Source: Hydra vulgaris
Lineage: Eukaryota > Cnidaria > Hydrozoa > Anthoathecata > Hydridae
Direction: 5' to 3'
Assembly: GCF_038396675.1 (NCBI RefSeq)
Contig: NC_088926.1
Location: forward strand, 14,817,501 to 14,881,500
Length of the DNA: 64,000 nt
In this document: piece by piece, positions 1 to 64,000 of the stretch
Layout of the letters: each line of letters opens with the position of its first letter
Position numbering within the stretch: position 1 is the first letter of the stretch
Position numbers and translations under genes: made by a program
Notes under the pieces: model-generated
Seen by the model: only the letters and a program-made list of their open reading frames with translations
Database searches by the model: none
What the model was told of the DNA's origin: nothing

Positions 1-187
1 GACGTCTGTTTTCTGGAGAATTGTTTTGCTGATAAATATGGAAGTAACGGTTTTGATTGGCAATCGCAGCAGCACAGTGTGAAGAAAACCATGGAGGAGA
101 GTGAGGCTTGACCTGGAATCGTCGAGAGGGAATAAAAGATTCCATGCCAGCCTGAATCCACGAAGTTATGTAAGAAGCACATTTGTC
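1..187 (-). mobile_element. LINE family 1 fragment cut by the window edge
   Basis: These bases match 18944-19130, the linker between endonuclease and reverse transcriptase of the LINE at 17006-19281, with only a few differences and in the same orientation. Homology stops abruptly at 187, just after the string cacatttgtc. The copy is therefore 5'-truncated there, and the rest of it lies left of the window. No open frame of use remains. Confidence 0.85.
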
Positions 188-265
188 TAATCTAATCATA
201 AACATTTGCATTTAAATTCGCATTCTTTTTTTTGTGTGTGCAACAACCGTGCTTTTTAAAGAGCA

Positions 266-314
266 TTGCAGTTTAATATGCAATAAATTTCATATATTGC
301 ATATTAAACTGCAA
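266..314. repeat. Perfect 20-bp hairpin, 9-nt loop
   Basis: Arms 266-285 and 295-314 are exact reverse complements, with aatttcata between them. It lies in non-coding AT-rich DNA. No second copy in the window shows whether one arm is new. Confidence 0.9.
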
Positions 315-434
315 ATTTTATATTGCAATATAAAAATTTTTTTTTTAAATAAAAATAACTTTTTTTATTTTATTTTAGTTACAATGATAATTAAACTTGA
401 GAGAAAAAATTTTACTTTTACAAGAGCTGTAAAT

Positions 435-560
435 TGCTCCCATAAACCATTTAAGAGGAGTGTGGGTGAGAGGTGGGAAGGTACGATATGAGTTCAAATC
501 CTGCCACCGCCTACTCAGCGTTTGAGTTGTACTTGGGTACGCAAAAATGTTGGTCAATAA
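435..560 (+). repeat. Possible tRNA-derived SINE remnant
   Basis: GAGTTCAAATCC at 490-501 resembles a Pol III B box and is followed by a GC-richer stretch unlike its surroundings. The upstream A-box region is not convincing. Treat it as a weak candidate. Confidence 0.25.
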
Positions 561-1350
561 CGGGTGCTACTTTGGATTAGTCTTAATGACTATTTGTGGC
601 TATTCCTATGCTAAGCCAACAATATCTTTGGATATAGGAACATTGTATAGAAAAACACAGCATTAAAATTCATACTTAGAAATAATATTGATTTCTAAGT
701 ACTTAAGATGAATGGTTTTTTATTTTGATAAAAAAACAACAAATGAAATAAATCTTTAATCTTTCAAAGTGCCATTGAATGTATTGGTGTTCAGTTAAAA
801 TTTCGGAAATCTGAAATGGTTGCCCAGGAATGTTTAAATTTTTTATGGAATGACCCATAAATTCATAATATAACTTAAAAACAATAAAATTATCAATTTA
901 CACCAACTTAAAATGTAAAGTACATAATTATTTGTAACGATTTTTTACGCACAAATCTTATGCAAAATTTATTTTAGAAAAAGCATATTTTTGCACAAAA
1001 ACAGATTTACTTCATTTTCATGTAATTTTCAAATTCATTTAGTAAATTGGTATTTCTGTAACAACTCTTTCCTTTGAAAATGCAAATATAAACAAACAAA
1101 AAAATTAACTTTTTTTAGTTGTAAAATAAAAACACAAAATTAAAGTGCTATAATAAAGGAAAAATATTATAAAGTTTAAATGATTTCTAATTTTGAGATA
1201 TGAGCAAAAACACTTAAAAAGTTTTAAAATTAAGGATGGTTAAAAAATAATGATGATGATAATGATCACGGTGATGATCATAATCTTGATGATGATAAAC
1301 CTCATTTTAAAATTTAATTGTACTCATAAACAAATTTTAAAAGAGTCAAC
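561..1350. other. Non-coding AT-rich stretch with a small GAT cluster
   Basis: I see no gene. A degenerate (GAT/ATC) run lies at about 1244-1298. The stretch lies downstream of the last visible exon of the lysine-rich gene on the minus strand, so it may be its next intron. Confidence 0.6.
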
Positions 1351-3644
1351 CTTCTCAACTGTTCATAAATAGTCATAAGATTAGATATAATTTCTGGTTG
1401 GCTTCTTTTTTTCTTTTTTACCACTTCATCTTCAGATGCCAGTAATTTTCTTTTTTTGCTATCTTTTACTAAAAAGTAAGAAAACACTTTAAATATATCA
1501 TTAAACAAGTAAACTTCAGGACAACACAACGCCTAAATATAACCTTAAAGAATAAAAAGTATATGACTTTCTTCCACATGCTGTTCTGACTTGTATCCAA
1601 TAATTCAAACTATTTACCCATAACTAAAATTTATTACAGATTTCAGTTAACAAACTAAAAATACTTTACAAATTTTGTAGAAATGGTGTAAGCAATAAGC
1701 AAGTATATTAGATTTCTATAAGACAAAGAAAGAAAGAAATAATAGGTAAAATAATCAGTACATAGCATGGTGAATAATACTTCTTCTCAAAACTATAAAG
1801 TGTGTCATTTTTAAATGTACCATTTTATATCTTGTGAAAATATTAGAAAAAAATAAAGCAACAATAAAGATTTTTCCTTTGCATTTTCTAGAAGTTACTT
1901 ATTAATACTAAAATTGTGCTCAATCGATGATTGCCCATATTAAAGAACTAAAACTAAAATCTAAAAACATTACAAAAATTTGATAAGCTTTATTTGTTCC
2001 AATAAAGTTAAAGAAGAACCAATCAAGACTATCTTTTTTACTATAAAAATCTTAAAATGATTTTCGATTTACAATCCTGCAAATTTGCATCCCTCAAAAG
2101 TAAAAAAAGGAGGTTGGCAAAAAATTGCCGACCTAAAACTCTTTTAGGTCAGCATTAGGTCAACACAAATTTTAGAAACAGGGTTCGACAAATCAATGAA
2201 TTGCAAACATTTAGCATAAATTTCAGAGAAAAACAAATGCTGATTTTTCTAACTATTCTCTCATATTTTATTTAGAATTTAAATTCTAAATAAAATAATT
2301 AAAACATAAACAAATTCATTTAAAAAACACAACATTAAAACAAAGATTTATTTAAGTAAATAAAACATTTGCTTTAATGTCGTGTTTTTAAAATGAATTT
2401 TAAAAAATGTTTAGAATTAATTAAAAAAATTTTGTTTTGTTAATATAATTGTTCTACTAACAAATTAAACATTATTTTTCTTGTTATTACTTTAACTATT
2501 TTATTAAGAATATAAAACATTTATTTTGCCGCTGCTATTTTAATTATTTTATCCAAAATTTAAATAATTTAACATTTTAATTTAACAATATTTTAACAGC
2601 TATTTATTTAATTTAACAAAAATTTAATTTAATATTTTTAAATTAAATTTTTGTTTGCAAATAAAATTAAGTTTTAAAATTCTGAGGTAGACAACTTTTT
2701 GCAGACCTCAGACACTGTCAGGTTGGCAATGCCGACTTTAATTCCTAGAGCTGAATTTGAGTAAACTATTTAAAAAACTTCCGATATTGATTGTGGTAAC
2801 TTGGTAGACTTTGACTAACATTTGCAATAGTGCTGAAAAATTATTCCTTTTTTTTGTATTTGAAATAAATATTTAGTTAATGAATACTACTGAACATATA
2901 AACAAACTGGAAACTCTCTTGCCTTTTTTTAAATACAAGTACAAACTCAAAGAATTAAAGAAATAAATTAAATATTTGATTTTATGTTTATACATATGTG
3001 CATGCGCATGTGTGTGTGTGTGTATGTGTGTGTGTTTGTGTGTGTGTGCATGTGTGTGTATGTGTATGGGAGGGGATGGGGGAAGTATATGTATATGCAA
3101 CTATAAAAGCACATTTAGATCAACAATCTGATGTCATACTGATTTAGGAAGCTGTGAGGGATTCACTGCACACATCAACTAATATCAAAGAACATACAAG
3201 GGAGTTGCTGCTACATTGACTGTGGGTTTGGGTTGGATAGATAGTTAATGATAAGTTTGTTATTCTTTTTATTTTCTTCTTTATGCAAAAAAAACTTTAT
3301 GAATTTAGGTCGGCAAAATAAGCTGGTAAATTACATCTTTTTAAACAAATAAAAATGAAATAAACAAACAAAAATAAGTTATATAATGAATTTATTATTT
3401 AACTTGAAGATAAAACTAAAAAATAAAAGTTTTTTATAAGTTACTTACAATTTACTTGTTTCTGATCAGATTTGACTTCAGGTTTTTTATCAAATTTTTT
3501 CTTTTTTATAAAATTTTTGTTCTTTCCTTTAAATACTTTTGTGTGGGCTTTCTTAAAACCAATTTGTTTTCCTTCTTTACTTTTCTTCCCTCCACCAGAC
3601 TTTACTACGTTATTTTTAGCATAATTATTTTTAGTTGGCTTCAT
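1351..3644 (-). CDS. Lysine-rich gene, first two exons; possible pumilio-3 (PUM3/PUF6) homologue
   Basis: Exon 1 (3644-3449) starts MKPTKNNYAKNN and is very basic. It ends at a strong GTAAGT donor in phase 1. Exon 2 (1468-1351) follows a TTTTTAG acceptor and continues the same frame: basic KKRK and KKKKRS runs, then PEIISNLMTIYEQLRR, and a candidate GTTGAC donor. The phase match across a 1.98-kb intron supports a real gene. A Lys-rich nucleolar-type N-terminus followed by a short helix ending in LRR is how pumilio-3 proteins begin, before their Puf repeats, which bind RNA/DNA in the nucleolus. No Puf repeat is visible, because later exons would lie below position 1. The identity is a guess from N-terminal style; the exon model is firmer than the name. 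Confidence 0.4.
2264..2297. repeat. 34-bp perfect palindrome, no loop
   Basis: The 17-bp arms meet at 2280/2281 (tttagaattt/aaattctaaa). The composition is almost pure AT, so it carries less information than the other hairpins listed. Confidence 0.85.
2312..2400. repeat. 33-bp inverted repeat, 23-nt spacer
   Basis: Arms 2312-2344 and 2368-2400 pair at 30 of 33 positions. It lies within the putative MITE at 2100-2745 and the intron of the lysine-rich gene. Confidence 0.85.
3001..3075. repeat. (TG)n microsatellite
   Basis: An imperfect TG/TA dinucleotide tract. The His/Thr-rich open frame on the opposite strand is a by-product of the repeat. Confidence 0.9.
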
Positions 3645-3649
3645 CTTCT

Positions 3650-3939
3650 TATGAATTCAATAAATTCTTTCATCATAAAATAAAATTTTTTTAGAAAAGA
3701 TTCAACATCCTATATTAGTATTATAACCATTAACATTATGTATAAAAAATTGCCATTTTTTTTGTTCAAAGTTTAAGTTTGTTTATATTTTAAGAAAATT
3801 CTTTTTTTTCACTTAATAATGCAATGTTGTAAAATTAAACAAAAATTAATTTTTTAACCTAAAAATTGTAATGAGGTTTAAAACTATTTTTATTTCAAAA
3901 TTATAAAAAAAAAAAGGATAACAATTATGAAACTTATTG

Positions 3940-4001
<62 letters not shown>

Positions 4002-4405
4002 CCCCTTCATAATAACTATTACAATAAAATAAATGAAAGAAGAATGCATATAAATAAAAAATTACAAATTTTGTTACATATAAAATAAGAACACAGAGAC
4101 TTGCAGAAGATCAGATGATCTTGTCATCAAGAACTGGTTACAATTGTTACATGTTAAAAACAACTTTTTAATGTGTATAAAATAAATAAGGCAGTCAAAT
4201 AAAGTTTATAAAACGAAAGTTAGAAGTAAAAATTAACGTTTTATATAAATATTTAAAAGACTTGATAGGTATAAAATGTATAAATTAAATTAACATGATA
4301 CAGAAAAATAAAATTAACAAAACAAAATTTAAATATACAAGTATTTAGTCAAATAAATATTTTTTATATAAGAATTTGTAAAAAAATAAATAAATCAAAA
4401 TAATT
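3650..4405. other. Non-coding AT-rich stretch with (AT)n
   Basis: No gene is seen. An (AT)n run at 3944-3986 is followed by a T-run. The left part is the upstream region of the lysine-rich gene, and the right part may be 3' tail of the adjoining LINE fragment. Confidence 0.6.
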
Positions 4406-4409
4406 AAAT

Positions 4410-4692
4410 TTAAAAATATATAAGTATGTTTTCAATAGAGAGAATGGTATTTTTTAACTTCCATTTAAATGCGAAAAAGTTATAAATATATATATCAAAA
4501 ACTATATTGTTCCATAGAAACGCCCCACGAAAAGAAATACAAAACTTGCCTAAATTGGTTCTGAAAACTGGTTGAAGAAGGAAATTATCATTTTGTAAAT
4601 TATATTTATTTTTTTCTTTTAAGGAATATAAATTGTGAAAAGAAACTGGAGCTGTATGAGTTTTATATTTAAACATAAAACACAGTACATTA
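4410..4692 (-). mobile_element. LINE RT C-terminal fragment (family 2-like), left part
   Basis: Minus-strand translation gives FMFKYKTHTAPVSFHNLYS, then NFLLQPVFRTNLGKF and FRGAFLWNN. This pattern is typical of the C-terminal tail of CR1/L2-type reverse transcriptases. The fragment is interrupted at 4692 by the element 4693-6950. The frame resumes at 6953 as LNIF-stop-LNIS, comparable with LNVYSINIFQNLL in the LINE at 35590-38260. The two halves thus belong to one old LINE copy, and the transposon came later. One nonsense codon is visible in the right half. Confidence 0.6.
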
Positions 4693-5289
4693 CAGGGTTA
4701 TTTATTTTTATATGCGCAATTATTCATTCTTATATGCGCATTTATTCATTCTTATATGCGCATTTATTCATTCTTATATGCGAGTTTATTCATTCTTATA
4801 TGCGCGTTTATTCATTTTTATATGAGTGTTTATTTATTCTTATATGCGCGTTTATATCCGAGTCAACTACTCATAAAATCTCTAATATAACTTTATATTG
4901 TTGTGAAATCCTAATATTAACATCAATGCATTTGTAATAATGCGGTCTTGTGAAGGTATTGTAAAATTACGCCAACGTAATTAGGTGTATTTAAAGTTAA
5001 TAATATAATATTTTGTGGTTCTGAATTTTAGATAAAAAGGATGATATTTGTAAATAATATACTCGCAGTGAAATGATAATAAAACAATTATAAACAAACG
5101 AGTGAATTCATTAGTGTCACTGGGAAACGTTCAATAATTCCCCGTTTAATAATACAAACAACAAATAGGTTTTTATGTTTTTATATATATAAAAAATGTA
5201 AATTAGGTTGTTGCCACTGCTATTTATTTAAAAAATGGTTGCCGAGCCAGCGCTGGATTTATGTAACTATGCATTTGGTATTAAAATGG

Positions 5290-6290
5290 AATTAAATTAA
5301 ACTCTGTAGTATCCAAAATATTTTCAAGTTTTCTGATTACCCCATCCGTATTCCGAGGCCTTTCACCTAGTTTGTAAGTATGCTTTAATGAAGAAAAAAA
5401 TTCTTTTATTGGATTAAGCTACGCCACAGCTTAATCCAATATGCTGGCAGATACTTAATAGCTATGCCATGAGAGACTAGTGTTTGCCTAACAGAAAGAT
5501 TCCAGTAGAATCTACAATTGTCCATAACAAGCACCGGCGCTTCCACATCTGCATTCCTAATCGCTGGTGCCAACATTGCAGTAATGAAAGTACAAAGGGA
5601 ATCTGCATTCCAGCCTCCAGTTTTTGTTTCATAAGCCAGCACTCCCATTATTGAAACAGCACAAATTAAACTAACATTCTTGCCACGGTTTGCAGACAAC
5701 TGTAAAATTGCTGGCGCACCTCTAAGCGAATAACCATATGTGCTGTTAGTGTGCACATTAAATCCAGTTTCATCCAAATAAATAAGTTTTTCATTTGAAA
5801 TTTCTTTAATTTTCGCTTGCAAATGCATAGCGTGCATATATAACTCAATTGAGTTTTGTTCTTCTGGTACATGCACAACACGCTTTCTTGCTAAATCCAA
5901 GCGTTTGAGTTATCTTGAAATAGTAGGTTGAGATATGTTGAAGTCTGCGGCAGAAGGATTTTCTTTCATTGCTTCTTGCATACAAAGATTGTTTTCTTGT
6001 ACGCATAATTCGATAATACTTTTTATTTGAGTATTTATAGGTCTTTACCTCATTTTTTATCAGAAAACGACTTGAATGCAGTTATGTCATCAAATTCTCC
6101 ACTGTTTAACTTAACGACAAGATTTTGAACTGTGCGCTTAGCTAAATTAAAAGAAGTGGAAATGCTTGTTGTAGATTCATTCCTTTCAACTAAATGCTTA
6201 AGCATTTCAATGTGCTCTTTTGTAACATTTTTTCTTGTTTTATGATTGGCAAAGCTATTTTCTCTTCCATCGATAGGGTAAAGATTTGAT
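5290..6290 (-). pseudogene. DDE_3/IS630-like transposase pseudogene
   Basis: This would cut and rejoin DNA at TA sites. The N-terminal part (6280-5900) encodes two helix-turn-helix segments, with an in-frame TGA near 6052 and a TAA before LKRLDLARKR near 5912. The catalytic part (5900-5406) keeps YLDETGF (first Asp) and VLVMDNCRFYW (second Asp). After KYLPAY the frame is broken by a hairpin insertion at 5407-5441. Beyond it, in another frame, the expected LNPI-K-EFFSSLK block follows, with Lys where the third acidic residue normally sits. The copy is dead but complete in layout, with DD34E-like spacing if the insertion is ignored. The nearest remembered relatives are IS630-Tc1 elements with the DDE_3 domain. 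Confidence 0.8.
5407..5441. repeat. 14-bp hairpin, 7-nt loop, inside the transposase
   Basis: Arms 5407-5420 and 5428-5441 are perfect complements around acgccac. The right arm carries the codons for the conserved LNPI motif. The other arm and the loop replace the residues normally between LPAY and LNPI and shift the frame, so the left arm appears to be a new inverted copy. Confidence 0.85.
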
Positions 6291-6673
6291 ATTAATAATA
6301 AATATAAATAATTAAATTTAAATCTAGATAAATGAATAATTAGATAAATAATAACTTAATCAATCAAGAAATTTAATAATAAAATTAAAAAAAGACCTAA
6401 TACTAAATTAAATAAACCATCATCGAAAAGTCATCGTATTAAAAATTTTTAACCTCGTTTACAAAGAAACAAGAAAAATTGCTTAAATATGCTTTTTAAA
6501 ACATATATAAGAATGAATAAATAAGCATATAAGAACAAATAAGTGTGCATATAAGAGTGAATAAACATGCATATAAAAATGAATAAACGTGCATATAAGA
6601 ACGAATGAACCCTGTCTTTACAAATATCATCCATTTTTATCTAAAATTCAGAACCACAAAACATTATATTATT

Positions 6674-6723
6674 AACTTTAAACACATGTAATTACGTTGG
6701 CATAATTACATGTGTTTAAAGTT
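6674..6723. repeat. 21-bp hairpin, 8-nt loop, inside the right TIR
   Basis: Arms 6674-6694 and 6703-6723 are perfect complements around cgttggca. The left TIR (near 4970-5010) holds only one arm plus the loop and then diverges. The second arm is therefore specific to the right TIR. Confidence 0.85.
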
Positions 6724-6952
6724 CCAATAGCATCACAAAGACCGCATTATTACAAATACATTAATGTTAATATTAAGATTTCACAGCAATATGAAGTTAT
6801 ATTAGAGATTTTATGAGTAGTTGATTCGGATATCAAGCCGCATATAAGAATAAATAAACACGCATAAATGAATGAATAAACGCCCATACAAGAATGAATA
6901 AATGCGTATATAAGAATGAATGAACGCGCATATAAAAATGAATAACCCTGTA

Positions 6953-6990
6953 GAAATATTTAGTTAAAATATATTTAAAATGAAATAAAG
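6953..6990 (-). mobile_element. LINE RT fragment, right part of the 4410-4692 copy
   Basis: It continues the frame of 4410-4692 across the inserted transposon. Beyond about 6990 an (AT)n stretch ends recognisable similarity. Confidence 0.45.
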
Positions 6991-7087
6991 TATATATATA
7001 TAGACCAATTATAGCCAACATCAAATTTCAAAGCACTTATACGAAAGCACCATCAACTCATCAGAATAACAGTCAGGTTTATGACTG

Positions 7088-7556
7088 TTTTTTTTTTGTT
7101 ATTTTATTTTTAAACATCTTTGCTTCCAACATAGATGCAAGCAACCACTAATTAAAGTTGGAAGTTACTGAAAGAGAAAAGATGAAGATTGTAGAGCAAG
7201 ATAATGATTGACGGACGACTTAAAGGATTGCAAATTATATGAATCAGGAAAGCAAGATGAAGGAAATGAATTCCAAAGAACTGATGTTCGAGGAAAAAAA
7301 CTAGACAAATAAGAGTTTTTGGAGCACTTAGGAACAGTCACAGAAAAAAGATGAGACTTAATTGAATGACGAGTAACACAAGAATGAATTTTAGTAGATG
7401 GCACAAGAGACGCTATCTCTTTAGAGCAGTGCCAATTATAGTATTTGTAGAAAAGAGAAAGAGAAGCAACATTACGACGATGTGATAATGGTTGGAGGTT
7501 GGCTGCAAGAGCAGGTCCAACTATGTTTACAATGAGTTTTTGCACCTTGTCTAAAA
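7088..7556 (-). mobile_element. LINE family 1, 5'-truncated 3' end
   Basis: Minus-strand translation from 7545 gives QKLIVNIVGPALAANLQPLS and ends in LALQSSSFLFQ. This matches the C-terminal domain of the copies at 17006-19281 and 52690-56233. The frame here is open, but only the last ~125 residues are present. The A-rich tail lies at 7088-7110, next to gttggaagcaaagatgttta on the minus strand, the family's common 3' terminus. Confidence 0.85.
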
Positions 7557-7734
7557 GAGAATTTACATTGTTTACTTAATTAACAAAAAGAAATTGAATT
7601 CAGTTCAGGCAACAAATACCTAAACTTGAATAAAGTTTTATAGCAAAATAATACTTATTTACTGAATAAGGTGCAAATTTAAGCTTTTCTCGCAGTGTTT
7701 AATTTTTGTTTTACATAATACTTTCTTCATTAAC

Positions 7735-8200
7735 TTTATGTCAATGCAATAATAAAATAGAATGAGGCTTGACTTAAATTTGAAGAGAAGTAATAAATAC
7801 GTCCAAAGTTTTATTCCAGAAGGAATAAAAACTTTCAAGATGCACTTTATGCATACATATTATGGATATAAACATATATGCTTGCTATCTATTTAGATGC
7901 TGGCATACAATATTCTTTAATTGTTATGTAAATCTTAGTATTTATATGGTATAGTATTTGCCGAAAGAGAAGATGATCAGATGGAAGTGTGGTGTGACTC
8001 TAGCAAGACAAGAAAAGGAGGCTCAATCTTAGACAGATTAGAAAATACGTTGTATCGAACATTTATTAGAAAAGTTTAAAGTAATTTAGGTATCAACAGG
8101 TAGAGGGGTAGCAGCTTCAGTAGGAAATAGTAGTGGTAAAAGTAAGAAAACTTGAAGAGAGAGTTACATATTGTTTAAATGAGCTTTAGTTAAGAAAAAA
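7735..8200 (-). mobile_element. Old LINE remnant, sister of the copy at 26940-28545
   Basis: It aligns over most of its length with 28110-28530. Shared strings include atgcactttatgcatacata and gtgtggtgtgactcta, in the same orientation. No reading frame survives. The aligned end also resembles 19040-19090 of LINE family 1 (gaggcttgac...), so it is an ancient relative of that family. Confidence 0.6.
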
Positions 8201-8230
8201 AAAAGCTCTATATTGTTTATATTAGAGAAA

Positions 8231-8270
8231 CAGCATAAAAGAGGAAGGCTAAACCCTGATGATAATGATG

Positions 8271-8314
<44 letters not shown>

Positions 8315-8475
8315 CATGGTCATTATTATCAGGCTTTAGTCTTCCTCTTTTATGCTGTTCATGATGATGATCATGATCAAGATCTTGATGATAATGATGT
8401 TGATAATGATCGACATCATCATCATCATCACCATGATAATAATGATGACTCTGATAATCATATTGATCATAATGG
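8231..8475. repeat. (GAT)n tract enclosed by a 38-bp inverted repeat
   Basis: Arms 8231-8268 and 8320-8357 pair with three mismatches. Each contains cagcataaaagaggaaggct or its complement. The GAT array (about 8255-8315) forms the loop, and irregular GAT/ATC repeats continue to about 8475. The Asp-rich open frame here is a product of the repeat. Confidence 0.85.
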
Positions 8476-8589
8476 TGTTTATATATGCAAAAACTATTAT
8501 ATAAAATATAACATGAACTTTGAATTTAAATGTATTTTATAAATATATAACATGAATTTTGAAAGTATATCTTAGGATGTATAAATATT

Positions 8590-9060
8590 TATGTAGCCTT
8601 GCTCACAAATCCGGCCCTGGCCATTTTTATCAACCCTGGCCCAGCCCCGATGAAACATCAAACCCGGTCACTTACTATAAAGCAGCAAAAGAAAATAATC
8701 AACTTGAGAAAAGCGTGGATGAGACACATTAAGTCAATTTCCAGGAAAAAAAGCAATGCATAAAGAAAGTAAATCTTTTAGTTAAGCAGTGTAAAATAAA
8801 ATTATTAATTTGCTTTTTTGCGCTTGTCACAAAACATGGTTTAAAACATCTCTAATTAGTATGTCTGATGTGACACTCTTCCGCAGATAAAAAAAATGTT
8901 TATTTAAGGGCCAGGATCAGGGTCAGGGTTTAGGGTTAATTATCAAGTTAGAAAAATCTGACCCTTGTTTTAAACCTATTCGAACCAGCAATGGCCCTAA
9001 ATTTGACCCAAACCATGATTCTCATCCACTAAACCTTGTCCTCACTTCGCCTATTTTTTT
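8590..9060. repeat. GC-richer degenerate repeat with GGCCCTGG-type motifs
   Basis: ccctggcccagcccc, acccggtcac and gggccaggatcagggtcagg stand out in AT-rich DNA. Similar strings occur at 26756-26822 and 28545-28620. No coding capacity is seen. The class is unknown. Confidence 0.45.
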
Positions 9061-9274
9061 TTACTATGGAAGGGTGCGTTGTTTCAGACGTAATTGTGAT
9101 AACTGCAAGAAAAGCTAACTAATAATTTTATTTTATGCCGTTTAACTGAAGGATTACCAGTAAATGTGACTGTAACAATCAGCTGGATAATATTTTTTAG
9201 TCCAATATCAATTAGTATTAATCTGATAAATGTTGTTCAGTGATCAAAATTTTTTGGGAACCCCTAACAGTCTT

Positions 9275-9405
9275 GTCACAGAGCACCATGGAAGAGCATT
9301 TAATTAGGAAGTTCATGCATCCTTATTTACTGATAATATGCCCAGAGCTCGCTTTGAACCCTTGATACCTTGCTTATAAAGCAAGTACACTAACTACTGC
9401 GTCAC
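9275..9405 (-). repeat. tRNA-derived SINE, family B copy 1
   Basis: Read on the minus strand, the 5' part mimics a tRNA: GCAGTAGTTAGTG (A-box region), an anticodon-like arm cttgc-tttataa-gcaag, then AAGGGTTCAAAGC (B-box region). The body (atgcatgaacttcctaat) and the tail match 38643-38788. A tRNA-headed body repeated twice is how Pol III SINEs look. No poly(A) is seen. Confidence 0.65.
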
Positions 9406-10149
9406 AAATGCGCATATTATAAATATTGCAGAAAACTTCCCTGAAGCTAAACATTACATTACTCAGAATGATAGTTGTATTCCTGAAAACTACAACTCAA
9501 TTATGACAACTGAATTTCTGACTCAGCAACGGTCAGTTGAAGATATTATAATGAAGTACCTCCTGTTAAGTATAAAGTTTTTTATGCAAAGAAAATATTT
9601 CATAATAAAAATATTATGTTTACTTTGCATAAACCAAGCATTCTTTTTAGTTTAATCAAAGTGCTATTACATAAAAAAATTAAAATGATCTGAATAATCA
9701 TTTTTATTTTATAAAACACATTCATTTTTATAACATAAGCTAAAAAATATATTTTTACAGCAAGATAAGGAACAACAATGAAAAAGTTAAAAAAATGCCC
9801 AACCTCTAAATATAAATTACTTTCAATGATTTTTTGCACATTAATACATAATGAGCTTATGTGCATTAAAATTAGAAGTAAATTTAAAAAATCTAAAACT
9901 TAAACCTTCACAAATTGGAATAAAAACGACAAAAGAAAAATTAATTTCAACTAAATTTTATATTAAATATAAATTCTATAAAATTAATTTTCTATAAAAT
10001 GCAATAAGTTAAAATTGAAAAAATATTAAATTTTGTTTAATAATAAATAAATCAATTCCTTATAAGCATTTTTGGAACAAAACTTTAACTAAATTTTAAA
10101 GACAAAATGGAACTTCTAGGTAATATTCTTGCTGGTGTTTAGTTTGACA
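9406..10149. other. Intergenic, downstream of the fucosyltransferase-like gene
   Basis: No gene is seen. A poorly supported open frame at 9600-9866 is AT-rich and matches nothing I know. The right end holds the 3' untranslated region of the minus-strand gene. Confidence 0.5.
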
Positions 10150-13100
10150 CTAAGATTTTTTTCTGTCTCTAATATTTTTTAATTCTGTGGAGCAAACTCG
10201 TGTTAAACTCCATGACCTTGTTGAAATTTTTTTGTAATTTTTATATGCCATTACTATCCAACCTTGGAAGGTACCGGTGCCTAAAGTGACCAAATAATGT
10301 GATTGAGACAAAATACCAAGTTCGGTTAATGCAATAAATCCAGTATCATTATATATTAAACCCCTTGAATGATTGGAAGTAAATAAAACTGCATTAATTG
10401 CCTCTAACTTTTTGTTAAAATAGTAACGAGCTTTTTCAACTACACTAGAATTCAATGTTATTATTTGATCAGATCCATGCGGGCCAATATCACTTGAAAG
10501 AAATATATGCTTAATTTTTTTTTTCACAACGAGTATATTAACAACTTTTTCAAGATTGTCTAAACATTCTTTAAATCTGTCAATATTATACCACAGTAAC
10601 AGTCTTTCAGAACGAATGTGAATTCCAAGATAAGAATTATGTTTGAATTTCTCTCTAATAAAGTTATTTATTTCATTATAAACAAGTTTACTAAACTTAA
10701 TTTGAGACAAATAAAATTCATGTGGTTGTGGAAGTGTGATATTAAAATGAGCTCTTTGATAACCAACTCCACGCCATAAAAATATAGAAACACATTTTTT
10801 CATTTGTATTATTTGTTTCAACCGTGCAATAGTTTTGATGAGTTCAACATCTATACAAATACCTTGACTAATAAACAACCCTTTGATTCTTGAACTAGTT
10901 GAAATTTTTTCTTCAATAAAAGAGCAGTTAGTCAAGCCACCATTTTCTTTTAACTTTGATTCTATTATACTATATTCTTCCTCTGAAAAATTTAAATACC
11001 TTTTTGTTTCATCTTTTCCTCCAGCATAAAAAAAATAAATCATTGTTGTAGAAGGACAATGTGACAAATAATGTTCTAAATTAACTATGCCATTAAGAGA
11101 TAACCTTGAAAAAATATTATAAATAGATTCCATTTCAAAATAATTGTCCAATGGAAGAAACTCCCTACTCTTTTTGCGCATTGCACCTGTCCAACCACTT
11201 CTTAGACCGCAAAAACGAGAATGCCTAACAAATGGCTCCACAAGATTTCTATTTAGAAGAGTTGCAAGCAAACCAGCCTGAAGAAAATTTATTGCTGTTT
11301 TCCCAAGTTGTTCATAATGACCTAGCAAAAACAAATATTGGGAGGTCATCATTGTACTTGATCTGTTAGCAGAAATGATAGTTGGATCTTCATTACTATT
11401 TGAGTTTTCAGAACTTTCTAAAAATTTATTATCTTTTTCTAGGAATACGCCAATCTGTTCTACAAAACGATATGAACCAACTATTTCTAAAAAATATATT
11501 AAAAAATGCATAAACAGTGCTAAAATGTTCTTTTAACACAACCCACTCTGATGACACCTCTGGTCAGAGCGGGATGCTAGGGGAGTTGATTTAATATCTC
11601 TTTAGGCCTTAACTTTAGGCCTTAGTACTTTAAGTCATTTTAAGACACTTAATCCAACTAATTTATATGTCTGTTCCCAAATGGTACATAACAATGGTGT
11701 GCTAACTCTACATGTCTGTTGTCTTTTATGAGGCTTTTGCTATTCATTTCAAGGGACATTTATTTTTTTATTTATTTAGCATTAAAAAAAATTTGACTAA
11801 AAGTTTAATAATTCTAATGCTCATAAGATTAATTTTAAATAACTTTATGGTGTATTGAATAAAATTTATATACTTTTATAAACATTATATTATAATATTT
11901 TATATAACATTATTATAACTTTTTGTGGCAACAATTGTTTACCATAAAAATATCCTAACTTTTCATATTTTTATTGCCTTGAAACACTAAAAAAATTGAT
12001 ATCTTTAAAATGGTTAACATATTTTTTGTTTCTACAAATATGTAGTATGAAAATGTAAAAATAAACAGTTTTAAAAAACAAAATAAAAAAATTTAGAATT
12101 TTAAGAATAACCAATGGATAATTATTTTGAATCTTGCTCAAAGCACAAAAGTAATAGATAATTTGAAATGAAAGTTTTTAATTACCCTTTGAATAAATGA
12201 GTGTTTCAAATTTAGTCAGAAAATTTTTTCTTCATAAAGAAAACATGAACTTTAAATAAATGTTATTTGTTTTTTTAACAAAAAAACTTATTTGCTTATT
12301 TATTAACATAACATCAATTATTTTAATGTTTGTGATTTAACTATATTAAATTGTTTCAGAAATCTAAAGTTTAGAAAATTAAATCTAGCCTGTCAAAAGC
12401 TTTTTATTCATAATTAACATTTTTTTAACATTTTTAGTAACATACCTTTTGTTTATACAAATAAGCATCAGCTCAACATAAATTGCATATTTTGTAACCA
12501 GGACAACATTACAGTTAAAACACTTAACGGGTGATGCGGAAGTTATCGGACATATCCTAATTTCATTATTTGAGCATAATAATTATTTTTTGTGGTTTTA
12601 TGCGTAGGCATAAATGTTCTATAAAATATAAACTTCATTATTTGAAACACAATTATTTAAATGAGGTTAAATGCAGCTCAACGAGAATCTTTTCGAAAGC
12701 GACTAAAAATGTTTTTTGTAAATAAACCTAATATTTGAAAAAAAATAAAATCGTAAATCATTTCGAAAAGGAAGGATTTGCTCGAAGTACAATATATGAT
12801 AACCTAAAAAGACTTGAAACTGTTCAATCGTTTTCTGATAGAAAGCACCCTGGTCGTCCGACATTCTGGACTAGAGAAAAGAAAGCCGAATTAACGAGAC
12901 TTGTCAACAATCGAAAAGGGGTCAGTCAGAGAAAAATAGGTATTAAATTCGGTGTAAATCAATCGACAATTGGTCATCAGTTAAAAAAAATCAATATTAA
13001 ATATAGAAAACGTGAAAAGACTCCAAAATACACTAAAGAACAACAAATAAAGGCAAAGAAAAGAAGCAGGAAACTAGTTAACCAACTCTATAACACAAAA

Positions 13101-16100
13101 TCGCTTCTAGTCATCGATGACAAAAAATACTTTTGTTTTGCAGGGGACAACATGCCTGGAAATTCTGGATACTACACAAACAACAAAAGACATGCCCAGA
13201 AAGTGTTCGTTTTATAGGAAAAGAGAAATTTCCAAAAAAATTATTAATGTGGATAGCCATATCTCACCGTGGTATGTCCAAGCCATTGTTTCGCACTTCC
13301 AAGGCTGTAGCAATCAATTTATCAATCTATATTAATGAATGTTTAGAAAAACGACTTCTTCCATTTATTCACAAGTATCATGGCGACTTTAACTATTCAT
13401 TTTGGCCAGATTTAGCAAGTTCTCATTATTCTAAAGATTCTCTAAATTGGATGGACCAATATGTCTATTACGTTGATAAAGAATCCAATCCTACAAATGT
13501 GCCTCAAGCACGACCAATTGAAAATTTTTGGGGACATTTGGCACAGAAGGTTTACGAGGGAGATTGGCAAGCTTCAATAGAGCAAGTTTTGATTGATCGC
13601 ATTAAACTAAAACTACAAGAAATTGATTTAAACTTTTTACAGTTGCATATGAAAGGCGTCAGAGCAAAATTGAGATCAATTGCAGATGGTGGTGTTTTTT
13701 CATATAAAAAATAATACATTTTTATTAAAAGATAAATGCTTTATTCAAAAAAAATATAATGGTAGTTTGTTTTTTTATTCATAAATAAGTTATTGACATT
13801 TTTATTTTGTCCGATAACTTCCGCATCACCTGTTATTGTTCAAAAAAAGTTTGAATAACTATGTCTATGTTATGTTTATGGTCTGTATATACCCAGGTAT
13901 ATACAGACTCTGATATTTTAATATCCTGACTATGAATTGTAGCATGTCTTTTATTGAACTGGAATTTATGCTTAATTTTTAAAACTTGACTATTGATTTA
14001 ACATTAATTATTGAAAAATTATTAAAAAATTATTGAAAATAAACAAACTAAAAACAACATTCTGCTTACTACAAGATATGGAAAATAAGTAAGACCTTTA
14101 GTACTTAACTAGTTATTATAAAGTATTTTGAGTTAGTATGCATTAGAAAAATATATTACTTAAAACCTTGAAAAAATACTTTAAAATCATTAAACAGTAA
14201 GCTTTTTAGACAAATGCATTACCATTCACAAAGATTTTTTTTTAATTTATAACAGAATTTGCTTTCCAAATTCTGGAAAAATAGCTCAAATTGTTATTCC
14301 TCACAAATTTTACAATAATATTTTGCATTTATTTCTTTTTAAGAAGTTTTTGATTCTTCATATATCAGAATTAGTTCTCATTGCCACTTGCTGTCGTTAA
14401 AATTTATTGTATAAAAACTTGAAATAAATAGTCTGTATGGGAAGTAAAAAGAAAAAACTACTTACCCCAGAATAGATCACCACAATAATCAAAATTTGAT
14501 TGTTGCAATTATATTCTACAATAGTACTGATACAAAAAAAAAAAAAGAAACCTCTAAACTAGTATTTAAATGTTTTTTTTTTACTTTTTTGCATCGATTT
14601 AACTAGATTGTTACAATTTTCATTTTTGCAACAACCTAGTTAAATCAATTGTAATTCAATTGAACTTTCCTCTAAATGATATCTAGTTCTTACTTTAGGC
14701 TATTTATAGATTTTATAGATTTTATTCAGATTGTGAATAATTCTTTGTGTAGGCTCAAATAGAATAATTGGATAAAATAGAATAAAATAATTGGAAGGAA
14801 AATGAATTGGATTGATTTAGAATGGGATAAAAAATACAAACACTAAGATAACTTTTCGGGCTTATATACTTAAAATATAATATTTAATATATAATACTTA
14901 ATATTTAATAAAAAAATATAAACTTATAACTTTTTTTTTTTTATTGTAACTATTCATTACTTTAAAATTACTTTCATCATTAAAAAATACATTTCCAAAG
15001 ATCACCCACTTCTCTTTATACAAGCTTAATTTTGTGAGCTAACCTCTGGGCATCAGCATGGGTTTTCCAACAGCAGCATCAACACCATTGATTTTCTTAA
15101 GTAAAATATTTCTGATTGTTTTTAAAAGGTATTTTTCACAGTTTTTGTTGAATGAGTTGGTCCACAATAACTTACCAACACATTCAACAACAACAAAAAT
15201 TAAAACTTTTTTTGAACTCTGTAGTTTTTTTGACCTTCTAAATCCTGCATGACATTGGGTGCTACCTGTCATCTTTAATGTTTTTAGAGTAATTCTAATG
15301 CAATTCTCTGAAACTTTAATTTTCTTGTTATTTCTCTGCTATTGATTTTGGAGCCATCCTTCATACCTGCTATATGCAATTTTGTTGCTTTTAGACCAAT
15401 TTCTTAAATATAATTTTTTAGATTTTATCTAAATAATTAAAAAGGGTTGTCACTAAACTAGATATCATAAACAATTTTATGTAATAAATATTTTTATTTT
15501 TATTTTTATGTAACTTTTAATAGGAAATGATCAAGCTGACATAAATTAATAAAATAATTTTAAATAAGAGTTGGGTTGAGAAGGCGGTAGAACCTTATTT
15601 TTTACAAAATTTTCCAGCATGTTTTTTTTATTCCTTTGATAAAACTAAACTTTAAAAAAAAAACTAACATGAAGTAAACTTCTTACATGTTTTTTGGAAA
15701 AGTCTTATCTTGTAATTATAAAAACTATAACCTTAGCTAAAAATATTTACACTTTTAGACAGAATAAATCAAAAACATTTAGTGTAACATTTGTATGGTA
15801 ATTGTCTATCATCATGAATATTGTCAGTATAATACATTTTGAAATTTCTTTTTTTAAATAAGACTTAAGCTATTACAAAACTTAAAATAAGTTGAAAAAA
15901 TTGTAGTTTTTTATAATATAGAATAAAAATATATTATAATATTTTTTACAATATAATTTTCATAATGTACTAACTTTTTTTTGGCATAACAGTTTTGTCA
16001 ATTAATTGCATTGTTAGCAAGTAGATTTAGAGCCAGTTATTATTAGTTCAAACTCTCATTTACAAAGTAAAAAACTTACCTGTAAATTCAACATCATCCA

Positions 16101-16317
16101 CTTTATTAATACCTAAAATTTCTTTTTTGAGTTGGTTCGAGAAAATATCTGAAAGTTTTTCACTGCTATTAAAAGTAACATCCAATTGATTAAAATACAC
16201 CATGAGGATATGTAAAATGCATGATAGCAAAATAAAAAAGGCAATAAGCAACAATATACAACTAAAACCAAATTTCTTTCGCCTTTTTTTGCAGATAACA
16301 ATTCCCTTGAATAACAT
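10150..16317 (-). CDS. Two-exon type II membrane glycosyltransferase, O-fucosyltransferase-like
   Basis: Exon 1 is 16317-16080 and exon 2 is 11486-10150. The GTAAGT donor (16079) and TTTTTTAG acceptor (11487) join in phase 1, giving 524 residues. Residues 10-15 are KKRRKK, and about 17-42 form one hydrophobic helix: a short cytoplasmic tail plus signal anchor, typical of Golgi/ER glycosyltransferases. The lumenal part has several N-x-S/T sites. It carries YLFLLGHYEQLGKTAINFL near the start of the domain, then YLGIHIRSERLLLW, resembling the H-x-R-x-E/D nucleotide-sugar motif of O-fucosyltransferases, and DTGFIALTELGILSQSHYLV near the end. The fold family is fairly likely; substrate and exact subfamily are unknown. 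Both exons are free of stops, and the large intron contains a mariner and a Tc1 relic. An AG lies 4 nt before the ATG. Confidence 0.65.
12527..13833 (+). mobile_element. Complete mariner/Tc1-type transposon, DD36E-like
   Basis: The inverted ends share GATGCGGAAGTTATCGGACA (left near 12532, right complement ending near 13828). TA flanks both sides (12525-12526 and 13834-13835). The length of about 1.3 kb is normal for mariners. It encodes one transposase with frameshifts. The ends are well preserved compared with other elements here, which suggests a fairly recent insertion into the intron. Confidence 0.9.
12661..13714 (+). pseudogene. Mariner/Tc1 transposase with two frameshifts
   Basis: It starts at ATG 12661 (MRLNAAQRESFRKRLKMFF) and shifts frame in the A-run near 12735. 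It continues with a helix-turn-helix (FARSTIYDNLKRLE) and a GRP-type linker (HPGRPTFW). The first catalytic Asp is in LLVIDDKKYF. A second frameshift lies near 13200, after which the frame continues to 13714. The second Asp is in WPDLASSHYSK and the Glu in ARPIENFW, with 36 residues between them, so DD36E. That spacing and the PDLASSHY block match a described invertebrate Tc1/mariner group; I cannot confirm it without a search. Confidence 0.8.
14500..15420 (-). pseudogene. Tc1-like transposase relic with internal deletion
   Basis: On the minus strand, 15410-15230 encodes an HTH-like stretch (KLKVSENCIRITLK-type, in mixed frames, then MTGSTQCHAGFRRSKK). About 15060-14960 reads KPMLMPRG, LSLYKEKWVIFG, NDESNF, like the region around the first catalytic Asp. 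Then 14765-14520 aligns in DNA with 50090-50230, the C-terminal end of another Tc1 copy. The central catalytic segment is missing. Many stops and frameshifts make this an old copy. A hairpin at 14596-14646 is absent from the 50-kb copy. Confidence 0.55.
14596..14646. repeat. 21-bp hairpin, 9-nt loop, in the Tc1 relic
   Basis: Arms 14596-14616 and 14626-14646 pair at 19 of 21 positions around ttttcattt. The homologous copy near 50087 has gcatcgattttacaagattg once and continues without an inverted partner. Confidence 0.8.
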
Positions 16318-16483
16318 AACCTAGAACACAACTAATTATGCTTTTATTGATTGAACTAAAACTAAAGTAAATAACAATTAATATATTACATAACTAACAT
16401 AGTTATATAAGAAAATATGACATCAAATTATTATAGTACGCAATATTACTATTGTATACAATATACAGTTTTTTTAAATTGGT

Positions 16484-16697
16484 AATTCACCTCCCCATAA
16501 CCAAGAAGGCCACTACAGTCCAGGAGGCTATTTTAATTTTGGTTACAACCCTCTCTCAACTCTATAACTTGAAACTCAAACTATTACAAAACAAGTGAAT
16601 GCATGGAGAAACAAGTTGAATGCGGTACTTATTCTTCAAACTCAGAACTTCTTGTTTAAGAAGTATCATAATAACTCTATCGCTACACTACTACCGC
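16484..16697 (-). repeat. tRNA-derived SINE, family A copy 2 (diverged)
   Basis: It aligns along its whole length with 20700-20921, sharing attcacctcccc, aaggccactacag, accctctctcaact, ggagaaacaagttga and ctaccgcata. The tRNA-like head on the minus strand is more decayed than in the other copy. It lies just upstream of the fucosyltransferase-like gene. Confidence 0.8.
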
Positions 16698-16904
16698 ATA
16701 CTTTGACTTCTGGAATCATTGCATTTGGATAGAAATTACCTAAACATGAAGTTAAATCATAATTAGTTAGTATACATTAGAATGAGAACATCTAATAGTC
16801 ACATGCTATCACATTTAGAATCATAATCACATGCTAATCATATTCAGAATGAGAACATCTAATAATCACAATAAACATCTAATAATCACATGCTATAAAC
16901 CAAC

Positions 16905-16931
16905 ACACACACACACATATACATATGTATC

Positions 16932-17002
<71 letters not shown>

Positions 17003-17005
17003 CCA
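16905..17005. repeat. (CA)n-(AT)n-(CA)n microsatellite
   Basis: An (AT)n core (about 16937-16990) is flanked by CA repeats. It directly abuts the LINE poly(A) tail at 17006. The other end of the same LINE also meets CA/AT repeats at about 19282-19396, so the LINE appears to have inserted into a microsatellite. Confidence 0.85.
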
Positions 17006-19281
17006 TTTTTTTTTTTTTTTTAAACATCTTCGCTTCCAACAAGGCTGCAAGCAGCCACTAATTAAAGTTGAAAGTTACTGAAAGAGAAAAGATGAAGATT
17101 GTAGAGCAAGATAACGATTGACGGACGACTTGAAAGATTGCAAATTATATGAATCAGGAAAGCAAGATGAAGGAAGCGAATTACAAAGAGCTGATGTTCG
17201 AGGAAAAAAACTAGACGAATAAGCGTTTTTGGTGCACTTAGGAACAGTCACAGAAAAAGGATGACACTTAACTGAATGACGAGTAACACGAGAATGAATT
17301 ATAGTAGATGGCACAAGAGACGCTAGCTCTTTAGAGCAGTGCCTGTTATAGTATTTGTAGAAAAGAGAAAGAGAAGCAAATTTACAACGATGTGATAATG
17401 GTTGGAGGTGATAATGGTTGGAGGTTGGCTGCAAGAGCAGGTCCAACAATGTTTACAATGCGTTTTTGCACCTTGTCTAAAAGAGAAAGGACATCATTAG
17501 AAGATCTGCCCCAGATATGGCAACAGTATTCCATACAAGGCCGGATTTGAGATTTATAGAAATAGAGAATAGAATCCAAAGTAAGAAAGTGTCGAGCTCG
17601 ATAAAGAGATGCAACCTTAGCAGATGCTAGTTTTGCAACTGATTTGATATATGGTTTCCAAGAAAGATTGGAAGTAAAAGTTAATCCTAGAAGATGAAGA
17701 GTAGATGACTCATCCAGTACATCACCGTTCATAAATATAGGAAGATCTAAATTATTGCGATAACGATTGGCTGAAAAAAATTGAATTTTATCTGAACTAA
17801 AGTTCACCAGCCACTGTGAGCCCCATGCTGTAGCAGAAGTGAGATCCTTTTCAAGCTCAAATGCCCCCTCCAAGCAATCAGAAGGTGTTGGTTTCTTATC
17901 ACGACAAGAGTAAATGGTAGTATCATCAGCAAACAATGCCACCTTAGATGTGACAATATCTGGAAGATCATTAATGTAAATTAAAAAGAGTATAGGGCCA
18001 AGGGTAGAACCTTGAGGAACCCCTGAAGTTACAGAATAAGAAGAAGAGTGTTGTCCATCGAGGACAACTTTTATGCTACGATTGGAAAGAAAGGATTCAA
18101 TGATCTTAAAGATGTTGCCGGATACACCATAAGAAGAAAGCTTATGGAGAAGACCAGCATGCCAAACTTTATCAAAAGCTTTTGAAATATCAAGAGCGAT
18201 GGCCTTAACCTCTCCACCTTTATCTAATGCACGATAAAACCTGTCAGTTATTACTGTTAGCAAATCAGCTGTAGAACGAGAAGATCGAAATCCATATTGA
18301 TGGTCAGAAAGTAAGTTATTAGATTCAAGATGAGAAATTGTTTGTTAATTAAAGATTCAAAAACCTTGGTTATGATAGGAAGAAGACTTATGGGACGGTA
18401 GTTAGACGAATCAGATCGCTCTCCAGAATTTTTGAAGATAGGGATAACAGATGCCGCTTTCCAGCAGGCTGGAAAGCAAGACTCTGATAAGCACTTGTTG
18501 AATAGTTTTGAGAGTATAGACGACAGCTCCGGAGAACACTTCTGCAAGACAATAACAGGTATGTTGTCCGGGCCACAAGCTGTAGAGGAGTCTAGGCAGG
18601 AAATCACTTTAGATACAGATGCTGGAGTGATATGAATGTTAAGCAATGGATCAACCTGTTTGTTGGCAATATCAGGTAGAACGCAACTAGTGGAATCAAG
18701 AGATGATATTGATGAAAAGTTTTTAGCAAACAATTCGGCTGTCTTTAGGTGAGGTGACAGTCTAAACCATACAAGAGAGGTGGAATTACAGATTTGCCCT
18801 TGTTATTGATATTATTAAAGATTCTCCAGAAGTCACGAGAGCCTAATTTTTGAGATGAGATACAAGATTTCATGAACTGAGAATAGCGGGTTTTGGCGTT
18901 AGACAAAACCTTTTTACAATTGTTTCTAGCAGTAATAAACAGAGGTCTGTTTTCTGGAGAATTGTTTTACTGATAAATATGGAAGTAACGGTTTCGATTG
19001 GCAATCGCAGCAGCACAGTGTGAAGAAAACCATGGAGGAGAGTGAGGCTTGACCTGGAATCGTCGAGAGGGAATAAAAGATTCCATGCCAGCCTGAATCC
19101 ACGAAGTTATGTAAGAAGCACATTTGTCGACAGGAAGACGAAAGATTTCTACCCAAGGGCGATCACGAAGAAAATCACGGAAAGAATCCCAGTCAGCTTT
19201 ACTGTAGTTGTAAGAGGTACGATAATAGGGGGATTCAGGTGATGAAAAAGAACGAGGTATTAGTTTTAAAGAGATCAAACT
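17006..19281 (-). mobile_element. LINE family 1 (jockey/CR1-like), 5'-truncated copy
   Basis: An A-run of 16 at 17021-17006 ends the element on the minus strand. It covers the last part of the endonuclease ([13 protein letters not shown]), the linker, the complete reverse transcriptase and the C-terminal domain. The 5' end is lost inside the endonuclease near 19281. It is the best-preserved RT of the family in this window. Confidence 0.9.
17075..19281 (-). pseudogene. LINE reverse transcriptase, frameshifted, FADD intact
   Basis: The product would copy LINE RNA into DNA at a nicked target. Visible blocks in order: [16 protein letters not shown] (linker, about 19200), SSNYRPISLLPIITKVFESL (about 18360-18420), ALDISKAFDKVWHAGLLHKL (about 18150-18200), SGVPQGSTLGPILFLIYIND (about 17970-18030), FADDTTIYS with both catalytic aspartates (17933-17922 codes FADD), and the C-terminal VNIVGPALAANLQPL. 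Frameshifts lie near 18260-18330, 18730 and 17400 (a short ggttggaggtgataat duplication). No RNase H domain is seen. Compared with the copy at 52690-56233, this one keeps about 25 residues after the endonuclease SDH block that the other has lost. Confidence 0.9.
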
Positions 19282-19304
19282 GTGATCACACACAAGATAT
19301 ACAC

Positions 19305-19305
<1 letters not shown>

Positions 19306-19396
<91 letters not shown>
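19306..19396. repeat. (AT)n microsatellite
   Basis: A pure dinucleotide run. Tyr/Ile-alternating open frames across it are artefacts. Confidence 0.95.
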
Positions 19397-19397
<1 letters not shown>

Positions 19398-19400
<3 letters not shown>

Positions 19401-20660
19401 GTACCCAGAATCAGCCATTTTGTTTGTGTACCCAGCACCGGGTACCTTGAAAAATATTTTTAACAGGTATAACCTTTAAGTGCTGTAACTAATAAATAAT
19501 AAAAATAATAAAACAAATTTTGTTTTAGTGTTACTTTAAATTGTGCAGAAATATTATTAACCAGATAAAAAATAGCGCAACAACCAATAAACTTTTTGAT
19601 AATTTCAGAAGTTGATAATTCATATGTACTAAATCTAGACGTGTCTCACTTAAATAAAGTTTTTTTTATTTAATTAAGTATTTTTACTATATTATATTGC
19701 AAAAAAAAAATTAAGTATTTTTGCTATATTATATTGCAAAACGTTGATAGCAGATAATATTGCAAAACAGAAATTGATTTATACATATATAAAACCCATA
19801 AAGTAAATAGAAATAATATGAGAATACAAAAGAAAGAAAAAGAAAAAAAAAGGGAAAAAAACACCTAATTGCTTCTTTTTATTACTTAAAATGCAAGAGA
19901 AAAACATTTTTCAAGATCAATCAAGAGAAAGTTTTAAAAGTTTAAAATTTTTCACAATTTTAATTACGAAAAATGAATGAAAGTTTAATACTTTGCATAG
20001 GTCATTTTTAAATAAGGTTTTTGCTAAATGATCATTTGCAATAAGTAAACGTTTAAACCAATGACCTTTTAACTAACAGAGATGATTTTCAACTGAATTT
20101 TTTTCCCATGAAGTTTGGGAAGTCGGGCGAGAAATCAATGGTTTTGGCACACTACCTCATTTCGAAAAAAATTCATTAATTTCCTATAAAAATCAACAAT
20201 TTCTTTTAAAAAAAAAAAGTAGGGGAGAGGCGTGCCCCCTCAGAAACTAGAGGAGACGCATTCCCTCTTGTTTATGAGGCAAGCAATCTACCACTGTGCC
20301 ACAGCTGCTAAAAACAAAGAAATATTGCATAGTTTTAAAGGGTTTTAATTATTTGTTAGCTGTTTTTAAAAATCTAAATTCTGTTCAAATGAAGTTTTCA
20401 ATCAATTGAATTTTGAGTTTTTTTCAGATTATTGTTGGAAAAATTATTTGATTGTCTACTTTTTAATTATTTCGAATGTTGATAATGTTTTTTATTTGTC
20501 ACAAACAAAAAATCATAAAAGAAATTAAAATGAAATACAGCAAAAAAGTGTAGTCTAAATTATTTTTTATTTGTTTAAATTTTTTTTTTTTTCTTTTTTA
20601 ATGGACTTGGTGCCAGGTACCCAATATTTACCACCGGGTATCCAGCATTTACTGGTTTTG
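19398..20660. other. Non-coding stretch bounded by GGTACCC motifs
   Basis: CAGGTACCCAGAATCAGCC and caccgggtacc lie at 19398-19446. aggtacccaatatttacc and accgggtatccagc lie at 20613-20650. Both ends adjoin (AT)n. A non-autonomous element is possible, but the inverted-repeat match is poor. The interior is AT-rich without genes, except for a SINE remnant at 20216-20310. Confidence 0.3.
20216..20310 (-). repeat. tRNA-derived SINE-like fragment, family C
   Basis: On the minus strand AGCAGCTGTGGCACAGTGG contains a very good A box (TGGCACAGTGG). It is followed by a tRNA-like arm and a degenerate B box (GGGAATGCGTCTCC). A GC-richer body (gaggggagacgc-like, in a C-rich run) follows. No second copy is seen in the window. 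Confidence 0.4.
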
Positions 20661-20699
20661 TCACTTCTCTAATATATATATATATATATTTTTTTTTGT

Positions 20700-20921
20700 T
20701 ATTCACCTCCCCAAGGCCGAAAAGGCCACTACAGATAAGGAGGCTACTTAATAGTGGTTATAACCCTCTCTCAACTTTAAAACTCCGAAACACGAACCTT
20801 GACAAACAAGGCCGCTGCGCGGAGAAACAAGTTGAGCGCGGTACTACCAGGGACGTGGTGGGGATCGAACTCGGAACCTCTGGCTTATAAAGCGAGCGCT
20901 TTACCACTACACCACTACCGC
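20700..20921 (-). repeat. tRNA-derived SINE, family A copy 1 (well preserved)
   Basis: Read on the minus strand it begins GCGGTAGTGGTGTAGTGG (A box) and has an anticodon-like arm around tttataa. It then has GAGTTCGATCC, a near-consensus Pol III B box. The tRNA-unrelated body ends in ggtgaataacaa, followed by an A/T-rich tail that meets (AT)n. Length is about 222 bp. The head most resembles a tRNA with a TAT anticodon position, but as part of a longer repeat it is not a functional tRNA gene. Confidence 0.85.
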
Positions 20922-20926
20922 ATAAA

Positions 20927-20979
<53 letters not shown>

Positions 20980-21342
20980 CACAGTACTGTTCAAATTATT
21001 ACGATAATTAAGAAAATTTTTTAGATTAAACTTTACTTGTACTTTTTGTTCTTAAAATGCATTTTAGTAAATAAGTATTATGATTAATATCATACCTGGG
21101 GCATTACTGTGAGATTTTAGTGCCTGCATATTAGATTTGTACTTTAAAAATTTTTAAAATATGTTAGTAATGTTCTTAGTTATAAATATTCAATTATTTG
21201 CATTAGGCAGGGATTATTTTGCAAGAAGTTAGGCTACCAGAAATGATTTGATTTGAGGTCTTGAAACCAGACCATCAACTTCATGCACAAAATCAAAATA
21301 GTCTTCAGTGTTTAATTGTTTTATTTATTTACTTTAGTAGCA

Positions 21343-22554
21343 ATGGTGAAAAAAAAAGATTTATCTCCCCTTAAAAGGGGTCAGATTAAAGTTCTCTTGG
21401 AGAATACAGAGCTTACTCAATGTCAGATAGCTTTAAAATGAAGGGTGACTCAGAACATCGTGTCAAGCATAAAAAAGAACATGCAGCATGGCTCAACTGG
21501 TACTCCAAAACGTAAAGGAAAATGCGGCAGAAAGCGAATATCATCGCGACAAGATGATTGAGCTTTGGCGAGACTCTCTAAATCTAACCGCAAGATGACA
21601 TCACGCAGATTAATGGTTGAAATGAACACTTTAGGTGCTCAGATGAGTAGCAACATAGTGCGAAGAAGATTAATTGAAGCTGGTTTGAGGGCATACCAAC
21701 CAAGAAAGAAACTGAAATTGACCGCTGCAATGATGAAGAAAAGATTATTATGGGCCAAACAATTTGCCACGTGGACAGTGGAGGACTGGAAAATGGTGAG
21801 TTGTCAAAATGTACTTCCATACTGTCCAGCAAAATAATTTTTAAATATGATTAGTGACAAACAAATTAAATGAAATTTAACTTAAATAGAAATTTAAATG
21901 TTAGAATGAGAATAATTGTAACAGTTGTAAGCCTATAATAGTAGTCTGTGTAATTCACTGCATATGTGTGTGTTTAAGGTATGTTTTTTGGATGAATCAA
22001 TACTGGAAATATTAGACAAGGATTGCCACTATGTAAGAAGAAGACCAGGAGAAGAGTTTCTTCCACAGTGTCTGGCGCAGAAGGTCAAACATCTGACTAA
22101 AGCCATGGTTTGGAGCGTGATATCTTTTAAAGGACCTGGACATCTATACATTGTAGATGGCATAATGAATGTGAAACAGTACAAGAAAGTGATCAGAACT
22201 TGTCTGATTCCTCAACTAGAGGACAGGTTTCCTGATGAGAACTGCATTTACATGCAAGATGGGGCACCCTGCCATACAGCAAACATTATCAAAGATTACT
22301 TTTTTGACATCAGTATGGAAGTGTTGCCCTGGCCAGAAAGTAGTCCTGATATGAATCCAACCCAAGAGTAAATGAGGTCACCACCACTAACAAACGTGAC
22401 CTAATCGAACACATTAATCATGTATGGTATCACAATCCAGATATCACACAGTTAATTTCCAAATACTATGCAAGTATGTCGAATAGAATTGCAACACTTA
22501 TAAAAGCCAAGGGTGGTGCAACCAAACACTGGAAACATATGCACAATGAGTAAA
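21343..22554 (+). pseudogene. Tc1 transposase with a phase-0 intron
   Basis: ATG 21343 begins MVKKKDLSPLKRGQIK and HTH region 1. TGA codons fall after QCQIALK and after SRQDD. HTH region 2 runs to WTVEDWKM at 21795. There a GTGAGT...TTTAAG segment (21796-21978, 183 nt) interrupts the frame exactly between codons, and the next codons read VCFLDES, the first catalytic Asp. The second Asp is in YMQDGAPCH. The sequence WPESSPDMNP follows, but the block with the expected Glu is missing. The frame then shifts to VTTTNKRDLIEHI and ends in IKAKGGATK. The copy is inactive; spacing before the deletion fits DD34E. Confidence 0.85.
21796..21978 (+). other. Candidate spliceosomal intron in the Tc1 transposase
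   Basis: The donor is ATG|GTGAGT and the acceptor TTTAAG|GTATGT. Removing it joins WTVEDWKM to VCFLDES with no shift, which is the continuous order seen in other Tc1 transposases. The 5' part carries stop codons. A remnant insertion is the alternative. Confidence 0.6.
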
Positions 22555-22678
22555 TTGTATGCAGTACATGTATGTTTGCTAAATTTGGGCTTATATATTG
22601 AATACAAGGAATAAAAACCAGTTTTTAGTGTAAAAAACAAGTTTTTGGTCAATTATCGTAATAATTTGAACAGTACTG

Positions 22679-22690
22679 TATATATATACA

Positions 22691-22780
<90 letters not shown>
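22679..22780. repeat. (AT)n microsatellite
   Basis: An AT run immediately right of the Tc1 element, continuing the array on its left side (about 20933-20978). Confidence 0.95.
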
Positions 22781-22782
<2 letters not shown>

Positions 22783-22799
22783 CTATTAATATAATTTTA

Positions 22800-23940
22800 A
22801 CCAATACAATGAAAAATGTATGTCAAACAAAATCTCAACTTCAAAAAAAATTTTTTTATATATTTCTTTAAAGGTTTGTAAGAAATTAGTACAAAATATA
22901 TTTAACACTAGAGGCCTTTCAATGTTTCATCAGTAGTGTTAGTTTAAGTGCTGTTATGTACAAATTCATTTATTTTTTGTTACAAAAGTATTTTTTAATC
23001 AATTAATGTATTGTTGCTATTAGTTACCATTGTCTAATATTTTTTAAAACAGGAAGTGTTAGTTAAAAGTATCATGCTTTTGTTTATGCAAATGACTTTC
23101 ATAAGATAATAAATTTTTATTACTTTTAAGTTCCAGAAATACAAAAAGCTGGAAAAATGGTTCCATTATTTTTTTATTTATACGTTGGCAATCATATACA
23201 TGATTGTCAAACCTGTCTCTTGAATGGCCAGTTCTGCAACTTGAAATATGACCATTAGTGCGATTTCTCAAATTATTTGTTTTTCCAGTATACATTGATT
23301 GACCATTACAAGACAAACATTTTAGATAATAAATGACATTCTTGCTGCTACAAGTAATGTGACTTTTAATGTTCCAAATAGTACCGTTGGATGTTACGAA
23401 ATTATTTACCTCTTGTAGGTAAAATAAACAAATTTTGCAACGACTATCATTACATTTAAAAATTCCTATCTTTTTGTTATTAGATGTTGTGGAATTAAAT
23501 TTAGCAGAAGTAAGTTGTCTCAGTAAATTTGGTGGTTGTTTGTAAGCTATTACAGGATTTATGTTAGAAAATATTTTTTGTATTCTTTCACTGGTGGATA
23601 AACTGAGTAGAAGTTTGGTTTTAGTTAATATAGGTTGGCAATTCAGGTTGCTGTAAAATGTAGTGACTAAAGGAACGACTTCATTATGTTTCTTTTGTTG
23701 AGCTGTATATATATATGGAGACATATAAAGTAGAATAGTCAAAACATGAATTTTACAAATACGCTCAACAGCTAGATAAGATTTATGATTACCAACAACA
23801 TTAAGACCAGTAACATTTTTAATGTTATTGATCAGATTATCAATAACATTAAAAACAGTAACATTTAATGATCCAGGAATTGAGGGTGCCAATCTACTAT
23901 TGTTTTTGGATGATTGATGGTTCACTAGCTACTATCTGCT
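22800..23940 (-). mobile_element. Penelope-like element, 3' part
   Basis: The coding part (23925-23059) ends in a GIY-YIG nuclease domain. About 250 bp of probable 3' region follows down to the (AT)n at 22780. No reverse transcriptase is found upstream, so the copy is 5'-truncated near 23940. Confidence 0.65.
23059..23925 (-). pseudogene. Penelope-like RT/endonuclease C-terminus with GIY-YIG domain
   Basis: This part of the protein would nick target DNA for retrotransposition. The 288-residue open frame holds a thumb-like segment (VPLVTTFYSNLNCQPIL, then YKQPPNLLRQLTSAKF). A zinc-type stretch with C-x4-C-x2-C spacing (FKCNDSRCKICLF) comes next, followed by VIYYLKCLSCNGQ and MYTGKTNNLRNRTNGH. 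The last fits the GIY-YIG nuclease pattern with its conserved Arg and the following His. The order PP-N-L-x-R, Cys cluster, then GIY-YIG is that of Penelope-like elements. The RT palm motifs are absent, so it is a 5' truncation despite the clean frame. The nuclease has Y-T-G in place of the usual Y-V/I-G. Confidence 0.7.
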
Positions 23941-24593
23941 ATTGACAATTTTTGTGGAGTAACATATATGGTGGTAAATGGATTCCCACAGCATTAATGG
24001 CTAAACAAACAGTAACAGTCTATTATTATATAAAGTGCATATTGAAAGCAGTAGTATAAAATAGACTAGTGATTTCAGGAATACATAGTGATAAATCTGG
24101 CAATTAATGAATCCATGCAAGCAATCATTATTTTCAAAGCCAATCTATGATAAAGTTTATACTTACATATATATCAGAAAAAATATTTTCATAATAACAC
24201 TTCAAGCCCAGTATTATCCTTATATGTGCAATAAATATTGTATTAAATCATGAAAAAAATTTAATTAGATATTAGAGGGCATTAAAGATTAAAGAGTTCA
24301 TCCAGCTCTAATTTAACAATAATTGCATCACCAATAAAATATGTAATAAAATATATAATAGTCTTGAAATAATTCCATATTGAAAAACTTTTTGAATATG
24401 AAATAATTGGAATTATTACATATTCAAAAAGTAAATAAAAAGTTTATAATAAACATTTTAACGAAGATTAAGCAAATAATCCGTCAAGCCAGAGATTTCC
24501 GGCTATTAGTACTTTAAGGATGCGTACTCATGCACCACCATAAAGATAATTGAAATAAAATGAGCATTGTTTGTTGACAAAAAATTTTTTTTT
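23941..24593. other. Non-coding stretch with one hairpin
   Basis: AT-rich, no gene seen. It contains the hairpin at 24388-24431. Confidence 0.6.
24388..24431. repeat. 21-bp hairpin, 2-nt loop
   Basis: Arms 24388-24408 and 24411-24431 pair at 20 of 21 positions around gg. Confidence 0.85.
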
Positions 24594-24596
24594 TGA

Positions 24597-24652
24597 GATT
24601 CAAAATTATTTCATCCAAGTTTGAGATTCATAATTATTTCATCTCAAATTTG
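24597..24652. repeat. 28-bp tandem duplication
   Basis: gagattcaaaattatttcat and gagattcataattatttcat follow one another. The spacing is about 28 bp, with two copies. Confidence 0.75.
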
Positions 24653-24844
24653 GAGTTGGCTAATAAACATTATCATACTGGTATCTGTTCCCATCACAGA
24701 AAAACTCTGGATCTTTGAAAAAGATATAAAAGAACCAGTAGCTCTTCCAGCAGCATATGATTTTTCTACTGTGCAAATTTTCATTATTATAAGCAGTCAA
24801 CTTGAATGCGCAGTTTGTGATGTTGAAAAGGAAACTACCCAGAC

Positions 24845-24897
24845 TTTTTTTCCATTTTTGACTGATCTTCCAAGGATCAGTCAAAAATAGAAAAAAA
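24845..24897. repeat. 23-bp hairpin, 7-nt loop
   Basis: Arms 24845-24867 and 24875-24897 pair with one mismatch around ttccaag. Open frames on both strands here (24621-24917) are mirror products of this symmetry and match no family I know. Confidence 0.85.
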
Positions 24898-26755
24898 AGG
24901 AAGGCCAGTAAGGTCACTAAAACAGTTCTGCCACATCCTCAACCCATATCTGTATGCTAGAGATGACTGTGTACAGTTGGACACATTTAACCACATTCCT
25001 GCAATATATTAGTTTGCAAACATAATCTTGAGACAGCACTGTTCAAACATACTAGTTTGAATAACATAAATTCGTTGCAAAAATAAGTAATAAGTATATA
25101 TGATAAATAAAAGTCATTTTTGGCATTGTAAAGAAAAAATGTCACTATCATAGATCATCCATGTCATATTTGAAAAATCCGGAAAAATTGTTTGAGTAAA
25201 ATATCCAAAATATTTTTTCCCTTATTTTCCTTTTAACTTTGTTTTTAGCTGATTTTTTTCAAATGTTTTTTTCAATTTTTTTTTTATTTCTCAATATATT
25301 ACTAAGTGAAAAAGCTTAAAAAAAAAACTTGAATGAATAGAACTTGAATGTATAAACTTGAATGTATAGAAAATGTTTTAGATATCCGGAAAAAATAAAA
25401 GCTGAAAAAAATATCCGGAATTCAGGAAATATCCAGAAAAAGATAATCCTTGCACTATATGAGTAGTGCTTATATATGTGATAATTGTATGTAAAAAAAC
25501 AATCTTAGACTGCAGTTTAAGGAAATATGAACATTAACTTCATAGGTTGCACACATTTTTTTTTACATGTAATACCTAATGAAACTAATGAAACTAATGA
25601 AACCTAATGAAACCCTAAAATTTAGCAAAATTTTAGGGTTTTTTAACTAATTTTTTTATCAGAAAAAATAATCTCAAAAAGTGCTAAGTGGGCACTAGCA
25701 AACCCATATATTTTTAAACTCCTATAACAAAGAGGAATAAGATGCTTTTTAACTAAATTGAGCCAACTTAGCACTTTTGAAGAAAAAAAAAAGAATGACC
25801 CTTCCCTTTAGTTAAAATTTTTGTAAAATATATTAAAAAATACTTATGCAAATAGTTTTACATTATTTTGTACATATTTTTATAAGGGGAAGATGTGTTC
25901 AGTAAAAGTGTATATCTAGAAATTAAAAAAAGGATTAACACCAATTTTTGACCAACACCTTCAAACCCGCCCCCCCCCCTTTGTTTTTGAACCTTTTTTT
26001 TACCAAATTTAATATAAGTTAGTACAACCATTAACAAAAAAAATATTGCAGCATTGAAATCTGTTTTAAAATGAACAAATTGCAAAAGTTAAAATCAAAA
26101 CTGAGTGCTTTGTGGTGTATATAGTAATATAATATTTTATATTAATATAATAGTAATATAATATAGTAATATAATATTTTTACTTTTCACGTAAACCTTT
26201 TTATATTTTGAATTATATTATTTTAAATTTAAATAATTTTGTTTAAAAAGTTATTAGATAATCAATCAACAAAAATATTTATATCTTTAGTTTTATAATA
26301 ATAAAGTTTAATGAACTTGACTTATTTGAAATTTTTATTGCTGAGGAAAATACACAACCAAAAACTATTTCTACAAATATAACAGGTTGTATACTGATAA
26401 TTGCTAAGGCACTTGGCTCCAATAAATTGACATTTGCACAAAAAACATTAGTTCAGAATAGCTGGCAAGGATCTGCATCTGAAGAAAAATTAACATAAAA
26501 AAATGGGTTATGCTGGCATATAATTCAGGGCTGGTAAGGAAACCAGGTAATAACAAAATATTACGATTGATAAATACTAGACTCTCAATAAATGACTCCT
26601 AAATTGTCAAATAACAGACATTATTAACTGAATGTGGATATCATCTTATCAAGTAATTTTTGACAAGAGATACAAAACCATTCTGCAAATTTTGGTATGA
26701 AAAAGGACGTTCTGATAAATAAACATAAACAAAATGTTGCTAATAACAATAGTAA
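24898..26755. other. Non-coding stretch with short repeats
   Basis: No convincing gene. There are ATCCGGAAAA-type repeats at 25170-25440, four taatgaaac units at 25573-25612 followed by a small palindrome aaccctaaaattt/aaattttagggtt, and a C-run near 25972. A short open stretch at 26310-26498 (ending WQGSASEEKLT) is unassigned. Confidence 0.5.
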
Positions 26756-26822
26756 GTGACCGGGGCCCCGGCCCTGGCTAAAAATGAGACTTTTTGCAAA
26801 CCCTGCCCCAGCCCTGGCAATA
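26756..26822. repeat. GC-rich degenerate repeat (GGCCCCGGCCCTGGC type)
   Basis: accggggccccggccctggc and ccctgccccagccctggc lie about 30 bp apart. The same motif set occurs at 8601-8674 and 28545-28620. Confidence 0.5.
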
Positions 26823-26939
26823 TTATAAGATTTAGCAGGAGTTGATAGCAAGGGCTAAAAAAAAATTTATGATACTTTTTGTATTCTAATTTTATATTTA
26901 CATTTACTATTTATTACATACTGGCATATATTTATATAT

Positions 26940-28545
26940 TTTTAAACTCTAATTTACTTTCAACAAGATTGCAAGCAACCACTATTAAGTTATGACTTAA
27001 TAGTTAACTGAAGACTTTAAAAGTTGCAGGATGTATTAAAAATGAAAACACGAAGATGGGGAAGAGTTAAAAGGCTTTGATGTGCAAGGACAAAAAACTG
27101 AATTAATAAAAGCTTTTGTAGCATGAAGGAACAGATACGAGCTATAGATCTCTCTTCTGTAAATCCACAAGCCACTACAAGCCTTAGGCTTGCATCAGAT
27201 AACCAGCGAAAACCAGCGTTTGTTCTAAGGAATCAAAAAGTGAAGATTTTTTGTTGAGACACGAGTATAAAATTGAGTCCTTAGCTAATAGAGATACTTT
27301 AGATGTAAAATTTTCATGAAGATTTTTATTGTAGATAAGAAACATTACAGGAGCAAAGATAGAACTTTGTGGTACCCTTAAAGTTACTTGAAATAAAGTG
27401 GAGAGTAGGCCTTCAAGAATAACTTTAATTCAGCAGTTAGAAAAAAATAATTTATTATTTTCAAAAACTTTATATAAAAAAACTAATAACAGAGTGAAGG
27501 CTATTCGTAGGATAGTTGGAGAGGTCAAAATATTTTCTATAGTTTTGAAAAATTGGAACCACTTATTTAGCACTTTTTAAAAGTTTAGCAAAAATTGAAG
27601 AGAATTCTGGAGAATACTTTTCTAAGACTATGATGGAAATCTTGTCTGGAACACAAACTATAGAAGTGTTGAGAATTAACCTAACCATTAGAAGCCATAG
27701 TGATTTTAATGTTTAACAGTGGGTTAATCTGTTTAGCTGGCAGGAAGAGTGTTACCATTAGATTCAAGAGTTGAATTAGAGTAAGATTTTTTCTTAAAAA
27801 ACTCTGCCTTATAATGGGGAGAAGTAAAAAGCCAGACCCGTGGATTAGAGATTAAATGTTGAACTTACTTTAGTTAATGACACTGAAGGACTAACGAAGA
27901 CTTATCAAAAACCCCTAGATCCTAACATCTGAGATAAGAAACAAGATTTAGTAAACTTAGAATAACAGAGCTTAACATTAGACATGACCTTTTTACATTG
28001 GCTTCTTGGAATAATAAAAGGACATTTGTTTATAAGAGAGATGTTCTTCCAAAAAAGATGAAAAAAATGGTTACTGTTTAACAAAGCAACTGCTCAAGAT
28101 TGTAAAAAATGCAGAGTAGAATGAGGCTTGATTTAATATTCAAGAGAAAGAATAGAAGCTTCTAAAATGCACTTTATGCATACATATTATGGGTATAAAC
28201 ATATATTTTTGCTATATATTTAGATGCTGGCAAACAATAACATTGTCACTGGCAAACATTTAGATCCTTACATATTTATATAAACTTTAGTATTGATATG
28301 GTGTAGTATTTGCCAAAATAGAAGATGATCAGATGAATGTGTGGTGTGACTCTAACACGACAAGAAAAAGAGGCATAGTCTTAGGCAGATTACAAAAAAG
28401 GGTCTTATCAGACAACATTTGTTAGAGAAGATTAAAGTGATTTATGTATCAGCATGTAGAGAGGTAGAAGCTTCAGGAGAAAATGGTAGCGATAGAAGTA
28501 AGAAAACTTGAAGAGAGTGCCTTATATATTGTATGAACAAACGAC
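26940..28545 (-). mobile_element. Ancient LINE copy, sister of family 1
   Basis: It aligns in patches with 17030-19090 in the same orientation. The 3' end (26955-27000) matches cttccaacaaggctgcaagc. 27350-27390 matches the GVPQG region (gatagaactttgtggtaccc). 27595-27780 matches 18520-18690, and 28010-28150 matches 18930-19060. No long frame survives, and stretches are deleted. The 5' part (28150-28530) is shared with 7735-8200. Confidence 0.65.
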
Positions 28546-28620
28546 CACAAACCTGGCCCCGGCTCCGGTTATATTTTATCAAACCAGGCCCCGGTCAAAT
28601 ATCAACCCCAGTCATTCACT
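28546..28620. repeat. GC-richer degenerate repeat
   Basis: aacctggccccggctccgg and caggccccggtcaaatatca resemble 8601-8674 closely. Both copies directly follow the 5' end of the same old LINE type (8200 and 28545), so the GC-rich part may belong to that element. Confidence 0.5.
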
Positions 28621-31879
<3,259 letters not shown>

Positions 31880-32532
31880 ACAAAGGGCGTTAAATGCCAG
31901 AATCGAATTTGTGAAAATGTTCTAGAACCGAATTGTGTAAAAACTGCTTAGATTCGAAAAAGATTTAACTAATTTCTGGAATCAAATTTATTGAACATAA
32001 AATGAGATTATTGAATATCACTAAAAGTTTAATGTAACTAAAAAAACTTTAAAAAAACCTAATTTTTTTCGCAACCGAATAATTTAGCATCGAATTTGTA
32101 CAATCGATTTTTTTATAATCGAATTTGTAATTTTAAAACTTAATTACTTTTCACAGCCGATTAATTTAGCGTCGAGTTTTTTTACAATCGAAGTTTTTTA
32201 CAACCGTAATTTTAATGCATTTTTGATGCAGTTCAAAGACGGCATAATTTTTCAAACTGGTTTTTGTGTTAAAGGTTAAAGTGTACATGATCCTTCAAAA
32301 AATGGTTTTTATTATTTTCGAAAATAATATATTTTTTTTGTTGCAAAGTGTTATGTAAGCATTGTAAAATCCAACGAATGCATGTGAAAATATGTTTAAA
32401 TTTAAAATAGCAAAATGGAATACAGAAAAATTGAAGGGGACAAACGGAAAAGATTTGTGTATGTTGCAGGGGACTTTGGCTACATCAAAAATAAACAATG
32501 GTTTTGTGTATCTCAAGTGTAAGCACCGTCAT

Positions 32533-33906
32533 CAGTGGCGGATTTACCATATGCGAGGCCATAGGCAAGTTTTCTATTATATTAGTTGAGTTTTAAATTC
32601 TTGTGTTCTATTGTGTTTTGGATATTTATTAGAACGTAACGAAGCAAAAAGCGCACATAGGTTTTAAATGTACATTAAGTATTTTTTTTATTTTGGATGA
32701 AGATGCACTAATAAGACTACTCAAAATGCGATACCATTTATTTTTTTCGCAGATTTTAGGAGGATCGATTACATTGACTTAAAACTTAACCTTTCTGACT
32801 TTTAAAGACGCAAACTCATCAATTAAATCAGAACAGTCCAAGGACCGACTTATTTTATTTTCAATGGAAATTAAAGCTAATGCAGATAAGCGGTCTTGAC
32901 CCATAGTGGAACGTAAATAGTTTTTTATGAGTTTTAATTTGGAAAATGACTTCTCTGCGCTTGCCACTGAAATAGGGGAAGTTAGTAAAATTCGTAGGGC
33001 AATAAATAAATTTGGAAAAATTTCGATTAAAGAATTTGCCGTAATATACTTCAAAATTTCCAGTGCATCTTTCGATTCCGCTGAAGCTTCCATTCTTAAA
33101 AATGTATTTATTTCCGAGTATAACTCTTCATGGTTCACGTCCGATTCTTCTGTACTAGGATTTCTCAGTGATATTTCTAAATTTTTACAATCATTCAACA
33201 ATTCATTTGCATCTAAACTTCGCATTTTTTCGGTACGGGTTAAAAAACCTAATATTTGTTGTATGAATCAAGCATTTTGAATCTTTCATTTAAGCTTACT
33301 AATGCAACATCAATTATTGCATTAAAAAAATCTACTTTATATTTAGACTTTCCATTTAGAGGTGTATCAGTTCCTTCATATTCACGTGTCTTGTGAAATT
33401 TTCATATGTCTTGCTGTATATTCTTCATATGTCTTGTGCAACAGTAAAAATGTAAAGACAATATTATATAAAATAAATAAACAAACAAACAAAAAGTCAT
33501 TCAGTTAGGAGGATGGAAAAACAGAAAAAGCCTTTGAGACGTGCAGGTGTATATGGGCAAAGATATATTTGTCACAGTCATTGTCAATGTATATGAGACT
33601 AGAAACCGCATACTCTTTCATATGGTTGCCAGGCATTATGTATAACGCAAAAAAAATTGCTACATACATAATAATAGATGTATATGTAGGTTGAAAATAA
33701 AGTTCAATATTTTATAAAAATACTGTTTATAAAAATACTGTACGCATACATTATATTGAATTTTAATAAATGAGTTTCGTTGATTATATTTATTGTACTA
33801 AGAAATTTTTTTTATATTACTTGTACTAAGAAAAAAAAATGCGAGGCCACCTGAGCGCGAGGCCACCGGCAAATGCCTGCTTTGCCTGTGCTTAAAACCG
33901 CCGCTT
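32533..33906 (-). mobile_element. hAT transposon with 8-bp target duplication
   Basis: Its left end begins CAGTGGCGGATTTA and its right end is the complement of AAGCGGCGGTTTTA. The direct repeat ACCGTCAT flanks it (32525-32532 and 33907-33914): the 8-bp duplication typical of hAT elements. It is inserted in the MULE transposase gene. Only the C-terminal third of the transposase remains, so it is internally deleted. Confidence 0.9.
32779..33410 (-). pseudogene. hAT transposase C-terminus (dimerisation domain)
   Basis: The minus-strand frame from 33225 to 32779 contains FPNLFIALRILLTSPISVAS followed by AEKSFSKLKLIKNYLRST and LSALALISIENKI. This is the hAT C-terminal dimerisation region (PF05699 type). 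Upstream, 33410-33230 reads EGTDTPLNGKSKYKVDFFNA and SLNERFKMLDSY with a stop and a frameshift before FLTRTEKM-like codons. The N-terminal zinc finger and catalytic core are gone. Sequence style is that of ZMYM/TTF-type hAT proteins. Confidence 0.8.
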
Positions 33907-35589
33907 ACCGTCATTTTTGCGTCAGCTATTTTTAAATGTTAATAATTTCTCTTTTTCAGAAACCACTATCCTGTTTGTTGATGCTACATTTCGTGTGGTT
34001 CCTGCCATCTTCCATGGTGGTCAGCTGTTCAATATTTCACTGGAGTTAGGAACAATGATCGTGCCTGTTCTGCATGTCTTAATGAATGAACGAAAAGAAG
34101 GTCTCTACCTACGTGTTTTAAAAAGCTTCGCGAACTTTCTTCAACTTTAGTGCCACAGGCTGTGATGGCTGACTATGAAACTGCCATCGAAAACTCTGCC
34201 AAAGCTGTTTTTCCAAACATAAGAGTAACCGGTTGCAGATTTCATTATGCCCAGGCAATTCTCAAAAAGATTAAAGCCATTGGTCTGCAGGTGGAATACA
34301 CAAGGAATAATGATCCAATCATCAGAAAATGGTGTCGTAAGTTTATTTCCATGAGCTTGCTACCACCCAATTTAGTAAGGCCTGAAGTTGACAAACTAAA
34401 AGCTGAAGCTAATCATCACAGTGACATTGCTGTTAAAGAAAAAATGAAAAGTTTGTTCAGTATTACGAAAGGTATTGGATGTTCCAAAAATCTCCTGAGA
34501 TGTTTTCTGTTCATGGCGTCATCGTACTAACAACGTGTCTGAATCCTTACACTCTAAGATAAATCGTTCAATGGCAGCACACCCTGGGTTTTGGCGTTTC
34601 TTGGACGAACAAAATGTAAGTCTTTATATAATAGCACTTTAGTGTTTTGATGCAGCAGTTGAGATCCTATCCTTAAAACTATCTTTAAAATATCAATTTT
34701 AAATAGGTCGTCTATCCAATGGAAGTTGAGATGCTCCAGATCCGAAATGGTTCCCAACATAGAAGAGATCTGCGTCAGGATCGTCAAAGGCAGCATGAAC
34801 GCCTTCGTGGGTACGAAGAAAAGCTTGCAAGTGGTGAATGGACTGCAACCAAATTTCTTGAAGCTGCATCATTCCTCTGCAACGATATGAAAATGCCAAG
34901 TGATCAGGAAGTTCAAGAATTCATTGAACAGGTTAGATAATTCGTTACAATTTATAACAATAAACAAAAAGTATTTACTGCATTGTATTCATGTTAGCGG
35001 TTTGTTGTTGTTGTTTTTGACTGGTGGAGAACATCTACTAGTTAGACGTTTTATATTTACACTTTTTTTTTGGAATAAACTGTTGATGAAGAATCTCAAT
35101 CAAATGGACAAGCTGCTGTGGTGGAAAGACCAATTGAAAATGTTTGCAAAGTTTGTCTCGTGAACAATCTTCAAGTTGTTGTTTTTCCTTGCCGCCATCT
35201 TTGCCTATGCCAGCGATGTGCTGAAGCTACTTAAAGTAGTTCTATTAATCACTGTCCAGTATGCAGAGGACCAACATCAGATTTTATAAATGTGTTTATT
35301 TAATGTACTATTTAAAATACTATTGCATACATTAAATTTTTTATTTGTTTAACTGATTCGATTCTAGAAGATTCGGTTCTAGATGGTGGTTCTATATTAT
35401 TTGACTGAAAGAAGTTTTAATAATATAATTTAAAAAAATCGATCCTAAAAAATTTGACTGTAAATGATTCTATCCTAACAAAGTTCAAATTCGATTCTAA
35501 ATAGCTTCGATCAATAAAAAATTTGATCGTCTCATTCTATTCTATTTAAATTCGGTTCTGACATCGGACACGAAAGTTAGTTTTATGCA

Positions 35590-38260
35590 TAGTTTTAAAT
35601 GCTTTGGGGTTAATAAAAATTCATAAAGCTGTTAGTGTTTAAAATGAGATCTTTTAATAACGTTTTCAGAGTATTTAAGTTATTCGATTTTTCCAGTTGA
35701 ATATTTTTGGATATTAATTTGTTATATAGACAAAGACTACGGTACGAAATGGAAAAGCGCGAGAGATAAGTTTTTTTAAAAGGTACGTTGAAGTTTCCCG
35801 TTCCTCTGGTGTGGTATCTATTTTGCTATTTTGGAAGAAATTCTTTGAAAAGTAAGAAGGAACAATTCAATGTTTATATTTGAGCATAAATAACAAATTT
35901 TGGAATATATTTATTGAATATACATTTAATTTGGTTAGTTTGGATTTATGAGTACTCGCCCATGCAACATTAGCGTATATGTCGTAGCTTTGTATGAATG
36001 AGAAGTATAAGAACTTTAAATTTTCAGGAGACAGTATAAAACTAGCTTTGTAGAGGATACTAATGTTTTTTGATATTTTGGTATTTAATACATCTGTATG
36101 TGATTTCCATGAGATGTTCTCATCAATAAGTATCCTTAGAAATTTAGTTGCATGGGTTCTCTCTATTTCTTTAGTATCTATATTTAGCGAAGGTAAATTG
36201 GGAGGTATTTTTTTAAGATTAGAATGAAAAAGAATGTATTTGGTTTTTTCTGTGTTTAGCGATAATTTGTTAGATTTTAACCAACTGTTTATTTTTTCAA
36301 GTTCAGTATTTGTAGTTTCATAAAGTTCTGTAATTGATGAAGATGCATAAAAAAAATTGCTGTCGTCTGCGAACATTATGACATCCAATTTACTTGAGGC
36401 TTTAGGAAGATCGTTTATGTATATTAAAAACAAAAAAGGTGCAAGAATGGAACCTTGGGGGGCACCGCATTTTATTTTGAGTAATTTTCAAAATTTCTTT
36501 TCATGAGCAATAACGCATTGTTTTCTGTCTAGTTAAAAAAATTTGAACAGTTCAGTGCAACACCTTTTATCCCATATTTTTCAATTTTCCTAATTAAGAT
36601 AGCGTGATCTACTGTTTCAAACGCCTTAGATAAATCAACAAAGACTCCAAACTATTTTTTATTTAGGATTTTGTTATTTGTTAGATATTTTATACAGCTT
36701 ATTGTATTACTCTCTCCAAAAGTTTTGAAAATACAGGAAGAACTAAGATAGGTCTGTAGTTATTTAGTGTAAAAGAATCTCCGGTTTTTAATATTGGTAT
36801 TACCTTAGCTATTTTTAATTTATCGGTACAGATCCTGTAATAATTGAAGATTTAAATATTTCATAGATAATTGTTCACCGGAAACACATTTACAACTATA
36901 TAGCTACAAATATCGTCGTCCCAGGGGCCTTATTTGTCTTAAGCGAGTTTTTTGCAATTTCTAGTTCTTCATGGTTTAGTCCAGAGAAAATATTTAAATA
37001 GAAATGTTGGTTTGTGATATAGGTTTCGAAGGAGATATCAGGGCATTGAATTTTTGAAGCCATGTTAGGGCCTATGCTTGCAAAAAAAACTATTGAAGTT
37101 TTCAGCGATAGAAATTTTGTCGATATATTCAGTTTCGTTAACGATAATTTTATTGGGTAAATTATTTGATTTTGTATGGTTTTTACCTATTATTTCTTTC
37201 AATATGTTCCAGGTTTTTTTAATTTCACTTTTGCTTTTTTGTAGTTGTTTTAAATAATGTATTTTTTTTTTTGAATTCTTTCTAATTTTTAAATGCGAGT
37301 CTTTAAAATTTTGAATAGAGAACTGATTAATTTTTCTTTTATAAATTTTGGCTTTAGGATTGTTATAGGTTCTTAAATCTAGAGATAATGAAAAATAAAT
37401 AGGAAAATGATCTGATATATCGGTTTTGATAACTCCTGCTTTTAAAGAGGTTTCTAGAAATGCATTTGTTAATATATTGCCTATAGCAGAGACGGAGGTT
37501 GGGGTTACCCGAGTAGGTTTGTTGATGATTGGAAGGATACACAATTGAAATAGATTATCAAAAAAGAGTTTAGTAAACGCATTTTCTTTGTAGTTTAGAC
37601 TGTTAATATTTAAATCCCCTATAAAGAAAATATTTTTTCCCTTGTCATTTATTTTGAGTAAGATTTCATTAAAAAAATTTGAAAAATTAGTTATATCACC
37701 TTCTGGAGGTCTATAGCAAGTGGAAATTATAATATTTTTTGATTTATTACCCATTATCTCAATAGTAAAGACTTCGCTATCAGCGTCAGAGATGGAGAGG
37801 TCTTGTCTTACTTTAAACACTTGATTATTTTGGATATACGTTGCGATCCCTCCTCCCCTTTTGTTTGTTTTTCTTTCAAAAGATATTAGTTTATAATTTG
37901 GAATTTGAAAATTAGAGTTCGTTAGTAAAGATTCATCAGAACACCACGTTTCGGTTATGCAAATCATACTAAATGAGTAATTGCAATCTATTAGAAAGTG
38001 TTTTAGTTTATCAAAATTTTTATTTATACTTCTTATATTTATGTGTATTGCAGTAAAATTATTTTTTAAAGTTTCAAGTTCAATTTTAAAAGTTTCTGTT
38101 TCGAAGTATTGGAATCAAAATTATTTCTGTGAAAAATTTGCGCATCGGAGTCGTAAAAATTATTTGATAAAATATTATTAGCAGTTTCGAAGACGGTGCA
38201 ACGCAGCGTTTCAAAATCTTTTGTTTTGTTTTTGTCTTCGTTAGTCACTGGGTAAAGTGC
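35590..38260 (-). mobile_element. LINE family 2 (CR1/L2-like)
   Basis: Endonuclease, reverse transcriptase and C-terminal tail occur in order on the minus strand. The 3' end lies against the right end of the MULE element. The coding part is broken by several frameshifts. It differs clearly from LINE family 1 in sequence and is related to the fragment at 4410-4692. Confidence 0.85.
35600..38248 (-). pseudogene. LINE endonuclease-reverse transcriptase, frameshifted
   Basis: From 38248 a Lys-rich start (MTNEDKNKTKDFETL) leads to NNFTAIHINIRSINKNFDKL, the first endonuclease block. The next frame (37967-37065) has CITETWC, GGGIATYI, FIGDLNIN and ISDHFPIYF, all expected endonuclease motifs. The RT follows in pieces: KTNKAPG, KIAKVIPILKTGD, LNNYRPI (about 36980-36720), then FLIYINDLPKAS and MFADDSNFFY with both catalytic aspartates (36433-35867), NSWLKSNKLSLNTEKTKYIL, and a tail reaching about 35600. 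The protein would nick DNA and prime reverse transcription. It is dead through frameshifts but retains the catalytic residues. Confidence 0.85.
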
Positions 38261-38335
38261 GGTAAATTTAACTTGCTAGCATAATAAAAAATGTACAGAA
38301 CTATTTCACAAATCTCGATTAAGTACTTTGTTAAT

Positions 38336-38382
38336 ATTAAAATTATTTACGAAAATCTCGGATTTTCGTAAATAATTTTAAT
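38336..38382. repeat. 22-bp perfect hairpin, 3-nt loop
   Basis: Arms 38336-38357 and 38361-38382 pair perfectly around tcg. It lies just upstream of the 5' end of LINE family 2. Confidence 0.9.
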
Positions 38383-38642
38383 TAAAAAAAGAAAGAACGG
38401 ACACCGGCATGGGAATAGCATTGAATAAGTGGTTACCTGTTCTACTTTAAAATAGAGTCGGTATCAAAGTCTAATATTAATAGAATCGAGTAGTAGTATA
38501 ATATATGGTATGATTTTTTAACGTTTTTTGGACGTCTATGTGTTCACAAACTTTGCTCCCTACGCTCCATCTTAATGGACTGATTTAAAAACCTTAGGCT
38601 TTTTTTTCGATTACTAAGATGTTTAAAAAAATTTTGAGTTCT

Positions 38643-38788
38643 TGCAATAGAGCACTGTGGAAAAGCATTTAATTAGAAAGTCCAAACCATCTTCCTTACC
38701 GTTGTCGAAAATACAGCCAGAGCAGACACTAACCTTGAATCTCGGGCTTCTGGTTAGTTAATAAGTATTTTAATCACTGTAATCAAAC
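38643..38788 (-). repeat. tRNA-derived SINE, family B copy 2 (diverged)
   Basis: It shares agagcac-tgga-agagcatttaattag and the layout of 9275-9405. The tRNA-like head is more decayed here. Confidence 0.6.
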
Positions 38789-39259
38789 AAATATCAGAAA
38801 TACACATTTTACACGGAAAAAATGCACTTTTATAAGCTTTGTTTTTCGATTAAAATTTTTTTTTATTACCAATATAGCTGTAAGTCTTTTAAAAACTAAT
38901 CCAAATCCAAAAACCTCTAGAAGAAGCCACAATTAAATTTCTAGTTTTTTTCCACACAAAGCTGTTGGATCAATCAAATTCACATAAATCTTTGAATAAA
39001 GAGCTTTTTTGCTTCTCTCTGATTTTATACATCTTTGCATACATCATGGCATACATACAAAAAGCGATTCAACATACTCAATTGAACATCAATCATTTGA
39101 CTATACCCAACAAATATTTCTTCCAAATGTACCAGTTCAACTAGACTATATATGTTTTTTGATACTATTTAATGTTGGAATGTTCAAGGTAACTAATGAA
39201 TAAGGTTGAACTTAATACATATATCTTTTAACACAAAACATGCTGATTAGAAAATTAGT
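38789..39259. other. Non-coding stretch
   Basis: AT-rich. A 64-residue open frame at 39009-39203 is unassigned and probably chance. Confidence 0.5.
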
Positions 39260-41073
39260 CAATACACGATTCTCTGAATTGGAGAACTGACATGCGCAAT
39301 ATTTTCGGTTGTCATGCGCAGAATTTTTGGAGGTAAACAAACATTTACCGAAATCAATTAAAATCAATCAGTTAAAAAAAAAAGCAATTAAAATTTTTCT
39401 TAAAACCTTATGTAATAGCTGGTAAACCTTATGTAATAGCATAGATAATATCTTTTTTCACTTTATTTTGTTTCTTCGTGGAGAATCTAAAAATGTCAAA
39501 TATCCGATGGTCTCTACTTTTTAAGTAAAACGACATTATAAAACTTTAAATTTATGTCTATTAAAGCACTGCAAGTATTTTTGTCGTTAAGAAAAAAGTT
39601 ACCTAAAGGAGATCACAAAACAATATTACAAAGCCCATCTAACAGCTTATTGTTGTAGATACGTTCTTTATTGTTTTGGATAAAAAATGCATCAACATTC
39701 CAATTATTTATTACTGCAGTAGTATCTTTGTTTATCTTGTGTAATATTTTGAATTAAAATTCATTTTCTTATGTGCAGATTCTTTTTGATTATTTTTTGG
39801 TAACAAAGTTACAATGTCAGGAATTTTATATATATTTTTAATTTATTAAAGTCTGCTAATTGAGAGGCATTATTCTTTTTCAGCTGTATGAAAGTGAATC
39901 TATTGAAACTAATATTCGAATTCTTTGAGATTCAATGTTGGGTAGTCGAAAGTTGATTTATTTGAAAAATGTAGAGACCAAACTGTGGTTTTTGCAGCAG
40001 GACTCTAAAGTCTTTTATTCTTTTTTCTATTTATAAGTAGTTTCTATATATTTTGTATACTTTTTTTTTTTGTTCTTTGTCGGAAGAGAATGTAACCTAT
40101 AACAAAAAATTTACCTCTTATTACCTGTTACCTAGTAGTTAGTTACTTACCTGTTAGCTACCTAGTAGTTAGTTAGTTACTTACCTGTTAGGTTTAGTTA
40201 GCTAGCGATAATATATTCAACATAGAGTTTCACTTTACAGTAGATATGTAACTTATAAATATTTTGAGTTCGTTTTATCTGATTACTACATTCTGCTGAA
40301 AAAAAATCCTAACCAAAACGGTGGCTCACAAGTACATTTCAGATCATTCTTACTTACGTCATGCTCTTTACAAATACCTTTATTTTATTTTAACAATTTA
40401 TATCAATTTATATTAATTTATATTAAGTTCATTTAAGTTTCAAGCAAAAAAAGAAATTTTTAAAATGTAATGATCTCAAGAGTAAAAAAATTATTTTTAT
40501 TTTAACTAATTAATTTTTTTGTTTGACTATTTTACCGGTAACTTTGCTACTTATTTGCTTCTTAATACGAGCTTTATATATGTTATATACTTCTTAATAC
40601 GATCTCTTTAGTATATTTATTATGAGTTTTTATTTATATTATACTCGATATTAATGCTGTATATTTACGATTTATTAAAACGATTTATTACTCTTCTTAT
40701 TTATTATATAAATCTACGATTTATTATTCTTTTAAAAAGGGGCTCTATGAAAAGATTGGGATAACGTAAAGCTATCCTTATCTTCTTTGAGTTCCTACCT
40801 GCTTTAACCTTATTCTATTTTAATATTAGTGTATACTCGTGTAACTGAATTTATTTTATATATATTTAAACGAGCATTGTAAAAATTATTATACTATGTT
40901 AAACAGAAAGAAAAAAAAAAAATTGACCATTAGTACAACTTTTTACAGCATAATGAGTAGACATTTTTCATTAACTTTTTCTCCAAGTTGGTTTATTTAC
41001 CTCCCAAAAATATGCGCATAATAACTAAAACTATTACGCATGTCAATTATCCAATTCAGAGAATCGTGGATTG
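39260..41073. mobile_element. Non-autonomous element with ~80-bp terminal inverted repeats
   Basis: 39260-39340 and the complement of 40993-41073 align closely and share CACGATTCTCTGAATTGGA exactly. The 1.65-kb interior has no transposase. No clear target duplication was found. A short microrepeat (ctagtagttagttacttacc) lies at 40132-40200. The right end borders the 41-bp satellite. Confidence 0.75.
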
Positions 41074-41099
41074 TTGATATGCTGAATTAGTCTCTCGAA

Positions 41100-42783
41100 A
41101 ATTTCTCGCCTGATGTGCATAATTTATATTATATGTATAAAATTTCTCGCCTGATGTGCATAATTTATATTATTTGTATAAAATTTCTCGCCTGATGTGC
41201 ATAATTTATATTATATGTATAAAATTTCTCGCCTGATGTGCATAATTTATATTATATGTATAAAATTTCTCGCCTGATGTGCATAATTTATATTATATGT
41301 ATAAAATTTCTCGCCTGATGTGCATAATTTATATTATTTGTATAAAATTTCTCGCCTGATGTGCATAATTTATATTATATGTATAAAATTTCTCGCCTGA
41401 TGTGCATAATTTATATTATATGTATAAAATTTCTCGCCTGATGTGCATAATTTATATTATATGTATAAAATTTCTCGCCTGATGTGCATAATTTATATTA
41501 TATGTATAAAATTTCTCGCCTGATGTGCATAATTTGTATTATATGTATAAAATTTCTCGCCTGATGTGCATAATTTATATTATATGTATAAAATTTCTCG
41601 CCTGATGTGCATAATTTGTATTATATGTATAAAATTTCTCGCCTGATGTGCATAATTTATATTATATGTATAAAATTTCTCGCCTGATGTGCATAATTTA
41701 TATTATATGTATAAAATTTCTCGCCTGATGTGCATAATTTATATTATATGTATAAAATTTCTCGCCTGATGTGCATAATTTATATTATTTGTATAAAATT
41801 TCTCGCCTGATGTGCATAATTTATATTATATGTATAAAATTTCTCGCCTGATGTGCATAATTTATATTATTTGTATAAAATTTCTCGCCTGATGTGCATA
41901 ATTTATATTATATGTATAAAATTTCTCGCCTGATGTGCATAATTTATATTATATGTATAAAATTTCTCGCCTGATGTGCATAATTTGTATTATATGTATA
42001 AAATTTCTCGCCTGATGTGCATAATTTATATTATATGTATAAAATTTCTCGCCTGATGTGCATAATTTATATTATATGTATAAAATTTCTCGCCTGATGT
42101 GCATAATTTATATTATATGTATAAAATTTCTCGCCTGATGTGCATAATTTATATTATTTGTATAAAATTTCTCGCCTGATGTGCATAATTTATATTATAT
42201 GTATAAAATTTCTCGCCTGATGTGCATAATTTATATTATATGTATAAAATTTCTCGTCTGATGTGCATAATTTATATTATATGTATAAAATTTCTCGCCT
42301 GATGTGCATAATTTATATTATTTGTATAAAATTTCTCGCCTGATGTGCATAATTTATATTATATGTATAAAATTTCTCGCCTGATGTGCATAATTTATAT
42401 TATATGTATAAAATTTCTCGCCTGATGTGCATAATTTATATTATATGTATAAAATTTCTCGCCTGATGTGCATAATTTATATTATATGTATAAAATTTCT
42501 CGCCTGATGTGCATAATTTGTATTATATGTATAAAATTTCTCGCCTGATGTGCATAATTTATATTATATGTATAAAATTTCTCGCCTGATGTGCATAATT
42601 TATATTATATGTATAAAATTTCTCGCCTGATATGCATAATTTATATTATATGTATAAAATTTCTCGCCTGATGTGCATAATTTATATTATATGTATAAAA
42701 TTTCTCGCCTGATGTGCATAATTTGTATTATATGTATAAAATTTCTCGCCTGATGTGCATAATTTATATTATATGTATAAAAT
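41100..42783. repeat. 41-bp satellite, about 41 copies
   Basis: The unit contains CTCGCCTGATGTGCATAAT followed by an AT-rich half. Copies are almost identical. Recurrent variants are tatttgtat for tatatgtat and aatttgtat for aatttatat, plus two single-copy changes (ctcgtctg near 42256; gatatgc near 42629). The array starts about 25 bp right of the inverted-repeat element and ends in a degraded half-unit at about 42790. Confidence 0.97.
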
Positions 42784-42790
42784 TGCATAA

Positions 42791-43503
42791 TTTGTATAGA
42801 GTTGTGTAAAACAAAATGCAGCAAAATAAATATTGAAATATTTCATTGGTATAATAGTGTCAAATGAATATAATTGAAATTTGTTGTGAGGTGGTAGAAA
42901 AAAATAACTTCTTCCTTCCCGTAGAAATTATCAGAATTGCTCTGGATGTTCTTTAAATAAAATTTTGTAGCAAAGAAGTGGCAACATTTGTGAAACCTGC
43001 AGTACCAACCTGCAGACCTGCAGTATCAACGTTAAAATAAGGAAAAGTTGTACAACTTTTAGCTGCAAAATAAAATGCAACTTAAAACTCAAATTACTGC
43101 GCATTCCATGGGATAACAACTCTATTCGAAAATAAGTTATGTCGTTCTTCACAATATAATTTTCGAGCTGTCTTCTAAGATTTTATTTGTGCCCTAAATA
43201 TTTTCAGGTGGAGTGATTAAAATCATACTCTATACCTCAAAGATTAAAATAAGAAGTGGACTTGATTTATTAAAAAAAGACGTAAAAGTAAATTTTTATT
43301 AAAATTTTTTTTTAAATGCGTACTTTTAAAAATTTTTTTAATTGTTTTTTACATGAAATATTTTTTAGGTAGAATATTGCTTAACACACTCCAAACCATA
43401 ACAAAATTACTTGCTAAATGTCATTTTCAAAAAAGTTTAGTATGACGTACCTATAATCGTACGTACGTACGATTTGTCAAGCTCAGCAGCTGGGAACGTT
43501 GTT
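42791..43503. other. Non-coding stretch right of the satellite
   Basis: No gene is seen. It contains acctgcag repeats near 43000-43030 and a palindromic cgtacgtacgtacg at 43459-43472. Confidence 0.5.
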
Positions 43504-43630
43504 AACGCTAACTTGTCAACTAACATTTATTAACTCGATCCGACGTGCTTACAACGCAAACTAGAATACATTGCGTGTAACGCTAATTAGTCAACTAATA
43601 TTTATTAAGTCGATCCGACGTGCTTACAAC
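43504..43630. repeat. 75-bp tandem duplication
   Basis: aacgctaacttgtcaactaa at 43504 recurs as aacgctaattagtcaactaa at 43579. Both are followed by cgatccgacgtgcttacaac. Confidence 0.85.
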
Positions 43631-43677
43631 GTTTTTTAATAAATTTATTAAAAATCTAAATTTATTAAAAAACGTTG
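43627..43677. repeat. 21-bp perfect hairpin, 9-nt loop, at the MITE edge
   Basis: Arms 43627-43647 and 43657-43677 pair perfectly around ttaaaaatc. The second copy of the repeat (46330-46365) has only the right arm. Confidence 0.9.
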
Positions 43678-43832
43678 CACAACTGAAATCAAATGAATAA
43701 ATTACATTATATTTAAAATTGTAAATCTTTATCCTCCATTTATCAAATCTGTCATCACACGCAATTACAGATTTTGCCATTTTAAATTGGCAAAATCTGT
43801 AATCATGTGTTTGATTTCCATAGTTTTAGCTG
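43648..43832. repeat. ~185-bp MITE-like repeat, copy 1
   Basis: It is nearly identical to 46330-46512. It has imperfect inverted ends (actgaaatcaaatg / ggaaatcaaac) and an inner hairpin attacagattttgcca/tggcaaaatctgtaat at about 43765-43803. Confidence 0.75.
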
Positions 43833-44249
43833 TTTTTACTTCGATTCCTAATATAGAAAGACGCGTACTTTGCCAGAAGTTCTGTGCGTTTTATGGGTTT
43901 TTGCCGGAAGAATTGCTCAAATAATTTCTCTTATCTTCAATTTTTAAAGAAAAGAACATAGAAAAATAAAATAAATAAGAGAAAATTAAAAAGAATAGAA
44001 AATATATTAAAGGAAAAAATAAACAACAAAAAAATTTAAGAAAGTTAAGTAATAAAGTAAGAAAGTTAAGTAACGTAATAAGTAAGAACGTAAATAAAGA
44101 AAAAACAAGCAGTTTTATTGAATCAAATCAATTCGAATTAAAATCTAATGAAAATGTTTTTTAATATGTATATTTTAAAAGTGTTGTGTTTTTAGTTATG
44201 TATTCATCAATTTTAGCATATATGTTTGTTTGGTTTAGTTGCATTAATT

Positions 44250-44639
44250 GGGAAAGCGGGGCAACATGAATAATGGGGCAAGATGGCTTTTCATTATGGC
44301 AACTCAACAAAATAACTTAAAAATGGGTGAAAACGAAACTGTATTGATATCTTGTATTCATAATAAATGATGTTCTTCGGATGTAACTTTTTTAAGAATA
44401 TTTTCTTGCGACACGTGTTTATTTTGTGTTACTATAGTTAGAGTAGTTGGTAATTTTTAAATTTTTTTTAAATTGGAGGCAGAAATTGCATAACTTATCT
44501 TGTCCCGGTCACGTTACTAGATGAAAAATTTTAAAACTTCTTATTTCAAACTTTTTCTACTTGCAAACAGAAAATTTATGCAGACAATGAATCATTATGT
44601 GGGCTTTCAAAAAGTTCGCCATCCTGCCCCGTCTTTCCC
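44250..44639. repeat. ~390-bp MITE-like repeat with GGGAAAG-GGGGCA ends
   Basis: The left end gggaaagcggggcaacatg and the complement of the right end gggaaagacggggcaggat form terminal inverted repeats. A second ggggcaagatgg lies inside the left end. No coding region of note. Confidence 0.6.
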
Positions 44640-44820
44640 TATATATTTTTTTATAATCGCTGTTTTTTTATCAGTTTGTTGTTGCTTTATATTTTATTTC
44701 CTTTGATTTTTAGTCGGACTTTTCATAAAGGACTACATTTTTTAAAATAGACAATAATTTTTAAACGCTGCAATTCCTTTAAAAATTTTAGGAACCTTAC
44801 AGCTAGCCTCTCACCCCCTG

Positions 44821-44858
44821 CATTGCGGGCTTTTGCGGTATGATAGTTCCGCCACTGA
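44821..44858. repeat. Isolated hAT-like terminus
   Basis: The complement reads CAGTGGCGGAACTATCATA, closely like the start of the hAT at 32533. No partner end was found nearby, so this may be a solo end. Confidence 0.3.
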
Positions 44859-45761
44859 AACAAATTCAAACTCATATAATAATAAAAAAAAATTTATTTA
44901 CGTTAATGTGTAGGAAAAAAACAAACAAAAAAAACGAGTAAAAACTTTTTTTGAGAAACCAAACTTTTTATATTTATTTAAAACATATCAAAACCTCCTT
45001 CGTTAAAAAAAATAACAAGAAGTCTTTTTATTAGAACCTCATTTATTCCATATATAAAGTTTCATATCGTCGGGGATATTGCAAACCCGCGGACCTACTA
45101 CAGGTAGGAAGCGCGTATCTGTATTGCAGATAATTTTACAGGAGAAGGTTAAAACTGTATATACTTTTTGTTTAAGCAGATTTTGGGCTCAATTTGGCAT
45201 AGAGTTTTATTAATGTTCATTGCGATGTCAATAATAGCTATTAGGTGTTATAGTTAATAGTTTAGTCGCAAGAACACTTACGCGGATTTGATTCAACCAC
45301 AGATTCACCACAATGGTATCCCAAAGAGTTAGTTATGCGGTATTGAAATCAAACTAGTAGTATTACTTCGAAATAATAAATTTATAATAATCAAGTAACA
45401 TGAATTATAATATCTGTTTAAAGCCTTATATCTTACAATCTTAATTAAAAAAGATAAAAATATATATTCTGAAATCTCTTCAAAATGTAAACATTGATAG
45501 TATAACAATATTTCAATAACAGTTTGCTTTAATCTTACATTTTACTCAGCCTTTACAGCCTTTTCAATTACCTTATTAGAAATAATGGAGCCACTTTTAG
45601 GAATAATATCACAAAATTAACTCATAACAATCAAAGAACTTCTTCAGTTATCTAACAAAAATATATCTTTACGACTTTATGAATAAATCTTTATAATTAT
45701 AAATTACTCATTAACAAAATTACAAAATTACAAAAAACATCAAAAAAGTATAAGAACTATT

Positions 45762-48084
45762 TCAACTACTCAAAAAATAACAACTGTCATCGTTTATAGT
45801 TTGACAGAATAAAAGAAAATTATTTATTTTTGTAAGGTAATTGTCATAAAATTCATGGCAATCCTTGGGTATAACACTTAACTTTTGTAAATGTTCATAT
45901 TTTGATTTTGAGATGGGCAATCTTTCAGTAAAGAGTTGTGGTGGAATCACTGGTTGAACTCTTTTTGGTCTTTGTGGTAATTGTTTAAATTGTTCATCGT
46001 AACTTAGTTTGAAATATATTGTACCATTGGGATTGTATTTTAGAGCTCTGATACCAACCACACATTTTGTTCCAGGACGGATTGTATCATAATTAAGGTA
46101 GCTTTTAAGACTATAATCTTTAAAAAATGTATACCATTGCTACCTCACATGGAGATGGATTGCGTCTAGCATCTTTTGTAATTAAAGAGTTTCGACTAGG
46201 TAAAAATATTTCACGGTGTTTTAACTTTCTTTCTATTACCGAATGAGCTGAACCCACCTCCATTTGAGCATGACGCTAATATTATTTAGATCCCCACCAC
46301 ACACACACACACACACAAAAATCTAAATATATTAAAAATCTAAATTTATTAAAAAAACGTTGCACAACTGAAATCAAATGAATAAATTACAGTATATTTA
46401 AAATTGTAAATCTTAACTCCATTTATCAAATCTGTCATCGCACGCAATTACAGATTTTGCCATTTTAAATTGGCAAAATCTGTAATCACGTGTTTGATTT
46501 CCATAGTTTTGTTGTCTGAAGCTTTTTCCAAACTAAATCTTTCCGTGATACATGTTGTTGATACTCTTGCTCTGTGATATTTCCTGTTTTATATAAACAA
46601 CATAGATCGCATGCATCTTTCTTTGGTTGAAACAAAGCTATGTTTCTATCTTTCAAAACATCTTCAAGTTTTCTAGAAGCGACTCTCTGTCCTTATTATT
46701 TTTGCATTTTTAACGTAGATACAATAGAGCTCACGTTTAGACTGTATTATGGGTTCTAGATACAATTGTTTACTTTCCTTTCTGCAGTTGTGAGAAGGCA
46801 ATTTAGGCACGGCTCTTAAAAACATTTCTACTAACTCTTTCAATGAATGACAAGGCCATGCAGTTACATTTTGTTATTGTATCCTTATTATATTTTTCTC
46901 CTAACCAGTACCTAACTGTCCACTCATTAATACCCAACGTTCCTAAAAACGTCTTTAAACATACTCTCATTTTGTTGTTATTTAATTTTAAATAATAGAC
47001 CTTTGTAATACTTCGCCTTGTATTAGCTCTTTCAGTAGTTTTTCTTTTAATCGATTTTTTATCAACTAAAGATGAAACAAAGATTTTCTTGGCTACCCAG
47101 CTAATCTCCCAAAATTTTTTAAAAATATCTAACTTGCACTTTCTGTAAACTTTTTGCAGTTAATCACATTACTTTTTCCATGCTTTATATAAGGTTACTT
47201 TCTATATATATATGTTTGTGTGCCACAAAATTTGAAATCAATTTTTGAAAGCTTTTTTCTCAATAAATTTTGCTCAAATTTTGCACACTTAATCATTTTC
47301 GATGACAATACAAGGAGATGGAAAAATTTGACCAAAAAAAGTTAATTAAGTTAATAAAAATTTAATTTGTATTTCCCTATACATTTTATTTATTTGATAT
47401 GAATTGCGTATTACGTCACAAAAATCATTGATTTGCAAATTATTTGCAGTTTCGAAGACATTAAAGCGCAGCGATTCAAAACCTATTGTTTTTTAAGTCT
47501 TAAGTTATTAAGTTAAAAAACAAAAATTTAATAAAAACAGTAATTTTTAAATTTAAAAAAAAGAAAAAAACAGTAATTTTTCCTTCTACAAAAGATAACA
47601 AAAAAAGAATTTCTAGGCCCAATAGAATTCTGCTTGCATAAAGCATGGATTTGAAAAAAGAATTTTTTTTGATTTACTAGTTAAGCATCTGTTTGACTTA
47701 CAAGCCTCTCCAAGTTTTTTGCGCAGGTCTTACAGCGTCTTGAAAAATCACCAGTCTTTTAAAACCTGTATACTCATGATCTAGCATTCTCAAATTCTTA
47801 TTCCTAAATCTTTTCGAAGACATTTGTTCTGCTTTTTGTTTCCTTTCTCTAGATTCAACTTCAAGTTCCAAATTTCTTTCATGAAAAAAATCGTTATTAC
47901 TGTCTATTGATTGAATGGAAGCTATCTGTTCAACATTTGTTATTTCAGAGATTGAAATGTTATTTGGATCAGCAACAGAAAAGTCAAAAGTTGGTAATTC
48001 ACGTAGTGAACTATTGTTTTCAGTACGTACACACTCCGCAAAAAAATATGGTAAATTACCAGTCATTTTCTTTAAAGCTTTCAA
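45762..48084 (-). pseudogene. Transposase-like protein of an unnamed family, degraded
   Basis: Pieces in order on the minus strand: N-terminal 48084-47698 with an acidic region then KRFRNKNLRMLDHEYTGFKR and QDAVRPAQKT; about 47160-46900 with FKKFWEISWVAKKIFVSSLV, KRKTTERANTRRSITKVYYL and CLKTFLGTLGINEWTVRYWL; about 46800-46550 with LPSHNCRKESKQLYLEP, SKRELYCIYVKN and LFQPKKDACDLCCLYKT; C-terminal 46130-45762 with GTKCVVGIRALKYNPNGTIY, KRVQPVIPPQLFTERLPISK and VIPKDCHEFYDNYL. This order (Cys-rich start, HTH-like middle, Y/H-S-H..R.. block, CxLCC, IRAL...FY end) recalls an uncharacterised multicopy protein family of insects and cnidarians. Its place between inverted repeats supports a transposase. 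Catalytic residues cannot be assigned. Confidence 0.5.
46315..46512. repeat. ~185-bp MITE-like repeat, copy 2, with (CA)n at its left
   Basis: It matches 43648-43832. It interrupts the transposase-like gene between the CDLCC and GTKCVVGIRAL pieces. A (CA)n run lies at 46299-46317. Confidence 0.75.
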
Positions 48085-48800
48085 TGTTATAATTTGATGT
48101 GTTTTACCTTCTTGACAAGAGTTTGCTGTTATTTGCCATTTTAATCTTTATTTAAAATTATTTAAAATGCCAATATTAACAAAACTAGTAGACTCCCATC
48201 ATATTCAATTTAAAAGTAAGAAAACTAATCCTATACAAAAAGTATAGTCCTGCAATTATTTAGATAGTAAAAATAAATAAACAAAAATAGTATTAATTGA
48301 CAAAAAAATGTAAACAGACTTTTCTCTTTATATAAACATGATCGCGCATTGTGTTTTTTTTTAAAAATGATTAAACTTAATGAGGCAACATTTTTTGAAG
48401 ACACGTTTTTTTTTTGTAAAACGAGTTTTAAAAAAATGGTTAAAGAGCATTTATTACGTTTTTATATAAATAATAAAACCAAAACTCAGCTGACGTGGTG
48501 TTGCTTATTTTCAATTATAAACCGAATTTAACAACATGTCAAATTAACAACAACATTACAGATACGCTCCGGATATGATCACATACGCGGTACCGACATT
48601 TACCGGCCTCAGATACACAGTATTGTTGTTGGGCAATAACCTGCATTCTATACTTCAAATGAAAATAACCTCAATATTGGCGGCTGCCAATTAGAATCCT
48701 GCGTGCATTGCCCACGAAATCTCAAATAGGCTACATTTGTCAGATACGCGGTATCTAAATGTAGCCAATGCTAGCCACGCGGATTTTTACTATCCCCGAC

Positions 48801-49105
48801 TATATATAAAAGTGCACACAGAAAAGTTACTTAAGTCTAATTATACTGCTAATAATACTAATTATATTAATTTATAATATAGTTAATTCAGATAACTCAG
48901 AGATAACTAACAGACTTGGAGTACATATATTAGTAAATTTTTATGGCAACAGATTTTTGCAGTGTTTCACAAGTTTTAGTAATAAATAAAAAATTATGCG
49001 TCTTTGTTACACACTAAAATAGTTACAAATATAAATAACTTTTTAAAAAATCCAAATTACATATATTCATATAAAATATATCCAAAAAAAGTTTATTTTT
49101 CAAAG
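48801..49105. other. Non-coding stretch with a TATA-like motif
   Basis: tatatataaaag at 48801-48812 directly follows the transposon end. No plus-strand gene follows. The last 15 bp hold the AATAAA of the minus-strand exon at 49106. Confidence 0.4.
49092..49097 (-). promoter_or_regulatory. AATAAA polyadenylation signal
   Basis: tttatt on the plus strand, 9 nt beyond the stop codon of the membrane-protein exon. Confidence 0.5.
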
Positions 49106-49340
49106 TTAATCTTTTTTCTTCTTGACTTCATGAACCTCATTTGGTCCAGATAAAAGTACAGAACAGAAAAGTTTTTCAAGTTTAAGATATGGATCGCTAA
49201 TTTTTGTTAAAAATAATAAAACTTGAGTAATAGACGCCACAACAAAAATTAGAAAAATTAAAGCATTCTCAGAAACATCCATGAATCCATTCTGTTGCAA
49301 CACAAAGAGCGCTGCCGAGAACAAAGCGTGTTTTGTGGTA
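49106..49340 (-). CDS. Terminal exon of a small membrane protein gene
   Basis: The exon opens after a good acceptor (tttgcatctatctag, AG at 49342-49341) and runs in one frame to a TAA at 49106. It encodes about 77 residues: TTKHALFSAALFVLQQNGF, then a strong hydrophobic helix (ALIFLIFVVASITQVLLFL), then KISDPYLKLEKLFCSVLLSG and a lysine-rich end VKKKKD. The last residues fit a KKxx-type ER retrieval signal. AATAAA (complement of 49092-49097) lies 9 nt after the stop. Acceptor, clean frame and polyadenylation signal argue for a host gene. Upstream exons are not identified; they would lie at higher coordinates beyond several transposon scraps. I do not recognise the family. Confidence 0.5.
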
Positions 49341-49344
49341 CTAG

Positions 49345-50069
49345 ATAGATGCAAAAATTAAAAATATTAACACAAATCAGTTTATCATAAATATTAATGG
49401 ATTATTGGAATAGCATTATATTTAAATTTATGTTACTAACTTTTTAAATGAATAAATTAAAATTTTTTTAAATATAAGGTAATATTAAATAGACAAATAT
49501 TTTAAAATTAATAATAAATACTTTAAACATAAAATCGAAAAAAGTATAAAAAAGCAAGAAGTTTATAAAGATGAAGAAAAACTTTATTTTAAATTTTGAA
49601 AACACAAAATCAAACTGTAACAGTTTTGGAATTTTGCATCTCAAATCACATACAAGGTTAACATATATTTATAACATATCGTTATTATTAGAATGACTAT
49701 AAAGCTATTCACATAGACAAAGAATTACCATTAAGCTCAAAATCATGTTCTTTATAAGTTTTTTGTACCAATCATTATAGTGTGTATTATATATTGTTTT
49801 CAAAAAAAATAGGCGCAGTAAAATTTTGTTGCTTGAAGTACTTATTTAAACTACCATAAAATAAAAACTAAAGAAAATATTAAACAAACTTTATTTGCGA
49901 GAAAAATCTTTTTTAAACAAATCTTGCATATTGGGTGGCATACAAAAACATAAAATTGTATATAAAAAAGGTTTTCAAACATAATAACAAAAAATATCAA
50001 TAAAAAACTGCAATATATAAAAAATCAACGCAACAAAAATAACATCTAAGCTAGTATCTAAAATATCCC
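49345..50069. other. Non-coding stretch, intron or intergenic
   Basis: AT-rich with no gene seen. It may be intron of the gene ending at 49106. Confidence 0.5.
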
Positions 50070-50515
50070 CCACGAGCTTTTTTGCATCGATTTTACAAGA
50101 TTGTTGCAGATTTCGTTTGGAACACTTCTTCAAATGGTATCTAATTCTTGCTTTAGGCTATTTATGTATCATATTTGCACCTTGACTAATTCTTTTTCCA
50201 TCCTAGCCCAAAATAGATTCCATTGGATTGGATTCAAATCTGGTGATCGAGCTGGCCAGGACATTAAATCTACTTTATTTTTTTTCATCCTTGCTTATAA
50301 TGTACGAGTTGTGTGGGCATGCACCAAATCTTGTTGAAATTGCAAACATTCGTTTCGATCAACCAGCATGTTCACTGATGGAACAATCCATATCTCTAGC
50401 GTCTCTATATATGTATGTTAGTTGATTGTATAAATGTTACACATTACTACTCTATTAAAGTTAAAACAGCCCCAAATACCAACACTGCCGCTGCCACTTT
50501 GTAACCTTGGTACAA
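50070..50515 (-). pseudogene. Tc1-like transposase C-terminal relic
   Basis: On the minus strand, mixed frames give SGSGSVGIWGCFNFNRV, PSVNMLVDRNECLQFQQD (second catalytic Asp), then SWPARSPDLNPMES with the Glu. The D-to-E spacing is 34 residues if one stop is read through, so a DD34E Tc1. The rest runs to a decayed end near 50085 that aligns with 14510-14765. The N-terminal half is replaced by LTR-retrotransposon sequence at about 50515. Confidence 0.7.
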
Positions 50516-50519
50516 CAAA

Positions 50520-51930
50520 GCAATTACTTGCGTTTTTGCATGAAGACCCATTTCTTCATATGTGCCACCAACATTCTTCCATTTCGATTGATTGCTAGGG
50601 TGTCATTAAGTATCCTCTTATTGATTTTGCAAGTGCAGAATCTTGTTGGAGAACATATCACAGTATCGATCTCATCATCGCTGGTGCTAAATTCAAACCA
50701 AAGCCCAAACCTGTAAGCCCATATCGCTGATTTTTGTAAATGACAGTTTGGTAGGGCCAATGTCTTTTATGCACATGAATTTGCATATATGAAAATGCAC
50801 ATGTATGCTCATTTTAGATCCACAACATAGTCATTGCTATTTTTACCCGAGTCTCCAATGCCTTATTGCATTGTTGATGACATCTGGATCTCTTGTAGAG
50901 GCTTTTAGATACGTGTTAAGCAATAATCAAGCACAGGTCTTATTTTCTTTTTATTATCTTGAGTGACGCACATTAGCGGTAGTAAACCTTTAGCTTTTCC
51001 ATAATTTCATCGCCATATTTGATAAGTATGTCTTGTTTGATCCATTCATTTATATCGTTGTTGAACGCCTCACAATGTTGATCAGACACGTTATACTGAC
51101 TTGTTCTGTTTTTCATTTTAGGTTCGCTCTACCACTCCCAACTTACAATCCATTTTTTGCCATCAAAATAAGCTTTGTTTGTTCCAATTTCTTTTGTAGC
51201 AACACGAGGTGTCGATGACAACGTAATCAAAGATTTACAAAATTTCATGTTTAAGCGAGCATAAAAGAGTGCATAAAGAGGTACACTCACGTGCAAAGTG
51301 ATTTAATGATTCACAGTTGTAGCATCGCTTTTCTTTCTGTCTTAGTATATAACTTGTCAGTCCTAGTTGTAGGTAACTTGCATTTCATTCTTCATTTACA
51401 GATAAACATGTCGCATCTAATCTAGTTTATGCAACCACGGATGCAGTCTTAACACAACCGTCAAAGCTCAACGCATCTTCTTTCCAAAGAATGGCACACA
51501 GAATAGCACCATTATTAATCCCAATAATAAATTGGCCAAGAAGTCGGCTATCTCTCTCTGAAGACAAGAACTTACAATCTTGAGCTACTCGAATCACTTG
51601 ATGCACAAACGTCTGTATAGATTCTTCATTGCCACGACAAGTTTTACCAAATCCATATTGTGAGATTAACAATGATTTTCTTATTTCCAGCATTTCCAAT
51701 TTCGTTACCAATTTTCCGTACGAAACGTCCTCTGGAACTTCTGGTGCTGTTAATTCTTCCATGATCTTGCAAGTCTTCAACGGCAGAGCAGCAAGCAAGT
51801 ACGCTACGTATTGATCTGAGGTTATATTGTTTATTATGTAATAAGAGGTAATTTGTCAAATAAATCGCTTTGGCTGTCCATCTTCATACTGCGGAGACAC
51901 GCCCGGTTAGCTTGTTGTTCAACGCTTTTA
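50520..51930 (-). pseudogene. LTR-retrotransposon gag-pol relic
   Basis: The minus strand shows a capsid-like Gag (51798-51427: TAPEVPEDVSYGKLVTKLE, EESIQTFVHQVIRVA, DALSFDGCVKTA). About 51327-51282 encodes a zinc knuckle, RCYNCESLNHFAREC (C-x2-C-x4-H-x4-C). Decayed Pol follows, with WPYQTVIYKNQRYGLTGLGF and GLNLAPAMMRSIL (RT, 50760-50600). The layout and the Gag style suggest a Ty3-type element, though I cannot fix the clade. No LTRs are seen. The catalytic YxDD part is beyond the break at about 50520. Confidence 0.65.
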
Positions 51931-52101
51931 AAGCCATTTTGCTCTTAATGTTTCTTCTACTAATCAGCAACCTCGTTTTCTTACAAAAAATCTTTTGCTA
52001 TATATACCATTTAAAAATGCAGCTTACAACTCATGTCAACAATTAATGATCATTATATCAAAACGCTAAAATAATAATAAAAATGCAGCGTGCGACTTTT
52101 T

Positions 52102-52158
52102 GATTTTAATGTTGAGTGTCAATAATTAGCTTTGCTAATTATTGACAACATTAAAATC
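52102..52158. repeat. Imperfect ~27-bp hairpin, 3-nt loop
   Basis: Arms 52102-52130 and 52134-52158 pair, apart from a short bulge (gagt). The arm is followed by two direct repeats of caacattaaaatcacaa (52147 and 52171). Confidence 0.8.
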
Positions 52159-52189
52159 ACAACATACTCAACATTAAAATCACAAAACA

Positions 52190-52377
52190 CTCAAAATGTT
52201 ATCAATTGGTTTAAAAAAATAAAAGGTGAACACCTTTATAAATTTCTCATTTTTGATATCATTGATTTCTACCCTTCGATTAGTGAAAAACTCCTTAACG
52301 ATTCTATCAATTTTACGGAGAAACATCTCACAGGACAAGTCAATTATTATTCATGCAAGGAAATCTTTACTATTTAA
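52190..52377 (+). pseudogene. Reverse transcriptase fragment, unassigned retroelement
   Basis: VINWFKKIKGEHLYKFLIF followed by DIIDFYPSISEKLLNDSI matches the palm region around the first catalytic Asp (FDI-x-DFYPSI). This type is seen in many cnidarian multicopy RT proteins, probably Penelope-like or a related lineage. Only about 60 residues remain. The Asn-rich stretch after 52377 comes from an aacaac tandem repeat. Confidence 0.55.
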
Positions 52378-52689
52378 TAATAACCAGAACAACAACTTTA
52401 ATAATAACACTCAGAACAACAACCTTGTTCTTAGTGTGGAAACAACTTGAATTATAATGTGACAAAATGCCACGGTCAGTTTCATTGATTGAAAATTTTA
52501 GCAAAATTTGTCTTGACTAAGTAAATATAACTTACAATGAACGTGTCATATGATGCAAAATTTTATTATTACATGTGATATGCTGATAAGCTCATTTAAC
52601 TAATATAGAACTGGGTATTACTAAAACTTTTGATTTTTCAAATTTGTGAACTTTTCTTAAATTTGGTACTGTTTTTAGCAATATGCCAC

Positions 52690-55600
52690 CAATGGGACAT
52701 AATGGGGTATTCTCCATTTTACCCCAAGTTTTTACCTCTGCCTTGGGGCTCTTGGTTGAGTAAAGGCTAGAGATGGTGTCTCGATAAAAATACTCATTTT
52801 GGGCAATGTTAAATGCACCCAGCTACTGTCTTGTAGAAGGCCTCCTAGGCAAAGACTTAAGAGGTTAACAGACTCTATCTGTTGACCAGCCTCGCACCCC
52901 TTCTTCATATATTAGGCTGACGCAGATGTATTTTTAATACATTGTTTCCAGTTTAGGATGTTGAATGCTGGATCTTCTTGACTCAATGCATGGGTTTTGC
53001 TTGTGTCTCTGTTTTTATGACTAGGCAACTCATTCTATTATCTCCTAATGAGGGTACAGCTCTAAAACTCAGTTTTATGGTTCTGAGGCCGGCTGGTAGT
53101 CAGGTTTCCCGAACTCTGTGGTAGCTCTCAGAGAGGCTGATTCCATCAACAGCTGAAAAATATCAAAGTATTAACAGTGCTATGTTGCGCATGGATGGTG
53201 TCCCTGTTTGTACTTTTGGTGTGCATTGCGGAGGCAACATTTGGAGCCCTTTGTTACGGCTTAGGGTTTATTAGTAGTAATGAGGCAATTGCTTGGGCTA
53301 TTAAGCGGTGTTCTGAGTACTATCTATGCTTTGAGTCACCTTCTTCAATCTAATTTAAAAATGGATAAAGTACCAAAAACTAAAAAACACAAAAACCAAT
53401 CATCATCACCAAGTTCTCTAAACCTATCATTCACTAATGTTCGTGGTCTTTAAATTAACTTTTCTTCTGTTGAGTCTTATCTCTTGCAAAGTTCACCAGA
53501 CCTACTTGCTCTTTGTGAGACTAATTTGAGTTTGGCTATCTCAACTTGTGATCTTAGTGTTGATGGTTATCTCCTCTAATTCGTAACGACTCCAATAGTC
53601 ACATGCTTGGCCTGGGCATTTACATTCGAAACAATTCACCCATTTGTCATGAAACTAGGTTTGAATCCACAGACTATTTCATGTGCTATCGTTTAGCACC
53701 ACTCTCTGGCTTTCTCTTTGTTCTATATCGCTCTCCTTCATCTCAAGACTGCACTCTTTTTGACATTATTTCTGATCATGTTGACCAAGCCCTCTCTCTT
53801 TATCCATCAGCTAATATAGTTGTTGTTGGTGACTTTAACACTCACCACTCTGAATGGCTTGGCTCTAGTGTCAGTGACTCTGCAGGCATTAAAGCCCACA
53901 ACTTTTGCCTTTCTCAATCTCTAACTCAAATAGTCAACTTTCCTACTCGCTTTCCTGACAACCCGAATCATCTACCTTCTCTACTCGACTTATGTCTTGT
54001 TTCTGATCCTAGTCAGTGCTCAGTTTCTCCACATTCACCCTTAGGTTTTTCTGATCACTACAGTAAAGCTGACTGGGATTCTTTCCGTGATTTTCTTCGT
54101 GATGGCCTTTGGATAGAAATTTTTTGTCTTCCTGTCGACAAAATTACATAACTTCGTGGATTCAGGCTGGCATAAAATCTTTTATTCCCTCTCGACGATT
54201 CCAGGTCAAGCCTCACTCTCCTCCATGGTTTTCCTCACACTGAGCTGCTGCGATTGCCAATCGAAACTGTTACTTCCATATTTATCAGTAAAACAATTCT
54301 CCAGAAAACAGATGTCTGTTTATTACTGCTAGAAACAATTGTAAAAAGGTTTTGTCTAACACCAAAACCCGCTATTCTCAGGTCATGAAATCTTGTATCT
54401 CATCTCAAAAATTAGGCTCTCGTGACTTCTGGAGAATCTTTAATAATATCAATAATAAGGGCAAATTTATAATTCCACCTCTCTTGTATGGTTCAGACTT
54501 TGTCACCTCACCTAAAGACAAAGCCGAATTGTTTGCTAAAAACTTTTCATCAATATCATCTCTTGATTCCACTAGTTGCATTCTACCTGGTATTGCCAAC
54601 AAACAGGTTGATCCATTGCTTGACATTCATATCACTCCAGCATCTGTATCTAAAGTGATTTCCTGCCTAGACTCTTCTACAGCTTGTGGCCCGGACAACA
54701 TACCTGTTATTGTCTTGCAGAAGTGTTCTCCGGAGCTGTCATCTATACTCTCAAAACTATTCAACAAATGCTTATCAGAGTCTTGTTTTCCAGCCTGCTG
54801 GAAAGCGGCATCTGTTATCCCTATCTTCAAAAATTCTGGTGAGCGATCTGATTCATCTAACTACCGTCCCATAAGTCTTCTTCCTATCATAAGCAAGGTT
54901 TTTGAATCTTTAATTAACAAACAATTTCTCATCTTGAATCTAATAACTTACTTTCTGACCATCAATATGGATTTCGATCTTCTTGTTCTACAGCTGATTT
55001 GCTAACAGTAATAACTGACAGGTTTTATCGTGCATTAGATGAAGGTGGAGAGGTTAAGACATCTTGACATTTCAAAAGCTTTTTATAAAGTTTGGCATGC
55101 TGGTCTTCTCCATAAGCTTTCTTCTTATGGTATATCCGGCAACATCTTTAAGATCATTGAATCCTTCCTTTCCAATCGTAGCATAAAAGTTGTCCTCGAT
55201 GGACAACACTCTTCTTCTTATTCTGTAACTTCATGGGTTCCCCAAGGTTCTATCCTTGGCCCTATACTCTTTTTAATTTACATTAACGATCTTCCAGATA
55301 TTCTCACATCTAAGGTAGCATTGTTTGCTGATATTACTACCATTTATTCTTGTTGTGATAAGAATCAACACCCTCTGATTGCTTGGAGGGGGCATTTGAG
55401 CTTGAAAAGGATCTCACTTCTGCTACAGCATGGGGCTCACAGTGGCTGGTGAACTTAAGTTCAGATAAAATTCAAGTTTTTTCAGCCAATCGTTATCGCA
55501 ATAATTTAGATCTTCCTATATTTATGAACGGTGATGTACTCGATGAGTCATCTACTCTTCATCTTCTAGGATTAACTCTTACTACCGATCTTTCTTAGAA

Positions 55601-56233
55601 ATCGTATATCAAATCCGTTGCAAAACCAGCATCCGCTAAGGTTGCATCTCTTTAATGAGCTCGATACTTACTCCGGATTCTATTGTCTATCTCAAATCTG
55701 GTCTTGTATGCAATACTGTTGCCATATCTGGTGCTGATCTTCTAATGATGCCCTTTTTCTTTTAGACAAGGTGCAAAAACACATTGTAAACATAGTTGGA
55801 CCTGCTCTTGCAGCCAACCTCCAGCCATTATCACCTCCAACCATTATCGTTGCAATGTTGCTTCTCTTTCTCTTTTCTACAAATACTATAATGGGCACTG
55901 CCTTAAAGAGCTAGCATCTCTTGTGCCATCTACTAAAATTCATTCTCGTGTTACTTGTCATTCAATTAAGTGTCATCCTTTTTCTGTGACTGTTCCTAAG
56001 TGCTCCAAAAACGCTTCTTTGTCTAATTTTTTTCCTCGAACATCAGCTCTTTGGAATTCGCTTCCTTCATCTTGCTTTCCTGATTCATATAATTTGCAAT
56101 CCTTTAAGTCGTCTGTCAATCGTTATTTTGCTCTACAATCTTCATCTTTTCTCTTTCAGTAACTTCTAACTTTAGTAGCTGCTTGCAGCTTTGTTGGAAG
56201 CAAAGATGTTTAAAAAAAAAAAAAAAAAAAAAA
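52690..56233 (+). mobile_element. LINE family 1, near full-length copy
   Basis: A GC-richer leader (52690-53360) precedes the endonuclease, RT and C-terminal domain. It ends in tgctt-gcagctttgttggaag, then an A-run of 22 (56212-56233). It is the only copy here with the 5' leader. Compared with 17006-19281, the RNA-coding part is more complete but more mutated. Confidence 0.9.
53361..56162 (+). pseudogene. LINE endonuclease-RT polyprotein, degraded (FADI in place of FADD)
   Basis: ATG 53361 starts MDKVPKTKKHKNQ, then LSFTNVRGL with a stop, SPDLLALCETNL, and from 53603 an open endonuclease stretch with VVVGDFNTHHSEWLG and [13 protein letters not shown]. About 25 residues seen in the other copy are missing after SDH. 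RT pieces: 54352-55005 (NYRPISLLPIISKVFESL), 55039-55452 (HLDISKAFYKVWHAGLL, VPQGSILGPILFLIYIND). At 55324-55335 the catalytic FADD is FADI, so the enzyme would be inactive even if frames were intact. C-terminal part 55755-56162 ends in ALQSSSFLFQ. Several frameshifts and stops. Confidence 0.9.
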
Positions 56234-56597
56234 TGTGTTTTTAAATAAATTGTAGACTAATTATATATGACATTTTTATGAAAATAAAATAATTTTTTAT
56301 CCTGAATACATTTGTGTTCCACATAACACATTTTCCCTATATATTTTGAGTTCATATATATATACCACCCCTCGGAAATAGGGTCAGCATTCAGCAATGC
56401 CTAGAAGTGTTTGAGATCAAAAAATTGCCAACCTCATTTCTATGTTTTATGGTAAAACCTTTGTATCAAATTGTTTTTGCCGACCTCTAAAAGAATAAAG
56501 TTGGCAATGATATACACACACATAATTTATTACTTTATTACTGCTCTGTTCTCTTAGAACATTAGGCACTCTATTTGTAGAATACAAGGACATAATT
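56234..56597. other. Non-coding stretch with a GCCGACCT-type repeat
   Basis: At 56395-56515, attgccaacctcatttc, tttttgccgacctctaaaag and aaagttggcaatg repeat the motif set of 2100-2745. Confidence 0.45.
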
Positions 56598-56976
<379 letters not shown>

Positions 56977-57688
56977 GTTGTATTCTGTTAGATATAATTC
57001 CTCTTATCTCGATATCTCTTTGTTGGTTTAAGAGTGATCGATACTTATAAAAAAGATGAAAATATATATAATAATATTTAAACGAAAAAAATACTTTTTA
57101 GGAAACTTTTTAAGAACGGTTTTTATTTCATTAGTAATCTTGCATAGTAGTCAAAAAGTTTCTTCCATAAACTAAAGTTTTAAAGAAAACACTAATAAAC
57201 CAGACCAGAAAAAGTTTAAAAACTTGAATAAAGTTTTTTTTTAAAAATGATAGATTGATGATAAATGATAGACAAACCAAATCCTCAGTAGATGTAGCGG
57301 CACTTCCTTGTAGCAGCAGGCAATAAGGTACTCGATGCAGCAACACCCTGCGCATGTTTTACAGTAAAAAAGCAACACTTCTCGTATGTTTTGCCTATTT
57401 TTCAGTCAATTTAGTAACACTCATCGCATGTTTCAAAAATATTATAAAACAATAAAAAAGCAAAAACACTATTAATTAAAAAAACTTTTTAATCATTATT
57501 ATTGAAATTTTTTAAAAAACGATAAAACTTATTTTACGATAAATCTATAATTTTTTAATGTTGATTAGCAATATAATTTTAGGAATTTAAACTAGAAAAC
57601 TTATTATTTTACTATACTTTAAAGTATTTTTGTATTTTTTTTAAGTAAAAAGGTTCTTTACAAATAATTGTTTTTCAAGATAAATTAT
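56977..57688. other. Non-coding stretch left of the pogo-like gene
   Basis: AT-rich, no gene. gcaacac/gcatgtttt repeats at 57340-57435 may belong to the pogo-like element. Confidence 0.4.
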
Positions 57689-58015
57689 ATGAGAAATTAT
57701 AAACGAACATCAAATTGACAAGCATTAAGTGAAAGTGCCATGCAACAAGCGATTCTCTCAGTGATAAATGATGATCAAGGATATAAAAAAGCTGCCAAAG
57801 TATATACAGGGTTCCCACTATTAAAACTGGGGCTAAAATTAAGGATTTTAAGGAGATTTAAGGAGATATTTCCCTAATATTTAAGGAGATTCGTTCGCGA
57901 ACGACAATTTTTTGAAGGAAAAAGTAAGGAGAATTAAGGAGAAAACAATTATATTAAAAACAGAATCTTTCTTTTTTCCATAAATTTTTAATACAAATAG
58001 ATAAACTATTATAAA

Positions 58016-58404
<389 letters not shown>

Positions 58405-58588
58405 TACACTGCAGGCCAAAAGTTTCCGGACACTTGGATTTTGTTTAATTTTTTAATTAAAACTCCCATAATTTTTTCAAAAAAATTCTTATATCATATT
58501 TATTTTATAAAAGATACATATAGTTACTATTTAAGAAAAAAAAAAGAAAAAAAAGAAAAGAAAAAAAATACTAACAACACTATTATTA

Positions 58589-59678
58589 TTAAACTGTCTT
58601 TTCGTCAAAAAATAACCCACGAGTTTTTATCACTTTTTTTGCGATCCGTGGCATCCTATTTATTAACTTATCTACTATTTCGGGTGTAATTGATAACCAG
58701 GATTCTTCTAATATCTGCCACAGGTGCTCTTTGGATGTTGGGCATTTTTGTCTGACCTTTCTGTCCAATTCTTCCCACAGTAACTCTATTGGGTTCAAAT
58801 CTGGTGATTGGGCCGGCCAGGTCATGTTTTTGAGGACACCATTATCCTCTCTTGTTTTGAGGACACCACTATCCTTTATAACTTTTATTTCTTACATAAT
58901 TTTGAGGTGTGTTTAGGGTCATTGTCCTGCATAAAAACAAAACTACGACCAATAGTTCTTAAGCCAGAAGACCAATAGTTCTTAAGCCAGAAGGTATAGC
59001 ATTGTTTTCTAGAATTGTTTTATATTGTTCTTTTTTCATAATACCCTCAATTTTAACTAGGTCACCAACACCAGCTGAAGAAAAACATCCCCATACCATA
59101 ACTGACCCACAACCATGCTTGATTGTCGGCACTAAACACTCTGGGATCATTTTATCTTTTGTTGTTCTTCTGATGTAAATTCTACGTCTTTGCCCAAACA
59201 GTTCAAATTTGGACTCGTCGGTCCATAGTACTTTTCCCCAGTCTCCTTCTGTCCAATTTTGGTGGTCTATAGCCCATTGTAACCTTTTCTTTTTATTTCC
59301 AATCCGTAGCAACGGTTTCCTGACCGCTATACGGCCAGAAAGTCCTGCTTGTCTAAGACGTCGTTTCGTAGTGGTTAATGAAATAGATTTTGAATGACTC
59401 CTATTAAAGCCTGAAGTTATTTCCGGGGCCGTAAGTCTTCGATTCCTTTTACTCATCAATATTATACTATTATCTTCTGCTTTTGTTGTTTTCCGTGGTC
59501 TACCAGATCTTTTTTTGTCTTCAAAAATGCCTGTTTCTTTCCATCGTTTGATGGTATCTTGTACAGTACTTCTGGCAACTTTTAATTTTTTGCAAATTTT
59601 ACAAACTGAATAACTTTCTTTATGTAATGTAATTATTTCAGAACGTTTTGCAACCGTTAAAGAAAGTTTCTTACCCAT
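58589..59678 (-). pseudogene. Tc1 transposase broken by short tandem duplications
   Basis: From 59678: MGKKLSLTVAKRSEIITLHK, HTH (SVCKICKKLKVARSTVQD), GRP linker (RSGRPRKT), a second HTH region, then VLWTDESKFELFG (first Asp) and GCGSVMVWGCFSSAGVG. After NAIPSGLRTIG, a 23-bp tandem duplication (58948-58970 and 58971-58993) shifts the frame. Past it the codons for FVFMQDNDPKHTS (second Asp) follow. A second short duplication (gtgtcctcaaaac type, about 58830-58870) adds a further change. The frame then gives MTWPAQSPDLNPIELLWEEL with the Glu (58825-58589). All catalytic residues exist, so the copy became inactive recently. Confidence 0.9.
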
Positions 59679-59928
59679 ATTTTTAGTTAAATAGTCGAAT
59701 TATAAAATTTTAAAATTTTTTTCAAGACTTTTTAATGTAACCATCATTAATACTAAATGAAAACTAAACAAAACTAAATATTCTTAATCATTTTAGTCGG
59801 CTATCATTATATTATAAATATTTACTTCATGTTTCAACAAATAAATAACTTTAACAAGACCAAACTCTTAAGAGTAATGTAACGCTATATATCAAGTTAA
59901 AATAAACAATTAAAAAAAAAAACTTATT

Positions 59929-59971
59929 TAAGTTTGAGGTCAGTAATACCCAATTACTGACCTCAAACTTA
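59929..59971. repeat. 19-bp perfect hairpin, 5-nt loop, in the Tc1
   Basis: Arms 59929-59947 and 59953-59971 pair perfectly around accca, in the non-coding 5' part of the element. Confidence 0.9.
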
Positions 59972-60100
59972 CATAAACACATAAAATTAGTAAGTTTAAG
60001 TATTATAAATTAATTTTTTTGGTTAATTTAATGATACAGGATAGATTTTAGCTTTTTATATAAAAATATCAAGTGTCCGGAAACTTTTGGCCTGCAGTGT

Positions 60101-60243
<143 letters not shown>

Positions 60244-60439
60244 CGTCGTCAACATATAATTTCTTTTTTTTTTCCAACAAGTTTCTTTTTTTTAACATAT
60301 AGCTTCTCTAGTAACTCTTGTTTTTTGCAAGTGGCTCTTTTTAACGCATTAGATTATGATATATCAGCTTTAATGTCATCTAAATGGAAAAGGAATCATT
60401 AAATAATGACATTACATTTGGTGATATAAACTAAAAAAA

Positions 60440-63090
60440 CATTTATATTCAAGGCATAAACCTAAGGCTATTCTTTTTTCAGCACAGAATCCAGTTTCAT
60501 CAGATGACTTCTTTAAATTCTCAATTATAGATAATGTCTGTCAAATTTAAGTATTGACAATTTCAATATCTTCCATAACTTTTCCTTTTGCTTCCATTTT
60601 CAATGTTTTTTCTATAGACAGGACTTTTGAACATTGATCACCAAAATACTTCTTCCTTTGTTTGCAGTAATCTAATTAATCTTTTGTTTTTTCAATTTCA
60701 TGAGCCATGAACCCATGAAATGTGAGGTAATCTTGGACATATTGTCATCTTTCAGACTTTTGTTGCTGTTAAAACCACATTCAACTTGAGCTTGTCCATG
60801 CGATAAAATGAGGACAATTTGAAAATGTGCTGTAGATTTGCATACATCTTTAAATCAGTGTATTCCCACAAAAAGTAGTCCAAACAATCCATATCTTTAT
60901 CAAAAGTCAAAAATACTTTTGTTATCAATGACCACACTTTTACAGAGCCTGGAATATTCTTTCTTAGCTAAATCACCAACAGAAGGTCTAATTTTCTTGA
61001 AAGTAACAAGCTTCATCAACAGCTTGTCAAAAAAATAATCACACTTTTCTTTTTTCTTTGTCTTACTCTTGAGTTGCTGCAGATAATCCGTCAATGAAAA
61101 ACTAACATTAATCTTGCTGGTTGAAAGCCAGTTTGTGTAATTAAACAAATCTATTTTTAACAAAGACGTTGTAGTTTTGTCATTTAAAAGAAACATCTAA
61201 CCAAATGAACTTCGCATAAAAAGTTGCGTAATAGTTCTTTAAGAGTCACCACCAGAAAAGGAGCCATTGGTTTATCAGTTTGAAAAGAAACTGGAAGAAA
61301 AAAAAAAATGCAAGATTGATAATATGAATAATATATAATAATTCTGAGATATTCTTTCATTATATGAGAATTCTTTTAACAATATGAATAATATGAAAAG
61401 AATATCTCAGAATATTTCTATACTTTTCTAATAAAACAAAATATATTACATAAAAAGTGCATCTGGATCAAATACCACCTACCAAGGAATGTATTTAGAC
61501 TGCCACTAATTTCTTCAAAAACCTTCAACTTTAAAGGAACTAAAACTTTATTTGTTTGAGTACTTAGATGTTCAAAGTTGGTGTTTTGCCCTGATTTACC
61601 AAGTCCGGGTTGCTTACTCTTTGGTAAAGACTTCCAGTAGTCAACAAGACTACTTTTGACCAAACCTCTATTGCTTTCTTGGCAACACTTTGATTTTCAC
61701 CCCGTTGAGTGCCACAAAATATGTAAGGAAAATATGTTGCCTCAGCTATTCTTTCATAATCACTTGCTCTTGATGGACTTTGGTACATTGAAGACATATA
61801 GTACATTGAAGACATTAACTTCTTTAAGTTCCGATCTGTAGCTTTAGCACCAGTTTGTAAACCACAGGCAATATCAATGAGTGTATTTAATTCATTGTTA
61901 TGACATTCTTTGTTGAGCATTTCCAAAAACAGTCTATTTACATTAGAGATATCCATAGAAACTTGAAGCATTTTTTCAGCATTTAAACCAGTCATGCAGG
62001 ATTTAAACATATTTAGAATATCTGGCTGCAGCTTTTCCCATGAACTCTGAACTATAATATCTTGTACAAACAGTATTCCTCTCTTCATTCCAATAGCGCA
62101 CATGTAAGTCCATTTGACCTTTCTTTACAACTTTATTGTAAGACTTATCAAAAAGACATACAAAGTTATCAAGCAGGGTAAGATCTTTTATCAGAATTTT
62201 TTTTAAATAAGGGGCAAGACCATGAGTTACAATATAGCCAGATTTTGTTCGACCACATAAAAAGTCGCTAGCAATTTTGCTATCTGGAAACATCAAAGCA
62301 AATTGTTTAGACTTATTCTCACTTGATCTAAAAGAGTATTTGCTTTGAACAATATTTAAATACCAAATTAATTCTGCTTTCAAAACTGCTTCCTTCTGAA
62401 GCATATCTGAAATGATACATTGCTTTGATGAGGTAGGCTTTTGTGGTACTGATTGCAAAGTTTCTTTGAACACAACAACATAACCCTCTTTAGGCAATCG
62501 CTTTACATCATATTATTTCATACAATTACACATTTAAATATATAATTTTTTGGAACTTATTAGGAATATCAAACACTTTATTCAAGATCTAGGTGTGTAG
62601 CAAAGTGTAAAATTATAGTAAAGAAATTTCCTAGAGTTACCAATATGGTTTTTTAAAATTCTTAATAAGTTTTGCACTCCGTAAGTGTGGTTTAACCATA
62701 AAAAATATTTTACTCTGCTGAAACAGATTTTTTGCACAATTTGATAAATCAAGTTTTTCCATCAATACATTTATACATTTAAGGTACTTAAGTGATTATT
62801 TAATATTTAGCTTTATTTAATTAAAGTTATAGTTAAAAAATCAAATTTGCATGATTCAAATTTTAAAAAAGCACGAAAAACTTTTGAATATTGCAAAATA
62901 ATTTATATTGGTAATAAATCATTGGTAAAATCCGGAATGCAGAGATGCGGAAACTTTCAATGGGTAAAATGGGTAAAAGAGCCTTTATATCCATGCCTGC
63001 TAATGAGAACAACTTAAAACAAACTTTGCATCTTGCAAGGCTGGTATATTTATCTTTCTGAAATCAAGAAGTGTAACTATCATTATTTAA
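60440..63090 (-). pseudogene. hAT transposase, near complete but broken
   Basis: It belongs to the hAT at 57807-63585. At about 63060-62930 the frame shows LARCKVCFKLFSLAGMDIKA, a BED-like zinc-finger start. The main part (62497-61420, two overlapping frames) has LKAELIWYLNIVQSKYSF, FALMFPDSKIASDFLCGRTK, LFDKSYNKVVKKGQMDLHV and VSMDISNVNRLFLEML, then ACGLQTGAKA. An 18-bp in-frame tandem duplication (MSSMYY repeated; 61783-61818) lies in this part. The C-terminal part (61196-60752) contains KEKCDYFFDKLLMKLVTFKK, and MDCLDYFLWEYTDLKMYAN, then HIFKLSSFYRMDKL. Its place matches the hAT C-terminal region, and decayed codons run to about 60440. The family is a zinc-finger hAT common in fish and cnidarians as unannotated proteins. 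Confidence 0.7.
61341..61413. repeat. ~18-bp inverted repeat with long loop
   Basis: attctgagatattcttt at 61341 and its complement ending at 61413. The direct repeat aatatgaataatat also flanks (61319 and 61379). Confidence 0.7.
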
Positions 63091-63227
63091 CGAAATATTC
63101 CGGAAACTTTTATATTTAGGCATCTAAAGGTAATTAGTGAAAAAAATATAACAATCTTTTTAGTATGAAGTTTGTTTAACATCTTGCTAATGGTTTTTTC
63201 TCTAAAGTATATATATTTAGCTGTAAT

Positions 63228-63374
<147 letters not shown>

Positions 63375-63686
63375 GGTCAATAAATACTTATTGTTCACTT
63401 GTTAAGTAAACAAACAAAATTTTTTAAAGAAAGTAACTATGCTTCTCTATAGATAAGTATAATCCATTTGCTTTAAGGAGAGCAGTCAAATTTTAACTTT
63501 TTTTAAGGTTATTTTAGAACTTTTAAGGAGTTTTTTTTTTTTTTTTAAGGATATTTAAGGTTTTTAAGGAGGAGTGGGAACCCTGATATAGTGTACCACA
63601 AACTACCCTTAAAAAAAAAATTTTCTAAAAAATCCTGATATTAAAAATTCTGTGTGAAAAGAGTAAGTTCAAATAACTAATTATTT

Positions 63687-63761
63687 ATTTACAGTATAGA
63701 TGCAATGTATCTAAAATTCATTGATAATGAATTTTAGATACATTGCATCTATACTGTAAAT
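63687..63761. repeat. 36-bp perfect hairpin, 3-nt loop
   Basis: Arms 63687-63722 and 63726-63761 are exact complements around gat. They are not simple sequence (tagatgcaatgtatctaaaa). This is the longest perfect hairpin noted in the window and lies in the pogo-like transposase region. Confidence 0.95.
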
Positions 63762-64000
63762 GACTCTTTGACAACTTACATGTAGCCCAACACTATAAAA
63801 ATAACCTATTAAATGTGTAAAATATGTTATAAATATTTTCTTTATAAGTTTGAAGTGGTTAAATTAGAACATTAGGTGTTTTCAAAAAGATATGTGGGAG
63901 GTACATACTGCCCATGATGATCTTTCCTCATAAACAAATGAAGCCAGAATTAATGGATGGAACACCACCAGGTACCTGGGCTAAATGTCACTCAAGCGGA

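Follow-up and report, generated by a model that had tools for sequence, protein, structure and literature searches.

A decayed Mutator-like transposon of Hydra vulgaris with an IAP-type RING finger as its probable last exon

The question raised by this locus is whether the transposase of a Mutator-like element (MULE) ends in a RING finger of its own. The window analyzed, meaning the whole 64-kb stretch from Hydra vulgaris, holds on its + strand an element of approximately 3.67 kb between short inverted ends (31894–35564), or approximately 2.3 kb when a nested hAT-type transposon is left out. The locus holds a decayed animal-type MULE, a DNA transposon of the Mutator-like kind. Between the inverted ends, its coding pieces follow one another on the + strand in the order of a MULE transposase exon, an intron, a further exon, and a RING piece. 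A sequence-only reading of this DNA had described FLYWCH-like, MULE, and C3HC4 RING parts in that order on one strand, inside one pair of inverted ends. Most of this anatomy was recovered, namely the MULE domain, the RING, their strand and order, the intron, and the inverted ends, but the FLYWCH part was not. The element is best read as a putative RING-bearing animal MULE. It is an interesting variant and no new kind of element, since earlier publications already describe a RING next to a Mutator-type transposase.

The left terminal inverted repeat (TIR) core (31894–31910, +) matches the right core (35548–35564) at 15 of 17 bases without gaps, which is short for a MULE. For comparison, 400 pairs of equally sized stretches were drawn at random from elsewhere in the window, low-complexity stretches being left out, and 3 of these pairs attained a match of this quality. 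The cores lie in subterminal regions (31894–32230 on the left, +; 35345–35564 on the right, −) that carry motifs of the GAAYCGAATT and TCGAATTT types, in inverted orientation on the right. GAAYCGAATT occurs four times on both strands of the 64 kb, all four times in the element ends (two on the + strand at the left, two on the − strand at the right); in 60 Markov sequences, the mean count was 0.2 and the highest was 2. As the motif was chosen after the ends had been inspected, this count is support and no blind test. When the wider end regions were aligned locally with gaps, the top alignment scored 84, a value attained by one of 245 random pairs (300 were drawn, and those with long AT runs were dropped). 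This alignment pairs 32043–32237 with 35596–35400, that is, the inner left part with the right end and the bases beyond it, and thus supports repeated motifs, not exact ends. The inverted motif-rich ends were confirmed by the TIR match and by the placement of GAAYCGAATT. No convincing target-site duplication (TSD) of the MULE, for which 8–11 bp would be expected, was found beside the TIRs among the best 10 of 9,000 combinations of start, end, and length, and the candidate TTAAATGC was rejected, as it is not adjacent to the TIR ends that match.

The MULE transposase exon (33960–34615, +) follows the acceptor TTTTTCAG and consists of four pieces with borders set by eye (33959–34123, 34126–34461, 34461–34517, and 34520–34615, all +), each with no stops in its own frame. 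The pieces sit in frames 0, 2, 1, and 0, which implies at least three frame changes within the exon. When the first three frame pieces were typed together, they matched PF10551 with 45.4 bits (cut-off 27.6), and the single uninterrupted piece 34126–34461 reached 27.5 bits (E 4.2e-6), just below the cut-off. The MULE domain of the earlier description is borne out by the joined pieces in particular. MULE transposases have a DDE catalytic motif, and this pattern was used for picking candidates by eye: the D in DATF (33980), the D in ADYE (34171), and the E in NNVSES (34541). The exon is followed by an intron of the form GTAAGT...TAG (34616–34706, +; phase 0), which is in frame on both sides and accounts for the at least one clean intron that had been claimed. 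The next exon (34707–34931, +) is open for up to 75 codons with no stop, and no Pfam domain above its cut-off was found in it.

Upstream of the MULE exon, an open piece (32413–32532, +; 0 stops in 40 codons) has a FLYWCH-like pattern by eye and is cut by the hAT insertion. No FLYWCH match was obtained for this truncated piece: Pfam gave none at E ≤ 1 with 46 aa or at E ≤ 10 with 40 aa, and the PDB likewise gave none at E ≤ 10. The FLYWCH part of the earlier description is left as a by-eye resemblance with no Pfam or PDB match, and of the proposed order on one strand, the MULE followed by the RING stands. The nested hAT-type transposon occupies 32533–33906 (−; 32525–33914 with its TSD). It is recognized by an exact 8-bp TSD, ACCGTCAT, at 32525–32532 and 33907–33914, by TIR-like ends (CAGTGGCGG.. 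and AAGCGGCGG..), and by a dimerisation piece (33267–32782, − strand) that matches Dimer_Tnp_hAT in Pfam with 54.6 bits. The dimerisation region is the only hAT domain found in the element, which therefore looks like a non-autonomous remnant. The hAT, which the sequence-only reading did not mention, separates the FLYWCH-like piece from the MULE exon; reading 32533–33906 as an intron was rejected, as this interval is the hAT element with its TSD. Approximately 45 bases remain between the hAT and the MULE acceptor, so the segment between the DNA-binding part and the MULE domain was probably lost here and would be missing from this copy.

The RING piece (35082–35300, +) is of the C3HC4 type with IAP-type spacing, contains one inner stop, and is followed directly by a terminal stop. 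With the inner stop read as X, it matched PF13920 with 47.2 bits (cut-off 27; E 1.9e-12). The zinc ligands are spaced C-X2-C-X11-C-X1-H-X3-C-X2-C-X11-C-X2-C, and all eight ligand positions are present. In the PDB, 31 distinct sequences were matched at E ≤ 0.01; the first two were BIRC2 (E 2.3e-8) and MGRN1 (E 4.1e-8), and these were followed by further IAPs and then mostly by CBL proteins. The spacing is the same as in BIRC2 (cIAP1) and MGRN1 up to the last loop. The likeness to BIRC2 extends to an Arg after the last Cys, known as the 'linchpin' of RING E3s, and to the position of a hydrophobic C-terminal tail, which lines up with the end of the BIRC2 RING. Unlike in these proteins, the RING here accompanies a MULE: no BIR domain was found among the Pfam matches of the C-terminal pieces at E ≤ 1, and no other host domain was found beside the RING. 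With no BIR at this threshold, the RING was rejected as part of an IAP gene. An AlphaFold model of the RING piece, made without relatives, had a mean pLDDT of 45.7 and was too poor to use. The profile match and the directly read ligands uphold the C3HC4 RING as it had been described, and the reading frame agrees with a single stop within it. That stop had been given as the reason why the copy is dead; the copy is indeed dead, and the frameshifts, the probable internal loss, and the nested hAT are further reasons.

Read most simply, this anatomy is that of a MULE whose last exon is the RING, and it is reasonably probable that the RING is the C-terminal exon of this MULE gene, of the IAP/MGRN1 type. 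The RING ends approximately 250 bases short of the right inverted end, and because that end sits past the RING, the RING belongs inside the element. The exon after the MULE exon and the RING lie on the same strand and in the same frame, with an intron-like spacing between them. This spacing is occupied by a probable second intron with uncertain borders (+), either 34932–35081 with the donor CAG/GTTAGA or 34900–35091 with AA/GTGATC ... GAAG in frame. The donor-like CAG/GTTAGA at 34932 is in phase 0 and would keep the whole preceding exon. Seven AG dinucleotides downstream of it were examined, and none gave an acceptor that is in frame and stop-free before the RING; the exon starts 34998 and 35046 (two of the seven) fit its phase, and both meet stops before the RING. 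When all GT-AG pairs in the exon and the gap were joined, 15 of 114 gave an in-frame, stop-free reading up to the stop of the RING; of these, 34900/35092 retains the largest share of the exon. Because arbitrary pairs yield a join this often, this pair neither shows nor excludes a fusion. The earlier interpretation of a transposase with a C-terminal RING is thus supported in part, in that the RING as the last exon of the MULE is the simplest reading; the fusion of both in a single polypeptide is the part that did not gain support.

The uncertain splice join ahead of the RING in this copy would also suit a separate second gene of the element, read from its own promoter or as an alternative transcript and unfused, as in the published Ghost element from one aphid. 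In the accessible part of PMC6446971, the Ghost element of Myzus cerasi is described with a 420-bp RING ORF apart from its transposase ORF. A separate gene is nevertheless unlikely at this locus. The RING piece comprises 73 codons and has no ATG in its own frame before the inner stop, and it therefore does not resemble an independent gene; the pyrimidine run that precedes it and the donor-like site upstream point to a terminal exon more than to a complete gene.

It is known that MULEs can acquire pieces of genes (Pack-MULEs), and the closest RINGs in the PDB are of the IAP type and MGRN1. The RING might accordingly be a fragment of a host gene, such as an IAP gene, that was captured by this one copy and has no role in transposition. 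This is somewhat less likely again than a separate gene: the RING is closed by a terminal stop of its own short of the right end and fits the order in which the transposase is transcribed, and the BIR or other host domain that might have come with it was not found alongside. MULE and RING also occur together in other published elements, which speaks against a single accident unless capture took place repeatedly. It is very improbable that the RING derives from an unrelated neighboring gene or transposon whose remnant lies downstream of the MULE by chance: the right inverted end comes after the RING and does not part it from the MULE, and MULE and RING are on one strand at a distance that suits a small intron. 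In favor of this reading, the window is rich in transposon pieces, one of them nested in the element, and the outer limits of the MULE have no TSD to fix them.

The element was compared with published systems, for which the accessible parts of the sources were used. Among animal MULEs, the Ghost clade comes close. It includes aphids, spiders, and four cnidarian sequences, and no complete element of the clade is reported as recovered in the part of the source covered (PMC6446971, 2019). Its most complete element, from an aphid, has the RING zinc finger in a 420-bp ORF beside the transposase ORF, whereas in the present element the RING is a probable exon after the transposase; this comparison is one of descriptions (PMC6446971, in part). 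Both are animal MULEs with a RING zinc finger, and the clade has cnidarian members. Table 1 of the same source assigns SWIM to arthropod Ghost; the cnidarian subgroup is entered with a 177-bp TIR and without a zinc finger, in which that subgroup differs from the RING-bearing element described here (PMC6446971, in part). The Phantom elements are likewise animal MULEs, some with FLYWCH, but Table 1 gives them none, FLYWCH, or SWIM and no RING (PMC6446971, in part), and FLYWCH is unconfirmed in the present element.

Outside the animals, MuDR 37_Pi, from an oomycete subgroup of group 50, is also a MULE with a C3HC4 ring finger, but its group is remote and listed as SWIM-type (PMC6446971, in part). 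The cnidarian MULE MuDR-6_HM resembles the present element in carrying a domain connected with ubiquitin, named there as 'Ovarian Tumour Gene' (OTU); this domain is not a RING, and no zinc finger is listed for the element in the accessible part of PMC6446971. In 2015, RING fingers among known transposable elements were stated to occur only in Chapaev-type transposases, and ubiquitin ligase activity was described for the RING of RAG1 (PMC4411706, in part). RAG1 and the RING-bearing Chapaev elements are similar to the present element as transposase-type recombinases with a RING; they differ in belonging to Transib/Chapaev and not to the MULEs, and in having the RING in the N-terminal part (PMC4411706, in part). 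By analogy, RAG1 is the nearest precedent for a RING ligase in a recombinase. From ALP1 it has been argued that transposases may counter host control, which serves here as an analogy only (PMC4671723, in part). Nothing on a MULE with a RING was found in the accessible parts of PMC10027918 and PMC8086355, and searches of an openly licensed library returned no IAP-type RING that forms a probable terminal exon between inverted ends.

An E3 ligase activity of the transposase is predicted from the sequence of the RING. In intact relatives, the transposase would be one protein, whose N-terminus would bind DNA and hold the element ends, and whose MULE DDE domain would cut and join DNA. The RING would dimerise via its tail and recruit an E2. 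The simplest target for ubiquitination would be the transposase itself, either to keep its dose low or to free it from the ends; a host protein bound at the element would be a less simple candidate. A live animal MULE family with a single FLYWCH-MULE-RING transposase, in which a dimerising IAP-type RING is a working E3 that controls transposition, is put forward tentatively. The further parts of the same proposal, that the transposase or host chromatin would be ubiquitinated and that the recombinase-ligase pairing of RAG1 would have arisen independently a second time, are equally speculative. If intact members exist, a transposase acting as its own ubiquitin ligase would form an independent parallel to RAG1, and the family would offer a system for asking whether ubiquitination controls the dose of a transposase or the turnover of the transposition complex. 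OTU is a deubiquitinase family. If true, the proposal would give a reason for the RINGs beside aphid and oomycete MULEs and for the OTU in a cnidarian MULE, as these are described in the accessible part of PMC6446971.

No second copy of the element was found in the 64-kb window. Viral contigs were scanned with the MULE part and with the part of the RING before its stop, genome contigs of a prokaryote collection were scanned for the element, and a phage collection was searched by tblastn with one MULE piece; no relatives were found in any of these. Animal transposons are rarely expected in such collections, and this outcome is the expected one because the element is an animal transposon. A tRNA scan of the window returned 0 genes.

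The window is approximately 71% A+T and contains many pieces of transposable elements. Upstream of the MULE, approximately 600 bases consist mainly of (AT)n repeats (30628–31260), and its right end is directly adjoined by a broken LINE (35867–38114, −) with endonuclease and RVT_1 matches. Pieces of at least two, and probably three, copies of one LINE-like element lie at 7168–7575 (−), 17078–18802 (−), and 54292–56159 (+); the copies are near-identical by eye over long stretches, and 17385–18344 matched RVT_1 with 104.7 bits. A GIY-YIG domain (32.5 bits) was found in 23062–23928 (−), after a stretch that resembles a Penelope-like element by eye. The longest uninterrupted frame listed, of 460 codons (10153–11532, −), had no Pfam match at E ≤ 0.01 and may represent a host gene and not a transposon.
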